Assembly: GCA_016191845.1 (NCBI GenBank)
Contig: JACPVF010000013.1
Span: 411,908-475,907, forward strand
DNA length: 64,000 nt
Reading direction: 5' to 3'
Origin: Chloroflexota bacterium
Lineage (GTDB): Bacteria; Chloroflexota; Anaerolineae; Anaerolineales; Villigracilaceae
The translations under genes and the position numbers were made by a program. How positions within the stretch are numbered: the first letter of the stretch is position 1; each line of letters begins with the position of its first letter. Positions 1 through 64,000 of this stretch are shown piece by piece. A model generated the notes under the pieces. That model did not search any database. It worked only from the letters and a program-made list of their open reading frames with translations, and was not told where the DNA came from.

Positions 1-807
1 TATCGCGGCATGGACATCGGCACAGCCAAGCCCACGCCCGCAGAGCAGGCGCACGCGCCGCATCACCTGATTAACGTGGCTGATCCCGATGAGACCTGGT
101 CGCTGGCCATGTTCCAGCAGCGCGCGCACGAGGTCGTCGCCGAGATCCACGCACGCGGCAGGTTGCCGCTGCTGGTCGGCGGCACGGGACAATACGTCCG
201 CGCGGTGACACAAGGCTGGACTCCGCCCGAGGTGGAACCCGATGAACGTTTGCGGCTGGTATTGGAAAAGCTGGCCGAAGAAAGAGGCAAAGAGTGGCTG
301 TACGAGCGGCTGAAATTGCTCGACCCCGAGGCCGCCGCCGTCATCGACCTGCGCAATGTGCGCCGCACGATCCGTGCGCTGGAGGTGATCCTCACCACGG
401 GCTACAAATTCTCCGCCCAGCGCGGACAGGCCGACTCGTCCTACGACCTGCTGACGGTCGGGTTGAAACGCCCGCGCGAGGAATTGTACACACGTGTGGA
501 TGCCCGCATCGACGCCATGTTCGCCGCGGGCCTGCTGGATGAAGTCCGCGCGCTGCTGGCAAAGGGCTACTCGCCCGAATTGCCTTCCATGTCGGGCATC
601 GGATATCGGGAGTGCTGTCAGGTGTTGAGTGGTCAGATGAGCGAGGAGCAGGCCAGAGTCCAGATGAAACGCATCACGCGCGTCTTTGTGCGGCGTCAGG
701 CCAACTGGTTCAAGGAGACCGATCCCGACATCCATTGGTTCGAGGCAGGCGATCCTGAAGTGCTGGAAAAAGTTATAACACTCGCAAAGGAGAGACAGTT
801 CGCCTGA
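1..807 (+). CDS. miaA: tRNA dimethylallyltransferase MiaA (5' truncated by window)
   Basis: Transfers a dimethylallyl group to N6 of A37 in tRNAs that read UNN codons. The frame is open from base 1 (Tyr-Arg-Gly before Met at base 10, in MDIGTAKPT), so the true start and the N-terminal P-loop lie outside the window. What remains includes the family segments LPLLVGGTGQYVRAV, DLRNVRRTIRALEV, a DARIDAMFAAGLLDEVRALL helix, and near the C-terminus SGIGYRE and TRVFVRRQANWFK. Gene order and length fit a normal MiaA lacking roughly 40-50 N-terminal residues. The identification is secure. Only the start is unknown. Confidence 0.95.
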   Translation, partial: YRGMDIGTAKPTPAEQAHAPHHLINVADPDETWSLAMFQQRAHEVVAEIHARGRLPLLVGGTGQYVRAVTQGWTPPEVEPDERLRLVLEKLAEERGKEWLYERLKLLDPEAAAVIDLRNVRRTIRALEVILTTGYKFSAQRGQADSSYDLLTVGLKRPREELYTRVDARIDAMFAAGLLDEVRALLAKGYSPELPSMSGIGYRECCQVLSGQMSEEQARVQMKRITRVFVRRQANWFKETDPDIHWFEAGDPEVLEKVITLAKERQFA

Positions 808-810
808 ATA

Positions 811-838
811 TTGACTTTTGTTCTTTTCAGGCTATACT
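811..838 (+). promoter_or_regulatory. sigma70-type promoter upstream of the acyl-CoA synthetase
   Basis: TTGACT (811-816) and TATACT (833-838) are separated by 16 nt. The ATG of the synthetase follows 35 nt after the -10, with a GGAGGAGG Shine-Dalgarno at about 861-868. An inverted repeat GCCTGAA (802-808) / TTCAGGC (826-832) straddles the -35 and spacer. It may be the weak end of the miaA transcript or an operator. Confidence 0.75.
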
Positions 839-873
839 AATCCCATCGTCAAATAGCCAACGGAGGAGGAACC

Positions 874-2577
874 ATGAAGGACCGACCCTGGGTAGAGCAT
901 TACGACAAGGGAGTGCCCGCCACAATCGAATATCCCCAAGCGCCGCTGTTTCACTTTTTGGATGATTCCGCGCGCAAGTATCCCGACCGCGCCTGCACGA
1001 TCTTCAAGGGCGCGGTCGTTACGTACAAAGAGATGAACGACATCACCGACCATCTGGCCGCCGCGCTGGTAGACATGGGCGTGAAAAAGGGCGATCGTGT
1101 GGGCATCTTCATGCCGAACTCGCCGCAATTTGTGATGGCCTATTACGCCATCCTCAAGGCAGGCGGCGTGGTGGTGGCGACCAATCCGCTGTACACGGCA
1201 CCCGAGATCGAACACCAGGCCAGCGACGCGGGCATCGAAGTGATGTTCGTGATGACCAACTTCTACAAGACGATCAAGGCCGCCCAGCCCAAGACCAGGA
1301 TCAAGAAATTGATCGTAACCAACCTGAAGGAGGCCCTGCCGCCGTTGTTGCGCATCCTCTTCACCCTGGCGAAGGAGAAGAAGGGCGGATTCCGCATCGA
1401 GGGCGGACTCGCCGAAGGCGAAGTCTGGATGCAGGACCTGATCGCCAAATACGCCAGCGCTTCGCGCCCTGCCCTGGAAATTGGTCCCGATGATACGGCC
1501 CTGTTCCAATACTCGGGTGGGACCACGGGCGTCTCGAAGGGCGCGGTGGCCATGCATCGCAACGTGGTGGCCAACACCCTGCAGATCAAGTCGTGGATGA
1601 CGGGCCTCGAACCTGGCAAGGAAGTGGTACTGATGGCCATCCCGCTGTTCCACGTCTACGGCATGGTGGCAGGCATGAACTTCGCCATGTCGAACGGGGC
1701 CAGCATGGTGATGGTGCCGAACGCGCGCGACCTGAAGGATGTGCTGGATAACATCAGCAAGTACAAGGCCACCATCTTCCCTGGCGTGCCTGCGCTGTAC
1801 AACGGCATCAACAACCATCCCGACGTGAAGGCTGGCAAATACAATCTATCCTCGATCAAAGCCTGCATCTCGGGCTCAGCTCCGCTGCTGCGCGAAACCA
1901 AGGAGCAGTTCGAGAAGCTGACGGGCGGCAAGGTGTTCGAAGGCTACGGCCTGTCTGAGGCGCCGACCGCCACGCACTGCAACCCGCTCAACGGCATCAA
2001 CAAGACAGGCTCCATCGGCATGCCCCTGCCCGATGTGGAAGTGAAGATCATCAGCCTCGATGATGGCGAGACCGAACTGGGTCAGGGCGAGGTCGGCGAG
2101 ATCGTCATCCACGGGCCGCAGGTGATGAAGGGCTATCACAACATGCCCACCGAGACGGCCAACACCCTGAGAACCCTCAAGGATGGCAAAGTCTGGCTGT
2201 TCACAGGCGATATCGCCCAGATGGACGAGGACGGCTACTTCTACATCGTCGACCGCAAGAAGGAGTTGATCAAGCCGGGTGGCTTCCAGGTTTGGCCACG
2301 CGAGGTGGAAGAAGCGCTGGCTGCTAACCCGAAGGTCCTCGAAGTGGGCGTGGCGGGCATCCCTGACCCGTATCGCGGTGAGACCGTCAAGGCCTGGATC
2401 GTGCTCAAGCCGGGCGAGTCCGCCGACGAAGCGGAGCTCAAGGCCTGGTGCAAGGAACGGCTGGCCCCGTACAAGGTTCCCACCCACTACGAATTCCGCG
2501 GTGAACTACCCAAGACCACTGTCGGCAAGATCCTGCGCCGCGAACTGGTCCGCCAGCACAAGGAAACCAGCTCGTAG
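874..2577 (+). CDS. long-chain acyl-CoA synthetase (AMP-binding, FadD-like)
   Basis: 567-residue adenylate-forming ligase that activates fatty acids to acyl-CoA through an acyl-AMP intermediate. The phosphate-binding motif YSGGTTGVSK is at 213-222. It is followed by the GYGLSEAPT motif near 355, the FTGDIA / DGYFYIVDRKKELIKPGG hinge near 445-475, and the C-terminal catalytic lysine in LPKTTVGKILRR. Length is normal for the family. No membrane segment is obvious, as expected for a peripheral enzyme. The start is fixed by the strong GGAGGAGG 5 nt upstream. It is transcribed alone, between its own promoter and a bidirectional terminator. The exact chain-length preference cannot be read from the sequence. 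Confidence 0.93.
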   Translation: MKDRPWVEHYDKGVPATIEYPQAPLFHFLDDSARKYPDRACTIFKGAVVTYKEMNDITDHLAAALVDMGVKKGDRVGIFMPNSPQFVMAYYAILKAGGVVVATNPLYTAPEIEHQASDAGIEVMFVMTNFYKTIKAAQPKTRIKKLIVTNLKEALPPLLRILFTLAKEKKGGFRIEGGLAEGEVWMQDLIAKYASASRPALEIGPDDTALFQYSGGTTGVSKGAVAMHRNVVANTLQIKSWMTGLEPGKEVVLMAIPLFHVYGMVAGMNFAMSNGASMVMVPNARDLKDVLDNISKYKATIFPGVPALYNGINNHPDVKAGKYNLSSIKACISGSAPLLRETKEQFEKLTGGKVFEGYGLSEAPTATHCNPLNGINKTGSIGMPLPDVEVKIISLDDGETELGQGEVGEIVIHGPQVMKGYHNMPTETANTLRTLKDGKVWLFTGDIAQMDEDGYFYIVDRKKELIKPGGFQVWPREVEEALAANPKVLEVGVAGIPDPYRGETVKAWIVLKPGESADEAELKAWCKERLAPYKVPTHYEFRGELPKTTVGKILRRELVRQHKETSS

Positions 2578-2616
2578 AATCCGCTTCGCCGCACAAAAGT
2601 GCGGCTCGTGATACAT

Positions 2617-2650
2617 AAAAAATGCCTCCCAAATTTGGGAGGCATTTTTG
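2617..2650. terminator. bidirectional intrinsic terminator between fadD-like gene and ftsH
   Basis: AAAAATGCCTCCC / GGGAGGCATTTTT form a near-perfect stem around an AAATTT loop, with A and T tracts on either side. It serves the two convergent genes. Confidence 0.9.
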
Positions 2651-2661
2651 TTTCGTGTTTG

Positions 2662-4527
2662 TTATGCCAGTTGCGGCGTGCCGCTCTTCTTGGGAGCAGG
2701 CGGTGGGAAGATCTGCTCGAATTCCTCGCGGGTGATCGATTCGACTTCCAGCAATTTCTTTGCCACGATATCCAACTGGGCGCGGTAGGTGCTGAGCATG
2801 TCCTTGGCCAGCTTGTACGACTCGTCCACAATTCTGCGGACTTCGCGGTCGATCTGCTCGGCCACCGCCTCGGAGTAATCACGCTGCTCGGAGATCTCGC
2901 GACCCAGGAAGATCAATTCCTCTTTCTGGCCGTAGACCATGTTGCCGAGTTCATTGCTCATACCCAGGCGGGTGACCATGGAGCGCGCCATGCGTGTGAC
3001 CTGCTCGATGTCGTTGGAAGCGCCCGAGGTGATGTCATCGAAGATCAATTCCTCGGCGGCACGTCCGCCCAGAGCCATGGCCAGGGTGGCGAGCATCTTC
3101 TTGCGGGACATGAGGATGCGATCCTCGTCAGGGCGGAACCAGGTGACGCCGCCCGCTTGTCCGCGACCGACGATGGTTACCTTCTGGACAGGGTCCGCCT
3201 CGGCCAGAGCATTGGCGACCACAGCATGGCCCGCCTCATGGTAGGCGATGATGCGTTTCTCTTCGTCAGAGATCAGGCGTGATTTACGCTCAGGACCCAT
3301 CACCACGCGCTCGATGGCCTCTTCCAGGTCGGTCTGTCCGATGGATTTCTTGTTACGGCGGGCCGCCAGGATGGCGCCTTCGTTGACCAGGTTCTCCAGG
3401 TCCGCGCCGACGAAACCAGGGGTGCCGCGCGCCAGCGAACCGAGGTCCACTTCGGGCTCCAGGGGCTTGCCCTTGACATGCACCTTGAGGATGGCCTCGC
3501 GGCCCTTCACGTCGGGGCGGTCCAGCGTCACGCGGCGGTCAAAGCGTCCAGGGCGCAGCAGCGCGGGGTCCAGGATGTCGGGGCGGTTGGTGGCCGCGAT
3601 GATGATGATGTTGGTGTCGGTATCAAAGCCGTCCATCTCCACCAGCATCTGGTTGAGGGTCTGTTCACGCTCGTCGTGCGAACCGCCCAGCCCTGCTCCG
3701 CGCTGACGACCGACGGCGTCGATCTCGTCCACGAAGACGATACAGGGCGAATGACGCTTGGCCTGGTCGAACAAATCGCGCACGCGGCTGGCGCCGACAC
3801 CCACGAACATTTCAACAAATTCCGAGCCCGAGATCGAGAAGAACGGGACACCCGCCTCGCCCGAAACGGCCTTGGCCAACAAGGTCTTACCTGTTCCTGG
3901 AGGGCCGACCAACAGCACACCCTTGGGAATGCGGGCACCCAACTGGATGAATTTCTGCGGCTCTTTGAGAAACTCGACCACCTCGGCCAGTTCCTGCTTA
4001 GACTCTTCCACGCCCGCCACATCCGCAAACGTGACGGTGGGGTGTTCGCCGCTGAACATGCGGGCGCGGCTCTTGCCAAAGGACATGGCTGCGTTGTTCG
4101 AGCCCTGTGCCTGACGAAAGACGAACCACAAGATGCCGACCATGAACAGGAGCGGCAGGATGTACACGATGGTGGTCCCTAGGAAGCCCGTCCAGATGGA
4201 AGGCGCCTTGACTTCGATGGCGACCTTGTCGGGAGAGAGTTGCTCCTGGGTGACCCCGAGACTGATCAACTGATCCACCAGGGTGGCTCCGCTTTCTTTT
4301 TGAGCGGCCACCCCGTTTTCGTCGCCGTTCTGGTAAATGACGCGGATACGATCATCCTCTTCGATGACGATGCGTGCCACTTTGCCGCTCTTGACGTCCT
4401 GGGCCACCTGGTTGATCGTCAGGGCCTGCTGCCCCGTGGTGTCCTGACGCATCCCAATATAAATCATAGCCGCAATCGCCACGATGAGCACAAAGTAGAC
4501 GATGAAGTTCTGACTGCGTGAATTCAC
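2662..4527 (-). CDS. ftsH: ATP-dependent zinc metalloprotease FtsH
   Basis: Membrane-anchored AAA+ protease for quality control of membrane and short-lived proteins. It has an N-terminal membrane helix, an extracytoplasmic segment and a second helix near 120-140. The AAA module follows, with Walker A GPPGTGKT near 210, Walker [12 protein letters not shown] and the SRH region [20 protein letters not shown]. The zinc-protease motif HEAGH is near 430-434. About 621 residues, as usual. I chose the GTG at 4527 because GGAGG lies 5 nt upstream. A TTG four codons earlier (4539) is possible but overlaps that Shine-Dalgarno. The tail ends [14 protein letters not shown]. Confidence 0.97.
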
Positions 4528-4547
4528 GGAATCCTCCAAATAGTTTC

Positions 4548-4558
4548 CGAATTATACC
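4548..4558 (-). promoter_or_regulatory. extended -10 promoter of ftsH
   Basis: On the minus strand the sequence is TTGGTATAATTCG: an extended -10 (TGG-TATAAT) about 24 nt before the ftsH GTG. The same 15-base string ACTTGGTATAATTCG occurs before alaS. Confidence 0.7.
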
Positions 4559-4654
4559 AAGTCCGCTCTCTAGACGCCCTGACCGGTAAAATCTTTCTAT
4601 GATTCTCTAATACTTTCCTGTCAAAAACAATCAATCCTGGCGAAAAAAGCAGGA

Positions 4655-5416
4655 CTAATCCAGAATTAATTCCACGGGGCAGTGATCGGAGCCCTGCACG
4701 TCGGCATGGATGACCACATCGCGCACCTGCGGCATCAGCGCCTCCGAGACGAGGAAATAATCCAACCGCCAGCCAATGCCCCGCGCGCGGGCGTTCAGGC
4801 GGTAGGTCCACCAGGTGTATTCCACTTTTTCGGGATACAGGCGGCGGTAGGCATCCACAAAGCCATGATCGAGGAATTTCTGTACCCAGGCGCGTTCCTC
4901 GGGCATGAAGCCCGAGATCTTTTCGTTTTCCTTGGGATTTTTCAAGTCGATGGGCTGATGAGCGGTATTGAAATCACCCGTGATGACAATCTTCTCCCCC
5001 CGCGCGTGCAGGGCATCGCACAGGTCAAGCAGGTGAGCATAAAAGTCCAATTTATAGGCCACGCGATCCTCGCCGCGGCCGCCATTTGGAAAATAGATAT
5101 TGAACAAGCGGAAGCCTGGATGCACGGTCTGGATAACACGCCCTTCCACATCGAAACGCGGAGCATCCATCCCGGTCTGCTTCTCCAAAACGGGCGAGCG
5201 CAGGAAGGTCGCGACCCCGCTGTAACCTGCACGTTCAGCAGGATTCCAAATGACCTCATGAACAGGGAAGGTACGTTGCTCCTCGGTCAACTGCTCGGGA
5301 CGGGCCTTGATCTCTTGGAGACAAAGCACGTCTGGTTCCCGTTCCCAAACCCAATCCAGAGCTTGTTTCCCCAAAGCCGCTCGCAACCCATTCACATTCC
5401 ACGTAATAATCTTCAT
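4655..5416 (-). CDS. xth: exodeoxyribonuclease III (Xth/ExoA family AP endonuclease)
   Basis: Cleaves abasic sites and removes 3' blocks during base excision repair. 253 residues, the usual length. Motifs of the EEP fold in order: MKIITWNVNGLRA, DVLCLQEIKA (metal-binding Glu), GDFNTAH (Asp-Asn pair), YTWWTYR and the terminal SDHCPVE (catalytic Asp-His). It starts within a short divergent intergenic region shared with the response regulator. The two TATAAT copies there may serve both genes. Confidence 0.95.
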   Translation of the reverse strand: MKIITWNVNGLRAALGKQALDWVWEREPDVLCLQEIKARPEQLTEEQRTFPVHEVIWNPAERAGYSGVATFLRSPVLEKQTGMDAPRFDVEGRVIQTVHPGFRLFNIYFPNGGRGEDRVAYKLDFYAHLLDLCDALHARGEKIVITGDFNTAHQPIDLKNPKENEKISGFMPEERAWVQKFLDHGFVDAYRRLYPEKVEYTWWTYRLNARARGIGWRLDYFLVSEALMPQVRDVVIHADVQGSDHCPVELILD

Positions 5417-5440
5417 TTATATAATCCGTTATATAATCTG
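5417..5440. repeat. 12-bp direct repeat carrying two -10 boxes in a divergent promoter region
   Basis: TTATATAATCCG and TTATATAATCTG are adjacent, differing at one base. Each contains TATAAT (5420-5425 and 5432-5437). They lie between xth (minus) and the response-regulator gene (plus). No convincing -35 was seen on either strand. Confidence 0.7.
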
Positions 5441-5470
5441 TTTTATGGTAAACTATCGAAAAGGTGTTGC

Positions 5471-5869
5471 ATGAGTAATCAATCGGTCAAGCGTATCTTA
5501 TGTGTGGAAGACGAACAGGAGATGATTGATCTTATCCGTCTGATCCTGGGACGGCGCGGCTTCGATGTTAAAGGGGCCGCAGGTGGGAAGGAGGGCCTCA
5601 GGCTGGTCCGCGAGGAATTGCCCGACCTGGTCCTGCTTGACCTGATGATGCCCGATATGGACGGGTGGGAAGTATACCAGCAAATGAAAGCGGACGAAAA
5701 AACCCGCGACATTCCTGTCATCGTCGTCACCGCCAAGGCTCAAAACATCGACCGCGTGTTGGGCATCCACATTGCCAAGGTGGATGACTACATCACCAAG
5801 CCGTTCAGCCCCCAGGAACTGCTCAACAGCGTGGAAAAGGTCCTCAGTCAACACAACCTGGTTTCCTAA
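5471..5869 (+). CDS. single-domain response regulator (receiver only)
   Basis: 132-residue CheY-like receiver without an output domain. The acidic pair is E13/D14, the phosphoacceptor is D57 in LVLLDLMMPDMDGWE, the switch Thr is T87 in VVTAKA and the conserved Lys is K110 in ITKPFSPQELL. The frame is open further upstream, but the ATG at 5471 begins the domain directly and has AAAGGTG about 4 nt before it. The cognate histidine kinase is not in the window. The output could be a protein partner or a phosphorelay. Confidence 0.93.
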   Translation: MSNQSVKRILCVEDEQEMIDLIRLILGRRGFDVKGAAGGKEGLRLVREELPDLVLLDLMMPDMDGWEVYQQMKADEKTRDIPVIVVTAKAQNIDRVLGIHIAKVDDYITKPFSPQELLNSVEKVLSQHNLVS

Positions 5870-5875
5870 TTTCTC

Positions 5876-5899
5876 GGGCGGCCTGCAGGCCGCCCTCTT
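5876..5899 (+). terminator. intrinsic terminator after response regulator
   Basis: The perfect palindrome GGGCGGCCTGCAGGCCGCCC (5876-5895) is followed by TCTTT, 7 nt after the stop codon. Confidence 0.75.
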
Positions 5900-5909
5900 T
5901 CATGATTCC

Positions 5910-6281
5910 ATGCCCCGTCCCATCCACATCCAAAATCTCACCCATCCTTTGCCCACCCCCGCCCAAGTGGGGTTTTGCGACTCATTCCTGTGTCGCCTGC
6001 GCGGACTGATGTTCCGCTCTTCACTTGGCCATGACGAGGGCCTGCTTCTGGTCGAAGGGCGCGACTCCCGCCTCGACTCGTCCATCCACATGTTCTTCGT
6101 CCCCTTCGATCTGGCCGTCTTCTGGATCGACTCCAGTCTGACAGTGGTGGACAAGGTCATCGCCAAATCATGGAAACCCGCCTACCTGTCGAAGGTGCCC
6201 GCTCGTTACATCCTCGAGATCCATCCCGACCGTTGGGAAGATTATCAGATTGGGGACAAAGTTGAATTCAAGAACAATTAG
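5910..6281 (+). CDS. DUF192 family protein
   Basis: 123 residues. It shows the DUF192 pattern: a leading segment CRLRGLMFRSSL, an acidic GLLLVEG strand, SSIHMFFVPFDLAVFWID and KVIAKSWKPAYLSKVPARYILEI. These proteins are small beta-barrel domains of unknown biochemical role, often secreted or membrane-linked. No signal peptide is seen here. The 3' end overlaps the next gene, which suggests co-translation. The ATG at 5910 is the only reasonable start after the terminator. Confidence 0.85.
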   Translation: MPRPIHIQNLTHPLPTPAQVGFCDSFLCRLRGLMFRSSLGHDEGLLLVEGRDSRLDSSIHMFFVPFDLAVFWIDSSLTVVDKVIAKSWKPAYLSKVPARYILEIHPDRWEDYQIGDKVEFKNN

Positions 6282-7671
6282 AACCTTTTCCATTATTCTG
6301 TTGGTCGTCAGCCTGTTTGGGCTGGCTCTGCCTGCCTCCGCGCAAGACGGCGGTCCGTACTACGTGGTCCAGTCGGGCGATACGTTGTCCTCGATCGCCT
6401 CACGTTTCAACATCAGTGTGGATGACCTGATGAACGCCAATAACCTGGCCGACAGCAATATCTTCGCGGGGCAGCAACTCGTCATCCCCGGGCTGGAAGG
6501 GGTCAGCGGCGTGCTCGATACTGCCCTGGTCAATTTCGGTGACTCCTATCGCAGCCTGATGCGCCGCACACAGATTGCTCCTGATCTCTTCCGAAAACTC
6601 AACCGCATCATAAGCCCCACCGAGTTTTACGTCGGCGCGAGCATGATCATCCCACAGCAGGCGGATGCTTTAACCTACGCCAGCATGAGTCCCAAGGCGG
6701 GAGAATCCACGCTGGAGATGGCCGTCCGCAACAACACCGACGAGTGGTCGGTCAGCACCCTCAACGATCTGTCTGGACCCTGGGCTGGTCTGCCTGGAGA
6801 CACGCTGTATGCCCCTGGAACTGGCTCCGGTCAACCCGCCAGCGGACTACCCCCTGCTTTCGAAAGCGCGAGCATCCCCTATCTGCCACTCAAACAGGGC
6901 GGCACAGGCGAGATCATCGTGAAGACCCAGCCTGGGGTCACGCTCGGTGGTGTTCTCGTGGATCATCCCCTGCATTTCTTCCCCATGGACGATGGCAGAC
7001 AGGTAGCGCTCCAGGGCGTGTACGCCTTGCTCGATCCCGGTCTATATCCCCTGCGCATCGACGCCACCCTGCCCGATGGCACCACGCAATCATACGAACA
7101 GATGGTGATCGTGGTCTCGGGCAATTATCCTGACGACCCACTCTTGTATGTTGACCCGGCTACCATCGACCCCGCTGCTACAGGTCCCGAGTTGGATCAA
7201 TTGACCCTCATCACCACACCAGCTAACCCGGAAAAATATTGGAACGGGGATTTCATCTCCCCCGCCATCCAATACGCCGACTCCACCTACTTCACTTCGC
7301 GTTATGGCAACCGCCGTACTTACATCGGCCAAGGCACGGACCTCACCGTGGATGGCTTCCACACAGGCCTCGATTTCGGCGGAGGGACAGGGCTGCCCAT
7401 CACGGCACCAGCGGCCGGGCGCGTGGTCTTCGCCAGTTTTTGGACCGTGCGTGGCAATGCCACTGTGATTGACCACGGCTGGGGCGTATATAGCGGTTTC
7501 TGGCATCAGTCCGAGTTCCAGGTCCAGGTGGGGGATATGGTCGAGCAGGGACAGGTCATCGGCCTGGTGGGAGGCACGGGCCGCATCACCGGCCCGCATC
7601 TGCACTGGGAATTGTGGGTTAACGGCGTCCAGGTGGATCCGCTTGACTGGCTGAATCAATCCTACCCATAA
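6262..7671 (+). CDS. secreted LysM / M23 (LytM) metallopeptidase
   Basis: Predicted cell-wall endopeptidase. It has a signal peptide (hydrophobic IILLVVSLFGLALP, then ASAQ), then a LysM domain (YYVVQSGDTLSSIASRFNI...QQLVIPG). A degenerate second LysM-like repeat (RSLMRRTQIAPDLFRKLNRI) and a linker follow, then a C-terminal M23 domain with HTGLDFGG (HxxxD zinc ligands) and GPHLHWEL (HxH). I chose TTG 6262 because GGGGA lies 6 nt upstream. TTG 6250 in the same frame also has a GGGAAG. The start overlaps the end of the DUF192 gene by 20-32 nt. About 469 residues. Confidence 0.9.
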   Translation: MNSRTIRTFSIILLVVSLFGLALPASAQDGGPYYVVQSGDTLSSIASRFNISVDDLMNANNLADSNIFAGQQLVIPGLEGVSGVLDTALVNFGDSYRSLMRRTQIAPDLFRKLNRIISPTEFYVGASMIIPQQADALTYASMSPKAGESTLEMAVRNNTDEWSVSTLNDLSGPWAGLPGDTLYAPGTGSGQPASGLPPAFESASIPYLPLKQGGTGEIIVKTQPGVTLGGVLVDHPLHFFPMDDGRQVALQGVYALLDPGLYPLRIDATLPDGTTQSYEQMVIVVSGNYPDDPLLYVDPATIDPAATGPELDQLTLITTPANPEKYWNGDFISPAIQYADSTYFTSRYGNRRTYIGQGTDLTVDGFHTGLDFGGGTGLPITAPAAGRVVFASFWTVRGNATVIDHGWGVYSGFWHQSEFQVQVGDMVEQGQVIGLVGGTGRITGPHLHWELWVNGVQVDPLDWLNQSYP

Positions 7672-7713
7672 TGGTTGCGTCGCCTTTCTGAATATGCTAC
7701 ACTTTCAAATGCT

Positions 7714-8211
7714 ATGACCTCATTCGTCAACTACCTCAAACAGAGCGACATTTTCTACCAGTTCACGTCCACCCAGTTGGAATTGGTGGCGAACCTTTGC
7801 CAGGAAGTGGTGTTTAATGAAGGGGACGTAATTTTCCCCGAAAACAGTTCCAGCAAGGAATTGTACGTTATCACCCAGGGCGAGGTGGATATCCTGATTA
7901 ACTCAGCCATTGTTGGTCCAGCAGGCACGAGTCAACAGGACACCGTGGTCTCCAAACTCCGCCGTGGACAATCCTTCGGCGAGGTGGCATTGGTGGACGA
8001 GGGCTTGCGCTCGGCTTCAGCCCGCGCTGCCCACAAGGATACTCATCTGCTGGTCATCCCACGCGACAAGTTGATCATGTTGTGCGAGACCTACCCGCAG
8101 TTGGGCTTCCGTTTGATGTATAACCTGGCTGCAGATCTCGCCATGAAAATGCGCAATACCGATCTGCGCATTCGCGAGCAACTGCTGTACAAGCCGCCAG
8201 CCAAAAAATAA
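7714..8211 (+). CDS. cyclic-nucleotide-binding domain protein
   Basis: 165-residue single cNMP-binding (Crp-like beta-roll) domain: FNEGDVIFPENSSSKELYVITQGEVDILI, then the phosphate-binding-cassette region RRGQSFGEVALVDEGLRSASARA. A helical tail follows without a DNA-binding helix-turn-helix. The cassette has GEVAL followed by RSASARA, close to the ligand-binding pattern, but the ligand cannot be named. The frame opens at TTG 7675. The ATG 13 codons later fits the domain start better, and TATGCT at 7693-7698 lies between them. Probably a sensory subunit or scaffold. Confidence 0.85.
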   Translation: MTSFVNYLKQSDIFYQFTSTQLELVANLCQEVVFNEGDVIFPENSSSKELYVITQGEVDILINSAIVGPAGTSQQDTVVSKLRRGQSFGEVALVDEGLRSASARAAHKDTHLLVIPRDKLIMLCETYPQLGFRLMYNLAADLAMKMRNTDLRIREQLLYKPPAKK

Positions 8212-8228
8212 AAGTATAGACAAAAGGC

Positions 8229-8257
8229 TTGACCATTGAACAAAATTGTCTTACCAT
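8229..8257 (+). promoter_or_regulatory. candidate promoter of the liv operon
   Basis: TTGACC (8229-8234) and TACCAT (8252-8257) with a 17-nt spacer. It precedes a long (about 200 nt) structured leader before the binding-protein gene. Confidence 0.5.
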
Positions 8258-8298
8258 TAGCGATTAATAATTTGTGGTAGTCTTAGTGTAGTAGCAAC

Positions 8299-8336
8299 AA
8301 GCCGTGAGAAATTTCCAAGGGATATTTCTCCGGCTT
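8299..8336 (+). promoter_or_regulatory. strong hairpin in the liv operon leader
   Basis: AAGCCGTGAGAAAT (8299-8312) pairs with ATTTCTCCGGCTT (8324-8336) with one bulge, followed by TCTTG. A second hairpin, GCGGACAAT (8383-8391) / ATTGTCTGC (8399-8407), lies just before the binding-protein gene. The first could terminate the upstream transcript or attenuate the operon. Confidence 0.55.
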
Positions 8337-8469
8337 TCTTGTAAATAGGCTTCACCCCCAAACTTCGCCAAAAGGAGGTGGTGCGGACAATAGAGAGCAT
8401 TGTCTGCCTGTTTTGTGCAACCCGTTCGCGGGTATCGAAATCAGACATTGACATCGGAGGAGTAAGAAA

Positions 8470-9792
8470 ATGACCAAGCGTTTGTTCGCTCTGCTTTCCG
8501 TGCTCGTGGTCGCCAGCCTCGCGCTCGCGGCCTGCGGCACCACCCCCCCTGCCGCCACGGAAGCTCCCGCCACTGAGGCGCCTGCCACGCAGGCTCCCGC
8601 CGCCACGGAACCGCCGGCCGCTGGCCCGGTGGGCACGCTCAAGATCGTCTCCAGCCTGCCCATGACCGGTTCTTCCCTGACCCAGACCCAGACCATCGTC
8701 AACGCCATGCAGTTGCGCCTCGAGCAGGCCAATTACACCGCCTGTGGTGGCAAGTACACCCTCGAGTATGAAGCCTGGGATGATGCCTCTGCTGCGCTCG
8801 GCAAGTGGGATCCCGCCGTCGAGACCGAGAATGCCAACAAGGCTGCCGCCGATCCCGCGATCGTGGCCTACCTCGGCACCTTCAACTCGGGCGCCGCCAA
8901 GCTGTCCATCCCGATCCTGAATCAGGCTGGTCCGCTCACCATGATCTCCCCGGCCAACACCAACCCCGGCCTGACCAAGGCTGACAAGGACCTGCCCGGT
9001 GTGACCGATTCCTACTACCCGACCGGTGTTCGCAACTACTCCCGCGTCGTCGCCGCTGACGATATCCAGGGCAAGGTTGCCGCCAACTTCGTGAAGTCCC
9101 TCGGCGCCACCACCGTTTACATCCTCGATGACAACGAACTGTACGGCAAGGGCGTTGCAGATGTATTCGAAGCCACCGCCAAGGAAATCGGCCTGACCGT
9201 TCTCGGCCACGAGTCCATCGACCCGAAGGCTGCTGACTACAAGGCCCTCATGACCAAGATCTCCACCAGCAACAATGGCGCCGCTCCGGATGCCATCTAC
9301 GTTGGCATGGTCGTTGACAACAACGCCTCCCAGCTGCTCAAGGACAAGGTCGCCATCATGGGCGACAACGAGAAGGTCAAGTACGTCGGCCCCGATGGCA
9401 TCCAGACCCAGGCCTTCATCGACGGCGCTGGCGCTGACGTGGCCGAAGGCGCCTATGCCTCCGTCGCCGGCGTTCCGCTGGACAAGCTGCCCCCCTCTGG
9501 TCTGCAGTTCGTCAAGGACTATGAGGCCAAGTACGGCAAGCTGACCGAACCCTACGCTGTGTACGGCTATGAGACCATGAACGTGGCTCTCAAGGCCATC
9601 GAAGATGTCTGCGCCGCCGGTGGCGATCCCGCCGATCGCGCCGCCGTCAACACTGCGGTCTTCGCCATCAAGAACTTCGACGGCGCTCTCGGCACCTGGT
9701 CGTTTGATGCCAACGGCGACACCAGCCTCACCGACATGACCTTCTACCAGGTCCAGGGCGGTGGGTACGTGTCCGTCGGCACCTTCAAGTAA
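8470..9792 (+). CDS. livJ: branched-chain amino acid ABC transporter, substrate-binding lipoprotein
   Basis: 440-residue periplasmic-binding-fold type I protein. The lipoprotein signal ends in SLALAAC, then an Ala/Pro/Thr-Glu-rich tether, then the ligand-binding lobes starting at GTLKIVSSLPMTGSS. The family pattern (AYLGTFNSGAAKLSIPILNQAGPLTM, YPTGVRNYSRVVAADD) is clear. Strong GGAGGAG upstream. First gene of livJ-H-M-G-F. A terminator-like hairpin after it probably keeps its mRNA in excess over the membrane subunits. The substrate could be branched-chain amino acids or another small ligand of this family. Confidence 0.9.
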   Translation: MTKRLFALLSVLVVASLALAACGTTPPAATEAPATEAPATQAPAATEPPAAGPVGTLKIVSSLPMTGSSLTQTQTIVNAMQLRLEQANYTACGGKYTLEYEAWDDASAALGKWDPAVETENANKAAADPAIVAYLGTFNSGAAKLSIPILNQAGPLTMISPANTNPGLTKADKDLPGVTDSYYPTGVRNYSRVVAADDIQGKVAANFVKSLGATTVYILDDNELYGKGVADVFEATAKEIGLTVLGHESIDPKAADYKALMTKISTSNNGAAPDAIYVGMVVDNNASQLLKDKVAIMGDNEKVKYVGPDGIQTQAFIDGAGADVAEGAYASVAGVPLDKLPPSGLQFVKDYEAKYGKLTEPYAVYGYETMNVALKAIEDVCAAGGDPADRAAVNTAVFAIKNFDGALGTWSFDANGDTSLTDMTFYQVQGGGYVSVGTFK

Positions 9793-9810
9793 TCCAGCAC
9801 TCAGTTCAAC

Positions 9811-9845
9811 TGGGGGCGGCATTGATTGCCGCCCCCACATTTTTG
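9811..9845 (+). terminator. partial terminator / stem-loop between binding protein and permease
   Basis: TGGGGGCGGCA (9811-9821) and TGCCGCCCCCA (9827-9837) form an 11-bp stem followed by CATTTTTG. Its location inside the operon suggests read-through attenuation. Confidence 0.8.
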
Positions 9846-9866
9846 TCCTGACAGCCAAGGAGCACC

Positions 9867-10982
9867 ATGGAAACCACTAAAAAGAAATTCAACTGGCGAG
9901 GGCTTGGCGTTTCATTATTGGTCCTGTACATCGTATTTTTGATTGGCCCAATCGCCAGTCTGGACGTACCGTCCATCGTAACAGCAATCAAAGCTAATCC
10001 TATTCAATTGATCCAGTTCCTGATCATTGGCATCTCCAATGGCGCGATCATCGCCATCATTGCGCTCGGCTACACCATGGTGTATGGCATCATCGAATTG
10101 ATCAATTTCGCCCATGGTGATGTGTACATGATCGGCGTGTTCACATCCCTTACCGTCCTTTCTGTGACAGGAACGCTCGACAGCAAGGATCCGGTCAAGA
10201 TTGCTCTTGGGTTAATCCTGGCACTGGTCGTTGCTGTTGTGGTCGGCGCTGTGCTCAATGCATCCATTGAGCGTCTTGCCTATCGCCGTCTGCGCAACGC
10301 ACCGCGCCTGGCCCCATTGATCTCGGCCATCGGCATGTCCTTCATCATTGAAAACCTGGGTCTGATGTGGGCCGCCCAGGCCTGGCTGGTGCCTTCCTTC
10401 GGAACCACTGGCGGCGCCTCCCAAAAAGTATTCCCGGACATGCTCTCAGTCATGTTCAACAGCCTTGGACAGGACGTGAATCTCCTAGCTTCCTCCGGGC
10501 TGCCTTTGCGCTTCACCATCAAGGATTTGCTCGTCATTATTCTTGCCGTCAGTTTGATGATCGGCCTTTATCTGTTTGTGCAGCGGACCACCTTGGGTAA
10601 GGCCATGCGCGCCACAGCCCAAAACCGTGACGCCGCCAAGATGCTCGGCATCGACATTGACTGGGTCATCACCGCCACCTTCCTGATCGGTGGAGGTCTG
10701 GCTGGGGCCGCCGGTCTGATGGCCGGGTTGTATAACAACACAGCCTGGTGGTTCATGGGTTTCCGCGCGGGCTTGCAATCCTTCACGGCAGCAGTATTGG
10801 GCGGCATCGGCAACATCACCGGTGCCATGCTTGGCGGTTTCCTGATCGGCCTGCTGGCTTCCTTTAGCGACGGCTATCTGAGTACCCGCTGGACGAATGC
10901 ATGGGTCTTCACCGTGCTTGTCCTGATCCTTCTCTTCCGCCCCACCGGCCTGCTCGGCGAGCAAACCGGCCAGAAGGCCTAG
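9867..10982 (+). CDS. livH: branched-chain amino acid ABC transporter permease LivH
   Basis: 371-residue inner-membrane permease with about 8 or more hydrophobic segments. The family signature GYTMVYGIIELINFAHGDVYMIG is near residues 68-90, and the EAA-like loop RATAQNRDAAKMLGIDIDWV is at about 250. It pairs with LivM to form the channel. AAGGAG precedes the ATG. Its stop codon overlaps the Shine-Dalgarno of livM. Confidence 0.94.
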   Translation: METTKKKFNWRGLGVSLLVLYIVFLIGPIASLDVPSIVTAIKANPIQLIQFLIIGISNGAIIAIIALGYTMVYGIIELINFAHGDVYMIGVFTSLTVLSVTGTLDSKDPVKIALGLILALVVAVVVGAVLNASIERLAYRRLRNAPRLAPLISAIGMSFIIENLGLMWAAQAWLVPSFGTTGGASQKVFPDMLSVMFNSLGQDVNLLASSGLPLRFTIKDLLVIILAVSLMIGLYLFVQRTTLGKAMRATAQNRDAAKMLGIDIDWVITATFLIGGGLAGAAGLMAGLYNNTAWWFMGFRAGLQSFTAAVLGGIGNITGAMLGGFLIGLLASFSDGYLSTRWTNAWVFTVLVLILLFRPTGLLGEQTGQKA

Positions 10983-10993
10983 GAGGTGATTTC

Positions 10994-12760
10994 ATGAAAT
11001 ACATTCGTTCCGGCATCACCTTCGGACTGATCGGCGGCGCGCTGACCCTGCTTTTCGGCGGCTGGTCTGTGGCTGTCATCGGCAGCCTGATGGGCATCGG
11101 TCTCGGCCTTGCGCTCGGTGGAAGTTTCGAACGCAAGGATCCGCTCAAAATTGCAGCGACCGTCCTCCCGAGCGCGCTTGTGGCGGCTGTTATTCTGGTT
11201 GCTTTGAGCTTCTACCAAAACAGTGTCGTCCAGGAGGCGATCGGCAAACGTCCCTTTGCCGCCAACCTGGCGCTCAACGCCAACCTGATCGGGTTCTTTG
11301 GCTCGGTCCTTTTTGCAGCTTTTGTGGCTGCCATCCACGGCCTGCCCCAAAATCAGGAGCGCGCCATCAAGATCGCGTTATTGGCAACGCTCGTGGTTCT
11401 CTTCCCCTTCATCGATAAACTCACCGCCCTGCGTTGGACCGCCCAGATCATCTTCGCGTTGATCTTCGTGATCCTCGGCCTGGGCTTGAACATCGTGGTC
11501 GGTTACGCCGGTCTGCTCGACCTTGGATACGCGGCCTTCTTCGCCATCGGCGCGTATACGACAGGCATCCTGTCTTCACCGCAGCATGGCATCTTCCTGA
11601 ACTTCTGGCTGGTGATCTGGATCGCTGCTGCCATGGCCGCCGTCTGGGGCCTGATGCTTGGTGCGCCGACTCTACCATTGCGCGGTGACTACCTGGCCAT
11701 TGTGACGCTTGGGTTCGGCGAGATCGTCCCGGTGCTCTTCAAGAACCTGACGGACGTGACCATTAAAGAACCGCTCACCTGCTGGATCCTGCCCGGCCTC
11801 ATGAATTTGTTCGGGGCGCAGACCACCATGTCTTGCATCACCCTGGTGGAGCATGAAGACCTGACGGCTGGCGACAAGGGCATCAGCCCAATCGGTCGCC
11901 CGTCATTGCCCATCATTTCGCCTAATGAAGCGGTGGGGCTCGCCCTTGTTGTCAAGGTGGTCGTTTTGGTGCTGATTGTCGGCCTGATTGGCTACTACCT
12001 CTTCCGCGCCATCAGCAGCAAACAATACAAGCGGGTGGCTGGACTGGCCGCAGGTCTCCTGGCCGCCATCGTCTTCTTCATCCCGCTGCCGCACCCCGAA
12101 AAGGGATTCATGGCGACTTTCATGGCAGTAATCCAGCCTGGTGAGTTCAAATCCAATGATCCCACCACCTGGTACTTCCTGATCATCGCGATCATTCTGC
12201 TCTCGATCTTCGTGATCCAGCGTCTGCGTGACAGCCGCCTAGGCCGTGCGTGGATGGCGATCCGCGAGGACGAACTGGCCGCTGCACAGATGGGCATCGA
12301 TCCGGTCCGAACCAAACTGGCCGCCTTCGCAATGGGTGCCACCTTCTCGGGTTTTGCAGGCGCGTTCTACGCCGCCTACATTGCAGGCATCTTCCCGAGC
12401 GTCTTCGATTTCAGTACCTCGATCATCATCCTGTGCGTGGTCATTTTGGGCGGCATCGGCAATATCAACGGCGTGATCGTGGGCGGCCTCGCCATCATGA
12501 CCGCCGACCGCCTCTTCCTGCCCGCCCTCAAGGATTTCCTCTCCTCCTTGCTGACCCACACCATCCTGCCCTCGATCAGCGATCCCGTGGTGCAGTTGGC
12601 CGTCAAGGACAACGCCAACCCGATCCTGTACCGCTTCCTGCTCTTCGGCTTGACCCTGGTCATCATGATGGCAGTCCGGCCTGAAGGCCTGATCCCCAAC
12701 GCCCAGGTCCGCGCCGAGATGCACGGCGAGGAAGCAACGGCCGAAAAGGCCAAGGCATAG
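10994..12760 (+). CDS. livM: branched-chain amino acid ABC transporter permease LivM (extended)
   Basis: 588 residues, clearly longer than a typical LivM (about 300-420). An N-terminal block of four or so hydrophobic helices (residues 1-130) precedes the core VVGYAGLLDLGYAAFFAIGAYTTGIL. The EAA-like region is RAWMAIREDELAAAQMGIDPVRTK. The core is interrupted by an insert (about 270-390) that contains a soluble cysteine-bearing stretch and two extra hydrophobic segments. The ATG at 10994 has AGGAGG 8 nt upstream. The frame is open before it, inside livH. The extra helices may be lineage-specific. Confidence 0.9.
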   Translation: MKYIRSGITFGLIGGALTLLFGGWSVAVIGSLMGIGLGLALGGSFERKDPLKIAATVLPSALVAAVILVALSFYQNSVVQEAIGKRPFAANLALNANLIGFFGSVLFAAFVAAIHGLPQNQERAIKIALLATLVVLFPFIDKLTALRWTAQIIFALIFVILGLGLNIVVGYAGLLDLGYAAFFAIGAYTTGILSSPQHGIFLNFWLVIWIAAAMAAVWGLMLGAPTLPLRGDYLAIVTLGFGEIVPVLFKNLTDVTIKEPLTCWILPGLMNLFGAQTTMSCITLVEHEDLTAGDKGISPIGRPSLPIISPNEAVGLALVVKVVVLVLIVGLIGYYLFRAISSKQYKRVAGLAAGLLAAIVFFIPLPHPEKGFMATFMAVIQPGEFKSNDPTTWYFLIIAIILLSIFVIQRLRDSRLGRAWMAIREDELAAAQMGIDPVRTKLAAFAMGATFSGFAGAFYAAYIAGIFPSVFDFSTSIIILCVVILGGIGNINGVIVGGLAIMTADRLFLPALKDFLSSLLTHTILPSISDPVVQLAVKDNANPILYRFLLFGLTLVIMMAVRPEGLIPNAQVRAEMHGEEATAEKAKA

Positions 12761-12769
12761 GAGGCTGAT

Positions 12770-13549
12770 ATGTCCACATTCTTCGATGCAAAAGCCATCA
12801 CTATGGTCTTTGGCGGCCTGACCGCCGTCAACAAGGTTGATTTCCAAATGGAAAAGGGCATGATCGCCTCGGTGATCGGCCCGAATGGCGCAGGCAAGAC
12901 CACGTTTTTCAATACCATCACCCGTGTCTACAACCCCACCAGCGGCGAGATGACCTTCAACGGCCACAACCTGACCGGGTTGAAGCCCTTCCAGGTGACC
13001 GCCCTGGGCATCGCCCGCACTTTCCAAAATATCCGCCTTTTCGCGAACATGTCTGCCATCGAAAACGTGCTGGTTGGCGAGCATTGCCGCCTGACCTCCA
13101 ACCTGGTCGGACAAATCCTGCGGACGCCCGCCACCATGAAAGAGGAGGCCGAGGCCCGCGCCCGCGCCCTCGACATGCTGGAATATGTCGGTTTGAAACG
13201 CAGCGACGCCAACGTCACCGCCAAGAACCTGCCTTATGGCCTCCAGCGCCGCCTTGAGATTGCCCGTGCACTGGCCTCCAAGCCCCAGCTGCTCCTGCTC
13301 GACGAGCCGACTGCAGGCATGAACCCCAACGAGACCATCGACCTGACCAATTTCATCCAGCGCCTGCGCAACGAGTTGGGTCTGACCATCCTGCTGATCG
13401 AGCATCACATGCGCGTGGTCATGGTCATCTCCGACCGCGTCTCCGTGCTGGATTACGGCGAGAAGATCGCCGAAGGCTCCCCTGCTGAGGTCCAGAAGAA
13501 CGAACGTGTGATCGAAGCGTACCTCGGCAAGGGTACCGCCACCAAATAA
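12770..13549 (+). CDS. livG: branched-chain amino acid ABC transporter ATPase LivG
   Basis: 259 residues. Walker A GPNGAGKTT near 44-52; LivG-type ITRVYNPTSGEMTFNGHNLTGLKP; ARTFQNIRLF Q-loop region; signature KNLPYGLQRRLEIARAL (a LivG-type variant of LSGGQ); Walker B LLLLDEPTAGMNPNE; switch His in LLIEHHM. 9 nt from livM, with GAGG upstream. Nucleotide-binding subunit that pairs with LivF. Confidence 0.95.
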   Translation: MSTFFDAKAITMVFGGLTAVNKVDFQMEKGMIASVIGPNGAGKTTFFNTITRVYNPTSGEMTFNGHNLTGLKPFQVTALGIARTFQNIRLFANMSAIENVLVGEHCRLTSNLVGQILRTPATMKEEAEARARALDMLEYVGLKRSDANVTAKNLPYGLQRRLEIARALASKPQLLLLDEPTAGMNPNETIDLTNFIQRLRNELGLTILLIEHHMRVVMVISDRVSVLDYGEKIAEGSPAEVQKNERVIEAYLGKGTATK

Positions 13550-13564
13550 GAGGCGAGGATTCCA

Positions 13565-14272
13565 ATGCTTGAACTAAAAGATGTCCACACCTACTACGGC
13601 AACATCCACGCCTTGAAAGGCATCTCACTGACCGTCAACGACGGCGAGATCGTCACCCTGATCGGCTCGAATGGCGCAGGCAAGAGCACCACGCTGCGCA
13701 CCATCCAGGGACTCAACAAGCCCCGCTCGGGCTCTGTCGTCCTCGACGGCGTGGAACTGCACAAACTGCCTGCCCACCAGATCGCTGTGATGGGCGTGGC
13801 GCAAAGCCCCGAAGGTCGCATGATCTTTCCGCGCATGACCGTGCTTGAGAATCTGGAGATGGGCGCCTATGTCCGCAAGGACCGTTCGACCTTCAACGAC
13901 GACCTCGAGCACGTCTTCAAGCTCTTCCCACGCCTGAAGGAACGCATCAACCAGAAGGGCGGGACACTCTCGGGCGGCGAACAGCAAATGCTCGCCATGG
14001 GCCGCGCCCTGATGGCCAAGCCCAAGATCCTTCTGCTGGACGAACCCTCCATGGGCCTCGCGCCCCTGCTGGTGGAGTTGATCTTCGACATCATCCAGGA
14101 GATCAACAAGGAAGGCACCACCGTCCTGCTGGTGGAACAGAACGCGCTCATGGCACTGTCCATCGCCCATCGCGGATACGTCCTCCAGACAGGCGAGATC
14201 ATCCTGAGCGATGATGCACAAAGCCTGAAGAACAACGAGATGGTGAAGAAATCCTACCTCGGCGTGGAATAG
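13565..14272 (+). CDS. livF: branched-chain amino acid ABC transporter ATPase LivF
   Basis: 235 residues. Walker A GSNGAGKST, LivF-specific GVAQSPEGRMIFPRMTVLENLEMGA, signature TLSGGEQQMLAMGRALM, Walker B ILLLDEPSMGLAPLLV and switch His replaced by Gln in LVEQNALMAL, as is normal for LivF. Last gene of the operon, followed by a strong terminator. Confidence 0.95.
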   Translation: MLELKDVHTYYGNIHALKGISLTVNDGEIVTLIGSNGAGKSTTLRTIQGLNKPRSGSVVLDGVELHKLPAHQIAVMGVAQSPEGRMIFPRMTVLENLEMGAYVRKDRSTFNDDLEHVFKLFPRLKERINQKGGTLSGGEQQMLAMGRALMAKPKILLLDEPSMGLAPLLVELIFDIIQEINKEGTTVLLVEQNALMALSIAHRGYVLQTGEIILSDDAQSLKNNEMVKKSYLGVE

Positions 14273-14294
14273 ACAACACGGCCCAATCTGACAC

Positions 14295-14338
14295 AAAGAA
14301 ACCCGTTTTCGCGCAATGAGCGGAAAACGGGTTTCTTT
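14295..14338 (+). terminator. intrinsic terminator of the liv operon
   Basis: AAAGAAACCCGTTTTC (14295-14310) pairs with GAAAACGGGTTTCTTT (14323-14338). It is a 16-bp perfect stem, with T-rich tails in both directions. Confidence 0.92.
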
Positions 14339-14447
14339 ACAAAATTATTGGGAAAAAGCAATTATTCCGCCCCAGACCACAGGTTACAATGGCGCAAATG
14401 ACCCTGGATTCGCGTGTACAATCTAGGATGAACCCATGGAGGCATGT

Positions 14448-15635
14448 GTGAAGAAACTGCTCCCGCGCTTATTGAGCCTGGCCGTTATTGTCAGCCTGTC
14501 GGTCTCGGCTTGCATTGCCAAACCCACCACTTGCAGCGATCCGCTTGGATGTGTGACCGTTAATAACAAGGAATCCATCAAGATCGCCGTTCTGCTTACC
14601 TTGAGCGGACCCGACAAGCCATACGGCGAAGACGCCCTGCGTGGCGTGGAAATGGCCATTGCCGACAAAAAAGAACTTGCTGGACATCCCATTGAGTTGA
14701 TCCAGGTGGACGATCACTGCTCAGCCGAAGGCGGCGAAGCGGGTGCGCAACAGATTGCTGCGGACCCGACCATCGTCGGCGTGATCGGCGCCACTTGTTC
14801 GAGCGCTTCCGTCCCTGCCGCAAAGATCCTCAGCGCGGCCAATATGGTGATGATCTCCCCTTCGAGCACCGCCCCTTCATTGACCCTGGCGGGGCAACAT
14901 TCCACAGGATTCTTCCGCACCATTTACAACGACCGCGCCCAGGGCAAGTCGGTGGCGGAATTCGTGTTCAAGGTGCTGGGCCTGCGTACCATGAGCACCC
15001 TGCACGATGGCACTCCCTACTCCATGGAGCTGCAAGCTGCCGCATGTGAGAATTTCGAGAAGCTCGGCGGCACCTGTCTTGGCCGCATCCAACTCGGCGG
15101 CGGCGCGGATGTAGACCATAAAATCCTATGGCTTTCGAAGCTTCATACTGACGCAGTTTATTTCCCTGTGTACACTGAGGATGGCATTGCCGTGCTGAAT
15201 GCCATCAAGAAGCAGGGTATCACCAGCGCCTTGATCAGCTCGGAAAGCCTGCTCAGTACAGACTTCCTTCAACAAACAGGAGACCTCTCGCGCGGCATGT
15301 ACCTTTCGGGACCCGCCCCTGTAGCCGAGTCTGCCAGCTTCTCTGAAAAATACCGCGCGGCCTACGGCGAGGATCCCATAGCCACCTACCACCTGCAAGC
15401 TTATGATGCCGCCCTGATGCTCTTCACCGCCATCGAGCAGGCGTCCACCCCAGCCTCCAGCACAGACAATACCATTTATATCCAGCGCCAGGCCTTGCGG
15501 GATAGCATTCTGCGCGTGCGTGGCGTGCTGGGTCTGAGCGGTACCCTTACCTGTTCCGAGCTCGGTGACTGCGCTGAACCGCGCATCACGATCTTCCAGG
15601 TGCAGGACAACGCATTCACACCCATCTACCCCTAG
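14448..15635 (+). CDS. second branched-chain-type ABC substrate-binding lipoprotein
   Basis: 395 residues. A short basic start (VKKLLPRLL), hydrophobic core and lipobox SLSVSAC are followed by a type I periplasmic-binding fold (IKIAVLLTLSGPDKPYGEDALRGVEMAIADKK; GVIGATCSSASVPAAKIL; HLQAYDAALMLF). I chose GTG 14448 because GGAGG sits 5 nt before it. An ATG at 14436 in the same frame would place that GGAGG inside the gene. It has its own promoter region (TACAAT at 14417-14422) after the liv terminator, so it may feed the same LivHMGF channel with a different ligand. It is followed 6 nt later by the CinA-like gene. Confidence 0.88.
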   Translation: MKKLLPRLLSLAVIVSLSVSACIAKPTTCSDPLGCVTVNNKESIKIAVLLTLSGPDKPYGEDALRGVEMAIADKKELAGHPIELIQVDDHCSAEGGEAGAQQIAADPTIVGVIGATCSSASVPAAKILSAANMVMISPSSTAPSLTLAGQHSTGFFRTIYNDRAQGKSVAEFVFKVLGLRTMSTLHDGTPYSMELQAAACENFEKLGGTCLGRIQLGGGADVDHKILWLSKLHTDAVYFPVYTEDGIAVLNAIKKQGITSALISSESLLSTDFLQQTGDLSRGMYLSGPAPVAESASFSEKYRAAYGEDPIATYHLQAYDAALMLFTAIEQASTPASSTDNTIYIQRQALRDSILRVRGVLGLSGTLTCSELGDCAEPRITIFQVQDNAFTPIYP

Positions 15636-15641
15636 GAGACC

Positions 15642-16769
15642 ATGACCTCCGCAGAGATCATCACCATCGGCACCGAGATCCTGCTCGGCGAGATCGTAGA
15701 TACCAACACCCGCTATCTGGCCCGCAACCTGCGTGGCCTGGGTGTGGACCTGTACCGCACCATCACCATCGGTGACAACGTCGAGCGAATCGCCTCCGCC
15801 ATCCGCGAGTCGATGGAGCGCGCCGAAATTGTCATCACCACGGGCGGGCTGGGCCCCACCGTGGACGATCCCACCCGCGAAGCCGTGGCCCGCGCCGTCG
15901 GCACCGAGGTGGAATTCCGCGAGGAGCTCTGGCAGCAGGTGGTGGCCACCATCAGTCGTTATGGCCGCATCCCCTCCGAGAATCAGAAGCGGCAGGCCTA
16001 TGTCCCGCAGAATGCCATTGCGATTCCCAACCCCGTCGGCACCGCGCCCGCCTTTATCGTGGAGACCGAGCGCAACGCCGTCATCTCTCTGCCAGGCGTT
16101 CCGAAAGAGATGGAACACCTGCTGCACGAGTCGGTCATCCCCTACCTGCAAAAACGCTTCGACCTGCGCCACGTCATCAAGGTGCGCGTCCTGCACACCT
16201 CGGGTCTGGGCGAAGGCATGGTCGATGAAAAGATCGGCGACCTGGAGATGCTCTCCAACCCCACCGTCGGGTTGGCCGCCCACAATGGCGTGGTCGATAT
16301 CCGCATCGCGGCCAAATCAGAGACCGAAGTCGGGGCGGACCGCATGATCGCCGAGGTCGAACAGGACCTGCGTGCGCGCTTGAAGGAAATTATCTTTGGC
16401 GCGGACGATGACACGCTGGAAGGCGTCACGCTTGCCGCCGCTGACCGCCGTGGCTGGAACGTGGTTTCCCTCGAACGCGGGCTACCTGACTCGATGAGCC
16501 GCCGCCTGCCCAACCTCACCAGACTGGACCTCCAGCCTGGTTCCCTGATGGACGAATTACGCGCCATCCTCGGGCACAATCCCGACAAGAATACCGCCCT
16601 GGGCATCGCCTGTTTCGTGGACGATATGGCCGCCGAGTTGGGCATCATTACCCCGCGCGGCGAGAAATCCATGCGCATCACCTACGGCGGACATCCACGC
16701 AACCTTCCCCGTTGGGCTTTCAACAATGCCCTGAACATCCTGCGGCTCGAGGCGCAATCCACAGACTAA
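15642..16769 (+). CDS. CinA-like protein with degenerate C-terminal (PncC-like) domain
   Basis: 375 residues. The N-terminal molybdopterin-binding-like domain is intact: AEIITIGTEILLGEIVDTNTRYLA, ITTGGLGPTVDDPTREAVA, PNPVGTAPAF and SLPGVPKEMEHLL. A KH-like middle domain follows to about 250. The C-terminal part would be the nicotinamide-nucleotide amidase (PncC) domain in full CinA. Here the ESCTGG catalytic segment is replaced by SLERGLPDSMSR, and only the closing helix (GGHPRNLPRWAFNNALNILR) is recognisable. The remaining activity is probably ADP-ribose/CoA pyrophosphatase-like or none. AGGAG at the preceding stop codon suggests coupling. Confidence 0.85.
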   Translation: MTSAEIITIGTEILLGEIVDTNTRYLARNLRGLGVDLYRTITIGDNVERIASAIRESMERAEIVITTGGLGPTVDDPTREAVARAVGTEVEFREELWQQVVATISRYGRIPSENQKRQAYVPQNAIAIPNPVGTAPAFIVETERNAVISLPGVPKEMEHLLHESVIPYLQKRFDLRHVIKVRVLHTSGLGEGMVDEKIGDLEMLSNPTVGLAAHNGVVDIRIAAKSETEVGADRMIAEVEQDLRARLKEIIFGADDDTLEGVTLAAADRRGWNVVSLERGLPDSMSRRLPNLTRLDLQPGSLMDELRAILGHNPDKNTALGIACFVDDMAAELGIITPRGEKSMRITYGGHPRNLPRWAFNNALNILRLEAQSTD

Positions 16770-16773
16770 GCCC

Positions 16774-17745
16774 ATGCGTCCGCGCCGCAGACAGACCTCC
16801 ACCACCCTTGTCCTCGCGATCTGGGGCATTAACGCGTTCGCAGTCCTGATCATTCTGTTGGTTGTCATGGTTTATTGGGCCAGGCAGTCGGCACAGGCCG
16901 CCTCCCAGCAGACGCCGACCGTCACCCTCCAGCCGAGCCTCACCCCGTACCCCACGCGCTACGACCTTCCCACCGTCACGCGCAACCCGCTTTCCACCGA
17001 GATCGTCGTTCAGACACCCACACCCTTCGTGTTCAGCAACACCAGCAGGGCGTTGCCCATCGGCATGTCGGTCTCAGGGCGGCCCATCGAAGTGTATACC
17101 TTTGGGACAGGCGCTCGACAGGTGATGATCGTGGCAGGCATCCACGGCGGCTACGAGTGGAACACCATCGCGCTGGCCGACCAGATGATCCTGTATCTGA
17201 CCGACCATCCCGAGGTCGTTCCCAGCGACGTGACCCTCTACATCCTGCGGAATCTCAACCCCGATGGCGACGCCCGCGATCACGGCATCGATGGCCGCGT
17301 CAACGACCACGGCGTGGACCTCAATCGAAACTTCCCCATCAATTGGTCCGCCACCTGGGATCGCTCAGGCTGTTTTGACCAGGCGCCCACCACCAGCGGG
17401 ATCGGGCCTGGGTCCGAACCTGAGACGGTGGCGGTGATGAATTTCCTCATCTATCGCAAGATCGAAGCGCTCATCAGTTATCACAGCGCCGCGCTGGGCA
17501 TCTTCCCTGGCGGCAGCCCATGGGACAAGGAATCCACCCGCCTGGCCCAACAGATCGCGGACGTAAGCGACTATCCTTTCCCGCCCATCGAGACAGGCTG
17601 CGTGTACACAGGTACGCTGGCCGATTATGCCGTCTCGCGCGGCGCCGCCGCCGTGGACATGGAGTTGAGCGACCACCTGCACACCGAGTTCAGCGCCAAT
17701 TTGCGGGTGCTGAAAGTGTTGCTGAATTTCAGCAAACAGGAATAA
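16774..17745 (+). CDS. membrane-anchored M14 (zinc carboxypeptidase-like) protein
   Basis: 323 residues. An N-terminal membrane helix (LVLAIWGINAFAVLIILLVVMVYWA) is followed by a Pro/Thr-rich linker and an M14-type domain. Zinc ligands: HGGYEWNT (HxxE) and a later His in LISYHSAALG. NLNPDGD and GVDLNRNFP are typical, and the likely general base is the Glu of AVDMELSDH. It begins 4 nt after the cinA stop with no clear Shine-Dalgarno, so it is likely translationally coupled. Probably an extracytoplasmic peptidase or amidase acting on cell-wall peptides. The substrate is unknown. Confidence 0.85.
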   Translation: MRPRRRQTSTTLVLAIWGINAFAVLIILLVVMVYWARQSAQAASQQTPTVTLQPSLTPYPTRYDLPTVTRNPLSTEIVVQTPTPFVFSNTSRALPIGMSVSGRPIEVYTFGTGARQVMIVAGIHGGYEWNTIALADQMILYLTDHPEVVPSDVTLYILRNLNPDGDARDHGIDGRVNDHGVDLNRNFPINWSATWDRSGCFDQAPTTSGIGPGSEPETVAVMNFLIYRKIEALISYHSAALGIFPGGSPWDKESTRLAQQIADVSDYPFPPIETGCVYTGTLADYAVSRGAAAVDMELSDHLHTEFSANLRVLKVLLNFSKQE

Positions 17746-17817
17746 AATCCGAACACTTTACCTTTCCCCTGCCAACAAGGCGCGCTGCGCCTGATGATAT
17801 CCGTAAAAGGAGCATGA

Positions 17818-19809
17818 ATGACCCAAACCGTAGATACCCTTTTCACCAACGCCCTCGTCCTGACCATGGACGAAAAACTAACCCAATACTCGCCGGGTGC
17901 CGTGGCCGTCAAAGGCGACAGCATCGTGGCGGTCGGTCCTGAAGCCGAGATCTGCGCGGAATATTCCGCCGCCGAGACCTTCGATTGCGGCGGCAAGGTG
18001 TTGATGCCTGGCCTGGTCAATGCGCACACGCATGTGCCCATGACCCTGCTGCGCGGCCTGGCCGACGACCTGCGCCTGGACGTGTGGTTGATGGGCTACA
18101 TGATGCCCGTCGAGCGCGAGTTCGTCTCGCCCGAGTTCGTCCGCCTGGGGACGCTGCTGGCCTGCGCCGAGCAGATTCGCAGCGGTGTGACCACTTTCAA
18201 CGACATGTATTACTTCGAGGACGCCGTGGCTCAGGCCGCCGCCGATGCAGGCATGCGCGCCGTGTGCGGCGAAAGCGTGATGAAGTTCCCCGCGCCCGAC
18301 GCCCCCGCTTATGAAGACTCGTTCGCCCTGGCGCGTGAATTCATCAAGAAGTGGAAGGGACATCCGCTGATTGTGCCCGCCGTGGCTCCACATGCCGTCT
18401 ACACCACCACTCCTGAAATCCTGCGCGAGACCGCCCAATTGGCCAAGGAATTCGACGTGCCTCTGCACATCCACATTTCTGAAACCTCCTTCGAGGTCGA
18501 GAACATGCGTAACGAACAGGGCATGCCCGTCGTGCCCTACGTCAAGAAGCAGGGACTGTTCGAGGCCAAGGTCATCGCGGCGCACTGCGTCCACATCGAC
18601 ACGGGCGAGATCCGCACGCTCAAGAATCACGGCGCGGGCGTCTCACACAACCCGTCCTCCAATCTGAAACTGGCCTCGGGATTTGCACCCGTACAGAAGA
18701 TGCTCGAAGCAGGCCTGAACGTGGGCATCGGCACCGACGGCCCCGCCTCGAATAATGACCTCGACATGTTCGAGGAGGTGCGCCTGGCTTCCTTCATTGC
18801 CAAGGCCTCGGTCAACGACCCGACCGCTGTCCCCGCCCAAACCGCGCTGACGATGGCTACCCGTCTCGGCGCGCAGGCTTTGCACCTGGGGAATATCACG
18901 GGCTCGCTCGAAGTGGGCAAACGCGCCGACCTGATCGTAGTGGATGTTTCGCCCGTACATAATTCGCCCAAGTTCCGCCGTGACCCCAATAATGCCTACG
19001 CGCAACTCGTGTACGCCGCCAAATCCACGGATGTGACCGATGTGATGGTCAACGGCCAGTGGCTGATGCGTTCGCGCGAACTGCTCACTCTCGATGAGGC
19101 TGAATTGCTCGAACAGGCCCAGGAGATCGCGCAGAAGATCGATGCCTTCCTGATCGAGCGCGAGCAGTCGGTGCTGTCGAAGTTGATCGCGCTGGGCGGC
19201 TCGGCGGAGGAGGAATCCTTCGAGGTGCAGGTCAAGGTCAAGATCGCGGAACCAGACCCCGTTGTCAAAGCGCTGATGGGGTCCGATATCCGCATTGTGG
19301 CCTTCAAACACTATCATCAGTTCGATAACTACTTCTTCTTCGCCGAAGCGGACCAGGGCCGCCTGCGTTACCGCGAGGATGACCTGATCAACGAAAAGGG
19401 CGACTCGGTCAACGTACGCGCGCGCCTGACCTTGATCGGCCAGAAACGCGAGGATCATCTCGAACACGATGTGCTGCTTTCGCGCAGCCGCTTCCTCGCG
19501 CCCGCGATGCATAGCCTGCGCTTCTACCGCGAATACTTCAAGCCCGCCGAAGAGGTGGTGATCGAGAAGGATCGCCTGCGCTGGCACATCAGCTACAAGG
19601 AAACCGAGTTCTTCCTCAACCTCGACGAGATGACCCAGCCCGCCACTGGCCATTACCTGGAAATCAAAAGCCGCACCTGGAGCCGCAAGGATGCCGAGCG
19701 CAAGGCTGCGCTGACGACCGAGTTGATGTCCCTGTTGGGCGTGGCCGACAGCCCAACCGTGACTGAAGATTACATCGAATTGATCCGCAAGCAGAAGGCG
19801 GCGGCCTAA
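17818..19809 (+). CDS. MTA/SAH deaminase-type amidohydrolase fused to a CYTH-like domain
   Basis: 663 residues, about 220 longer than a normal 5-methylthioadenosine/S-adenosylhomocysteine deaminase. Residues 1-445 are the amidohydrolase: metal ligands H70/H72 (NAHTH), H219 and E222 (HIHISETS), H256 region and D307 (GTDGPASNND). Residues about 465-660 resemble a CYTH/triphosphate-tunnel domain: EVQVKVKI opening strand, GRLRYRED, RARLTLIG, an IEKDRLRW strand and closing HYLEIKSRTWSRKDAE with a final helix. AAAGGAG precedes the ATG. No stop or frameshift is seen at the junction, so the fusion looks genuine. The role is inferred to be purine-nucleoside or nucleotide salvage. Confidence 0.85.
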   Translation: MTQTVDTLFTNALVLTMDEKLTQYSPGAVAVKGDSIVAVGPEAEICAEYSAAETFDCGGKVLMPGLVNAHTHVPMTLLRGLADDLRLDVWLMGYMMPVEREFVSPEFVRLGTLLACAEQIRSGVTTFNDMYYFEDAVAQAAADAGMRAVCGESVMKFPAPDAPAYEDSFALAREFIKKWKGHPLIVPAVAPHAVYTTTPEILRETAQLAKEFDVPLHIHISETSFEVENMRNEQGMPVVPYVKKQGLFEAKVIAAHCVHIDTGEIRTLKNHGAGVSHNPSSNLKLASGFAPVQKMLEAGLNVGIGTDGPASNNDLDMFEEVRLASFIAKASVNDPTAVPAQTALTMATRLGAQALHLGNITGSLEVGKRADLIVVDVSPVHNSPKFRRDPNNAYAQLVYAAKSTDVTDVMVNGQWLMRSRELLTLDEAELLEQAQEIAQKIDAFLIEREQSVLSKLIALGGSAEEESFEVQVKVKIAEPDPVVKALMGSDIRIVAFKHYHQFDNYFFFAEADQGRLRYREDDLINEKGDSVNVRARLTLIGQKREDHLEHDVLLSRSRFLAPAMHSLRFYREYFKPAEEVVIEKDRLRWHISYKETEFFLNLDEMTQPATGHYLEIKSRTWSRKDAERKAALTTELMSLLGVADSPTVTEDYIELIRKQKAAA

Positions 19810-19812
19810 CCC

Positions 19813-20835
19813 ATGGATACGGCACGCAAGGGACTGGCTGGCGTTTTTGCGGCGCTGTTCATCGCGACCGCCGTACTGTCCATGCTGTTGTTCAACCTGG
19901 AACGCAAAGCCTTTCTGGCCGAGACGTATCAGCAGGCGTTCGCGAACGAGAATTTCTATGAACGCCTGCCCGCCATTCTGGCAAAGGCATTCGTGACTTC
20001 ATCCGACCAGCAGAACACCCCCCTGGGAATGCGGTCGATGAGCGACCAGCAATGGGAGGGTTTTCTGCGCGAACTGCTTCCGCCCGAAACGCTCAAGTCG
20101 ATGGGCGACCAGGCGCTGACCTCGACCTTCGCTTATCTGAACGGTGAAACCGATTCGGCCGTTGTGGACCTGACTCCGCTCAAGAGTCAGATGAGCAGCA
20201 GTGCGGGTACACAGGCGGTATTGAACCTGATGCAAACCCTGCCGCCCTGCACCCTCGACGAACTGGCCCGCATCACGCTCTCGTTCCTGAGCGACCAGCA
20301 AATTGCCTTTTGCAATCCGCCTGCTGAACTGGCGGGAGTCGTCCAGCCGCTGATCGAGGGACAGGTGCAACTGGCTGCGACTCTCCTGCCCGATCAGGTG
20401 ACCCTGGCCCGTTTCGACCCGACGACAGGCCAGCCCGACCCGCGCCAGCGCATCCAAACCCTGCGCCTGTTCATGCGCCTGTCACCGCTCCTGCCGCTGT
20501 TGCTGCTCTTCGCCATGACCGCGCTGGCGGTACGCAGTCTGCGCGACTGGCTGGGCTGGTGGGGAATCCCATTCATCGTGACGGGGCTTTCAGCCAACAT
20601 CATGGCCTGGACAGGTGCGCCGCTGACGAGTTGGATATTCCTGAAAGTGTTGCTGCGCTATGCGCCCATGCTGCTTCCACCCGTGCTGATGGATGACATT
20701 GGTCAACTGGCAGAGGCCATCGTCCATCAGGCGCTGGCGCCGCTCAGTCTGCAAGGGTGGATCCTGATCGGTCTCGGCATGCTAATGACTGCGCTGGCCT
20801 TTGGCCCCGACCTGATTCGAAAAGTCAGGGCTTGA
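19813..20835 (+). CDS. membrane protein of unknown function
   Basis: 340 residues. One N-terminal membrane helix (AGVFAALFIATAVLSMLLF), a roughly 200-residue extracytoplasmic region with paired Cys (LPPCTLDEL...IAFCNPP), and three to four C-terminal membrane helices (LRLFMRLSPLLPLLLLFAMTALAV onward). It starts 3 nt after the deaminase-CYTH stop and shares its transcript. I recognise no family motif. Confidence 0.75.
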   Translation: MDTARKGLAGVFAALFIATAVLSMLLFNLERKAFLAETYQQAFANENFYERLPAILAKAFVTSSDQQNTPLGMRSMSDQQWEGFLRELLPPETLKSMGDQALTSTFAYLNGETDSAVVDLTPLKSQMSSSAGTQAVLNLMQTLPPCTLDELARITLSFLSDQQIAFCNPPAELAGVVQPLIEGQVQLAATLLPDQVTLARFDPTTGQPDPRQRIQTLRLFMRLSPLLPLLLLFAMTALAVRSLRDWLGWWGIPFIVTGLSANIMAWTGAPLTSWIFLKVLLRYAPMLLPPVLMDDIGQLAEAIVHQALAPLSLQGWILIGLGMLMTALAFGPDLIRKVRA

Positions 20836-20856
20836 CGTTACGTTTGCAACAAAAGC

Positions 20857-20894
20857 ATCTCCTGTCTTGTATTCCACAAGACAGGAGATTTTTT
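20857..20894 (+). terminator. perfect 14-bp hairpin plus T tract that also contains the next gene's Shine-Dalgarno
   Basis: ATCTCCTGTCTTGT (20857-20870), ATTCC loop, ACAAGACAGGAGAT (20876-20889), then six T and immediately the ATG at 20895. The AGGAG in the 3' arm is the only Shine-Dalgarno for the following lipoprotein, so the hairpin both terminates and masks the ribosome site. Confidence 0.85.
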
Positions 20895-21989
20895 ATGCGT
20901 CGATTGATCCTCACCCTATTCGTTCTTGCTTTAGCCACGCTGGCCTGCGGTAGTAACAACACCGTGCCAACCGTCCCGCCCACACCGCAGGCCTCGATCT
21001 TCGATGCGAGCCACACCGCCTACGGTTTCTTCCCCTCCCCCACGCGGGTGGAGTTACAGAGCGTGTTCGACACCTATCAACACATTGGCGAACATGCCGA
21101 CGTGGTGTTATTGCAACAAAACGTCCCGTGGAAGGATTTCGTCGACGGCGTGGATGGAGCTAGTCAAGCCATTACCGACATCACCAACCAGATGATCCTG
21201 TGCGACCGCAACGGCCTGGAAGCCATCTTCGTGGTGGATCCGCTCAACGGGTTGAACCGCCGCGAGTTTGCAAACCTGCCCTGGGGCTGGGAGGCAAATT
21301 TCGCCAACCCCGATGTGCGCGCGGCCTTCAAGAATTTCACCCTGCGCATCGTACATGAATATCATCCGCGTTATCTTGGCCTGGCTTCCGAGATCAACAC
21401 CTACGCCGATGCCTTCCCAGAGGATTATCCCAACTACGTCAGCCTGTATAAGGAAGTCTACGCGATGGTCAAGGCCGAAGCGCCCGAGACGCAAATCTTC
21501 GCCACCTTCCAGTGGGAGGATTTGAACAATCTATATGAAGGTGCAAACGAAGGCCGCAAACCCTACGACACCAACTGGGAGATCATCGACGCCCTCGAGC
21601 CCAACCTGGATCTGTGGGTGATCTCCACCTACCCATTCGGTGCCTTCCATAGCGCAACAGACATTCCAGACGATTACTACACCCCGCTCCTCGCGCGGAC
21701 CTCCAAGCCGCTGGCCGTGGCAGAGGGCGGATTCAGCTCAGTTCCAATGGAACCCTTCGGCGGTTCGGATGCAGACCAGATCGCCTACCTCACCAGGATC
21801 CACGACCAGCTCGGTCCCCGCCTGGCATTCTGGATCTACATCATCATCAACGACCTGGATATGGATTCGTATGCCCCCAACATGAAGAAAGACCAGGACA
21901 CCCTGACCTGGTTCACCCGCATGGGCTTCTTCGATGTCGATGGAAATCCCAAGCCTGCGCTGGAAGTCTGGGACAGTTTCCGAAAATGA
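20895..21989 (+). CDS. lipoprotein with glycoside-hydrolase-like TIM barrel (copy 1)
   Basis: 364 residues. Lipobox LALATLAC, short Thr/Pro tether, then a barrel-like domain. Two acids sit where clan-A glycosidases carry their catalytic pair: E166 in LGLASEINTY (end of strand 4) and E277 in KPLAVAEGGFSS (strand 7). WVISTYPFGAF and LAFWIYIIINDLD are further strand motifs. It resembles endo-galactanase-type folds but I cannot assign a family. Tandem paralogue of the next gene, overlapping it by 4 nt (ATGA). Confidence 0.75.
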   Translation: MRRLILTLFVLALATLACGSNNTVPTVPPTPQASIFDASHTAYGFFPSPTRVELQSVFDTYQHIGEHADVVLLQQNVPWKDFVDGVDGASQAITDITNQMILCDRNGLEAIFVVDPLNGLNRREFANLPWGWEANFANPDVRAAFKNFTLRIVHEYHPRYLGLASEINTYADAFPEDYPNYVSLYKEVYAMVKAEAPETQIFATFQWEDLNNLYEGANEGRKPYDTNWEIIDALEPNLDLWVISTYPFGAFHSATDIPDDYYTPLLARTSKPLAVAEGGFSSVPMEPFGGSDADQIAYLTRIHDQLGPRLAFWIYIIINDLDMDSYAPNMKKDQDTLTWFTRMGFFDVDGNPKPALEVWDSFRK

Positions 21990-23140
21990 AACGTATTTTT
22001 CTTTCCCTGATCATCCTGGCTCTGGTTACGCTGGCCTGCAGAGGGACGACCACGATCTCGCCCACACCCGCCTGCATTCCGTCAACAGCAAGCGTAGAGG
22101 TCAATGCACCGTCCCGACCGTTCCACCTGGGCTTCACGCGTTGGCCGCCCGAAGCCACCCTCGATGGCATTTCCCGCATGAACAACTTCCTGTCGACCCA
22201 CGGGGACATGACCGCCCTGCACTTCGACGGCGGGGTTCCCTGGCCCGAGGCACTGACCCATGGTCCGCTGCCCGATGGATTGATGAACAGTTGGCGCTCC
22301 ACGCGCGATGCCATTCCCGCCGAGCATACTTTGTTGGTCTCGATCACGCCGCTCGATATGACCCGCACGAAACTGGCATCCTACTGGGGCAGCTCGGACA
22401 ACCGACCCCTGCCCAAGCCGTGGGATACCTATCCTCTTGATCATCCCGATGTGGAAAATGCATACTTGAATTATGCACGCCAGGTGGTCGAGTTCTTCCA
22501 ACCCGATTATTTCGCCATCGGCATCGAAGTCAACGTCGCGCAGGTCAATGCGCCCGAGACCTGGGCCGCCTACAAGAACCTGCATAAGTTTGTCTATGAG
22601 GGTTTAAAGGCTGAATATCCCGACCTGCCTATCTTTGCCACATTCACCATCAGCCACATGAGCGGGTTGGATGGTGGGAACAGAGCAAAACAAAAAGAAG
22701 AAATCGAAACCTTGCTGCCCTATCTCGATATGATCGGGCTGAGCTCCTACCCCTATGGCTGGATGTATCCCAGCGGCAAAGCGGATCCCATTCCCGAAGA
22801 TTTCTTTGCCCCTGCACTCGCTTTCGGAAAGCCGATTGGTGTCACAGAGTCAGGCGCGCCCTCCTATAGTTTCTCTGCTTATGGAAAAGACTACAAGTTC
22901 AGCGAAGACTATCAGGCGCGCTGGGTGGACTTCCTTCTCCAACAGGCGGGTGAAAATCAATTTGAGTTCGTTGTCGCATTTACAGGTATCGATTATGACA
23001 AACTGATCGCAGATATGCCTGCAGATGTTCGCGAACTGGCAACCGTTTGGGTATATACAGGCCTGCAGCGCAGTGACGGGTGTAACAAACTTGGTTTATC
23101 GTATTGGGACGCATATCTAAACCTGCCCTATAAAAGATAA
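21986..23140 (+). CDS. lipoprotein with glycoside-hydrolase-like TIM barrel (copy 2)
   Basis: 384 residues. Lipobox LALVTLAC, then the same architecture as the preceding gene: YFAIGIEVNVAQV (strand-4 Glu), DMIGLSSYPYGWM, and KPIGVTESGAPSYSF (strand-7 Glu). Sequence identity between the copies is modest apart from the signal peptide and these motifs, so the duplication is old. The ATGA overlap couples translation. The likely location is the outer face of the cytoplasmic membrane, acting on a polysaccharide. The substrate is unknown. Confidence 0.75.
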   Translation: MKRIFLSLIILALVTLACRGTTTISPTPACIPSTASVEVNAPSRPFHLGFTRWPPEATLDGISRMNNFLSTHGDMTALHFDGGVPWPEALTHGPLPDGLMNSWRSTRDAIPAEHTLLVSITPLDMTRTKLASYWGSSDNRPLPKPWDTYPLDHPDVENAYLNYARQVVEFFQPDYFAIGIEVNVAQVNAPETWAAYKNLHKFVYEGLKAEYPDLPIFATFTISHMSGLDGGNRAKQKEEIETLLPYLDMIGLSSYPYGWMYPSGKADPIPEDFFAPALAFGKPIGVTESGAPSYSFSAYGKDYKFSEDYQARWVDFLLQQAGENQFEFVVAFTGIDYDKLIADMPADVRELATVWVYTGLQRSDGCNKLGLSYWDAYLNLPYKR

Positions 23141-23156
23141 ACCCCCGAAAATAAAA

Positions 23157-23191
23157 CCAGCCGCAGAAACGCTCCTGCGGCTGGTAGTTTT
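23157..23191. terminator. bidirectional terminator between lipoprotein pair and mltG
   Basis: CCAGCCGCAG (23157-23166) pairs with CTGCGGCTGG (23175-23184) and is followed by TAGTTTTC. Upstream AAAATAAAA provides the T tract for the minus strand. Confidence 0.85.
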
Positions 23192-23202
23192 CTGCCAATA
23201 AA

Positions 23203-24330
23203 CTATGGACAGCTATTCGCCAAGTGCTCTTCGAAGGTCTCGGCGAAATTGTGCAGGCCCGAGCCGTCGCATTGCGCCTGGAAGTAGAAGTAGGTTGTTT
23301 TCGCAGGGTAGGCCACCGCCCGTAGAGCGGAGATGTCAGGGCTGGCAATCGGGCCAGGCGGCAGACCCACGTTCAGGTAGGTATTATAGGGTGAGATGAA
23401 TTGCAAGTCCTGGACGCTAAGCGGATTTGTCCACCAGGTCTGTTGGGCCACGTTGAAGCCAATGGCATATTGCACGGTCGGGTCGCTATCCAACTTCATG
23501 CCCGCGTTCAGGCGATTCAGGAAGACCGAGGCAATGGTGGGCTGCTCGTCAGCGATGACCGCTTCGCGCTGGACAATCGACGCCAGAATAACGCCCTGGT
23601 ACACGTCCAGGCCCTGACGGGCAAAACCCTCGCGCAGGTCACCCGTCAGGTGCAGACCGAAATTCCGCACCAGGGTTTCGAGCAACTGTTCGGCCGTGGT
23701 ATCCCGTGAGAGGATGTAGGTGTCAGGATAGAGGAATCCCTCCGAGGTGGAACCAGGCTTGAAGAACTCATACCCGATGGGGTAGGAAGCTGCAGCCGCC
23801 AGGAACTCCTCGGGCGTGATATCCAGGCCCGAGGTCGGGAGAGAAGCGGCCACCTCCTCCATACGCCAGCCTGGCAACACCACGAAGGTCACCTGGGCGG
23901 GTGTAGCGTCCTGTAACTGGTTGGCAATATCGATCACGGACATGGACGGGCTGAGCATGTAATTGCCCGCCTGCATGGAAACGTCCAGGCCCTTGTAGAT
24001 CAGGTAATCGCGGAAGGCGCTTCCGCTGCTCACCAGCCCTTCGGACTGCAGCCGCTCGGCCACCGAGGAAACCGTTTCGCCCTGTTCGATGACGAAGACC
24101 CGTTCGATGCCGTTCACATCCAGCGGATTGGTCAGGTTGCCGTCATGCCAAAGCAGGCGGGCGGAATAGTCGATGATGCCCCACAGGCCCAGGCTGGGTG
24201 CAGGCGGACCATAGGTATTGGTGGTGCGCAACGGGATGAAGATGAAGGCCGCCATCATCACACACAACAGGATCAGGATGGACGTGGCCAGCGGAATATG
24301 AACACGGCTGAAGATGGGATTGTTTCTCAT
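23203..24330 (-). CDS. mltG: endolytic murein transglycosylase MltG
   Basis: 375 residues. One N-terminal membrane helix (PLATSILILLCVMMAAFIFIPL), a LysM-like region (IEQGETVSSVAERLQSEGLV), then the YceG domain. The catalytic Glu is in ILASIVQREAV, followed by IASVFLNRLNAGMKLDSDPTVQYAIG and the closing PYNTYLNVGLPPGPIASP. It cleaves nascent glycan strands near the membrane. Its start overlaps the ruvX stop by 4 nt, the common ruvX-mltG arrangement. Confidence 0.95.
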   Translation of the reverse strand: MRNNPIFSRVHIPLATSILILLCVMMAAFIFIPLRTTNTYGPPAPSLGLWGIIDYSARLLWHDGNLTNPLDVNGIERVFVIEQGETVSSVAERLQSEGLVSSGSAFRDYLIYKGLDVSMQAGNYMLSPSMSVIDIANQLQDATPAQVTFVVLPGWRMEEVAASLPTSGLDITPEEFLAAAASYPIGYEFFKPGSTSEGFLYPDTYILSRDTTAEQLLETLVRNFGLHLTGDLREGFARQGLDVYQGVILASIVQREAVIADEQPTIASVFLNRLNAGMKLDSDPTVQYAIGFNVAQQTWWTNPLSVQDLQFISPYNTYLNVGLPPGPIASPDISALRAVAYPAKTTYFYFQAQCDGSGLHNFAETFEEHLANSCP

Positions 24331-24746
24331 GGCTGTGAATGTTGGGCTTCGAGGTAGGAGCGCAGGATCATGACCGCGGCCAGTTCATCGAGGTGGCCGC
24401 CGCGCTGCTTGCGGCCCACGCCCATCGCGATGCGCGTCGCGCGCGCGTCCTGCGTGCTGAAGGATTCGTCCCACAAGCGGACGGGGATCTGGGTCTGGGT
24501 CTGCAGGGCTTCGGCAAAGCGCGCCGCGCGACGCCCCGCCAGGTTGGGGCGGCCTTCTTCATCGAAGGATTGTCCGATCACGATCAAGCCGACTTCGTTC
24601 TGCACGGCCAGGTCGGCCACCTGCGCCGCATCCACCAGGCGCGAGACATGCTCGATCACCTTGAGCGGGCTGGCGAGGATGGCATTCGGGTCGCTAAGCG
24701 CAAGCCCGATGCGTTTCTCGCCGTGATCAACTGCCAAAATTCTCAT
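24327..24746 (-). CDS. ruvX: Holliday junction resolvase-like RuvX (YqgF)
   Basis: 139 residues, RNase H-like fold. Catalytic Asp in MRILAVDHGEKRIGLALSD, GLIVIGQSFDEEG, then LWDESFSTQDA (catalytic acid) and HLDELAAVMIL. GGAG lies 5 nt before the ATG. Proposed roles are 16S rRNA 5'-end processing and junction resolution. It is first gene of a two-gene unit with mltG. Confidence 0.95.
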   Translation of the reverse strand: MRILAVDHGEKRIGLALSDPNAILASPLKVIEHVSRLVDAAQVADLAVQNEVGLIVIGQSFDEEGRPNLAGRRAARFAEALQTQTQIPVRLWDESFSTQDARATRIAMGVGRKQRGGHLDELAAVMILRSYLEAQHSQP

Positions 24747-24756
24747 ATCACTCCAG

Positions 24757-24789
24757 AAGTGGGGTGAACTTTATAGGTTCACCCCACTT
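24757..24789. promoter_or_regulatory. 13-bp inverted repeat with a -10-like hexamer in its loop
   Basis: AAGTGGGGTGAAC (24757-24769) and GTTCACCCCACTT (24777-24789) form a perfect stem. The minus-strand loop reads TATAAA, 23 nt before the ruvX ATG. It follows the stop of the upstream minus gene but has no T tract. It could be terminator, operator, or both. Confidence 0.6.
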
Positions 24790-24791
24790 GA

Positions 24792-26285
24792 TTATTGAAT
24801 AACTACCTGCACCCGCAGAGGGATCAGCGGCAGCCACGGCCACCAGATTGGCGTGAGCCGCACCTCGGGCGGGTTGGCGAATTGCTGCACTTTGGCAATC
24901 GCGGCGCGCGCGTCTTCGGGTGAACGCCCCAACGCCAGGCGCAGCACCTGAGCCATGTCCACGCTGCGGAACAGACGGCGTTCGGCCTGCATCTGCCAGC
25001 GAGTCACGCCCTGTGCGTCAGTGGTAGGCTTGGTCACCGATTGAAACGTGAGCGTATCCGCCGCGGGGGAGAATCCCTGCGGGGTGGCCGCGTCGAGGCT
25101 GACCTCGGCCAGGCGCGTCAGATCACGGGTCGAAACTACCTGCACGGTGAACTCCAGGCGCAGGGTCAGGGCCAGGCTCGTTCCCTGGGTGTCGGCGGGC
25201 GGATTGTAGGTCTCCTCCAGGGTTTGGGAGACGGTCAGGGTGTCGGTCAACATCACATCGTCGGCAGAGAGGCGCGCACGCAGTTGATCCTCGGCCTGCT
25301 TGGCCAAATTCGTCTGGAGGGTTTCGCGCAACAGGAAGCGGTCATCCTGGGTCGGGCCAATGGCGGTCGTGTCACTGCCGCCACCCGTCGGCTCGGGGTT
25401 GGTGACCGAAGCCATCAGCCCCAGCGATCCCTCGACGGACTGGATCGCATCCACACCCACGTTGCCCGCTTCGCCCGCATCGAGCGCCTCGATGGGCACC
25501 TCCACGATCTGGTCGAAGCCTGCCGTCAGGCGCGTGGTGTTCAGGGTGGCAAAACGCACAGGCGGGTCGGTCAGCGTGTGGACCACCGTCCCCGCGGGGA
25601 TCTCCACCTCGGTCTGGGTCAGGTTGCGGAAACGCGCCACGCCGCGCGCACTGGTCTGCGGCACGGGGATGCGGCTGGTCACGTTCATCGACTGGCTGCC
25701 TTCCACCACCACGCGTTCGGCGCGTGACGGCACGCTGCCCGTCACGAAGACACCCTGGATGGACGGGCTGGCGACGACGGGGAAATCCAGCCGCTGAACC
25801 TGCGTTTCAGGATGCAAGACCACTTCAGCGCGCGGGACAAAGAGGGCTGCCACCACCAAAACAGCCAGGACTCCCAGCCCGAAGGCGGTCACGCGCACCG
25901 CCAACTTCGAGCGCCAGCCTGCTTCGACGGGGATCGATTGTGAGCGGAGTTCGCGCAGATCGCGCCGCGGTGGACGGGGAAGCCGCTGCTTGCGCGGCGG
26001 GAGCGTGGGCCAGGTCTCGCGTTGAGCCGCACTCGTCGACTCGAAGACGGGGATGCCCAGCGACTCGGCCTCACGCCGCACGGACGACCGCCGCGTGACC
26101 AGTCCCAACTGTGCGCCGAGCGAATCGGCGTGGCGCTGCAACACCTTCAAGTCCAGCAGGCGCAGCGAGATCTTTTCTCCCTTCGGCCAGACCAGCAAAA
26201 TGCGCGGCGTCTTGGCCCACGAGAGTCGGTCGCGGACGGAGATCAGGTCGTCATGGGCTTCGAGCGTGAAGATCTGGGTTTTCAT
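24792..26285 (-). CDS. membrane protein of the type annotated 'baseplate J-like' in Chloroflexota
   Basis: 497 residues. The N-terminal domain (1-85; HDDLISVRDRLSWAKTPRILLVWP) resembles a Rossmann-like receiver without obvious catalytic residues. It is followed by a Pro/Arg-rich stretch, one membrane helix (about 130-150, FGLGVLAVLVVAALFVP) and a large beta-rich extracytoplasmic region. That region includes the segment usually matched to baseplate J (ARFRNLTQTEVEIPAGTVVHT; EVPIEALDAGEAGNVGVDAI). No phage tail genes are nearby, so I treat it as a cell-surface protein, not a phage part. The -10 lies only 8 nt from the ATG, which implies a leaderless mRNA. Confidence 0.75.
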   Translation of the reverse strand: MKTQIFTLEAHDDLISVRDRLSWAKTPRILLVWPKGEKISLRLLDLKVLQRHADSLGAQLGLVTRRSSVRREAESLGIPVFESTSAAQRETWPTLPPRKQRLPRPPRRDLRELRSQSIPVEAGWRSKLAVRVTAFGLGVLAVLVVAALFVPRAEVVLHPETQVQRLDFPVVASPSIQGVFVTGSVPSRAERVVVEGSQSMNVTSRIPVPQTSARGVARFRNLTQTEVEIPAGTVVHTLTDPPVRFATLNTTRLTAGFDQIVEVPIEALDAGEAGNVGVDAIQSVEGSLGLMASVTNPEPTGGGSDTTAIGPTQDDRFLLRETLQTNLAKQAEDQLRARLSADDVMLTDTLTVSQTLEETYNPPADTQGTSLALTLRLEFTVQVVSTRDLTRLAEVSLDAATPQGFSPAADTLTFQSVTKPTTDAQGVTRWQMQAERRLFRSVDMAQVLRLALGRSPEDARAAIAKVQQFANPPEVRLTPIWWPWLPLIPLRVQVVIQ

Positions 26286-26293
26286 CCGCCCGA

Positions 26294-26299
26294 ATTATA
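26294..26299 (-). promoter_or_regulatory. -10 box giving a probably leaderless transcript
   Basis: Minus strand TATAATTCGGGCGG-ATG: 8 nt separate the -10 from the start codon at 26285, and no separate leader or room for one exists. Confidence 0.65.
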
Positions 26300-26438
26300 G
26301 CCGATGACAGGATATGCTCATGGATGGCGTGGCAACGGGAACTCCCCCCAAATGTGGGATTTCATCTGCTGGGGCAGTCTGTACAATGAAACAAGTCCCG
26401 TTCCTGCGGGATAATTTATCTAAGAAAAGGAATATGGT

Positions 26439-27236
26439 ATGAGACGCAGATTTACAGTCCTATTATCAGTGATAGTCATAGCGCTAACTGCGGCGGCCTT
26501 CAGCATTGGAAGGGCCTCGGCATCGACGGGTTGTTTCGGTGACACCAACGGCCACTGGGCCGAAACCTTCATTTGTTGGATGAAGGACAACGGTATCACC
26601 ACAGGCACAGGTGGCGGGAATTACAGCCCCAACAACAATGTCACCCGCGCTGAAATGGCCGTCTTCCTGGCCAGGCAGGCCGAGGTCCCTCCCTCCACGG
26701 GCGACATTGTGGTGAGCGCAGGCTTTGCAAATTGGCACCCTTTCAATTCAACTGACCCTCTCAGCTACGCGTATTTTTCAAGCCAGACCCAGGTCACCCG
26801 ATCGAGCGCGGGGTCGAGTTTTCTCTCGGTCAACCCTGATCTGACCACTGTGCTGTACGGCAAGAGCCTTAAATTGAAGGCGGTCGAATTTTGTTATGAC
26901 ACCTTTGCCAGCACATCGTTAAACTACATCGAGATCAATACGTACTCGCACACCAGCGGTTCGCTTGGAAGGAACCTGAGATTTTCGGACTCCACGTCAC
27001 GCACGGGCAACGAGTGCAGGCTGTACACCCTGTCAACGCCGATTGTGTTGACGAAGAATGACGGGGCCAATGTCTTCATCCAGGTTAACTGGTCTGTTGC
27101 CAACGCCAGCTTCGCAATCGGGCGCACCAGTTTTATTTTTGAGCCCACCACCCTGACTGCCGCCGCCCCAGTCGTGACGGGAGACGATGGAACGGGAACC
27201 ACCCTGTCCCCATCCACGGTAAACACAGCCCCGTAA
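26439..27236 (+). CDS. secreted protein with one SLH domain
   Basis: 265 residues. Signal peptide (VLLSVIVIALTAAAFSIGRASA), then a single SLH repeat: CFGDTNGHWAETFICWMKDNGITTG...YSPNNNVTRAEMAVFLARQAEV (residues about 29-86). The remaining 175 residues are beta-rich and unidentified, with a Cys pair (VEFCYD, NECRLY). SLH domains bind secondary cell-wall polymers. One repeat alone is weak binding, so oligomerisation is likely. AAAGGAATATGGT precedes the ATG. TACAAT at 26382-26387 is a possible -10. Flanked by a terminator. Confidence 0.8.
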   Translation: MRRRFTVLLSVIVIALTAAAFSIGRASASTGCFGDTNGHWAETFICWMKDNGITTGTGGGNYSPNNNVTRAEMAVFLARQAEVPPSTGDIVVSAGFANWHPFNSTDPLSYAYFSSQTQVTRSSAGSSFLSVNPDLTTVLYGKSLKLKAVEFCYDTFASTSLNYIEINTYSHTSGSLGRNLRFSDSTSRTGNECRLYTLSTPIVLTKNDGANVFIQVNWSVANASFAIGRTSFIFEPTTLTAAAPVVTGDDGTGTTLSPSTVNTAP

Positions 27237-27250
27237 TTCCATGCTCGCAT

Positions 27251-27289
27251 AAACACACCTCCAGGCTTTCTGGAGGTGTGTTTTGTTTC
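27251..27289. terminator. bidirectional terminator between SLH protein and VWA lipoprotein
   Basis: AAACACACCTCCAG (27251-27264) and CTGGAGGTGTGTTT (27270-27283) form a 14-bp perfect stem followed by TGTTTC. Confidence 0.9.
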
Positions 27290-27308
27290 AACCATGTATA
27301 GTGTGACG

Positions 27309-28913
27309 TTATTGCAGCCTACGTGCCTGGCGGACCAGGTCCACAAATTCGCGCATGGCCTCTTCCCGCGGCAGCAGTTCGCTGATGCGTTCGGCCTCGC
27401 GCAACACGCGCTCGAGGGAACTATCCTGGGCCCAGTAGCTCTCCTTGAGGATCTCGGCGAATTCCGCCACGACCACCGCGCGCTGGAAGTACGGATTCGC
27501 TTCGCGGAAATCATAGGCCATCTGGCCTGTGTCGAAGTCCTGCGAGATCTCGGTCACGGCGCGCGTATCAGGATCTTCCCAGCGCAGATAGACGGTGGCA
27601 ATCCGTCCACGGGCTTCGGGGTAGAGCTTGACCTCATACAGCGCGGTGACGGTGTGCCCCGCGCCGATCTCGCCTGCATCCACCTTGTTATCACGGAACT
27701 GATCGTCGGCCACAGCACGGTTCTCGAAACCGACCAGGCGATACCGCTTCACGACCTCGGGATTGAACTCGACCTGCACCTTGGCGTTCATGGCGATGGT
27801 TTGCAGCGTACCCGTCAACTCATCCACGAACAGGCGGCGGGCCTCGTCCATGTCATCAATGTAGGCATAGAAACCGTCGCCATTGTCGGCCAGTTGCTCC
27901 ATCAGCGTGTCGTTGTAATTGTCCATGCCGAAGCCAAAGGTGGCCAGGGTGACACCTTCCTCCACGTAGCCGCGCACCTCCGAGAGGATCGCATCCGCTT
28001 CGGTCTGGCCGACATTGGCCACACCGTCGGAACACAGGATGACGCGGTTGATTCCGCCTGGCATGAAACCTTCCATTGCCATCTGATATCCCAACCGCAG
28101 ACCCGCCTCCGCGTTGGTGGCGCCTTCGGTACGCAGCCCGTAGATCGCATCGAGGATGCGGCCCTTGGCAGAGCCGCGCGTCGGCCCAAGTACCACGCGC
28201 GCGTCGCTGCCATAGACCACGATGCTGACGGTGTCATCGCGGTGCAACTGCTCGACCAGCACTTCCAGCGAGCGCTTGACCAGGCCCAGGCGGTTGTCCA
28301 TGTCCATCGAGCCAGAGATATCGATCACGAAGGTCAGGGCGGCATCCTTGCGTTCCTCGTCTGGGACTTGATATCCCTGGATGCCGACACGGATCATGTC
28401 ATAGCGTTCGGTCTCGGTAAAGGGCGAGGGACCGCCGTCCACCGAGATGCCGAAGGCCTGGTGCGCAGGCGGGTTGTCATACCCCTGCTCGAAGAAGTTA
28501 ACGTACTCCTCCACGCGGACCGAGTCGGCGGGCGGCAGGTTGCCGTCGCTCAGGTAATTACGCATGATGGTGTATGAGCCTGTGTCCACGTCCAGGGCAA
28601 AGGTGGACAGGTTGTCATCCTCGGTATCAATGGACGGGTTGACGCCATAGTCCTCGAAGAACATGTCGTATGGCTGATTGCCAGAGGGATTCTTGGTATT
28701 GGGTTGGGGATTCGAAGGGCTGGTGGAAGTCGGTAACGAGAAAGATTGGGCGGGTGCCTCCGTAGCAGCGGGCGCTTCCGTGGCGGCAGGGTAGTAACTG
28801 TCTCGGGCAGCAGGCGGCTCGGTGGCGGGAGCCTGTGTAGCGGCGCTTCCACAGGCGGAAACAAACAAAAGCAGGAACAGCATGCCCAGCAGGGCAAGTC
28901 GTTTGGTGATCAT
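27309..28913 (-). CDS. YfbK-like von Willebrand factor type A lipoprotein
   Basis: 534 residues. Lipobox LLFVSAC and an Ala/Pro tether are followed by a YfbK-type N-terminal region (TEDDNLSTFALDVDTGSYTIMRNYL...SVRVEEYVNFF). Then comes a VWA domain with an intact MIDAS start (FVIDISGSMDMDN, DxSxS) and VILCSDGVANVG. The C-terminal region (DUF3520-like) is VQVEFNPEVVKRYRLVGFENR...TVTALYEVKLYP. The frame extends 24 codons upstream, but the ATG at 28913 has GAGGAG 7 nt before it and starts the signal peptide. Likely a metal-dependent adhesion or chaperone-like surface protein. Confidence 0.88.
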   Translation of the reverse strand: MITKRLALLGMLFLLLFVSACGSAATQAPATEPPAARDSYYPAATEAPAATEAPAQSFSLPTSTSPSNPQPNTKNPSGNQPYDMFFEDYGVNPSIDTEDDNLSTFALDVDTGSYTIMRNYLSDGNLPPADSVRVEEYVNFFEQGYDNPPAHQAFGISVDGGPSPFTETERYDMIRVGIQGYQVPDEERKDAALTFVIDISGSMDMDNRLGLVKRSLEVLVEQLHRDDTVSIVVYGSDARVVLGPTRGSAKGRILDAIYGLRTEGATNAEAGLRLGYQMAMEGFMPGGINRVILCSDGVANVGQTEADAILSEVRGYVEEGVTLATFGFGMDNYNDTLMEQLADNGDGFYAYIDDMDEARRLFVDELTGTLQTIAMNAKVQVEFNPEVVKRYRLVGFENRAVADDQFRDNKVDAGEIGAGHTVTALYEVKLYPEARGRIATVYLRWEDPDTRAVTEISQDFDTGQMAYDFREANPYFQRAVVVAEFAEILKESYWAQDSSLERVLREAERISELLPREEAMREFVDLVRQARRLQ

Positions 28914-29095
28914 CTTGCTTCTCCTCGTGAAAATATTTTTTGAGATGGAAAGAGGGCGAACGGCGGTCGGCGTTCCGCGGTTCACGATGACTTATGTCAG
29001 TTCATAGGCCCTCCTTTCGCCTGGTGGTACGCCCGATTCCCCCGATGCGCGGATGATTTCCCACGAGACGTAAACAGCCAGGCGATTGTTCCCGA

Positions 29096-29132
29096 AATAA
29101 AAACTTCCTCGCCAAAAACGGCGAGGAAGTTT
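29096..29132 (-). terminator. terminator of the diguanylate cyclase gene
   Basis: Stem AAACTTCCTCGCC (29101-29113) / GGCGAGGAAGTTT (29120-29132). On the minus strand it is followed by TTTTTATTT. The 28914-29095 interval upstream of the VWA gene shows no other gene. Confidence 0.88.
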
Positions 29133-29146
29133 ACTGGAACGAATCG

Positions 29147-30202
29147 TCATCCCCCAGGCTCGGTCACCACCTGGTTGCGGCCGTTCTGCTTGGCGCGATA
29201 CATGGCGCGGTCGGCCGCATGCAGCAGGTCTTCCAATTCCTGTTCTGCGCGGAAGGAGGTCACACCAAAACTGGCGGTGACACGGTCCACACCCTCGAAG
29301 GACCGTTCAGAAAGCAGCTCGCACAGGCGTTCGGCCAGCAAGGCCGCTGCAGTCAGATCAGTTTGAGGCAGTACCAGCAGGAATTCCTCGCCGCCCCAAC
29401 GCCCCAGGCAATCCGTCGTGCGGATGGAACGATTTACCAGTTCGGCGGTTTCCCGCAGGACACGGTCACCCGCCATGTGTCCATGGGTATCGTTGATCTG
29501 CTTGAAAAGATCCACATCGAACAGGATGATCGAGAACGGCTTGCCCATGCGCACCGAGAAGCTCAACTCTCGCTGCAACACGCGGTAGATTTCGCGGCGG
29601 TTGCAGGTCTGCGTCAGGTCATCGGTGCTGATATATTTCTTGTGCAGCCTGCCCATCTGCGTGATTAACAAAACCAGCACGAACAGCGCGAAAAAGGACT
29701 GTACCCAAATCAGGATGACCGAGAAACGGAAACCGCCTTTGAACAGCATGTGATACAGGAAAGCCATCGTCATGCCCGACAGGATCGCGATCAAAAGCAG
29801 GCTGGTCTCACGATCAGGCAGGGCCAGATAGGAGGCGATCAGGGTGATGGCCAGCCACAAGATGATGGCATTCAAGGCATCGCTGAAATACACCTCCCCT
29901 TTGCCATGCTCGCTCGCAAACAGGTTGACGTTTTCGATGGTCATCAGGCAGAGATATAGGATCATCACCAGAAAGAAAGCCCACTCCACATGCGGTGTCC
30001 AATCTCTTCGGAAGATCGCTGCGCCCCATAATCCAAAGACCACCAGACCGAAAACCAACGAGGCCCAGCCTCCCAACGTCTCACCCACAGTCAGAATTTG
30101 AAACGCGTAAATGAAGGCCAACACTGCCCCGACTGGCAGGGTGATGACAATGATCGTCCAGCGCTGTTGTTCAGATTCGTTCAACATGGTGCGAGTCTTC
30201 AT
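29147..30202 (-). CDS. membrane diguanylate cyclase (GGDEF)
   Basis: 351 residues. About seven hydrophobic segments over residues 15-190 form a sensor region, followed by a GGDEF domain: LTQTCNRREIYRVLQREL, FSIILFDVDLFKQINDTHGHMAGDRVL, the active-site motif RWGGEEFLLVLP and VTASFGVTSF. It converts two GTP to cyclic di-GMP. No RxxD inhibitory site is evident just before the motif (TTDCLGRWGGEEF). The start could also be M6 (30187). Neither has a Shine-Dalgarno. Confidence 0.92.
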   Translation of the reverse strand: MKTRTMLNESEQQRWTIIVITLPVGAVLAFIYAFQILTVGETLGGWASLVFGLVVFGLWGAAIFRRDWTPHVEWAFFLVMILYLCLMTIENVNLFASEHGKGEVYFSDALNAIILWLAITLIASYLALPDRETSLLLIAILSGMTMAFLYHMLFKGGFRFSVILIWVQSFFALFVLVLLITQMGRLHKKYISTDDLTQTCNRREIYRVLQRELSFSVRMGKPFSIILFDVDLFKQINDTHGHMAGDRVLRETAELVNRSIRTTDCLGRWGGEEFLLVLPQTDLTAAALLAERLCELLSERSFEGVDRVTASFGVTSFRAEQELEDLLHAADRAMYRAKQNGRNQVVTEPGG

Positions 30203-30204
30203 GG

Positions 30205-30238
30205 GAAATAAAACAGGGCAGAGTATACTCTGCCCTGT
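30205..30238. terminator. 26-bp perfect palindrome: alaS terminator with an embedded -10
   Basis: ACAGGGCAGAGTATACTCTGCCCTGT spans 30213-30238 in three pieces (ACAGGGCAGAG, TATA, CTCTGCCCTGT). On the minus strand TTATTT follows, as for an alaS terminator. The centre reads TATACT on both strands, about 20 nt before the diguanylate cyclase start. Confidence 0.8.
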
Positions 30239-30254
30239 CCCTGGTTCCTGTGCC

Positions 30255-33032
30255 TTATTTCAATTTTTCTTCCAGCGCCTTGCCGAGCTTGCCGAGCGCT
30301 TCCTGGGCATTTCCCGCCAGGCTGCCTTGCGCCAGGTTGGGACGACCGCCGCCCTTGCCGCCGATGCCCACGATCAGGTCGCCCGCCTTGAGCCCGCGCT
30401 TGACCAGGTCCTCGGTGACGACAGCAATGACGGTGGTCCCTGCCGCCAGAACGGCCGCACCGTTCTGCGGGTACTTCTCGCGGAACTTGTCGGCCAGGCT
30501 GCGCAGGGTGTCCGCATTGGCGTCGGGGATCTCGGCCGCCAGCACGCGCACATCCTTGACGGTCTGGACGTTCGAAAGCTGCGAGGCAAAGGCCGAGAGC
30601 GCCGTCTGCGCGCGCAGGGTGGCCAGTTCCTTCTTCAGGCTGGAGATTTCCTCTTGCAGGGCGTCGACCTTCGCAGGGACTTCCTCCACGCTGGACTTCA
30701 ACGCGCCTGCGGCCTGTTTCAGCGTCTTGAAACGCTTCGCCACCAGGTCGTACGCGCCTCGGCCTGTCACCGCTTCGATGCGGCGGATGCCTGCCGCCGC
30801 CGATCCCTCGCTGACGATCAGGAACGCGCCCACGTCGGAGGTGCGGTCGATGTGCGTACCGCCGCACAATTCGTAGGAATACTTGTGCTGATGCTCGACC
30901 GCCGCGGTGGGATGCACGACCGACTCGTCGGCGTCCGTACCGTTGGATTCCAAAATGGTGATCGTGCGGACCGTCTCGCCGTATTTTTCGCCGAACAAAG
31001 CCATCGCGCCTTCGGCAATCGCGTCCTCACGGGCGCGCAGTTTCGGCGTGACTTCCATGTCGGCAGCCACTGCCTCGTTGACAATGCGTTCGACGCGCTC
31101 GATCTGCTCGGGGGTCATGGCTTCGGGATGGGTGAAGTCGAAGCGCAGGTGCGTGGGCGCGACCAGCGAGCCCGCCTGCCTGGCATGATGACCCAGCACC
31201 TGATGCAGGGCCGCATGGAGCAGATGCGTGGCGGTATGGTTGCGCATGATATCGCGGCGGCGGACCAGGTCCACTTCGGCCACGGCCTGGTCGCCAACCC
31301 TGGGCTGACCCGCGATGACCGTCCCGATGTGGACGATGACGCCTGCCGAGGCACGGCGCATGCCCGTGACTTCGATCTCCCAACCCGCCGAGCGGATATA
31401 TCCCATATCGTCCACCTGGCCGCCCGACTCAATGTAGAAACCTGTCTTGGGCAGGATGACTTCCACCTGGTCGTCGAGCGCGGCCGACTGGACCGAGACG
31501 CCGTCCACGACCAGGGCCAGCACCTCGCCTTCCACGCGCGGGCTGGTGTATGGATCATATTCCACGCCGTGGTCGCCGAGTTTCTTATTCTTTTGAAGGT
31601 CCTTTAGCAGGTTTGCAAAGAATTCAGCATCCTCGCCGCCGAGCTTGCCCATGGCCTTGCCGCCGCCCGAGGCCTTGCTATGCGCTTCCTTGGCTTCGTT
31701 GAAACCATTTTCATCGATGTCCAGGCCCTGCTCACGGGCGATGTCGCGGCTGATCTCGAAGGGCAGACCGTAGGTGGCGTACAAGTCGAAGGCTTTGCGG
31801 CCGTCGAGCACGGCACTCTTCGACTGCGCCGCTTCGCGGCTCCGCTCAGAGCGAAGTTCCGAGAGGAGATTCTCCAAATGAGCGGTGCCCGCCTCGACGG
31901 TCCGCGCGAAGCGTTTTTCCTCGCGGGTCAGGTTGTCGAAGATGGTGTCCTTGTTCTTTTCCAGTTCGGGATAGAAACCGCCGTACTGGCTGATGACGGC
32001 CTGCGCCACCCTGGCGAGGAAGGGTTCGGTCAGGCCGATCTTTGTGCCGAAGCGCGCCGCGCGGCGGATGATCATACGGGTGACGTAGTTGCGACCCGCG
32101 TTGCCAGGCACGACACCGTCGGCGATCAGGAAGGCCGCCGAGCGGACGTGATCGCAGACCACGCGGTAGGGCGTGAAGTTATCGAGCATTTCTTTTTCGC
32201 TGTGACCCGTCAGGCTGCGCAGCACATCCAGCGAGCCTGTGAACAGGTCGGTCTTATAGTTCGAGTCGACGCCCTGCAGCACCGAGACGATGCGCTCGAA
32301 GCCCATGCCCGTGTCCACGTGCTTTTGCGGCAGGGATTCGAGGCGTCCGTCATCGAACAGGTTGTATTGAATGAAAACGTTGTTCCACAACTCGAGATAG
32401 CGCGTGCATTCGCCGTTGACGCCGCAGACGTGGTCGGTGCCGCGCAGGTTGTCGCGCTCCTCGCCCAGGTCGATGTGGATCTCTGAGCATGGACCGCAGG
32501 GTCCCGTCTCGGCCATCTGCCAGAAGTTCTCCTTGCGGCCAAAGAACAGCACGTGCTCGGGGTCGAAGCCTGGCTGCTTGCGCCAGATGTTCGCGGCCTC
32601 GTCGTCCTGCGGAACGTTGCCTTTGTCGTCGCGGAAGCAGGTGGCGTAGAGCTTGTCCTTGGGCAGCCCCCATACCTCGGTGAGCAATTGCCAGGACCAG
32701 GCGATGGCCTCTTCCTTGTAATAATCGCCGAAGGACCAGTTGCCGAGCATCTCGAAGAAGGTGTGATGCGTGTCGTCGCGGCCCACATCCTCGAGGTCGT
32801 TGTGCTTGCCCGCCACGCGCATGCACTTCTGCGAGTCGACGGCGCGGGTGTAGGGCTTCTTGTCGGTGCCGATGAACACATCCTTGAACTGCACCATGCC
32901 CGAGTTGGTGAAGAGCAGCGTGGCATCCCCGCCTGGGACGAGCGACATGGACGGCACGGCCGTGTGTCCATGTTCGACGAAGAAGTCGATGAAGTCCTGG
33001 CGGATCTGGTTGCCTGTCAGTTTTTTGCTCAT
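30255..33032 (-). CDS. alaS: alanyl-tRNA synthetase
   Basis: 925 residues, full length. Catalytic core begins QIRQDFIDFFVEHGHTAVPS, with MVQFKDVFIG, the HNDLEDVGRDDTHHTFFEMLGNWSFGDYYK motif 2 region and MGFERIVSVLQG. The editing domain follows with HTATHLLHAAL and C-terminal CGGTH. Ends with the DHHA1/C-Ala region (IVGIGGKGGGRPNLAQG). It is preceded by an unusual leader: extended -10, alanine-rich mini-ORF and terminator (see separate entries), plus a second -10 close to the gene. GGAG lies 9 nt before the ATG. Confidence 0.97.
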   Translation of the reverse strand: MSKKLTGNQIRQDFIDFFVEHGHTAVPSMSLVPGGDATLLFTNSGMVQFKDVFIGTDKKPYTRAVDSQKCMRVAGKHNDLEDVGRDDTHHTFFEMLGNWSFGDYYKEEAIAWSWQLLTEVWGLPKDKLYATCFRDDKGNVPQDDEAANIWRKQPGFDPEHVLFFGRKENFWQMAETGPCGPCSEIHIDLGEERDNLRGTDHVCGVNGECTRYLELWNNVFIQYNLFDDGRLESLPQKHVDTGMGFERIVSVLQGVDSNYKTDLFTGSLDVLRSLTGHSEKEMLDNFTPYRVVCDHVRSAAFLIADGVVPGNAGRNYVTRMIIRRAARFGTKIGLTEPFLARVAQAVISQYGGFYPELEKNKDTIFDNLTREEKRFARTVEAGTAHLENLLSELRSERSREAAQSKSAVLDGRKAFDLYATYGLPFEISRDIAREQGLDIDENGFNEAKEAHSKASGGGKAMGKLGGEDAEFFANLLKDLQKNKKLGDHGVEYDPYTSPRVEGEVLALVVDGVSVQSAALDDQVEVILPKTGFYIESGGQVDDMGYIRSAGWEIEVTGMRRASAGVIVHIGTVIAGQPRVGDQAVAEVDLVRRRDIMRNHTATHLLHAALHQVLGHHARQAGSLVAPTHLRFDFTHPEAMTPEQIERVERIVNEAVAADMEVTPKLRAREDAIAEGAMALFGEKYGETVRTITILESNGTDADESVVHPTAAVEHQHKYSYELCGGTHIDRTSDVGAFLIVSEGSAAAGIRRIEAVTGRGAYDLVAKRFKTLKQAAGALKSSVEEVPAKVDALQEEISSLKKELATLRAQTALSAFASQLSNVQTVKDVRVLAAEIPDANADTLRSLADKFREKYPQNGAAVLAAGTTVIAVVTEDLVKRGLKAGDLIVGIGGKGGGRPNLAQGSLAGNAQEALGKLGKALEEKLK

Positions 33033-33067
33033 GAAAAACGCTCCGAGGGTTTGATGATGACGGACGA

Positions 33068-33076
33068 ATTATACCA
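33068..33076 (-). promoter_or_regulatory. proximal alaS promoter (extended -10)
   Basis: Minus strand ACTTGGTATAATTCG, with TGG-TATAAT as an extended -10 about 35 nt before the alaS ATG. It lies downstream of the leader terminator, so it could drive alaS independently of the leader. Confidence 0.65.
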
Positions 33077-33147
33077 AGTAGGGGCGACCTGCCCACGGGT
33101 GGAAGCCGCCTGGTTTGACGCGGATGGGTCGCCCTGCCCCATCCAAC

Positions 33148-33178
33148 AAAAAGTCCCGAGCCTGTCTGGTTCGGGACT
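33148..33178 (-). terminator. intrinsic terminator in the alaS leader
   Basis: Minus strand AGTCCCGA (33178-33171), 11-nt loop that can pair further (ACC/GGC), TCGGGACT (33159-33152) and TTTTTG. It lies 22 nt after the stop of the alanine-rich mini-ORF and 115 nt before alaS. Alternatively it only ends the upstream lipoprotein transcript. Confidence 0.85.
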
Positions 33179-33200
33179 GGAAATCACTCCGTCTGGACCA

Positions 33201-33275
33201 TCACAGGCGCGCAGGGCGAGGGGCAGCAGCGGCGGCTGTGATGGCGGAATTCAGGGAATGGACGTTCGGTTGCAT
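33201..33275 (-). CDS. candidate alanine-rich leader peptide of alaS
   Basis: 24 codons starting MQPNVHSLNS and ending AITAAAAAPRPARL: seven alanine codons, five of them consecutive (GCC GCC GCT GCT GCC). The ATG sits 7 nt after an extended -10 (TGATATAAT), so a leaderless mRNA is likely. It is followed by an intrinsic terminator and then alaS. This is the layout of ribosome-mediated attenuation as in E. coli pheST. I could not find a convincing antiterminator pairing, and the gene is too short for coding statistics. Confidence 0.5.
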   Translation of the reverse strand: MQPNVHSLNSAITAAAAAPRPARL

Positions 33276-33282
33276 GCGCGGG

Positions 33283-33291
33283 ATTATATCA
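33283..33291 (-). promoter_or_regulatory. distal extended -10 before the alaS leader peptide
   Basis: Minus strand TGATATAAT (extended -10, perfect TATAAT at 33288-33283), 7 nt before the mini-ORF ATG. Confidence 0.65.
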
Positions 33292-33324
33292 CTGTTACAG
33301 GTGGGGGCCACCTGATTTACAACC

Positions 33325-33825
33325 CTACGGCCGCGCGGGCGTCTCCCAGGTGCCCGTGCAGGTGGCGCTGATGGAGTCCTGCACCCACTCGCCCGTGAAC
33401 TTGTCCGCAGCCTCGTCATACTGGCCCGAGACCTCGATCTCGTTGTAATGCTCGCTCGCGCTGGACGAGAGGTTGACATACGTGGAGAAAGCTCCGTCCG
33501 TCACGCGGGTGGGCGGATCGGTATAGGTCTGGATGCCCGTGGTGAGGGTCACGCCGCCGCAGGTCCAGTTGTTCATCTCGACATACAGCAGATCGAGCGT
33601 GGACCCGTCTGGGCCGATGCGGAAGGTGATCTTACCGAAGTCGGTGGGCGCGCCCCAATCGCCAGACAGGGGCGAGGGCCCCGTGGGTGTGCCCAGGTCG
33701 GCGGGCGGCGGCACGGGCGTGGGGAAATCGGGCAGGGACGGAATCGAGAACAGGCTGCACGCCATCGAAACGGCGGCCAGCAGAAGGGCCAGGGCAAGGG
33801 GGCGCAGGTAATTCGGGCGGGTCAT
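33325..33825 (-). CDS. small lipoprotein of unknown function
   Basis: 166 residues. Start at 33825 with GGAAGGAG 7 nt upstream; lipobox AAVSMAC; Pro-rich tether (PTPVPPPADLGTPTGPSP); then a beta-rich domain with two Cys (NWTCGGVTL, ATCTGTW) that probably form a disulfide. No family recognised. The 5' UTR (from TATAAT at 33895-33890) contains a perfect palindromic repeat. Confidence 0.75.
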   Translation of the reverse strand: MTRPNYLRPLALALLLAAVSMACSLFSIPSLPDFPTPVPPPADLGTPTGPSPLSGDWGAPTDFGKITFRIGPDGSTLDLLYVEMNNWTCGGVTLTTGIQTYTDPPTRVTDGAFSTYVNLSSSASEHYNEIEVSGQYDEAADKFTGEWVQDSISATCTGTWETPARP

Positions 33826-33855
33826 GCAAACTCCTTCCAAAAAAAGGCCAATGGC

Positions 33856-33876
33856 AGGGCGACCCGACGGGTCGCC
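33856..33876. repeat. palindromic repeat element, copy in a 5' UTR
   Basis: GGGCGACCC-GAC-GGGTCGCCC. A close copy is at 37938-37962 and a split, larger version lies at about 33081-33140 (GGGGCGACC ... GGGTCGCCC). Confidence 0.75.
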
Positions 33877-33963
33877 CAGAGAATGCACGAATTATAGAAG
33901 GCAGTCAGGCAGGTGGCAGTCCCCCATTGGAAGTGGTCCACCTGAAGGCTGCAACCGCGATGT

Positions 33964-35415
33964 TCAAGGGATGCAAAGCATCTGACCCGCCTGAATATAC
34001 GCAGGGTCGTACAGGGAATTGGCCGCAGTCAAATTGTTCAATGAGACTCCGTGGCTGCGGGCGATGCCAAACAGGGTGTCTCCGCTGGATACGGTATAGG
34101 AAATGCCGTATCCGCCATTCGGTCGGCAGCAGGGTGCGTTGACGTGGATCATCTGCCCGACCGTGAACGCCCCCCAGGAGAGCAGTTTATCCCCAGCCCG
34201 CAGGTCACCCTCGGACATCTGAAAGCGCGCCGCGATCCCTGGCAGCGTATCCCCAGGCTGGATCACCACCATGCAATATCCCATTTCGACATAGGAAGAG
34301 GAGGGAGGGTCCGTGGCGATCGACACGGGAGCGGGCGTGGCCGTAAAGACCAGGGCGGGGGTCGGAGGGACCGTCGGCTGGGACGGGGTCGTTGACAGTT
34401 GCGCCAGCAGGGGATCCAAAGTAGGCGTGGCCTGCGGGGACCGTGCGGAATTCCAGATGGATGACTGCCTGACCGTCGGCCAGAGGGTGATCGCACAAAA
34501 ACAGGTCAGGAACAGCGCGGCAAAGACCCCGATCCACATATACTTATCCGTTTCGGTCAGGTACTTCGAGGTCATGGTGGCCTGGACCGCCACCTTGGCG
34601 ACATAGGCCGCCACCGATACCCCCGTCAGGATATTGATGCCAGGCACGCCGACCAATGCGTAGGAAACGCCGATCCCCAGCACCCCCTCGATGGCCTGGT
34701 CCCGCACCTCGTCGATCAGGAACTCCTGACAGAACCAGGCCATGTGCCTGAGGTAACGCTCCCTGGCGGGCTGATTCACATACTGCGGGTCCGTTTGCCC
34801 GATCCACCTGGAAAGCGTGGCAACCGTCTGCTGCCCGATGAACACAAAGGCGCGCTGCAGGATGGGGGAGGCTGCGATCCCAGTCTCCTGGGCGTGCCGT
34901 ACCTGGAGGAAATACAGGTCATACAGGGGATGGGGTTCGATGCCCAATTCGGCTTCGTAGGAACCGCGCAGGATATACAGCTCCTTTTCGGAGCCGAGGC
35001 CGCTGGCAGGTTCGTAACGGCGGAGGATGGGCAGTTCCAGGCTTGTCCCCCGATAGGCGCCGTCGATCATGGGGGTATAGTAGCTGAGGAGTCGGTCGTG
35101 CACGGAAGAACACAGGGTCTTCAAAGCCTCTTCATCCGCCTGGGCCCACTTATGGATCAGTACGCTCTGGCTTTTTTCGAAGAAGCCCTTCTTTTTCATC
35201 CCCAAAATGTGAGCATAGATGAAATTATATAACAGCGGATTCCCCATACGGGCGGACCAGATCATCGTGACCAGCGCGCCTGGGACCTCGAGCGTCCGAT
35301 TGCCTAATTTGAGGTGCTCCTCGATCTTTCTGGGATCGAGAACGTCGAAGATGAACAGGGAGATATCGATCAAATAGGCTCGTCGTTCATCGGATGGAGC
35401 GGACGGTTCTGGCAT
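33964..35415 (-). CDS. membrane protein with two C-terminal LysM domains
   Basis: 483 residues. Residues 1-230 are an unrecognised soluble, helical region. About 235-330 contains two to three membrane segments (AIEGVLGIGVSYALVGVPGINILTGVSVAAYVA; YMWIGVFAALFLTCFCAITLW). A Pro/Thr-rich linker leads to two LysM domains (VIQPGDTLPGIAARFQMSEGDLRAGD and YTVSSGDTLFGIARSHGVSLNNLTAANSL). LysM implies binding to peptidoglycan outside the membrane, leaving the long N-terminal region in the cytoplasm. Divergent from the TIR fusion gene 193 bp away. The intervening region has one copy of a 21-bp repeat. Confidence 0.75.
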   Translation of the reverse strand: MPEPSAPSDERRAYLIDISLFIFDVLDPRKIEEHLKLGNRTLEVPGALVTMIWSARMGNPLLYNFIYAHILGMKKKGFFEKSQSVLIHKWAQADEEALKTLCSSVHDRLLSYYTPMIDGAYRGTSLELPILRRYEPASGLGSEKELYILRGSYEAELGIEPHPLYDLYFLQVRHAQETGIAASPILQRAFVFIGQQTVATLSRWIGQTDPQYVNQPARERYLRHMAWFCQEFLIDEVRDQAIEGVLGIGVSYALVGVPGINILTGVSVAAYVAKVAVQATMTSKYLTETDKYMWIGVFAALFLTCFCAITLWPTVRQSSIWNSARSPQATPTLDPLLAQLSTTPSQPTVPPTPALVFTATPAPVSIATDPPSSSYVEMGYCMVVIQPGDTLPGIAARFQMSEGDLRAGDKLLSWGAFTVGQMIHVNAPCCRPNGGYGISYTVSSGDTLFGIARSHGVSLNNLTAANSLYDPAYIQAGQMLCIP

Positions 35416-35496
35416 GAGAGGCGGTCCCGCGTGCGTGAATTTTAGTACGAATATATAACAAAACCGACCTTTCTACAATAGGGAGGGCATGATTCT

Positions 35497-35517
35497 CAGG
35501 TTCGCTTTTAAAAATGG
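35497..35517 (+). repeat. single copy of the 21-bp repeat upstream of the TIR fusion gene
   Basis: CAGGTTCGCTTTTAAAAATGG matches the unit repeated five times downstream of the same gene (37266-37370). Confidence 0.8.
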
Positions 35518-35608
35518 CGGTCCCCCATCGGAAATCCACCGCGCACAACGCCGCGCAAAAGGAAATCGGGAATATAATTCATCAAACCTCCGTCCCAAGG
35601 GAAACAGC

Positions 35609-37069
35609 ATGCCCGAAGACACTGACCGCCCCATGCGAGTTTTTCTGTGCCACACGTCCAAAGACAAGTCCGTCATTCGCAAACTTTATCGCTTCCTGCG
35701 CAAGAATGGGATCGATGCCTGGTTGGACGAGGAGAAGTTATTGGCGGGTCAGGATTGGCAGATCGAAATACCGAAGGCGCTCAAGGAATCGGACGCCATC
35801 CTGGTTTGCCTGTCGAATAATTCCATTACCAAGGAAGGCTTTGTCCAGAAGGAGATCAAGTACGCCCTGGACATTGCGGATGAAAAGCCAGAGGGGACCA
35901 TCTTCATTATTCCCGTCCTGTTGGAAAACTGCGAGGTGCCAGAACGGATCGCGCGCTGGCATTGGGTGGAGGCTTTCAGCGAGCGCGGGGGCGAAAAGTT
36001 GATCCGAAGTCTTTCACGCAGGGCTGAAACCCTGGGCCTGACGATCTCACGCGCGCCCCTGCCCGATGCCGCGCTGCCCAGCGCGCGCAAATCGCCCGCC
36101 CCGCAGACTGCTTCACAAAAGACGCCCCAGGTAATATTTTCCGCAGCGAATCCCAATGGAGTAACGGTCCAAACCTGGGCCGATATCGAGTTTGTGAAAG
36201 TGCCCGCGGGGAAGTTCATCATGGGCAGCAAATTGACGGACGATCAGGCCGAGGAACGCGAGACTCCGCGGCATCCCCTTGAAATTCCCTATGAGTACTG
36301 GATCGGCCGCTTTCCCATCACCAACCGACAGTTCGCGGAATATGTCGAATGGACGCATTATTATTTCAACTGGGACAAGGACTGGAAGAGCAAACTGGAC
36401 GAACCCGTGACGAACATTCGGTGGAACGACGTTCAGAACTACCTGAAATGGATCAATGCCACCTTCGGGAAAGACCTGCCCCAGGGCATGTCCTTCAACC
36501 TGCCCACCGAGGCGGAATGGGAGAAGGCCGCGCGCGGCACCGACGGCCGCGAATGGCCCTGGGGCAATGAATTCGATAAAAGCAGGTGCAACTCGCAGGA
36601 AGGCGGCCTGAAGCACACCACGCCCGTGGGCGCATATTCCCCGCGCGGCGACAGCCCCTACGGTGCGGCCGATATGGCGGGCAATGTGTGGGAGTGGACC
36701 CGCAGCGCCTACAGGCTGTATCCGTATAGCATGACCGACGGCCGCGAATATCTGGACAGCGGCAAGGAGAACGACCTGATGCTCACGCCTCCAGACTATT
36801 ATGTCTATGGGTATGATGAAGACGGCTATTACAGAAAAGCTGACCCCGTCGCCTTTGGAAAAGGGCTGGTGGTGCGCGGCGGCAGTTTCAGCCAAAACGC
36901 CAGGGAGGTCCGAAGCACGTTTCGGCGGGTATCCTCCACGCTGTCCGCGCATGAATTTTCCACTTTGCTCAAGCAAAATAATATGGCAGATACCTATCTG
37001 GATACCTACTATTATAAACTTCAGGGATTCCGTATCGTCGTCCACCCCAAACGCATCGTAACGGACTAG
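35609..37069 (+). CDS. TIR domain fused to formylglycine-generating-enzyme-like (SUMF1) domain
   Basis: 486 residues. Residues 9-135 form a TIR domain (MRVFLCHTSKDKSVIRKLYRFLRKNG; EKLLAGQDWQIEIPKAL; ILVCLSNNSITKEGFVQKEIKYAL). The Glu of QKEIKYAL is at the NADase position. After a Ser/Pro linker, residues about 190-486 are an FGE-sulfatase domain (VPAGKFIMGSK, WIGRFPITNRQFAEYV, FNLPTEAEWEKAARG, MAGNVWEWT, VVRGGSFSQNARE, FRIVV). The RGGSF segment has no Cys, so the copper/cysteine chemistry of true FGE is unlikely. The ATG at 35609 has AAGGGA upstream. A TIR effector with a sensing C-terminus (defence or signalling) is plausible but unproven. Confidence 0.88.
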   Translation: MPEDTDRPMRVFLCHTSKDKSVIRKLYRFLRKNGIDAWLDEEKLLAGQDWQIEIPKALKESDAILVCLSNNSITKEGFVQKEIKYALDIADEKPEGTIFIIPVLLENCEVPERIARWHWVEAFSERGGEKLIRSLSRRAETLGLTISRAPLPDAALPSARKSPAPQTASQKTPQVIFSAANPNGVTVQTWADIEFVKVPAGKFIMGSKLTDDQAEERETPRHPLEIPYEYWIGRFPITNRQFAEYVEWTHYYFNWDKDWKSKLDEPVTNIRWNDVQNYLKWINATFGKDLPQGMSFNLPTEAEWEKAARGTDGREWPWGNEFDKSRCNSQEGGLKHTTPVGAYSPRGDSPYGAADMAGNVWEWTRSAYRLYPYSMTDGREYLDSGKENDLMLTPPDYYVYGYDEDGYYRKADPVAFGKGLVVRGGSFSQNAREVRSTFRRVSSTLSAHEFSTLLKQNNMADTYLDTYYYKLQGFRIVVHPKRIVTD

Positions 37070-37265
37070 CCCCTTCAACCTGTCAGGTTTGTTAGCCCGC
37101 CTTTCATTTCTGTCCGCGCGCACGGGGGAGGTTTTTGCTACACTTTCTACAAGCGGAATCAGCCGCGTCACTCATGGCAAAGAAGGAGGAAACGCCTAGA
37201 GACCCAATCCATTCCCTCCATCCCAACAATTGACCGTACCATCCAGAGCCGCCCATCGGGATTTC

Positions 37266-37370
37266 CAGGTTCGCTTTTCAAAAAGTCAGGTTAGCTTTTC
37301 GAATTGGCAGGTTAGCTTTTGGAATCGGCAGGTTAGCTTTTGGAAAAGCCAGGTTCGCTTTTTGGAATCC
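37266..37370 (+). repeat. five tandem 21-bp repeats
   Basis: Units begin at 37266, 37287, 37308, 37329 and 37350. Consensus CAGGTTAGCTTTTGGAATCGG, first 13 bases near-invariant. The 37070-37265 interval before them shows no gene. A 69-codon frame runs through (heptads like QVSFWNR) but is probably incidental. Confidence 0.9.
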
Positions 37371-37451
37371 CAGGCGGGAAAATCGCCATCCACCCCATCT
37401 CCCAGAGGGTATGCCTCGGTTTGGGGAGCCGTTTCATAAGGAGAAACCCAA

Positions 37452-37844
37452 ATGGCAAAGAAGATCCAGGCAGTGGCCGCCTATGGCCCGCGCATCGACC
37501 TGATCGAAGCCGCCGACGTCGAGCGCTTCATGTCGCTCATCACCCAGCGCACCACGCTCTCGGCGGGCGTGGTGAAGAACGTACAGGAAAGCGAAGTGGA
37601 GACCCTGATCGGTCTGCTCAAGGAGGGCCGCCCCGTGCACACGGGCGTGGCCATCTTCACCCCCAGCATCAACCTGGAAGGCCAGATCGACGTGAGCGTG
37701 CGCGTGGACAAGCGCATCCTTTCGGCGTTGAATTCCAACGGCGCGTTCACGGGCAAGCTGATTCATGCCGAAAATATCGGCAAGAGCAGTAACGACCTGG
37801 TGACGCTCTGGAACGAAGAGCACCCCGAGGACCCCATCGCGTAA
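37452..37844 (+). CDS. HU/IHF-like DNA-binding family protein (tentative)
   Basis: 130 residues, AAGGAG upstream. The pattern RTTLSAGVVKNVQESEVETLIGLLKEGRPVHTGVAIFTPSI resembles the divergent HU-like domain found in Bacteroidota and others (helical pair, then LkeGr-V beta arm). The rest (VSVRVDKRILSALNSNGAFTGKL) is unassigned. No signal peptide. Flanked by repeats on both sides. Assignment is by pattern only. Confidence 0.5.
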   Translation: MAKKIQAVAAYGPRIDLIEAADVERFMSLITQRTTLSAGVVKNVQESEVETLIGLLKEGRPVHTGVAIFTPSINLEGQIDVSVRVDKRILSALNSNGAFTGKLIHAENIGKSSNDLVTLWNEEHPEDPIA

Positions 37845-37850
37845 GGATTC

Positions 37851-37917
37851 CAGACCTCGGAGGTCTGCCGCGGCGAGACCAGGACAGGGGGTCTTGCCGT
37901 AGACCTCCGAGGTCTTA
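37851..37917. repeat. nested palindromic element (AGACCTC-type)
   Basis: AGACCTCGGAGGTCT (from 37852) and AGACCTCCGAGGTCT (37901-37915), each itself palindromic, bracket GCCGCGGCGAGACC...GGTCTTGCCGT. The whole can fold as one long hairpin. It lies directly after the HU-like gene. Confidence 0.8.
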
Positions 37918-37937
37918 ACGTACCGTCTGACGATTGC

Positions 37938-37962
37938 AGGGGCGGCCCGACGGGTCGCCCCT
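37938..37962. repeat. palindromic repeat element, second copy
   Basis: AGGGGCGGCCC-GAC-GGGTCGCCCCT, same family as the element at 33856-33876. Confidence 0.75.
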
Positions 37963-38005
37963 ACCCATCAATTCCTGATACAATCGAGCAAAGGGAATCA
38001 TCCAC

Positions 38006-38092
38006 ATGCCACTTACCCCGCAGGATTTCGTCAGCAAATGGAAACCTCCTGGCCCGCAAAACATCATCAAGTGGAACGGAAACATCGCTTGA
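38006..38092 (+). pseudogene. 28-codon remnant, possibly the N-terminus of a DNA methyltransferase
   Basis: Starts MPLTPQDFVSKWK and then runs into unrelated sequence ending at TGA. The opening resembles the N-terminus of large class I SAM-dependent DNA methylase/restriction proteins (MxLTPQEFVxKW). A -10-like GATACAAT lies about 22 nt upstream. This is recognition from memory over about 12 residues, so it is weak. Confidence 0.3.
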
Positions 38093-38143
38093 AACAATAA
38101 GAATTGACATGTAAACAAGCCGACCCATTGCAGGCAAAATCCC

Positions 38144-39151
38144 ATGACCACTGAAGCGCTTCTTCCTCTTGTCACATCCATTCTGGGCATCGTCATCGGT
38201 GCCTTGCTCAATCATTTTCTGTCCCGTAGAAAATACGAGGCGGAAATTGAAAAACTCAAAGCCGAGGCAGAGCAGGTCAAGACCGAGACCGAAAAGAACA
38301 GGCTCGAGATCGAGAAACGGGTCAAAGCCGTGCCCGTGGGCCAGACAGAGCCCCTGCCTGAGTTGGGGACTGCTGAAGAATATTACGCACGCGGCAAACG
38401 TTTGAGCATCATGGGAAATCACGGCCAGGCCATCGATGATTTTAGTCGGGCCATCCAACTCGATCCCAGGAACGCCGCCTACTACGTTGCGCGCGGGCAA
38501 AGTTATTTCGACATGGGGGCCTGGAGCGAATGCGCCGAGGACGAAACCAAAGCCATCGAACTGGAGCCCAAAAATGCCAGGTTCTATGCGCTTCGCGGGA
38601 ACACCTATCGAATGGCAAAGATTTACAACCTGGCCATCGCCGACTTCAGCAAAGGGATCGAACTGGACCCCCAAAGGGATGACTGTTACTACGGACGAGC
38701 CCATTGCTTATACGAGGAGTGGAAAGGCGACTTCGAGAGAGATATCGACAAGGCCATCGAAATTTCCCCCAGGGGTGAGTATTTGTTCCTGAGGGGAAAG
38801 ATCAACTTTGAACATGGGCGGGTCGAAAACAGATACCTAAAGTGGCAAAAAGCGGAGGAAAAGTTCAGAGAAGCCATCGATGACTTCTCTCATTCGCTGG
38901 CTTCCATGGACACGAACCTGGTCTATTGGTGGATGGGAAGATGCTACTATGAGTTGAATCAATACGAGCAGGCTATTGCCAATTTCAGCAATGCCATTTT
39001 CGCGCAATCGGATGACGGTTCCAGTTACTATTGGCGCGGAATGTGTTACAAGGCGCAATCCCAATTCAGTTTGAAAAATAAATGGAACGCCCGCAAAGAT
39101 TTTCAAAAAGCGGCTCAATTGGGGAATGGGCAGGCTCAAAATGAGTTGTAA
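38144..39151 (+). CDS. membrane-anchored TPR protein
   Basis: 335 residues. N-terminal membrane helix (LLPLVTSILGIVIGALLNHFL), basic RRKYE, a charged coiled coil to about 65 (EIEKLKAEAEQVKTETEKNR), then at least three clear TPRs (EEYYARGKRLSIMGNHGQAIDDFSRAIQLDP and the next two 34-residue units) and two more divergent ones. Likely a scaffold on the cytoplasmic side. No partner is obvious; the neighbouring genes are small membrane or unknown proteins. Confidence 0.82.
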   Translation: MTTEALLPLVTSILGIVIGALLNHFLSRRKYEAEIEKLKAEAEQVKTETEKNRLEIEKRVKAVPVGQTEPLPELGTAEEYYARGKRLSIMGNHGQAIDDFSRAIQLDPRNAAYYVARGQSYFDMGAWSECAEDETKAIELEPKNARFYALRGNTYRMAKIYNLAIADFSKGIELDPQRDDCYYGRAHCLYEEWKGDFERDIDKAIEISPRGEYLFLRGKINFEHGRVENRYLKWQKAEEKFREAIDDFSHSLASMDTNLVYWWMGRCYYELNQYEQAIANFSNAIFAQSDDGSSYYWRGMCYKAQSQFSLKNKWNARKDFQKAAQLGNGQAQNEL

Positions 39152-39187
39152 TCGCTAAGGTTTAAATCCCATTTCAAGGAAACCACC

Positions 39188-39664
39188 GTGTCGGAAGCCG
39201 TCCTGATCGCCTTGCTGGGTTTTATCGCATCCATCGCATCCGCCTTCATCAACGGGTATTACACCGTCAAAGCCGCCCGCGTCAAACAGGCTGAGACCGT
39301 TCGCCAGCCTGCGAAACCGCAAGGCAAGCCCGCCCCATCGAATGGCAGGGTGCTCATCCCCGTCAACAAGCCAGGCGAGCGCAAGGTCAAGCAAGGCTTC
39401 CTGGCGCTGCTGAGGTCCCTGGCCCTGAACATGCTCTTCGGATTCGGGTTATTCACGCTGGAACCGCAATCCAAACGCAAGTGGGTCTATCCCATTGCCG
39501 TGCTGAGCGGCTTCATCAGTTACACCATCGCAGGCCTGGCTCCCTATCAATATCACGGCTACGGCTGGGATGAAAACTCGGTCGCCTTCTCCCTGGGCGC
39601 CTGGGGCATCAGTTTCCTGGATATTCTCTTCAGCTGGGGCATGAAAAGGGTGTATAAAATATAG
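39188..39664 (+). CDS. small membrane protein of unknown function
   Basis: 158 residues, GTG start with AAGGA 6 nt upstream. N-terminal helix (VLIALLGFIASIASAFINGYY), basic linker, two further hydrophobic stretches (LLRSLALNMLFGFGLF; YPIAVLSGFISYTIAGLAPY) and a terminal one. Same orientation and close to the TPR gene. Both start with a helix and then a charged linker. Confidence 0.65.
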   Translation: MSEAVLIALLGFIASIASAFINGYYTVKAARVKQAETVRQPAKPQGKPAPSNGRVLIPVNKPGERKVKQGFLALLRSLALNMLFGFGLFTLEPQSKRKWVYPIAVLSGFISYTIAGLAPYQYHGYGWDENSVAFSLGAWGISFLDILFSWGMKRVYKI

Positions 39665-39750
39665 TGTGGCGCACGCTTCGGCCACCCGTGCAGGAAAAAT
39701 AACCGCCAGGCATATCCACATGAGGTCCAGGCAGAGAAAAGGAGCAGAGA

Positions 39751-40251
39751 GTGGCACTTCCTTTTGACACCCACAGCATTTTGAAACAAAGGGCCGCCGC
39801 ACACCATGTGGACCTGCAACAGGCGGATGCCGAGGCCAGGCTGCCCGTCTACTTCGAGACCCTGATCGACCTGGAAGCCTTCCTCAATACGGGGGACCTG
39901 ACCAAACTAAACGAAGCCAGCCTGTCCGTTCTGTTGGAAGATGTCCTTGCGATCCTGCACGGCTTGCGCTCGACCCAGTTTCTCCCCAGTCCATTTCCCC
40001 AGATCATTGAAGGCCTCAGGCACGCCAGAAACGAATTATTAACCGCAAAAGACCTGTCCACGAAGCGGCCCGATGCATCGGCAGAATACTTCGACACATT
40101 GCAGCGGTGCAGGTCCGATCTTTCCAATGCGCTTTCGCTGTGGCCGCGCAGCCCAGGCCTGGCTGAAGATTCCGCTCCCAGCGCCTCGCCGACCTCCGCG
40201 CTGGCGGGCGACGACACCACTGATGCCCCGCCGCCTAGCGGCCGAAAATAA
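39751..40251 (+). CDS. unknown protein with GDDTTDAPPP C-terminal tail
   Basis: 166 residues, GTG start with GAGCAGAG upstream. Helical, no membrane segment, no known domain. The C-terminus LAGDDTTDAPPPSGRK is nearly the same as that of the next, otherwise unrelated protein. Confidence 0.6.
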   Translation: MALPFDTHSILKQRAAAHHVDLQQADAEARLPVYFETLIDLEAFLNTGDLTKLNEASLSVLLEDVLAILHGLRSTQFLPSPFPQIIEGLRHARNELLTAKDLSTKRPDASAEYFDTLQRCRSDLSNALSLWPRSPGLAEDSAPSASPTSALAGDDTTDAPPPSGRK

Positions 40252-40284
40252 AGCCAAACCAGGCAGAAGCATAGGAGAGCCAGC

Positions 40285-40674
40285 ATGGCAAGGATCAAAG
40301 GCGGACCCAAGGGGCATCTTCGACACAAGAAAGTCTTGAAGATCACCAAAGGGCAGCGTGGCGCGAAGCATTCTTTGTTCAAACGCGCCAATGAAGCTGC
40401 ACTTAAGAGTCAGTGGTATGCCACCCGCGACCGCCGCGTCCGCAAACGCGACCTGCGCAAACTGTGGATTACCCGTATCAATGCTGCGGCCCGCTTGAAC
40501 GGTACCACCTATAGTAGCCTGATGGCTGCATTGAAGAAAGCTAATATTTCCCTCAACCGCAAGCTGCTAGCCGATCTCGCAGTCAGAAACCCAGTCGAGT
40601 TTCGGAAAATCGTGCTTGCAGCAGGCCTCTCAGGCGACGACACTACCGACGCGCCGCCGCCGCGCGGCAAATAA
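40285..40674 (+). CDS. rplT: bL20-type ribosomal protein (isolated rplT-like gene)
   Basis: 129 residues. Typical bL20 body: RHKKVLKITKGQRGAKHSLFKRANEAALKSQWYATRDRRVRKRDLRKLWITRINAAARLNG, then LNRKLLADLAVRNPVEF. The N-terminus (MARIKGGPKGHL) departs from the usual MxRVKRGxxARRR. A non-standard tail SGDDTTDAPPPRGK is added. It is not beside infC and rpmI, its usual partners, but between unknown genes. Either this lineage has moved rplT or it is a diverged second copy. AGGAGAG precedes the ATG. Confidence 0.88.
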   Translation: MARIKGGPKGHLRHKKVLKITKGQRGAKHSLFKRANEAALKSQWYATRDRRVRKRDLRKLWITRINAAARLNGTTYSSLMAALKKANISLNRKLLADLAVRNPVEFRKIVLAAGLSGDDTTDAPPPRGK

Positions 40675-40682
40675 AGGACAAT

Positions 40683-41630
40683 ATGTTCGGTGAATTACCC
40701 AAACTATTCGATCGTAACTTTGCAGTGGGCTTCTTCCTTCCCACCGCGATCTTTATTACTTTGTCTGGCGCCATTCTGGACCCATACAAATTTGCTCCCA
40801 GCCTGATCGGTTATCTAGCTGCCGACCTGCTGGTCGGCACCACCGTCCTTGGGTTGCTTTCCTGGGTGGGCGGCATTGTATTGCTGGCCGTCAACCGTGA
40901 TCTGTATCGGCTCATGGAGGGCTACGGCAAATATAACCCTGTCAAGTTGTTCGGCGGGTTCGAAAAACGCAGATACGCAAAGGCCAGGGCCGAACTGAAA
41001 AAACTGGACGACGAGTATACACAATGCCTCGAAGCCAAAAGGGACTTTCCCAAAGCCTCCAGAACGCGCCGCAACCAGGTCATGCGGCAATTAGCCGAAG
41101 AATTTCCAGACAAGGAAGAATATTTACTACCCACACCCTTTGGCAACGTGTTGCGCTCCTTCGAAACCTATCCGCGCGAGATGTATGGGCTGGAAGCCAT
41201 CGACGGCTGGGGCAGGCTGCTGGCCGTGATCCCAAAGGAATACATCGAACTCATGGATGGAGCCAAATCGCAAGTGGATTTTTGGGTCAACCTGGGAGTC
41301 GTATTCATTCTGCTCCAGATCGAATATGTGGGTCTTGTCTACAGCTTTGGGGGCAGCCTCAATGGGTGGATCGTGTTTTTGTTTATCGTCCTTGGCACGA
41401 TCGCTCCCCTGCGGGCCACCAGCGCCGCCAGAGAATGGGGGGATTACGTCAAGTCTGCCTTCGATATGTTCGCGCCCAAAATGCGCGAAACATTGGGTTT
41501 CGAAATGCCAATAAACAGGGAAGCAGAAGAAAAACAGTGGAAGAGTTTCAGTCAGGCGATCATTTACCGTAGGCCAGACCGCATGCCAGAGATAAAAAAG
41601 CAGGAAGAGAAAAAGTCGGATTCAAAGTAA
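40683..41630 (+). CDS. membrane protein of unknown function
   Basis: 315 residues. Two N-terminal helices (FAVGFFLPTAIFITLSGAIL; LLVGTTVLGLLSWVGGIVLLAV), a charged cytoplasmic region of about 120 residues with Lys/Glu-rich helices, two C-terminal helices (VNLGVVFILLQIEYVGLVYSFG; GWIVFLFIVLGTIAPL), and a basic tail. It begins 8 nt after the bL20-like gene and is probably co-transcribed. No family recognised. Confidence 0.7.
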   Translation: MFGELPKLFDRNFAVGFFLPTAIFITLSGAILDPYKFAPSLIGYLAADLLVGTTVLGLLSWVGGIVLLAVNRDLYRLMEGYGKYNPVKLFGGFEKRRYAKARAELKKLDDEYTQCLEAKRDFPKASRTRRNQVMRQLAEEFPDKEEYLLPTPFGNVLRSFETYPREMYGLEAIDGWGRLLAVIPKEYIELMDGAKSQVDFWVNLGVVFILLQIEYVGLVYSFGGSLNGWIVFLFIVLGTIAPLRATSAAREWGDYVKSAFDMFAPKMRETLGFEMPINREAEEKQWKSFSQAIIYRRPDRMPEIKKQEEKKSDSK

Positions 41631-41682
41631 TCGGGCACAGGGACCTTCCCTCCCCCTTTCTTCCTAGCCTGCCTTTCCTCCG

Positions 41683-41715
41683 CGCGCCCGATGCTATACT
41701 CAGCGGGCGCGTTTT
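41683..41715 (+). promoter_or_regulatory. hairpin with a -10 in its loop, then T tract
   Basis: CGCGCCCG (41683-41690) pairs with CGGGCGCG (41704-41711), followed by TTTT. The loop contains TATACT (41695-41700), about 35 nt before the next gene. It looks like terminator and promoter in one. Confidence 0.65.
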
Positions 41716-41735
41716 ATCATTTCAAAGGATGAGAG

Positions 41736-42560
41736 GTGACCATTAACATGAAGAAGCTTCCCTATCAAATCGCGGCGGGCGTGCTGCTGCTCTCGGCGCT
41801 GGCCTGTACCATCGGCAGGCCCGCGCCTGTCCCCGACCCATTCGAGCCCGTGCCCGCCACCGTCAGCCAGGGCTGGACCCAGACTGCAATGGAAACCCCG
41901 CAGGCAACGTCCGCGCCCGAGCAGCCCGCAGGCGCATGCGACAATCCCTACCTGCCCGTGGTGCAAGGCGCAACCTGGAACTACGCCATGACGGGCTCGG
42001 TCTCCGACACGTTCACGCGCAGCATCCTCAGCGCCGCGGCGGACGGGTTCACCGACCAGGACGTCTTCGGCACGGGCGTCACCCGTCAGGGCCAGTGGAA
42101 GTGCGAGAACGGGGCCCTGATCGCGCTCGACCCGACCAGCGGCGGCTCGGCCAGCGTCAACACCGAGGGCGTGACGGTCGACTTCCAGACCACCGAACAG
42201 AGCGGCGTGACCCTGCCTGCCTCGGTCCAGCCTGGCGATACCTGGACTCAAACCGTCACCCTCGAAGGCACCGAGACCATCGGCGACACGCAGATCCCCG
42301 CGAAGAACCAGTTCAGCAACACCTGCAAGGCGGTCGGGGTCGAATCCGTGACGGTGGCGGCAGGCACCTTCGACGCGCTGCGCGTCGAGTGTCAGACCAG
42401 CATGGTCATCACCGTCAGCATGCAGGGCAACGACATCAGCACGCCCGTCAACTTTCAGGCCACGAACTGGTACGTCCAGGGCGTGGGGCTGGTCAAGACG
42501 GTGTCCACGGGCTCAAACCTGGATAGCGCCATCGAGTTGGCGGGCTATACCATCCCATAA
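41736..42560 (+). CDS. lipoprotein of unknown function
   Basis: 274 residues from GTG 41736 (AAAGGA 6 nt upstream); ATG 41748 is an alternative. Lipobox LSALAC, Pro/Thr tether, then a beta-rich domain with VQGATWNYAMTGSVSDTFTR, PGDTWTQTVTLEGTETIG, VAAGTFDALRVEC and a closing NWYVQGVGLVKT. That last pattern resembles DUF3108-like lipoproteins. Cys pairs (GACDN, WKCEN, NTCKA, VECQT) suggest disulfides. Monocistronic. The 296 bp after it hold a hairpin at 42595-42625 (GACAGGCGG / CCGCCTGTC), a TATACT at 42667-42672 and a 5-codon ORF at 42706-42723, no other gene. Confidence 0.7.
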   Translation: MTINMKKLPYQIAAGVLLLSALACTIGRPAPVPDPFEPVPATVSQGWTQTAMETPQATSAPEQPAGACDNPYLPVVQGATWNYAMTGSVSDTFTRSILSAAADGFTDQDVFGTGVTRQGQWKCENGALIALDPTSGGSASVNTEGVTVDFQTTEQSGVTLPASVQPGDTWTQTVTLEGTETIGDTQIPAKNQFSNTCKAVGVESVTVAAGTFDALRVECQTSMVITVSMQGNDISTPVNFQATNWYVQGVGLVKTVSTGSNLDSAIELAGYTIP

Positions 42561-42594
42561 TCGTCAGGGCTGGCGAAACGCCCGCTCTCTTTTC

Positions 42595-42625
42595 GACAGG
42601 CGGCCCGCTATGTGGACCGCCTGTC
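42595..42625 (+). terminator. candidate terminator after the lipoprotein gene
   Basis: GACAGGCGG (42595-42603) and CCGCCTGTC (42617-42625) with a 13-nt loop, followed by ATTTATG. The T tract is weak. Confidence 0.5.
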
Positions 42626-42856
42626 ATTTATGACAAAGGTCACTTTCCCATCTTTTTCGAAAAGCCTATACTGAAAATGTCCACAACCAGGGGAGGAATC
42701 GTTCCATGCAAGGTTCACATTGAGCAGGTGCAATATGTGATATGAAATCCGTTCCAGTAAATAAAAAAATCCCAGCCAGCGGGTCAGGTGAAATAATCTT
42801 TGCCTGCCCCAGCCTCAGGCGCAATCGTTCAACTGGTTCCATAAAAGGAGGAAACC

Positions 42857-43357
42857 ATGCACAAGGTGCTTTGTGCCCTGCTCATCCTCGGACTGACAGC
42901 CTGCTCGCAGGTACCTGCCGCCCCAACCTCCACACCTGTTCCCAGCGCACCACCTGCCGAGGCGGGCGTCCCTGTGGAAGCAGGTGGCGCACGGATGCTC
43001 GTCACGGCTGTCGATGAAGGTCAATATTACGCCAGCCACGTGGTGGATACAAAGGAAGAAGCGGAAAAGGACGCCATTGGCGGACAATATCAAATCGCCA
43101 ACCAGGGGAGCAGGTTCATCCAGGTCACACTCAAGGTCCTGGGAGGCGTCGAAGCCAAGGTTGTCTACGAGTGGAAGGTTCAATTGAAGGATTCCCAGGG
43201 CAACCTGTATGATGCCTCCATCCGCAGTTCGGGGCTCTTCGCAGGCGGCACAGATCACATCAATTGGGTCTACGTGGTGCCCAGCGAGTTCCAGCCCGCC
43301 GAGCTGGTCTTCCCTGAAAACATCAGCGCCGATCTTTCGTCCCTGTTGACCGAGTGA
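42857..43357 (+). CDS. DUF4352-like lipoprotein
   Basis: 166 residues. Lipobox LILGLTAC, Pro/Ala tether, then an Ig-like beta domain (QYQIANQGSRFIQVTLKVLGGVEA...VQLKDSQGNLYDASI...VYVVPSEFQPAELVF) of the type used by extracellular DUF4352 lipoproteins. AAAGGAGG 6 nt upstream of the ATG. Function unknown. Confidence 0.75.
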   Translation: MHKVLCALLILGLTACSQVPAAPTSTPVPSAPPAEAGVPVEAGGARMLVTAVDEGQYYASHVVDTKEEAEKDAIGGQYQIANQGSRFIQVTLKVLGGVEAKVVYEWKVQLKDSQGNLYDASIRSSGLFAGGTDHINWVYVVPSEFQPAELVFPENISADLSSLLTE

Positions 43358-43412
43358 CCCCGAACACAAATAACGGGAATCCAAACACCCCCTTGCCTGA
43401 GCGGGACGCTTC

Positions 43413-43688
43413 TCACGTCACCTGCGGCACGGGGGCTTCTTCCACGATGCGGTAGACCAGGTCGTGCTCGTGGACGGGCTCGATCACCTTGACGGCCACT
43501 TCGCCGCCCGGCTTGACCCATAGCACGGTGTGATGGTCCACCTCCATCGAGCCGATGCGCTGGATGAAATCGGTCGAGTGCCCGCGGATATGGATGCGGT
43601 CACCGAGCTTCAGGCTGTCATCCAGCGCCAGAACCGCCACGCAAAGGTGGCCGTAGAAATGTTTGACCTTGCCGATTTCGATCTCCAT
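43413..43688 (-). CDS. translation elongation factor-like small protein (EF-Tu domain 2 fold)
   Basis: 91 residues. IGKVKHFYGHLCVAVLALDDSLKLGDRIHIRGHSTDFIQRIGSMEVDHH...PGGEVAVKVIEPVHEHDLVYRI matches the stand-alone beta-barrel related to domain 2 of translational GTPases. It has no GTPase domain. Starts 4 nt after the stop of the Usp gene upstream on the same strand, so it is co-transcribed with it. Confidence 0.82.
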   Translation of the reverse strand: MEIEIGKVKHFYGHLCVAVLALDDSLKLGDRIHIRGHSTDFIQRIGSMEVDHHTVLWVKPGGEVAVKVIEPVHEHDLVYRIVEEAPVPQVT

Positions 43689-43692
43689 GGGG

Positions 43693-44583
43693 TTACTCCT
43701 TGTGCGGGGCCTTCACGATCAACACCGAACAGCCCGCATAATGCACGAGCTTGCGCGAAACGCTGCCCATCCACCAACTGCGGATGGCGCTCCAGCCGTG
43801 GGAACCCGCCACGATCAGGTCGACCTGGTTCTCCTTGACGTAGTCGAGGATCTCAGTGGCGGCGTCGCCGCGGCGCAGCTCGGGGATGGGAGTCAGCCCG
43901 TGGCGTTGAAGCAGTTCGCAGGTCCGCTTGAGCAGGGCCTGACCCCGAGCCTGTTCCCGTTTCGCCTGTGCGGCCAACTCCTCCTCGGTGTAGATCGGCA
44001 CGTAGATCGGGCGCCAGCTGGCCGCGTACATTTCCATCGACACGGCCTGTTGCTCGGGCGCCAGGACGTGCATCACGTGCAGGTCCACGGACGCGGGCAA
44101 CGGGAAACGCGCCAGGTAGCGCACCGCCGCCTGGCTGGTGGGCGAGCCATCGGTAACGAGCAGCACGCGCCGCAAGCCCCGCCAGGGCGCGCGCACCACC
44201 AGCACGGGGATCTCGGCATACTCGGCCACCTGCTGGGCCACACCGCCGAGCAGGATTCCCAGCGTGGCGCGCAGTCCTTTTGCGCCCATCAGGATCAGGT
44301 CCGCCTTGCGCTCTTTGGAAACCTCGATGATCTTTTCGGCGGGATGCCCGAGCAATACCTCCGCCTGGGCGGGGATGCCCATCTGCTCGATACGCTGGCG
44401 CGTGACCTCCAGGGTCCGCTCGAAAGCGGGCAACAGGTCCACCTGGCCTGGCGTGAAGACGCGCAATACCGAGATGCGGGTCTTGGGCGGCAGAGGCAGG
44501 CATCCCAATAGGTCAATGGCGGCCCGGGCATGTTGTGAGCCGTCGTCAGCCAGAAGAACGGACAGTCGCTTTCTTGCAGTCAT
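43693..44583 (-). CDS. tandem universal stress protein (two UspA domains)
   Basis: 296 residues made of two Usp domains. First: LSVLLADDGSQHARAAIDLL ... KADLILMGAKGLRATLGILLGGVAQQVAEYAEIPVLVV. Second: RVLLVTDGSPTSQAAVRYLA ... VDLIVAGSHGWSAIRSWWMGSVSRKLVHYAGCSVLIVK. The ATP-binding glycine motif (G-2x-G-9x-G-S/T) is better preserved in the second. Probably a nucleotide-binding stress protein. The upstream 44584-44730 region contains its promoter but I could not place it. Confidence 0.88.
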   Translation of the reverse strand: MTARKRLSVLLADDGSQHARAAIDLLGCLPLPPKTRISVLRVFTPGQVDLLPAFERTLEVTRQRIEQMGIPAQAEVLLGHPAEKIIEVSKERKADLILMGAKGLRATLGILLGGVAQQVAEYAEIPVLVVRAPWRGLRRVLLVTDGSPTSQAAVRYLARFPLPASVDLHVMHVLAPEQQAVSMEMYAASWRPIYVPIYTEEELAAQAKREQARGQALLKRTCELLQRHGLTPIPELRRGDAATEILDYVKENQVDLIVAGSHGWSAIRSWWMGSVSRKLVHYAGCSVLIVKAPHKE

Positions 44584-44735
44584 CGCAACCTCCTTTCAGC
44601 CGACACGTTTTCTTTTTCCCCTCCTTACTGTAGCACAAAAGGACCCTCGATTTCCAGACCCAGCCAGCGGTTTCGCTTGGGAAAATTACCCAGTCCGAAT
44701 CGCACCAAAGCCCTGGAAACAAAGACAAATTTCAC

Positions 44736-44763
44736 TTGTGAATTTCAGTCTATGGTGTATGCT
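44736..44763 (+). promoter_or_regulatory. sigma70-type promoter
   Basis: TTGTGA (44736-44741), 16-nt spacer, TATGCT (44758-44763), 30 nt before the next ATG. Confidence 0.55.
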
Positions 44764-44793
44764 AATAAAAAAAAGGAGAAGGAAGAAGCAAAT

Positions 44794-45357
44794 ATGAACA
44801 ACACAAATCCATCGAACCCCAGCTTGTGGACCCTCGTCGTCAAAACCAGCGTGGCGCACACTCTCACGTATTTTCTCATGGGCATCCTGGCTTTCAACCT
44901 GCTGGACTATGCCAATAGTTATATCTCAGGTGCGCTGGCCTGCTTCATGCGCCCCACCGACAGCCCCTGGGTGGCGGCAGGGCCAATGCTCCAGCCGATC
45001 CGTGGGTTGATCTTCGCCAGCGTGTTCTACCTGCTGCGCGAACCGTTCTTTGGAAAGAAGAACGGCTGGTGGGTCATGGGCTGGACCCTGGTGGCGCTGG
45101 GCATCCTTTCCACTTTCGGCCCCGCGCCTGCATCCGTGGAAGGCATGATCTACACGATCGTCCCGACGAACATCTTCAGCTATGTGGAGGTCGTGCCACA
45201 GGCCTTCCTTTTCTCCGCCTTGCTGTATTACTGGGTCAATCACCCCGAGAAGAAATGGCTGAACTGGGTGCTGGGCATCCTGTTCGGGCTTGTGATCCTC
45301 ATGTCAATTTTGGGCGTCATGGCCGCCACGGGACTTCTGCAAGTCCCTGCTGCATAG
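44794..45357 (+). CDS. membrane protein of unknown function
   Basis: 187 residues with about five hydrophobic segments (VVKTSVAHTLTYFLMGILAFNLLDYA, GLIFASVFYLLREPFF, GWWVMGWTLVALGILSTF, ILFGLVILMSILGVMAATG). GGAGAAGGAAG precedes the ATG at 44794. Monocistronic between its promoter and a terminator. I recognise no family. Confidence 0.7.
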   Translation: MNNTNPSNPSLWTLVVKTSVAHTLTYFLMGILAFNLLDYANSYISGALACFMRPTDSPWVAAGPMLQPIRGLIFASVFYLLREPFFGKKNGWWVMGWTLVALGILSTFGPAPASVEGMIYTIVPTNIFSYVEVVPQAFLFSALLYYWVNHPEKKWLNWVLGILFGLVILMSILGVMAATGLLQVPAA

Positions 45358-45362
45358 TGCAG

Positions 45363-45402
45363 AAGGTGACAGTCGTCCTGAGGGTGGCTGTCACCTTTTT
45401 TA
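45363..45402 (+). terminator. intrinsic terminator
   Basis: AAGGTGACAG (45363-45372) pairs with CTGTCACCTT (45388-45397), followed by TTTTT. Confidence 0.9.
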
Positions 45403-45429
45403 GCGGGGATTTACGATATACTCGCGCCC

Positions 45430-46122
45430 ATGAACAAACCCGCCCTCGACCCCATGATCTCCTCACCCGACAGCAACGAATATTTCAATGCCATCAGTCA
45501 CCTGGTTGGGGCCATCCTGTCCATCTCGGCGCTGGCGGTGCTGGTGACGCTGGCCGCGCTGGCGGGCAAGCCCGTCCACGTGGTGGGGTTCGCCATCTAC
45601 GGCACGAGCCTGTTCCTGTCCTTCCTGTTCAGCTGCCTGCTGCACTTCTTCCTGCTCTTCGGGAAGTATCACCGCGTCTTCGGCATCCTCGACCATGACG
45701 CCATCTACATCCTCATCGCGGGGACCTACACCCCGTTCTGCCTGACGGTCTTCAGCGGCGCGACGGGCTGGCTGATGTTCGGCGTCATCTGGAGCCTGGC
45801 GGTTTTCTTCATCACGCTCAAATCCATTTTCTTTACGAAGATCAGCGTGCTAATGTCGAACATCAGCTTCCTGCTGATGGGCTGGTTGATCGTCTTTCTG
45901 ATCGGCCCCGTCTACCAGCAGCTCGGGCTGGGCGCCATCCTATGGCTGGTGGCGGGCGGACTGTCCTACACAATCGGCGCGATCATCTTTGCGGTCGGCA
46001 AGCCCAACCCCTTCCCGCCGTACTTCGGTAATCACGAGATCTGGCATATCTGCGTGCTGGCGGGGAATGCCATCTTCTTTTACGTGATGCTGGCCTACGT
46101 GCTGCCCTATCCCAACCTATGA
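45430..46122 (+). CDS. hemolysin III / PAQR-family membrane protein
   Basis: 230 residues, seven membrane helices. Conserved PAQR features: NAISHLVGAI near the start, CLLHFFLLFGKYHRVFGILDHDAIYILIAGTYTPFCL, and NHEIWHICVLAGN in the last helices (metal-binding His). A TATACT ends 7 nt before the ATG and no Shine-Dalgarno is present, so the mRNA is probably leaderless. Its stop overlaps the next start by 4 nt (ATGA). Confidence 0.9.
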   Translation: MNKPALDPMISSPDSNEYFNAISHLVGAILSISALAVLVTLAALAGKPVHVVGFAIYGTSLFLSFLFSCLLHFFLLFGKYHRVFGILDHDAIYILIAGTYTPFCLTVFSGATGWLMFGVIWSLAVFFITLKSIFFTKISVLMSNISFLLMGWLIVFLIGPVYQQLGLGAILWLVAGGLSYTIGAIIFAVGKPNPFPPYFGNHEIWHICVLAGNAIFFYVMLAYVLPYPNL

Positions 46123-46568
46123 ATACAAACTGGATTCGTCTCCCTGGGATTCTGGTGCAAGGTCACCGTGTGGCTTCGGGTCCTTCGGCGGCGTATCCGT
46201 ATAGCTCGCTCGAAAAGCAGAAACCCTTTTTCAAATCCCTGGGCATGGATCTGTCTCCCTACTTCAACGGCACGCTGAACATTTCCATCGCACCCGCCGT
46301 CTTCGAGATGACCCGCCCCGAGTTCACCTTTCCGCTGGTCGAGTGGACCGATTTGCATCCGCCCGAGACCTTTTCGTTCTCGCGTTGCAGGGTGCAGTTT
46401 CAAAACGCCACATATGAAGGCTGGGTCTACTATCCTCACCCCGAGACCAAGAAGACCCACTTCCAGAATCCCTCGCTGGTCGAGGTTATCACCTACGAGA
46501 TTCCCCACATCCGCTATGGCGACGCGCTGGAAGTGGACTTGAACCCTGAAGAGATCACGGTCCGATGA
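46119..46568 (+). CDS. unknown protein with riboflavin-kinase-like (CTP-type) pattern
   Basis: 149 residues. GILVQGHRVASG...PFFKSLGMDLSPYFNGTLNISIAP resembles the archaeal CTP-dependent riboflavin kinase opening (G-x-V-x-SG ... PGTLNV), but with FNGTLN instead of PGTLN. The C-terminal half is unlike it. Translationally coupled to the PAQR gene. Treat the fold as a guess. Confidence 0.5.
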   Translation: MNTNWIRLPGILVQGHRVASGPSAAYPYSSLEKQKPFFKSLGMDLSPYFNGTLNISIAPAVFEMTRPEFTFPLVEWTDLHPPETFSFSRCRVQFQNATYEGWVYYPHPETKKTHFQNPSLVEVITYEIPHIRYGDALEVDLNPEEITVR

Positions 46569-46611
46569 TATACTTTCGATAAATTAAAGTTCAAACCGAA
46601 ACGAGAACCAC

Positions 46612-48063
46612 ATGGAAGAACCAATCACCGAACCAACTGAGGGACAGCCTGCCGTCCTCCCCGACCTGACCTTCGACCAGCTCCCTGCCCCGCTGCGCGA
46701 GGCCGCCGCCCGCGCAGGCTGGGCAGGCCTGATGCCCGTCCAGGCGCGCGCCATCCCCTATCTGCTCGCCAAACGCGACATGATGATCCAGGCCCGCACG
46801 GGCAGCGGCAAGACAGGCGCCTTCATCCTGCCGATGCTCGAACGCCTCGACCCCGCACGTGACACCTGCCAGGCGCTGATCCTCGTCCCGACGCGCGAAC
46901 TGGCCAAGCAGGTCTTCCAGGAAGCCGAGAAGTTGTGCGGCGACAAGGGTCTGCGCACCGTGGCTGTCTATGGCGGCGTGAAATATGGTCCGCAGATCGA
47001 CGCGCTCAAGCAGGGTGCGCACATCGTGGTCGGCACGCCAGGGCGCGTGCTCGACCATTTGCTCAAGCGCTCGCTCTCGCTCGAACATCTCAAGATGCTG
47101 ATCTTCGACGAAGCCGACCGCATGCTCTCAATGGGCTTTTACCCCGACATGCGCGAGATCCAACGGTACCTGCCGCGCCGAGCCGTCCACACCTGCATGT
47201 TCTCGGCCACCTTCCCAGACGCCGTCAAACGCACGGCGCAGGAATTCATGCACAAGGCCGAGTTCATCAGCCTGAGCAGCGACCATATCCACGTCAGCGA
47301 GACGGAGCACGTCTTCTATTCCATCCCTGGCCTGGACAAGGACCGCACGCTCATCCGCCTGATCGAGATCGAGAATCCCGCCTCGGCCATCATCTTCTGC
47401 AACACCAAGGCCCGCGTCCACTATGTGACGGTGGTGCTGCAACGCTTCGGCTACGACGCCGACGAACTCAGCGCAGACCTCTCGCAGGCCGCGCGCGAAC
47501 GGGTGCTGGAGCGCGTCCGCAAGGGCACGCTGCGTTTCCTGGTCGCCACCGACGTGGCCGCGCGCGGGCTGGATATCCCCAACCTGTCGCACGTCTTCCA
47601 GTATGAGCCGCCCGAAGAGATGGAAGCCTACATCCATCGCGCGGGCCGCACGGGACGCGCGGGCGCGGCAGGCATGGCCATCTCCCTGCTCGACAAGACC
47701 GAACGCTTCGACCTCGAAAAGATCGCCAAATTCTACAGCATCCCCATGCGCGAACTGCCCACCCCCACCGACGCGGATGTGCAGGCCGTGGTCGAGGAAC
47801 GCCTGACAGCCCTGCTCGAAGCCCGTCTGCGCGAACGCGACAAGCTCCAGGCCGAGCGCTCGCGCCGCTTCGCCGCCCTGGCCCGCAGCCTGGCCGAGAA
47901 CGAGGAAGAGTCGCCTGTCCTCACCATGCTGCTGGATGACTACTACCAGCAGTTGCTGCACGCTCCCGCGCCCCAGCCGACGGGCACGCCCAACCCCGAA
48001 GACGCACCCAGCCGTCCGCGCCGACCCTCAGGCGGGCGCGGCAACCGTCGACGCAAGCGCTAG
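46612..48063 (+). CDS. DEAD-box RNA helicase
   Basis: 483 residues. Q-motif region (FDQLPAPLREAAARAGW), Walker A ARTGSGKT, PTRELAKQ, TPGRVLDHL, DEAD (IFDEADRM), SAT (FSATFPD), and C-terminal motifs VATDVAARGLDIP and HRAGRTGRAG. The tail is Arg/Pro-rich (RPRRPSGGRGNRRRKR), typical of RNA-binding extensions. TATACT at 46569-46574 is a candidate -10. Probably ribosome assembly or mRNA turnover. 9 nt from the phosphatase gene. Confidence 0.95.
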   Translation: MEEPITEPTEGQPAVLPDLTFDQLPAPLREAAARAGWAGLMPVQARAIPYLLAKRDMMIQARTGSGKTGAFILPMLERLDPARDTCQALILVPTRELAKQVFQEAEKLCGDKGLRTVAVYGGVKYGPQIDALKQGAHIVVGTPGRVLDHLLKRSLSLEHLKMLIFDEADRMLSMGFYPDMREIQRYLPRRAVHTCMFSATFPDAVKRTAQEFMHKAEFISLSSDHIHVSETEHVFYSIPGLDKDRTLIRLIEIENPASAIIFCNTKARVHYVTVVLQRFGYDADELSADLSQAARERVLERVRKGTLRFLVATDVAARGLDIPNLSHVFQYEPPEEMEAYIHRAGRTGRAGAAGMAISLLDKTERFDLEKIAKFYSIPMRELPTPTDADVQAVVEERLTALLEARLRERDKLQAERSRRFAALARSLAENEEESPVLTMLLDDYYQQLLHAPAPQPTGTPNPEDAPSRPRRPSGGRGNRRRKR

Positions 48064-48072
48064 GAGGGAGCC

Positions 48073-48747
48073 ATGATCACCCGCCTGTATCTCGTCCGCC
48101 ACGGCGCGACTCCGCTCAGCATGGAAGATCGCTTCTCGGGCGCGGAAAACGTGGACCTCTCCGAGGAAGGCCGCCGACAGGTGCTGCACCTGGCTGTGCG
48201 TCTGGCCGACGATAAGATCACCGCCATCTATGCCAGTCCGCTGGACCGCACGATGGACACCGCCCGCATCCTGGCCCGCCCGCACAAACTGAACCCCGTC
48301 CCAAAGGATGGCCTGCGCGAGATCAGCCACGGTCACTGGGAAGGCTTGAGCCGCAAGGAAGTGGAGAAGCAATTCCCAGACGAATACACCGCCTGGGAGA
48401 CCGATCCCTTCACCTTTGCGCCCGAGGGCGGCGAGTCGGGCATCAGCGTGCTGGCGCGCGCCCTGCCTGTCATCCGCGAGATCGTGGTGGACCATCCAGG
48501 CCAGAACGTGTTGATCGTCTCGCACAAGGCCACCCTGCGCCTGATCCTCAGCAGCCTGCTCGGCTTCGACGTGCGCGGCTACCGCGACCGCCTCGACCAG
48601 GCCCCCGCCTGCCTGAATATCCTCGACTTCAAGGATACCGTCCATGCGCGCCTGATGCTCTTCAACGACATCTCGCACTACACCGATCAGCCCCAGCGTC
48701 CGTTGGCGCGGCTCTCGAAGTGGTGGGATGAGATAAGTGCAGAGTAG
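48073..48747 (+). CDS. histidine phosphatase superfamily protein (phosphoglycerate mutase-like)
   Basis: 224 residues. LYLVRHGATPLS carries the catalytic R9-H10-G11; IYASPLDRTMDTARIL, LREISHGHWEGLSRKEVE and VLIVSHKATLRLIL (second His) complete the site. AGGAGGGAG precedes the ATG. The substrate is not predictable (phosphoglycerate, alpha-ribazole phosphate, or others). Confidence 0.9.
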   Translation: MITRLYLVRHGATPLSMEDRFSGAENVDLSEEGRRQVLHLAVRLADDKITAIYASPLDRTMDTARILARPHKLNPVPKDGLREISHGHWEGLSRKEVEKQFPDEYTAWETDPFTFAPEGGESGISVLARALPVIREIVVDHPGQNVLIVSHKATLRLILSSLLGFDVRGYRDRLDQAPACLNILDFKDTVHARLMLFNDISHYTDQPQRPLARLSKWWDEISAE

Positions 48748-48761
48748 CCTCAAAGATAATG

Positions 48762-48802
48762 AAAACATCCAGCTGTCGAAATGACGGCTGGATGTTTTTT
48801 TA
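48762..48802. terminator. bidirectional intrinsic terminator
   Basis: AAAACATCCAGCTGTC (48762-48777) pairs with GACGGCTGGATGTTTT (48783-48798) with one G-T pair, followed by TTTT. Confidence 0.9.
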
Positions 48803-48818
48803 ATCACAAGAGGGGAAT

Positions 48819-50330
48819 TTAAGGCGTGACGACCTCAAAGATCACCGCCTGATCGTCACGGTAGATCTCGCGCAGACCAGGGTCTTTGGCGGCGGCGCGC
48901 AGGAAGTTCCCGTGCCTCAAGTCGGTGTGGATGTAATGCGCGCCGAACGTCGCGAGGATCTCACCTGAAGGATTCGGCACGTCACCCTGCGTGATCTTGA
49001 CCCATTCGTCGTACAACTTCGGGTCATACAATTGCATGTAAGTTGGGTCGAGGCCGATCAGATAGGTGTTGTGCGTGTTGTAATAGAACAGGCGCGGGAA
49101 ATCGTCCCAGTCCGTCTGGAAGATGCGCGCACCCGCGGGTGTGTTCTGCTTCAACCAATTGGAAGCGCCCGCATAAAGATAGTACGGCTTGCTGCCGCGG
49201 ATGCTCTTCTGCGCAGCGGGCAGGGTGCGGAGCATGCCTGCGGTCAAGGCCAGCACGAGCAGCGCCGCAGGCAGGTACGTCCGCAGCGAGAAGGCGGGGA
49301 ACGCCCAGGGAGTGGAGTCGGCCGTGGAGGCGGAGGCAGGCCACAGGTCCGCGAGCAGGGAGGACCAGGCGAAGGCGGCGAAGATCAAGGCGAAGGCGGG
49401 GAAATATTCCACGAAGCGGCGGGCTTCGAAAAGCATCAAGCCGAAGAGCAATGCGGTCAACAATCCAAAGGCGGTGCGCAGGTCCATCTTGCGGCCCGAA
49501 AGCCCCAGCGCAAGGATGCCGCTGGCGAAGGCGACCAGCGCAGGCAGGGAGTTGTTGAGCAGTTGGCCCGTATCGTAGGGATACCATTCATTGCCCACCG
49601 AGACCGAGGTGGCGTCGGTCAGTTTGGGCAGCATGTGTTGGATCGAGAAAGTGATATTGGCAGGGAAATAGGGGTTGATGATCACCCCCGCGACGATGCC
49701 GCCCGCGATGAACAGTAGCGGACGAAATTCGAAGCGGCGTTCGATCAAGGCCACCGCCAGGAGGTGCAGCCCGCCCAGGGCCAGCATCAGCGGGAAGGCG
49801 TCATACGTCCAGACGTAGAAGAAGGCCAGGACCGCCAGCCGCCAGGTCCTGCCTTCCAACAGCCAGAGCATGGCCAGCGCCAACAGCCCCAGCGACAGGG
49901 ACTGGGCGCGCGTGATGCTCATGCGATACAGGAAGGCCTCCGAGACACCCAGTAATCCCAATGCCCACAACCAGGCCAGCGGAACCTTCTGCCGATGCAA
50001 CAAAACCCAGACCGCCAGGAAGGCCAGACTGGAGAAGAGCACCGCCGCCCATTTGGCGCCTGCGCGCAGATCGCCAAAGGTAAAGGGGATCAGGGCCACA
50101 TGGAAGAGAAAATGGTGGTCGTAGAACTTGTCTGCACTGAGGATGCTGAGCGGCAGATAGGGAAAGGGCGGCTTGAGTCCCTCGGTGCGCATCAGGTAGG
50201 CCAGCTTGATGTGGTAGAAGCCGTCGTTGTCGGGCAGGTCGCGTGTGGCGAACTGGACGGCGGCCATGCCCGCAAAGAAGGCGGCCAACAAGATCACGGC
50301 GGTCAATAAAGTGGAAAGGCGTTTGGGCAT
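48819..50330 (-). CDS. multi-spanning GT-C-type glycosyltransferase-like membrane protein
   Basis: 503 residues with 11 or more hydrophobic helices. The first extracytoplasmic loop carries DLPDNDGFYHIKLAYLM, a DxD-like acidic motif followed by Tyr-His as in oligosaccharyltransferase/GT-C enzymes. A soluble C-terminal domain of about 110 residues follows the last helix. GC-rich. It probably transfers sugars from polyprenyl phosphate donors. The acceptor is unknown. 174 bp separate it from the next gene on the other strand. Confidence 0.7.
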   Translation of the reverse strand: MPKRLSTLLTAVILLAAFFAGMAAVQFATRDLPDNDGFYHIKLAYLMRTEGLKPPFPYLPLSILSADKFYDHHFLFHVALIPFTFGDLRAGAKWAAVLFSSLAFLAVWVLLHRQKVPLAWLWALGLLGVSEAFLYRMSITRAQSLSLGLLALAMLWLLEGRTWRLAVLAFFYVWTYDAFPLMLALGGLHLLAVALIERRFEFRPLLFIAGGIVAGVIINPYFPANITFSIQHMLPKLTDATSVSVGNEWYPYDTGQLLNNSLPALVAFASGILALGLSGRKMDLRTAFGLLTALLFGLMLFEARRFVEYFPAFALIFAAFAWSSLLADLWPASASTADSTPWAFPAFSLRTYLPAALLVLALTAGMLRTLPAAQKSIRGSKPYYLYAGASNWLKQNTPAGARIFQTDWDDFPRLFYYNTHNTYLIGLDPTYMQLYDPKLYDEWVKITQGDVPNPSGEILATFGAHYIHTDLRHGNFLRAAAKDPGLREIYRDDQAVIFEVVTP

Positions 50331-50453
50331 GAGCTCTCGAATAAGATGGAATGTATCCGATATGTCGTTTGAGGGAGAGAAAAGTTATGGGGAGTCTAAC
50401 GCAAAGGCGCAGGGACGCAAGGATTTCGAGCATTTTCTCTGTACGAGGGCGCG

Positions 50454-50473
50454 AAGGCGGTATAATGCGCCTT
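50454..50473 (+). promoter_or_regulatory. -10 box inside a short inverted repeat
   Basis: AAGGCG (50454-50459), GTATAATG, CGCCTT (50468-50473). TATAAT (50461-50466) lies 39 nt before the DUF1801 ATG. A 29-bp GCAAAGGCGCAGGGACGC-type string precedes it at 50401. Confidence 0.6.
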
Positions 50474-50504
50474 TCCGCCTTATCGTTTGAAGAGGAGACT
50501 TCCC

Positions 50505-50909
50505 ATGGCTGAGTTGAAGACCCAAAAGACCGATGCGAGCGTCGAAGCCTTCCTGAATTCCGTGGCAGATGAACAACAGCGGCGTGACTCGTTCGCCGTG
50601 CTCGACCTGATGAAAAAGGTCAGCCGCGCCGAGCCGAAGATGTGGGGACCCGCCATCGTCGGCTTCGGACAATACCGTTACAAGTATGACAGCGGACGCG
50701 AGAATGACTGGTTCCCGATCGGATTCTCGCCCCGCAAAGGCAACCTGACCCTGTACCTGGCGGGCGGGCTGGAGCCCCAGGCCGATCTGTTGGCACAGCT
50801 TGGCAAGCACAAGACAGGCAAGGGCTGCATCTATATCAAAAAGCTCACAGACGTGGATCAGACCGTGCTGAAGCAAATGCTGGAGCGCTGTCTGAAGAAC
50901 CTGCCGTAA
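50505..50909 (+). CDS. DUF1801 family protein
   Basis: 134 residues. TDASVEAFLNSVADEQQRRDSFAVLDLMKKV, then MWGPAIVGFGQYRYKYDSGRENDWFPIGFSPRKGNLTLYL, and KTGKGCIYIKKLTDVDQTVLKQML are characteristic of DUF1801 (YdhG-like fold, unknown function). The ATG at 50505 has GAGGAG 6 nt upstream. Confidence 0.88.
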   Translation: MAELKTQKTDASVEAFLNSVADEQQRRDSFAVLDLMKKVSRAEPKMWGPAIVGFGQYRYKYDSGRENDWFPIGFSPRKGNLTLYLAGGLEPQADLLAQLGKHKTGKGCIYIKKLTDVDQTVLKQMLERCLKNLP

Positions 50910-50914
50910 ACAAC

Positions 50915-51835
50915 ATGAAGCCGTCGCCTTTTACGGCGGCGGTTCCCCTCGATTGGAAACCGACCGTGAACAAATTTCTGGGCGCCCTGCTCATCGTCAT
51001 CTCCGCCACCTCGTTTGGGACGCTGGCCATCCTGGGCCGCTACGCCTACGCCGATGGCATGGACACGTTCACGGTGCTGGCCCTGCGCTTCAGCCTGGCT
51101 GCCGCCCTCATGGCGTTAATCCTGATGCTTCGGCGGGAACCCTTTCCACGCGGGAGGACGCTCTGGCAGCTGGTCGGCATGGGCGCGCTGGGTTACGTGG
51201 GACAATCCTACTCGTACATGAGCGCCATCAAATTTGCCTCGGCGGGATTGGTGGCGCTGCTGCTGTACTTGTATCCCGTCTTCGTGGCGGTGCTCTCGGC
51301 GATCTTCCTCAAGGAAAAATTCACTCCGCTCAAGATCGCGGCGCTGACCCTCGCCACGCTGGGCGCGGCGCTGACGGCCAACCCGCAGGGCGGCAGTTGG
51401 ACGGGCATCCTGTTCGCGATCACGGCGGCGGGCATCTACTCGGTCTACATCATCGTTGGGACGGGCGTGATGCAACGCGTCTCGGCATTGCAATCCTCGA
51501 CCGTGATCTTCGCCTCGGCGGGTGCCGTGTATTCCGTGCTGGCCCTCGTCAATGGGCCGCACCTTCCGCAAACGGGAGCAGGCTGGGGGTCGGTCGGGGC
51601 CATCGTCCTGGTGGCAACGGTCATCCCCGTGGTCACCTTCCTGGCGGGCCTGCAGCGCATCGGCCCGACCAACGCATCCATGCTCTCGACCTTCGAACCG
51701 ATCGTGACCGTGCTGTTGGCGGCCTGGCTCTTCGGTGAGGCGCTTCCCGCGCCGACGCTGGCAGGCGGTGCACTGATTCTGGTAGCCGTCATCCTGCTGG
51801 CGCGCGGTGAACTCTCCGCAAACCTGCCCGCCTGA
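50915..51835 (+). CDS. EamA/DMT-family transporter
   Basis: 306 residues, ten membrane helices in two EamA repeats (first: FLGALLIVISATSFGTLAILGRYAY ... ALRFSLAAALMALIL; second: GILFAITAAGIYSVYIIVGTGV ... LSTFEPIVTVLLAAWLFGEALPAPTLAGGALILVAVILLARGE). The ATG is 6 nt after the DUF1801 stop without a clear Shine-Dalgarno. A GTG at 50966 would remove 17 unconserved N-terminal residues. Substrate unknown. Confidence 0.9.
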   Translation: MKPSPFTAAVPLDWKPTVNKFLGALLIVISATSFGTLAILGRYAYADGMDTFTVLALRFSLAAALMALILMLRREPFPRGRTLWQLVGMGALGYVGQSYSYMSAIKFASAGLVALLLYLYPVFVAVLSAIFLKEKFTPLKIAALTLATLGAALTANPQGGSWTGILFAITAAGIYSVYIIVGTGVMQRVSALQSSTVIFASAGAVYSVLALVNGPHLPQTGAGWGSVGAIVLVATVIPVVTFLAGLQRIGPTNASMLSTFEPIVTVLLAAWLFGEALPAPTLAGGALILVAVILLARGELSANLPA

Positions 51836-51974
51836 GGCTTACAAAATTGTTAGAAATTTCAGGGTCCTGTAAGGAATGCAGGGCGGCCCTTCAACTATAC
51901 TCTTACTAAAATCGCACGGTAAAATCTTCGCAACCTCCCCGCACGAAAGACAAGGACGTTTCTCAGGAGACCTC

Positions 51975-53540
51975 ATGCTCAGAAGGCTGTTTCTGCTTGG
52001 GCTGTTGGCCGTATCTCTCTTTGCCCTGCCAACCCGCACCCAGGCGCAATCCAACCTTGCCACCCCGAACGTTTTCCGCGACGTATCCCAGTATCACTGG
52101 GCCGCTTCGTGGATCAACCAACTTTACAACGAAGGCGTGACAGGCGGTTGCTCGACCGATCCGCTCAAATATTGTCCCGATAACACCGTCAGCCGCGCGC
52201 AGATGGCGGTCTTCCTGGTGCGCGTCATCCACGGACAGAACTTCACCCCGCCTGCCGCCACCACCATCTTCGGGGATGTGCCCGCCAGCCATTGGGCCAA
52301 TCGCTGGATCAACCAACTCTACACCGACGGCGTGACGGGCGGATGCTCGACCTCGCCGCTGCTGTTCTGCCCCGATACGGGCGTCAGCCGCGCCCAGATG
52401 GCGGTCTTCCTGTTGCGCGCCGTGAACGGAAAGAATTACACGCCGCCTGCTTCAGGGAACCTCTTCGGCGATGTGCCCTCCAATTATTGGGCTCACGATT
52501 GGATCGGCCAGTTCTACAGCGCGGGCTACACAGGCGGATGCACTACCTCGCCCCTGAATTTCTGCCCCGATATGTTGCTCAATCGCGCGCAAATGGCCGT
52601 CTTCCTCCTGCGCGCCATCCACGGCACGGCCTATTCGCCGCCCGCCATCCAGTTGATGGCGCCGAAGATCAACGGTTGCCAGATTCTCCCGCAAAATAAT
52701 GTCTGGAACACGCCCGTGGACGGGCTGCCCGTCCACCCGCTCTCCAATCAGTGGGTCAACACCCTTGGGCGGAGCGCCAATTTCCACATGCACTTCAGTT
52801 CGGGCACCTACAACAATGGCCCCATTGGTCTCCCCTACAATGTGGTCTCTGGCGCGAGCGTCACCAAGTACAACGTCAACTTCCAGTATTACCTGCAATC
52901 GGACCCTGGCCCGTATCCCATCCCGAGCAATCCGCTGATCGAATGGGGCTCTGATTCCCATGTGCTGGTCCTCGACACCGACAACTGTCACTTGTATGAA
53001 CTGTACGAGGGAGCGTACGCCAACGGACAATGGAGCGCGGGTTCGGGCGCCGTCTGGGATCTAAGTTCGAACGCCCTGCGCCCCAACGGCTGGACCTCCG
53101 CCGACGCGGCAGGCCTGCCCATCCTGCCTGGACTGGTCCGCTACGATGAGGTGGCGTCGGGCTTCATCTACCATGCCCTGCGCTTCTCGGGGCGTTATGC
53201 AAACAGCTATATCTGGCCAGCCCGTCATCTTACCAGCGGCACCGCAGGCGTGCTGACTTCCACGCCGCCCTTCGGGGCCAGGTTCCGCCTGAAGGCCTCG
53301 TACGACATTTCAGGCTTCCCGCCCGAGATGCAGGTCATCCTGCAGGCCATGAAGACCTACGGCATCATCCTGGCCGACACCCAGACCAGCGACACACCGC
53401 GCTGGACAGTGCAGGGCACGCCCGACTCGCGCTGGGACCAGCTCATCGTCCACACCATGGATGTGTTGACGGGAGGCGACTTCGAGGCGGTGGATGAATC
53501 CAGCCTGATGCTCGACGTCAACTCGGGCCGCACACGCTAG
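51975..53540 (+). CDS. secreted protein: three SLH domains plus a large unknown domain (paralogue A)
   Basis: 521 residues. Signal peptide (LFLLGLLAVSLFALP...AQA), then three SLH repeats, each ending QMAVFLLRAI-type and containing a CSTDPLKYCPD-like Cys pair (residues about 30-210). Residues 220-521 form a domain shared with the next gene: NVWNTPVDGLPVHPLSNQWV, GSDSHVLVLDTDNCHLYELY, GLPILPGLVRYDEV, IWPARHLTSGTAGVL, ARFRLKASYDISGFPPEMQVILQAMKTYGIILAD. That domain carries His/Asp/Glu clusters that look enzymatic, but I cannot name it. AGGAGA precedes the ATG at 51975. Confidence 0.82.
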   Translation: MLRRLFLLGLLAVSLFALPTRTQAQSNLATPNVFRDVSQYHWAASWINQLYNEGVTGGCSTDPLKYCPDNTVSRAQMAVFLVRVIHGQNFTPPAATTIFGDVPASHWANRWINQLYTDGVTGGCSTSPLLFCPDTGVSRAQMAVFLLRAVNGKNYTPPASGNLFGDVPSNYWAHDWIGQFYSAGYTGGCTTSPLNFCPDMLLNRAQMAVFLLRAIHGTAYSPPAIQLMAPKINGCQILPQNNVWNTPVDGLPVHPLSNQWVNTLGRSANFHMHFSSGTYNNGPIGLPYNVVSGASVTKYNVNFQYYLQSDPGPYPIPSNPLIEWGSDSHVLVLDTDNCHLYELYEGAYANGQWSAGSGAVWDLSSNALRPNGWTSADAAGLPILPGLVRYDEVASGFIYHALRFSGRYANSYIWPARHLTSGTAGVLTSTPPFGARFRLKASYDISGFPPEMQVILQAMKTYGIILADTQTSDTPRWTVQGTPDSRWDQLIVHTMDVLTGGDFEAVDESSLMLDVNSGRTR

Positions 53541-53642
53541 GCAAATATCATTGTGAGGGCTGGGAGTCGGGTAATGCTCCTTACGCAGCACAACCCAGCC
53601 CGAAGTAATCTCCAGATTTTCCAGTTTTTTCGGGAGGCATCC

Positions 53643-55925
53643 ATGTTCAGGAAAATTCTCATGCTCGGGTGGACGGCCGCCCTGTTGCTCGCCAGTTTCG
53701 GCTCCGCGCAAGCCGCTCCCGTTTCGCGGCCGAGCGCCGTGCCCAATATTTTCCTCGATGTGTCACAACGGCATTGGGCCGTGGCCTGGATCAATCAACT
53801 CTACAACGAAGGCGTGACAGGGGGATGCTCCACCAACCCGCTCAAGTACTGCCCCGATGCCACCGTCAATCGCGCGCAGATGGCCGTCTTCCTTGGGCGC
53901 ATCGCCCATGGCAGTGCCTACACTCCTCCCGCTCCCGCAGATGTCTTCGGCGATGTCCCCACCACGCACTGGGCCAACGCCTGGATCAACCTGCTCTACG
54001 CCGACGGCGTGACGGGCGGCTGCTCCACCGACCCGTTACTGTTCTGCCCCGAAGTAGGCGTCAGCCGCGCGCAGATGGCGGTCTTCCTGCTGCGTGCCAC
54101 GCATGGACCGAGTTACACACCACCCACCTCAGGCGACGTCTTCACCGATGTCCCCGCCGACTACTGGGCGCACGATTGGATCAATCAGTTCTACGCCGAA
54201 GGCTTCACAGGCGGATGCGGAACTGCACCCCTGCGATACTGCCCCGACATGCTGCTCAACCGCGCCCAGATGGCCGTCTTCCTGCTGCGCGCCATCCACG
54301 GGCCGACCTATTCTCCGCCCGCCATCGACCTGGTCGGCCCAACCATCGGCGGCTGCCCGCTCTATCCGCTCAACAACGTCTGGAACACGCCCGTGGACGG
54401 GTTGCCCGTCCACGCCCGCTCAGCGCAGTGGATCAACTCCATCGGCGCGGGCACAGGCTTCCATATGGACTTTGGGTCGGGGACCTGGAACGGTGGCGCA
54501 ATCGGCATCCCGTATAACGTGGTTTCGGGGACCACGGTCACGAAATATTCTCCTGTCTTCCAGTATGCAGACGAGTCCGATGCGGGTCCCTACCCGCTTC
54601 CTATCAATCCGCTGCGGGAGTATGGCTCCGATCATCACATTCTCACCGTCGACACGGACGACTGTCATTTGTACGAACTGTACGCCGCAAGTTTTGTGAG
54701 CGGCAACTGGCATGCGGGCTCGGGCGCCATCTGGGATCTGAACTCGAATGCCCTGCGCCCCGCCGACTGGACCTCTGCCGATGCAGCGGGCCTGCCCATC
54801 CTGCCTGGGCTCGTCCGCTATGACGAGATCGAAGCGGGCGTCATCAATCACGCCCTGCGCTTCACCGCCAACTCCACCAACAGTTATATCTGGCCCGCGC
54901 GGCATCTTACCAGCGGCACGGCGGGCGTATTGACCTCCACGCCGCCGATGGGCGCGCGCTTCCGCTTGAAGGCCTCCTACGACATTTCAGGGTTTGCGCC
55001 CGAGATGCAGATCATCCTGCAGGCCATGAAGACCTACGGCATCATCCTGGCAGACAATGGTTCGGACTGGTACGTCAGCGGCACGCCCGATGAACGCTGG
55101 GACAACGACATGCTCCACACCCTCGACGTGCTGACAGGCGCAGACTTCGAAGCCGTGGACGAATCGAGCCTGATGGTGGACCCCGACTCGGGCCAGGCGC
55201 AAGCGCCGCAGGGGTACTGGCATCCATCCGTTGGACAGAGTCTCCAGATCCAATACGCGGGCGACCTTGATACAAGTTTCAACACCGACATCTACAACAT
55301 TGATCTGTTCGACGCCACGCCCGAACAGATCGCGGCGCTCAAGGGCCAGGGCAAAAAACTGATGTGCTATCTGAATGCTGGCTCCTGGGAGGATTGGCGG
55401 CCCGATGCGGCCAGCTATCCATCGTCCGTGCTGGGCAACGACTACGACGGCTGGCCTGGGGAGAAGTGGCTCGACATCCGCCAGATCGACACGCTCGCGC
55501 CCATTCTGCGTGCACGGCTCGACCTGTGCCGCTCCAAGGGCTTCGACGGTGTGGACCCTGATAACATCAACGGCTTTGCCAACAACACGGGCTTTCCGCT
55601 CACCGCGCAGGACCAGATCGCCTTCAACACCTGGCTGGCGGGCGAGGCCCACGCACGCGGACTGTCCATCGGCATGAAGAACGACTCGGAGCAGCTCGCC
55701 ACATTGCTGCCCTCCTTCGACTGGGCGCTCATCGAGGATTGCTACGCCCAGGGTTGGTGCGCCGACCTGGCGCCTTTCATTGCGGCGGGCAAGCCTGTCT
55801 TCTCGGTGGAATACACCGATAACAGCATCAACGTGACGCAGTATTGCACCCAGATGGCGAGCCTCGGATTCACAGGCATCGTCAAGAATCGCAGCCTGGA
55901 CGCGCCCTTGCAGGTCTGTCCATAA
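53643..55925 (+). CDS. secreted protein: three SLH domains, unknown domain and C-terminal GH114 domain (paralogue B)
   Basis: 760 residues. Signal peptide ending AQAA, three SLH repeats, the same approximately 300-residue domain as paralogue A, then about 215 extra residues typical of GH114 (endo-alpha-1,4-polygalactosaminidase-like). These read LQIQYAGDLDTSFNTDIYNIDLF, KKLMCYLNAGSWEDWRPD, KWLDIRQIDTLAPILRARLDLCRSKGFDGVDPDNINGF and GLSIGMKNDSEQLATLLPSFDWALIEDCY. Acids at GVDPDN and IEDCY are candidate catalytic residues. It probably acts on galactosaminogalactan-like polymers at the cell surface. Stop overlaps the next ATG by one base. Confidence 0.88.
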   Translation: MFRKILMLGWTAALLLASFGSAQAAPVSRPSAVPNIFLDVSQRHWAVAWINQLYNEGVTGGCSTNPLKYCPDATVNRAQMAVFLGRIAHGSAYTPPAPADVFGDVPTTHWANAWINLLYADGVTGGCSTDPLLFCPEVGVSRAQMAVFLLRATHGPSYTPPTSGDVFTDVPADYWAHDWINQFYAEGFTGGCGTAPLRYCPDMLLNRAQMAVFLLRAIHGPTYSPPAIDLVGPTIGGCPLYPLNNVWNTPVDGLPVHARSAQWINSIGAGTGFHMDFGSGTWNGGAIGIPYNVVSGTTVTKYSPVFQYADESDAGPYPLPINPLREYGSDHHILTVDTDDCHLYELYAASFVSGNWHAGSGAIWDLNSNALRPADWTSADAAGLPILPGLVRYDEIEAGVINHALRFTANSTNSYIWPARHLTSGTAGVLTSTPPMGARFRLKASYDISGFAPEMQIILQAMKTYGIILADNGSDWYVSGTPDERWDNDMLHTLDVLTGADFEAVDESSLMVDPDSGQAQAPQGYWHPSVGQSLQIQYAGDLDTSFNTDIYNIDLFDATPEQIAALKGQGKKLMCYLNAGSWEDWRPDAASYPSSVLGNDYDGWPGEKWLDIRQIDTLAPILRARLDLCRSKGFDGVDPDNINGFANNTGFPLTAQDQIAFNTWLAGEAHARGLSIGMKNDSEQLATLLPSFDWALIEDCYAQGWCADLAPFIAAGKPVFSVEYTDNSINVTQYCTQMASLGFTGIVKNRSLDAPLQVCP

Positions 55926-56527
55926 TGGGCGTGTTGATCGCCATCGTCGGCCCGAGCGGGGTGGGCAAGACCACGCTGTTGAATGCCCTCAATGTTGAGG
56001 GCATTTTTGCGGTCGGCCTCGAAAGCCACGCCGAGCGCCCCTTCCAGGCACTGTTCAAGGAGGACGCGCGCTACGCCCTGGCCAATCAACTCGATTATCT
56101 GATCTACCGCGCCGAACAGGAACGGGAACTGCGCGCCGACCCGCGTCCTGCGTTGACCGACGGCGGCCTGGACATGGACTTTTACGGCTTTACGCGACTC
56201 TTCCACGCGAACGGCTGGTTGACCGACCCCGAATTGGATCTGTGCCACCGCTTCCATGCGCTGACCCGCAGCCTGCTTCCGCCTCCCGATTTGATCGTGG
56301 CCCTGAGCGCCTCGCCCGAAGCCATCCGCGCGCGATTGGCCGCTCGAAACCGAATCAACATCGCGTCCGGGAAAGATGCCGAGGCGTTGGAGCGCTTCGT
56401 CGCGGAGTGGCTGGCCTCGGTCCCCGCGGAAAAGGTCCTGCGGCTCGACGTCACAGACGAGGATCCAGGCTATTCCCGCAGTGTGAGCCTCCTTCAAGTA
56501 AAATTGGCGGATCTTTCTTCGCGTTGA
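55925..56527 (+). CDS. deoxynucleoside kinase-like P-loop protein
   Basis: 200 residues. P-loop GPSGVGKTT at 9-17 (adjacent to MGVLIAIV), a NQLDYLIYRAEQEREL helix, DGGLDMDFYGFTRLF (DRS-like region altered) and LIVALSASPEAIRARLAARNR (LID arginines). The fold resembles dNK/thymidylate-kinase-like enzymes, but the usual DRS motif is not conserved. Starts in TAATG with the GH114 gene, so it is read from the same mRNA. Function unclear. Confidence 0.7.
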   Translation: MGVLIAIVGPSGVGKTTLLNALNVEGIFAVGLESHAERPFQALFKEDARYALANQLDYLIYRAEQERELRADPRPALTDGGLDMDFYGFTRLFHANGWLTDPELDLCHRFHALTRSLLPPPDLIVALSASPEAIRARLAARNRINIASGKDAEALERFVAEWLASVPAEKVLRLDVTDEDPGYSRSVSLLQVKLADLSSR

Positions 56528-56671
56528 GCGGAGTGAGCCGAAAGGTGAACGAAGTCGAAACGCAATAACCGACAGAGAAATTTATCCTTCGATCTCAAGA
56601 TTGTGACCGTCGCGCCATCCCGCCGCTCAGGACGAGCATAATCTTTAGATAGACTTTTATCAGAGGAAGCC

Positions 56672-57901
56672 ATGTCCCTGCCATTGCATCACCTTGACTT
56701 AAACCGCCCTGACTTTATCGCCGATCCCTACGCGGACCTCGCCCGCCTGCGCGAGGAAACCCCCATCTTCTACGATGAGTCCTGGAACAAGGTCTTCTTC
56801 ACGCGGCATGCCGACATCTCCGCGCTGTTGCGCGACAAGCGCCTGGGACGCTCGATCCTGCACATCCTCTCGCGCGATGAACTGGGCTGGCCCCCGCCCG
56901 ACCCGCGCCTGAAGGAGTTTCAGCGCTTCCAGGATAATGTCTTCATGGACTGGGAGCCGCCCGCGCACACGCGCCTGCGCTCGCTGGTCTCGAAGGTCTT
57001 CACACCCAAACGCGTGGAAAGCCTGCGCGGCAAGCTGGAGGCCACCGTCCATCAGTTGATCGATGCGGTCGAAGCGGACGGCGGCTGCGACTTCGTGCGC
57101 GACATCGCCGAGCCGCTGCCCGTGGCGATGATCGCCGACTTGCTGGGTGTCCCCGAGGCCGATCGGCATCGCCTGCGCCCGTGGTCAGCGGCCATCGTCA
57201 AGATGTACGAACTGGGCTACACCGACGAACAGGCTGAGGAAGCCAACCGCGCCGCCAGCGAATTCATGAGCTACATCGGCGAATTGGCGGCCGAGCGCCG
57301 CCTCCACCCGCAGGATGACCTGATCAGCGGGCTGGTGCAGGTCGAGGAGGCGGGCCAGACCTTGAGCGAGGACGAGTTGCGCGCCACCTGTATCTTCCTG
57401 CTCAACGCGGGACACGAGGCCACCGTCAATGGCTCGGCGCTGGGGCTGCGGGCGCTGCTGGGGCATCCCGAACAGCTGGCCGCGCTGAAGGAGGCCGTGG
57501 CGGGCGGGGACGTGTCCCTGCTCAAGACGGGCGTGGACGAGATGCTGCGCTACGACACACCCCTGCCGATGTTCGAACGCTACGTGCTGGAAGACCTGGA
57601 GATCGGCGGAGTGCGCCTCGAGCGCGGCATGGAGGTGGCCCTGCTGTACATCTCGGGCAACCGCGACCCGCTGCGCTTCGAGCGCGCCGACCAGTTCGAC
57701 CTGGCCCGCCGCGACAATCCGCTGTTGACCTTTGGACTGGGCACCCATTACTGCCTGGGGGCGCCGCTGGCCCGCCTGGAGATGCAGGTGCTGTTCGGAA
57801 CCCTGCTGCGGCGGCTGCCGAACGTCCATTTGGCGGGCGAGGCCGAGTTCGCGCGCGGGTTCGTCATCCGCGGGCTGGCGTCCCTGCCGATCGGGTTCTG
57901 A
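56672..57901 (+). CDS. cytochrome P450
   Basis: 409 residues. I-helix LLNAGHEATVNG (oxygen-binding Gly-His-Glu-Ala-Thr), ExxR in VDEMLRYDTP, and the heme-thiolate loop FGLGTHYCLGAPLARLEMQ with the Cys ligand. Soluble bacterial type. It needs a ferredoxin/reductase that is not in the window. Monocistronic: AGGAAG upstream, next gene has its own promoter. Substrate unknown. A monooxygenase suggests at least microaerobic life. Confidence 0.95.
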   Translation: MSLPLHHLDLNRPDFIADPYADLARLREETPIFYDESWNKVFFTRHADISALLRDKRLGRSILHILSRDELGWPPPDPRLKEFQRFQDNVFMDWEPPAHTRLRSLVSKVFTPKRVESLRGKLEATVHQLIDAVEADGGCDFVRDIAEPLPVAMIADLLGVPEADRHRLRPWSAAIVKMYELGYTDEQAEEANRAASEFMSYIGELAAERRLHPQDDLISGLVQVEEAGQTLSEDELRATCIFLLNAGHEATVNGSALGLRALLGHPEQLAALKEAVAGGDVSLLKTGVDEMLRYDTPLPMFERYVLEDLEIGGVRLERGMEVALLYISGNRDPLRFERADQFDLARRDNPLLTFGLGTHYCLGAPLARLEMQVLFGTLLRRLPNVHLAGEAEFARGFVIRGLASLPIGF

Positions 57902-57912
57902 TTTTCCTTCGC

Positions 57913-57941
57913 TTGAATTCGCCTTCCAAACCAGATATACT
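57913..57941 (+). promoter_or_regulatory. sigma70-type promoter
   Basis: TTGAAT (57913-57918), 17-nt spacer, TATACT (57936-57941), 33 nt before the next ATG. Confidence 0.7.
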
Positions 57942-57974
57942 CACCCCATTTCATCGCCAAAAGAGGAGAATACT

Positions 57975-58418
57975 ATGACAAACGAGTTCTATCGGTCGAG
58001 CGCCGTCTTCGGTGCGGGGCTGGGGGCCTGGATGGGTGCGCTGCTGGGCGCGGCTGCGGGCACCATCACCGTCACCTGGAACGGGACGTTGATCGGTGCG
58101 GGCGTGGGGCTGGCGCTTGGGGTGCTGACGGGGGCGCTGACGGGCCTGGCCACCGCCAAAACGGCGGGGACAACGGGCGGGGTCAGCATCGGGGCTTACA
58201 CAGGCATGGGGTTGGGCGCGATATGGGGCGCGGTCCTGGGTGCATCCATCCCCGATGCCTGGCGGATGGGCGTCAACACCCAACACACACCCGTGCTGGA
58301 TGCGTTGACCCAGGGCCGCTTCGAGACGGCCGTGCTGATCTGCTTTGCCCTGTCCATTCTGGGGACGGCGGTCGGGGCCTGGGTGAGCGGCAGGAATTTC
58401 ATCCCGCGCAAGGTGTGA
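57975..58418 (+). CDS. glycine-zipper membrane protein
   Basis: 147 residues, very Gly/Ala-rich (GAGLGAWMGALLGAAAG; GAGVGLALGVLTGALTGLATA; GAYTGMGLGAIWGAVLGA), four hydrophobic stretches and a basic C-terminus RNFIPRKV. AGAGGAG precedes the ATG at 57975. Function unknown. Last clearly chromosomal gene before the integron. Confidence 0.7.
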   Translation: MTNEFYRSSAVFGAGLGAWMGALLGAAAGTITVTWNGTLIGAGVGLALGVLTGALTGLATAKTAGTTGGVSIGAYTGMGLGAIWGAVLGASIPDAWRMGVNTQHTPVLDALTQGRFETAVLICFALSILGTAVGAWVSGRNFIPRKV

Positions 58419-58435
58419 GGTTATGAGTAGAGGTG

Positions 58436-58568
58436 GGATTTGACGGTCCGCCCGCTGCGCTGACCCTTCGGCGTGGGCGTAGATCATGGTGGTCTTTACG
58501 TCCCATCGGCTTTGCGCAAGACAGCCTTGTGCCGAGATTTCCTGCACGGTGCGGATACCGTATCGTTT
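58436..58568 (-). pseudogene. decayed integron-integrase C-terminus
   Basis: Minus-strand frame reads RYGIRTVQE, then about 12 altered residues, then WDVKTTMIYAHAEGSAQRADRQIPPL. This matches the last catalytic block of IntI/Xer tyrosine recombinases (GYDIRTVQELLGHxDVKTTMIYTHVL), including the nucleophile Tyr, but the LLGH segment is scrambled and the upstream part is gone. GC-rich like the chromosome. Its position and direction are those of the intI gene that would own the array to the right. Confidence 0.75.
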
Positions 58569-58601
58569 TGTTGGGGCGGCAGGGTTTAGGCTGTCATTCT
58601 G

Positions 58602-58631
58602 TTGTCGTTTTGGGTGACGAGGGCTTATAAT
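58602..58631 (+). promoter_or_regulatory. candidate cassette promoter (Pc)
   Basis: TTGTCG (58602-58607), 18-nt spacer, TATAAT (58626-58631), reading into the cassettes from the edge of the decayed integrase. Confidence 0.5.
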
Positions 58632-58645
58632 TTATGCATCCGTAC

Positions 58646-58728
58646 ATAAGCTATTATACCGAACAGTTCGGTATATCACGCCCCACGGGGGGATATAACC
58701 GAATGGTTCAGCCTAAGCGTAGTTAGGC
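58646..58728 (+). other. candidate integron attachment region (attI-like) with first core site
   Basis: Contains the perfect palindrome ATACCGAAC-A-GTTCGGTAT (58646-58664), a related ACCGAATGGTTC, and GCCTAA-GCGTAG-TTAGGC (58711-58728). The last is a simple inverted core site ending in GTTAGGC (58722-58728), where the first cassette would join. Confidence 0.6.
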
Positions 58729-58779
58729 GCTAAAAGCTTATGTGTTAACATCATCTTTCAAATCTCGGAGGAAAATCAA

Positions 58780-59280
58780 ATGTCGGATGAAAAAATTGTC
58801 AAGTTGAAACTCAAAACATCTCATGTGGAAATAGATTATGAAGGTAGTGAAGAATTTTTGCGTTCTGAACTTCTTAGTCTAATTACCGAAGTAGCAGAAA
58901 TTCATAGAGAAAACCCACCCATAGGAATTCCACAGAGAGTTGATGCGTCTAAGGGTAACGCCACTGGCGAGGCACAATCAACAATAAACCTATCTATGAA
59001 ATCAATAGCAGCAAAATTAAGCATTGAAACTGGAACTGATTTAGCGCTCGCTGCATGTGCATATCTTGCAATAGTAAAAGGGCTTGACACATTTAATCGA
59101 AAAGATATTCTTGAATCGATGAAAAGTGCTGCTAATTTTTATAAGCAAACCTACCGAAGCAACCTAAGTTCTTATCTTGATGCGCTTATCAAAGATGGAA
59201 AACTTCTTCATCAGGCGAATGAAGTTTACGCACTACAAGCACAAGTAAAGAATGAAATCGAGGCAAAACTTGGTTACTAA
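58780..59280 (+). CDS. cassette 1, gene 1: unknown protein
   Basis: 166 residues, AT-rich, CGGAGG 7 nt before the ATG. N-terminal beta part (KLKLKTSHVEIDYEGSEEFLRSELLSL) and a helical C-terminal part with an HTH-like look (FNRKDILESMKSAANFYKQTYRSNLSSYLDALIKDGKL). Overlaps the HEPN gene by 29 nt, so they form one unit: partner or antitoxin is a reasonable guess. No known family. Confidence 0.75.
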   Translation: MSDEKIVKLKLKTSHVEIDYEGSEEFLRSELLSLITEVAEIHRENPPIGIPQRVDASKGNATGEAQSTINLSMKSIAAKLSIETGTDLALAACAYLAIVKGLDTFNRKDILESMKSAANFYKQTYRSNLSSYLDALIKDGKLLHQANEVYALQAQVKNEIEAKLGY

Positions 59281-59995
59281 AGAAGAACTCATAAATTATC
59301 TCGCATCTGACGAAATGGCACGCCGAGATAAAATAATGATTATTCTTGCCTCGACAGGAAGCCCTTTACAGATAGCCGATATAAAAAGCATTGCGTCAGA
59401 CGCGGGCTTGCGCGAAATTGAAAAATGGAATGTGGCTGACGCGCTAGGAAAAGCTAAAGGTCTGATAACCAAGGTGAAAAATGGCTGGATACTCACATCA
59501 AAAGGTTCAGCATATGTAAATCAAGAATTACTGCATCATCCATTATCTACAAAACAAGCCGCAAAGAGTCTTAGACATTTATTGTCTAACATTAAGAGTC
59601 TAGAATCAAAAAAATTTGTTGAAGAAGCAATTCAATGTTTAGAAGTGGACGCTTATAAAGCGGCTGTTGTTTTTTCATGGATTGGTGCTATTTCTGTTTT
59701 ATACGACCATGTAATTGCATTTCGGCTTACTGATTTCAATAACGAGGCAAAAAACCGCGATGCAAAATGGAAAACAGCTTCAACTCGCGACGACTTAGCA
59801 AGAATGAAAGAGTCAGATTTTCTAGACATACTTGCTACGCTTTCAATTCTTGGAAAAAACGTCAAAGAACATCTAAAAAACACCTGTCTAAATTTGCGGA
59901 ATTCCTGTGGGCATCCAAGTTCACTAATTGTTGGTAAACATAATGTTGAAGCTCATATTGAGTTTTTAATTCAAAACGTTTTTGCTGTTTACTAA
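59252..59995 (+). CDS. cassette 1, gene 2: HEPN-type protein with N-terminal winged helix
   Basis: 247 residues. N-terminal winged-helix-like region (IMIILASTGSPLQIADIKSIASDAGL...ADALGKAKGLITKVKNGWILTSKG), then a helical domain ending in CLNLRNSCGHPSSLIVGKHNVEAHIEFLI. R216-x4-H221 (RNSCGH) is the HEPN RNase signature. The start may instead be TTG 59270. HEPN proteins are common toxins and anti-phage effectors, so this pair may be a defence or addiction module carried by the cassette. Confidence 0.7.
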   Translation: MKSRQNLVTKEELINYLASDEMARRDKIMIILASTGSPLQIADIKSIASDAGLREIEKWNVADALGKAKGLITKVKNGWILTSKGSAYVNQELLHHPLSTKQAAKSLRHLLSNIKSLESKKFVEEAIQCLEVDAYKAAVVFSWIGAISVLYDHVIAFRLTDFNNEAKNRDAKWKTASTRDDLARMKESDFLDILATLSILGKNVKEHLKNTCLNLRNSCGHPSSLIVGKHNVEAHIEFLIQNVFAVY

Positions 59996-60001
59996 AACCG
60001 C

Positions 60002-60131
60002 GCCTAACAAAGCGTGCACCTGACGCTGGGGATTCTGCGCACATCCCAAGCAGTTTTCTACGCCTTAGCCTTTTTCTGGTCGGACGGCTTCGCCGTCCCC
60101 ACCCCAGCGCAGGTAACGCAAACCGTTAGGC
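60002..60131 (+). other. attC site 1
   Basis: GCCTAAC (60002-60008) ... GTTAGGC (60125-60131), 130 bp. The outer arms pair over about 25 bases: GCGTGCACCTGACGCTGGGG with CCCCAGCGCAGGTAACGC, with unpaired bases near the ends. The inner stem is GACGGC/GCCGTC. Orientation RYYYAAC then GTTRRRY gives a plus-strand array. Confidence 0.92.
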
Positions 60132-60173
60132 GCTTCGCGTAAAGTACAAAAACATAACAAGAAGGAGGATGTT

Positions 60174-61346
60174 ATGCCACGAATTCCGTATGGAACAAAA
60201 TATACAGTCAAAGCATCAGGTTCTATATTGAAACCTGTTGTTTGTGAAAACTGTGGATGTGAATATTTCTATCAGATAAAACATCAAACCGATGGCTCTG
60301 CAACTAATGTGCTTTGGTTAAATAAACAGGGAGCAATTAGAAACGCTGAAAATAACGCGAACCAGAATCTTGAAAGTTATCTCAAAAAGGCTGTCCGTAA
60401 TTATCATTGTCCAGATTGTGGATTTTATCAAGCAGATATGATTCAACGCATGAAAAATACAATCTGGCAAAGAGCGATTATTTTCGGCATCATTGCATTT
60501 GTTATAGTTGCTGTTGTGACATCATCGAGTTCATCTGTTATGTTTTACGCTATAACAGCAGGAATAATTACGAGCATTGCTTTTTTGAGTCCGTTGGCAA
60601 ACTTCAATCCCAACGCTGACGCACGTACAAGAATTAATCAAAAGTTTTCAGAAAGTTACCCAGTAGTGAAAAAGGAAAAATCTATGAAAACATGCCCATA
60701 TTGCGCCGAGCAAATTCAAGATAAAGCCATTGTTTGCAGATATTGTGGAAGAGATATTGTTGGTGACGTTGGAAAAACAGCAACGTCTCAAAAAAAAATT
60801 GAAAACATTGAATCTAAAATTGATTTAAAGGAATACGAAACTCTTCTAAAGGCATGGGGTGACAGTTACTCAAAATCACCTGAAAACTTTAAAAGTGCAG
60901 TTACCCTTTCCTTGAGTGGAATTCTTGACTACCTTACGCCAGTTTTTACAAAGTTTCTCGAATCAAAATTGATAAATGATGAAGAACACAAGGTTATGGT
61001 AACCAGAATCGGCGGCTACACGACTCAATGGGGCATAATTTGTTATCATGTTGGAGTTGAGCATGGAAGAAAAAATATAGTGACAGAAAAAGTTCCTTAT
61101 TATTTATATGCAGTCAATCAACCTTTAGAGAGTTTGATAAAATCTTTTACAGACGGGGCGGCTAAAAAAGGTGTATTGGAACATACTTTTTATGAGGAAT
61201 GGGCATCAGGTTTATCCAAAGTGTTTATTGAAAAATCTATAGAACTTGCAAATGCTGGTTTTGCGGGCGGTCTTGTTATAGACCCAGAGCATATCAAATC
61301 ACTATCATTTGCAAACACAATTACAAGTTTGGTGAGAATTGAATAG
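60174..61346 (+). CDS. cassette 2: zinc-ribbon membrane protein of unknown function
   Basis: 390 residues, AAGGAGG upstream. A split N-terminal zinc ribbon (CENCGCEY ... CPDCGFY), two membrane helices ([38 protein letters not shown]), a second zinc ribbon ([21 protein letters not shown]), then a helical soluble region (about 220-390) without a known motif. The AT-rich composition and codon use differ from the chromosome. Confidence 0.75.
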
Positions 61347-61394
61347 TTTTAGAAGGTGTCTTTTTTCAGCCAGCGAGTCTTCAAGTTCAACCGC

Positions 61395-61524
61395 GCCTAA
61401 CAAAGCGTGCACCCGACGTGTGGGAGTCTGCGCGGTTTAGGAGCATTTTTCTGGCTTCGAGTTTTTTCCTGCTCCCAAGCAGAGTCCACGCCCGCCCACA
61501 CGCGGGTAACGCAAACCGTTGGAC
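61395..61524 (+). other. attC site 2
   Basis: GCCTAAC (61395-61401) ... GTTGGAC (61518-61524), 130 bp. GCGTGCACCCGACGTGTGGG pairs with CCCACACGCGGGTAACGC. Inner TAGGAGCA / TGCTCC stem. Closely related ends to attC 1. Confidence 0.9.
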
Positions 61525-61563
61525 GTTTCATTGTGATACCAAGTTGTTGAAGAGGTTGAAATA

Positions 61564-61893
61564 ATGGAAGAACAATCATCTGAGGAAAAAGAGTTGAAAG
61601 ACAACGTTCAGCAGCTTTCGCCTTCACCATCCAGAGGTGATCGTCTTGATCAGTTGAGTGCCAAATATCCTTACTTAACAGCATATATTGGTTTTATCTT
61701 GATGAGTATTCTCGCCGGAATTATTGCCGGCATTGTTTTCATTGTTCCCCAAATGATTTACTCCACAATTAGAGGGCAACAAATGTTTTCCCCTTGGACT
61801 CCAACATTCCAAGCCGTGTTACAGGTTATTCTTGCTTTTTATTCGTTCAAGTACGTGGTAAATAAGCACATCCTACCGAATGTTACCAAGTAA
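61564..61893 (+). CDS. cassette 3: small membrane protein
   Basis: 109 residues. Acidic N-terminus, two to three hydrophobic segments (YLTAYIGFILMSILAGIIAGIVFIVP; FQAVLQVILAFYSFKYVV). Weak GAGGTTGAAATA before the ATG. Unknown function. The 61894-62045 interval contains no other gene. Confidence 0.6.
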   Translation: MEEQSSEEKELKDNVQQLSPSPSRGDRLDQLSAKYPYLTAYIGFILMSILAGIIAGIVFIVPQMIYSTIRGQQMFSPWTPTFQAVLQVILAFYSFKYVVNKHILPNVTK

Positions 61894-62045
61894 ATTGTCG
61901 AGGCTTCCAGTACCAGTAGTATTTATGCAATTCAACTATTTTAAGATTGTAGTCAACAAGGTAGAATAACAGGATCAAGGTCAAGTATTTTTCAGAAAGC
62001 AAGAGTGCTGTGTTTCAGATAGGGAGTCATGCGTTCAGTGAAAAC

Positions 62046-62175
62046 GCCCAACACAGCGTGCACCCGACTGGTGGGACTCTGCGCGCTTTCAAGCAGTTTG
62101 CACGGCTTGAGATTGGTTCCGATAAAATAGTGTTATCTCCTCCCGCCCACCAGCGGGTAACGCAAGCCGTTGGGC
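62046..62175 (+). other. attC site 3
   Basis: GCCCAAC (62046-62052) ... GTTGGGC (62169-62175), 130 bp. GCGTGCACCCGACTGGTGGG pairs with CCCACCAGCGGGTAACGC. As after attC 1, GCGCTTCGCGTAAA follows. Confidence 0.92.
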
Positions 62176-62202
62176 GCTTCGCGTAAACCAAAGCAACAGC
62201 CA

Positions 62203-63177
62203 CTAATCATCTAATGGAGATTCGACTTCATGACTCCCACGTTGAAGGACTTGGGTGTAAATCATAGTTGTTTTGATATCTTTGTGACCAAGAAGTTCTT
62301 GAACTGTTCGGATATCATATCCATTTTGGAGGAGGTGAGCAGCAAAGGAGTGACGAAACGTATGAGGGGTAACTCTTTTATTTATCTTTGCTTCCTGAGT
62401 AGCTTTCCGAATGCTTTTTTGAAGTCCACTTTCGTGAACATGATGGCGTTTTTCTGTTTTAGTAATTGGGTCAATGGAAAGAGTCGGAGCTGGAAATACA
62501 TATTGCCAGCTCCAACTTTTTGACATTGATGAATAATTCATCAATGAAGAAGGTAAGGTTGTTTCACCAAATCCTAGCATGAGATCTCTTTCGTGAATTG
62601 CCTTTACTGTCTTTAAGTGTGACTGGAGAGATTCGACGACAATTTTTGGGAGAATGGTAAGGCGATCTCCATCACCTTTACTTTCATGAATATGGATTTG
62701 ACGGTTTTTGAAATCAATATCCTTTACACGGAGCATTAAACATTCCATTACCCGTAAACCTCCACCATAAAGTAATTGAGTCATAAGTTTGGATACACCA
62801 TCCAAGTTTTTGATAACAGCCCGTATTTCTTGTGGTGTGAGAATAACAGGTAGTGATTTAAGTTGTCCAGGACGAATTGTGTCGGTAGGGATTTGGAGAT
62901 CAATTAATAGGACATATTTATAAAGAAATATAACGGCACTCAATGCCTGATTTTGAGTTGATGGTGAGACCATTCTTTCGCTGGCTAGGTGAGAAATAAA
63001 TGCTTGCACTTCTGAAACACCCATCTCACGAGGATGTTTTTTGTTGTGAAACAATATATATTGCCGAATCCAATCTAAGTAGGTTTTCTCTGTTCGCGGC
63101 GAGTAATGTTTCTTTTGGATTACATCGCGAACTTGATCAAGAAGTTTTTTGCAATCTTGTTTTGATGAATTGTCCAT
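62203..63177 (-). CDS. intI: integron integrase (IntI-type tyrosine recombinase), intact
   Basis: 324 residues. N-terminal SAM-like DNA-binding domain (KKHYSPRTEKTYLDWIRQYILFH) and catalytic residues R142 (GGLRVME), K167 (ESKGDGDR), H272-x-x-R275 (HTFRHSFA), H298 (LLGHKD), Y307 (MIYTQV). The IntI-specific insert is present (about 195-250: GFGETTLPSSLMN...WQYVFPAP...RHHVHES). AT-rich. It lies inside the cassette array, 27 bp after attC 3, facing back towards it. AAGGCGG upstream. No attI core (GTTRRRY) is visible in the 59 bp between it and the next gene. Confidence 0.93.
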   Translation of the reverse strand: MDNSSKQDCKKLLDQVRDVIQKKHYSPRTEKTYLDWIRQYILFHNKKHPREMGVSEVQAFISHLASERMVSPSTQNQALSAVIFLYKYVLLIDLQIPTDTIRPGQLKSLPVILTPQEIRAVIKNLDGVSKLMTQLLYGGGLRVMECLMLRVKDIDFKNRQIHIHESKGDGDRLTILPKIVVESLQSHLKTVKAIHERDLMLGFGETTLPSSLMNYSSMSKSWSWQYVFPAPTLSIDPITKTEKRHHVHESGLQKSIRKATQEAKINKRVTPHTFRHSFAAHLLQNGYDIRTVQELLGHKDIKTTMIYTQVLQRGSHEVESPLDD

Positions 63178-63236
63178 GTTTGCCGCCTTTTTGTGTGATT
63201 ATAATAGGGAGACAGGTAATTGAAGTAAAGGAAATT

Positions 63237-63776
63237 ATGTATACTCTATCTTTTGAAAAATTTATAGACCCTGATTATTATCCTGATGACAAGATTGTTT
63301 TATATGTTGTTAGAGAAAAAGAGAATATATATTATGTTGGGATAAGTAAGACCAATGTTTGGTATCGCTGGTTTGGGGCAAATGGCAGAATGGTTAAGAA
63401 TGTCTATGACGATTGGATTTCATACGACTCAATAGGAAGCCATATTATTCAGAACATGCCAAATTCTTATAAATGGGATATTGATCTTTGGACTATCGAG
63501 GAAAGTAACCTGTTTTTAGATTCATCAAGCACAAACTTGAAAGATATTGAAAGTGAAATGATTTCGGCTATATTGCCAAGTATAAATTTTATTGGAAATT
63601 CGAGAGATTATCGTGATGAGTATAATGTCCACAAAGTAGATAAATATCTTGAATATATAAAGAGCCATCAAGAAAAGATTGTAAAACGAAGTAAAATCCG
63701 TACCGCGAAGAATGAGTTGAACCTTAGCGAGATGGATATGATGGAATTACCTCCAGAGGATGATATTCCATTCTAA
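63237..63776 (+). CDS. GIY-YIG-like nuclease-domain protein
   Basis: 179 residues, AAAGGA 5 nt before the ATG at 63237. IVLYVV (GIY) at 20-25, IYYVGIS (YIG) at 31-37, R44 in NVWYRWFG and the typical E...PSIN element (IESEMISAILPSINFIGNS). A basic C-terminal tail (KRSKIRTAKNEL) follows. Divergent from intI. It could be a cassette gene, a homing-type nuclease or a repair enzyme. AT-rich. Confidence 0.7.
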   Translation: MYTLSFEKFIDPDYYPDDKIVLYVVREKENIYYVGISKTNVWYRWFGANGRMVKNVYDDWISYDSIGSHIIQNMPNSYKWDIDLWTIEESNLFLDSSSTNLKDIESEMISAILPSINFIGNSRDYRDEYNVHKVDKYLEYIKSHQEKIVKRSKIRTAKNELNLSEMDMMELPPEDDIPF

Positions 63777-63859
63777 GTTAATCATCATGACCAAAGGAAG
63801 TCTAACTTGAACGTCTGTGCGTCTTTTTTCCAGCAATCGTGTTTTGCACAACAGCACGC

Positions 63860-63876
63860 GCCCAACAAAGCGTGCA
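63860..63876 (+). other. 5' part of attC site 4, interrupted
   Basis: GCCCAACAAAGCGTGCA matches the first arm of attC 1-3, then the sequence changes at 63877 and no GTTRRRY arm is seen before the transposase end. Confidence 0.75.
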
Positions 63877-63933
63877 GCAACTGTCTTGAAAGTCAAGGAA
63901 AAAGAACCCCTTTAATGGAAAGAACAGTCCGTC

Positions 63934-64000
63934 TCAGGCAGCGGCCATCTGCCTGAACGGAGTTTTATCTCGCATCATGGCATTCAAGATGGTCAGGAAC
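63934..64000 (-). mobile_element. IS110-family-like transposase, C-terminal end (rest outside window)
   Basis: Minus frame ends FLTILNAMMRDKTPFRQMAAA and TGA at 63934. This resembles the usual IS110/IS1111 C-terminus (MRKFLTILNAM...). The coding region runs off the window. The 57 bp between the break in attC 4 and the stop codon would be one IS end. IS1111-type members of this family are known to target attC sites. Confidence 0.65.

What the first reader, a model, noticed from the sequence alone, without database searches (positions are those of the whole stretch)
62176..63876. Intact integron integrase located between two attC sites, as if it were itself a cassette
intI lies on the minus strand 27 bp after attC 3, paired with a divergent GIY-YIG-like gene, and the unit ends at attC 4. 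No GTTRRRY attI core is visible in the 59-bp intergenic gap. So either a second integron platform was joined head-on to the first array, or an integrase gene became a mobile cassette. The integrase is AT-rich like the cassettes, unlike the decayed GC-rich one at 58436-58568. The resident array could thus be run in trans by a transferred integrase.
Basis: inference. Interest (0 to 1): 0.85.

Follow-up and report, generated by a model that had tools for sequence, protein, structure and literature searches.

The report
Integron integrase riding as a cassette
An intact integron integrase gene lies between two cassette recombination sites, where a gene cassette would, and a 95% identical unit that begins at the same base stands alone at a chromosomal site in a related genus, so this integrase is likely carried, and possibly moved, as a cassette of its own.

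Summary
An intact integron integrase (324 aa; TIGR02249, 409 bits) ends 27 bp after a complete attC (attC3). A divergent GIY-YIG-type gene lies 59 bp from its start, there is no attI core, and the unit reaches the left arm of attC4. The contig then ends inside an IS110-type element that interrupts attC4. The left array is a separate, conventional integron: it keeps its own attI, 90% identical to that of a second, intact integron of the same genome, plus an intI remnant. The decisive new evidence is a second copy (95% nt over 1,519 bp) in another genus of the family. There it stands outside any array, and homology begins exactly at the same G^TTGGGC crossover base. Platform relatives (57-67%) have an attI-type core upstream in 23 of 25 loci; both cassette copies lack it. 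The cassette integrases form one clade on a long stem among platform integrases, keep the catalytic motifs and are under purifying selection. Distant GIY-YIG relatives sit beside other tyrosine recombinases. So 'an integrase became a cassette' is favoured over 'two integrons fused'. Self-mobility is inferred: neither copy seen has an intact attC 3' half, and no recombination was tested.

The parts
58436..58600 (-). decayed remnant of the left platform's own intI (C-terminal and a few N-terminal codons)
   Evidence: tblastn: C15 IntI 292-315 at 52% (E 6.5e-6) and 1-12; the cassette IntI matches the same piece slightly less well (48%, E 8.7e-5)
58561..58728 (+). attI region of the left array, core GTTAGGC at 58722-58728
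   Evidence: 148 of 164 bases identical to the C15 attI region up to the core
60002..60131 (+). attC1, end of cassette 1 (ORFs 58780-59280 and 59252-59995)
61395..61524 (+). attC2, end of cassette 2 (zinc-ribbon ORF 60174-61346)
62046..62175 (+). attC3, end of cassette 3 (ORF 61564-61893); its right core GTTGGGC (62169-62175) is the start of cassette 4
62170..63876 (+). cassette 4, the intI-bearing unit, as far as it can be read; leading core GTTGGGC and attC4 R'' GCCCAAC are complementary in 7 of 7 bases
   Evidence: sequence; 95% identical copy with the same left end in L042
62203..63177 (-). intact integron integrase, 324 aa
   Evidence: TIGR02249 409 bits, PF00589, PF13495; dN/dS 0.165 against the L042 copy
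63237..63776 (+). predicted GIY-YIG nuclease, 179 aa
   Evidence: invariant Y23, Y33, G35, R44, E105, N117 in 28 sequences; model aligned best to UvrC and I-TevI GIY-YIG domains
63860..63876 (+). left arm of attC4
63877..64000 (.). end of an IS110-type element inserted in attC4; contig end
   Evidence: 124 of 124 bases identical to C15:1-124; complete homologous element with IS110 transposase in L269

Best explanation
The unit has the boundaries of a gene cassette, carries an intact integron integrase gene and a predicted GIY-YIG nuclease gene, and would likely move itself by attC recombination. Shown: it runs from the G^TTGGGC crossover of attC3 to the left arm of attC4; a 95% identical copy begins at the same base at a chromosomal place in another genus; it lacks the attI that its platform relatives have; its genes are under purifying selection. 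Inferred: the integrase recombines the flanking attC cores, releases a circle with intI, the GIY-YIG gene and attC, and inserts it at an attI, an attC or a chromosomal attG-like site. Inferred: the GIY-YIG protein likely helps by cutting DNA at the target or at a recombination intermediate.
For: Exact shared left end in two contexts: 1,440 of 1,519 bases identical, starting at GTTGGGC; in L042 the bases before it are chromosomal, 92% identical to G146 over 350 columns, and that match ends within 3 bp of the crossover. Leading core and attC4 R'' pair in 7 of 7 bases, as for a circularised cassette (sequence). attI-type core upstream in 23 of 25 distinct platform loci (16 in the strict form TAGTTRRRY), in 0 of 24 3' flanks, in 4 of 25 reversed upstream stretches, and in 0 of the 2 cassette copies. 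An attC on the 3' side of intI within 400 bp in 2 of 95 locus records, this one at 31 bp. One clade of 5 cassette-type IntIs, support 100/100, stem 0.55, among platform IntIs. dN/dS 0.165 for intI, 0.22 for the GIY-YIG gene. 120 of 130 conserved columns kept, catalytic motifs included. In G113 the cassette IntI is the only one of 16 matches over the family cut-off. Distant GIY-YIG relatives have a tyrosine recombinase directly upstream at 9 of 10 places in the family.
Against: No recombination was observed. Neither readable copy has a whole attC at its right end: in the window an IS sits in it, in L042 the 3' half is missing and the rest does not fold (z -0.1). The L042 right flank is unique (1 of 57 genomes), so no complete empty site was shown, and the G146 sequence at the junction is not itself GTTRRRY. 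G113 also holds a truncated IntI near attC sites that could once have moved the unit, and G000 has an intact platform IntI. The integrase changed at ten otherwise conserved columns, so its specificity may differ. G113 is listed as 8% contaminated.
Confidence: 0.7

Rival explanations
1. Passenger cassette: the intI gene is cargo in a true cassette and is moved only by a resident platform integrase, not by its own product.
For: The genome has an intact platform integrase whose attI region is 90% identical to that of this array; ten conserved columns changed in the cassette integrase, on a long stem.
Against: Purifying selection on intI (dN/dS 0.165), catalytic motifs intact; in G113 no other integron integrase passes the family cut-off.
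Confidence: 0.17
2. Two integrons were fused: a second platform (intI, lost attI, GIY-YIG as first cassette, attC4) was joined to the end of the left array by ordinary recombination.
For: Order and strand of intI and the GIY-YIG gene are those of a platform with a first cassette.
Against: The same left end, base for base, at a different place in another genus; no attI, unlike 23 of 25 platform loci; leading core matches attC4 R'' in 7 of 7 bases.
Confidence: 0.08
3. Assembly chimera: attC3 and the intI unit were joined wrongly in a draft assembly.
For: Draft genome in 18 contigs with attC arms near several contig ends.
Against: An independent assembly (G113) has the unit with the same first base in unique sequence.
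Confidence: 0.03

Closest known systems
Chromosomal integron platform (intI, attI, cassettes)
   Same: Integrase of the same family (TIGR02249), nested among Chloroflexota platform integrases
   Different: No attI, 3' end against an attC, ends at cassette boundaries
Integron gene cassette
   Same: Bounded by crossover cores, own attC arm, AT-rich like its neighbours
   Different: Carries the integrase itself plus a second, divergent gene; usual cassettes carry one gene and no integrase (recalled; also the abstract of PMC1382264 as listed)
Cassettes inserted at chromosomal attG sites (cited in PMC12901181, passages read)
   Same: The L042 copy sits alone in the chromosome with its left end at G^TT
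   Different: There the integrase acts in trans; here the inserted cassette encodes one. The L042 target is known from one junction only
IS1111-type elements that target attC (PMC11187229, passages read)
   Same: An IS110-family element lies in attC4 and in another attC of G113
   Different: A later insertion, not the finding itself; its subgroup was not determined
Tyrosine recombinase plus GIY-YIG gene pairs of the same bacterial family (found here)
   Same: Related GIY-YIG protein (30-35% to the window's) beside a tyrosine recombinase
   Different: The recombinase is not an IntI, the genes run in the same direction, some places have a second recombinase

Membership tests
Integron integrase (IntI) | Family score over the curated cut-off, full length | tested here: met
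   TIGR02249 409.4 against 265, residues 12-323
Integron integrase (IntI) | Catalytic motifs kept | tested here: met
   GLR, PHTFRHS, LLGHKD and TTMIY motifs aligned with platform IntIs
Integron integrase (IntI) | IntI-specific insert for attC binding, conserved form | tested here: inconclusive
   Insert present but changed (PSSLMNYSSMSKSW against PYALxxKYxxAxKEW; A218 to M)
Integron platform | attI beside intI | tested here: not met
   No GTTRRRY on the + strand until 63716; 23 of 25 platform loci have a core
Gene cassette | Left end at an attC crossover | tested here: met
   Starts at G^TTGGGC of attC3; same base in L042
Gene cassette | Own attC at the right end | tested here: inconclusive
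   Left arm present in both copies; the rest is interrupted by an IS (window) or missing (L042)
Gene cassette | Excised circle and insertion by an integrase | not testable with these tools
   needs an assay
GIY-YIG nuclease | Conserved Y, Y-G, R, E, N (set recalled) | tested here: met
   Y23, Y33, G35, R44, E105, N117 invariant in 28 sequences
GIY-YIG nuclease | GIY-YIG fold or curated family score | tested here: inconclusive
GIY-YIG nuclease | DNA cleavage | not testable with these tools
   needs an assay

The most novel reading that the evidence does not exclude
A lineage of integron integrase has left its platform for good and lives as an autonomous cassette: a minimal mobile element of intI, a GIY-YIG helper nuclease and one attC, which spreads between genera through other integrons' arrays and through chromosomal sites, and can bring integrase activity to arrays whose own integrase has decayed.
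Probability: 0.5. Interest if true: 0.93.

Novelty: new variant of a known kind. Interest (0 to 1): 0.84.

Why it matters
Integrons are described as a fixed integrase with attI that captures cassettes unable to move by themselves. A cassette that encodes the integrase removes that division: it would be a self-sufficient mobile element built on attC recombination, a way for integrase activity to reach arrays that lost theirs, and a possible way in which new integrons are founded. It also offers a natural integrase freed from attI, and a GIY-YIG protein that pairs with two kinds of tyrosine recombinase.

Tried and rejected
Empty site: the left flank of the L042 copy was compared with relatives but its right flank was found in 1 of 57 genomes of the genus, G113 itself, so no complete empty site was shown. 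A first reading that G113 carries cassettes scattered singly was dropped: several of its attC sites are at contig ends or followed by inserted elements. A claim that the cassette copy is G113's only integrase was narrowed to the only one over the cut-off. My first two attC detectors were too crude or too strict for other taxa; the third saw a normal-side attC in only 16 of 95 records, so it undercounts. Rfam: no match. First GIY-YIG model poor, pLDDT 46; PDB sequence search without a relevant match; Foldseek no match at E 0.001 or better, and none of the 50 rows shown is named GIY-YIG. A 21-residue piece of the IS end found no plasmid match. The plasmid search (stopped at its 5,000-record limit; best 55.1%) and the viral scan (31 loci; full-length matches 48-52%) gave no close relative. 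Divergence between the two genera was not measured; the protein chosen has no close match in G000 (best 41%). An order-wide search for more copies did not complete.

Full report
What is in the sequence. The window is the last 64 kb of contig C13 of a 4.63-Mb draft genome in 18 contigs. Its kin in the same family include genomes recorded as Chloroflexi and Anaerolineales. From 58.4 kb the contig ends in an integron: an intI remnant, an attI region, three cassettes with complete attC sites (60002-60131, 61395-61524, 62046-62175), then a fourth unit. This unit starts at the crossover base of attC3 (62170) and holds an intact intI on the minus strand and a GIY-YIG-like gene on the plus strand, up to the left arm of attC4 (63860-63876). 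The integrase scores 409 bits to the integron integrase family against a cut-off of 265. attC left arms of this type occur 37 times in the genome with up to two mismatches, against 3 for the reversed pattern.

What the window end is. The last 124 bp are identical to the first 124 bp of contig C15, and in both contigs they follow the same attC arm. In a related genome, G113, a similar element (by eye) is complete: an IS110-family transposase (PF01548, PF02371) after GCGTGCA of an attC, with attC-like sequence resuming on the other side. So attC4 is interrupted by an IS, and the assembly stops at that repeat. IS elements that target attC are known (PMC11187229, passages).

The left array has its own attI. 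Window 58561-58724 is identical in 148 of 164 bases to the region upstream of the second intact integrase of this genome (C15:1817-2806, 57% identical to the cassette integrase), which has a normal layout. The remnant at 58436-58600 matches that integrase a little better than the cassette integrase. The left array could therefore be served by the C15 integrase.

The unit outside an array. A scan of 84,980 species genomes kept 80 of 144 relatives; one, L042, is 94% identical in protein, and the next full-length match is 57% (short pieces reach 80% over 45 residues). A search of 152 genomes of the family found IntI in 84 at E 1e-60, but apart from the window itself only G113, which holds L042's contig and belongs to another genus, above 70%. 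The two units agree in 1,440 of 1,519 bases, and the match starts exactly at GTTGGGC. In L042 the sequence before that core is chromosomal: 92% identical to G146 over 350 columns, the match ending within 3 bp of the crossover. The G146 bases that follow are not GTTRRRY. At the right, L042 keeps only the 5' half of an attC (no fold, z -0.1), and its right flank is unique. Insertion at an attG-like site thus rests on one junction. Two other attC sites of G113 are cut short in the same way (L253, L255).

Loss of attI. Of 48 locus records with a related IntI, 21 were set aside as short or duplicate. Of the 27 left, 2 are the cassette copies and 25 platform loci. An attI-type core lies within 330 bp upstream in 23 of 25 (16 in the strict form TAGTTRRRY), against 0 of 24 3' flanks and 4 of 25 reversed upstream stretches; the two cassette copies have none. 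In 95 locus records, some of them the same locus fetched twice, an attC on the 3' side of intI within 400 bp was found in 2: here at 31 bp, and L044 at 387 bp, not followed up. The same detector saw an attC on the normal side in only 16 of the 95, so it undercounts.

Phylogeny and selection. In a tree of 78 IntIs the five cassette-type proteins (window, L042, P0001-P0003) form one group (100/100) on a stem of 0.55 changes per column, within a supported group that also holds the platform integrases of G009, G016 and G118 (rooted at the midpoint). P0001-P0003 are called cassette-type from sequence alone. In the protein search only the best 120 of 7,998 were listed: 97, 94 and 93%, then 70% or less. 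dN/dS between the two copies is 0.165 for intI and 0.22 for the GIY-YIG gene, 0.13 over its first 150 codons. 120 of 130 columns conserved in 73 other IntIs are kept; ten changed, among them A218 to M and H309 to Q.

Mechanism. Shown: cassette-type left end, intact integrase, no attI, a second location, purifying selection. Inferred: the integrase recombines the attC cores around it, so the cassette carries its own means of excision and insertion. Untested: recombination itself, the role of the GIY-YIG protein, the direction of transfer. Both readable copies are damaged at the attC 3' side, so these copies may now be stuck.

Novelty. Ten searches of the held library (eight of them aimed at this question) listed no paper whose title or abstract start describes an integrase gene as a cassette. 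The library lacks most subscription papers, so this is weak evidence. Papers were seen as listings except PMC12772301, PMC2426708, PMC10500605 and PMC11187229 (passages) and PMC12901181 (outline with abstract, and passages). PMC2426708 reports more than one integrase gene in a fifth of integron bacteria (abstract passage), so two integrases as such are ordinary; an attI-less integrase carried as a cassette is a new variant.

Noticed in passing
63877-64000; L008:1-141; L269:985-2200; L251: An IS110-family element lies in attC left arms, right after GCGTGCA, in two arrays of this genome and in two contigs of G113.
   Followed up: partly
L249, L254, L256, L258 (G113): Four attC sites on different contigs are followed by nearly the same sequence GTTGAAACTGTCGAA(A/T)AAGT, most at contig ends: perhaps another element that inserts at the attC end.
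   Followed up: no
L227-L234, L236, L239: GIY-YIG-type genes directly downstream of non-IntI tyrosine recombinases, some with a second recombinase: an apparently undescribed mobile module of this bacterial family.
   Followed up: partly
L267 (G113:C91): A truncated intI (N-terminal part) lies upstream of a small attC array, on the same strand as the attC sites; a 50-residue IntI C-terminus is at the start of the same contig.
   Followed up: partly
L044: A cyanobacterial intI locus with a possible attC 387 bp beyond the intI 3' end.
   Followed up: no
60125-60145, 62169-62188, L038:4509, L042:7011: Cassettes 2 and 4, one cassette of contig C3 and the L042 unit share the leader GTTRRRC(G)(C/T)TTCGC right after the crossover core.
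   Followed up: no
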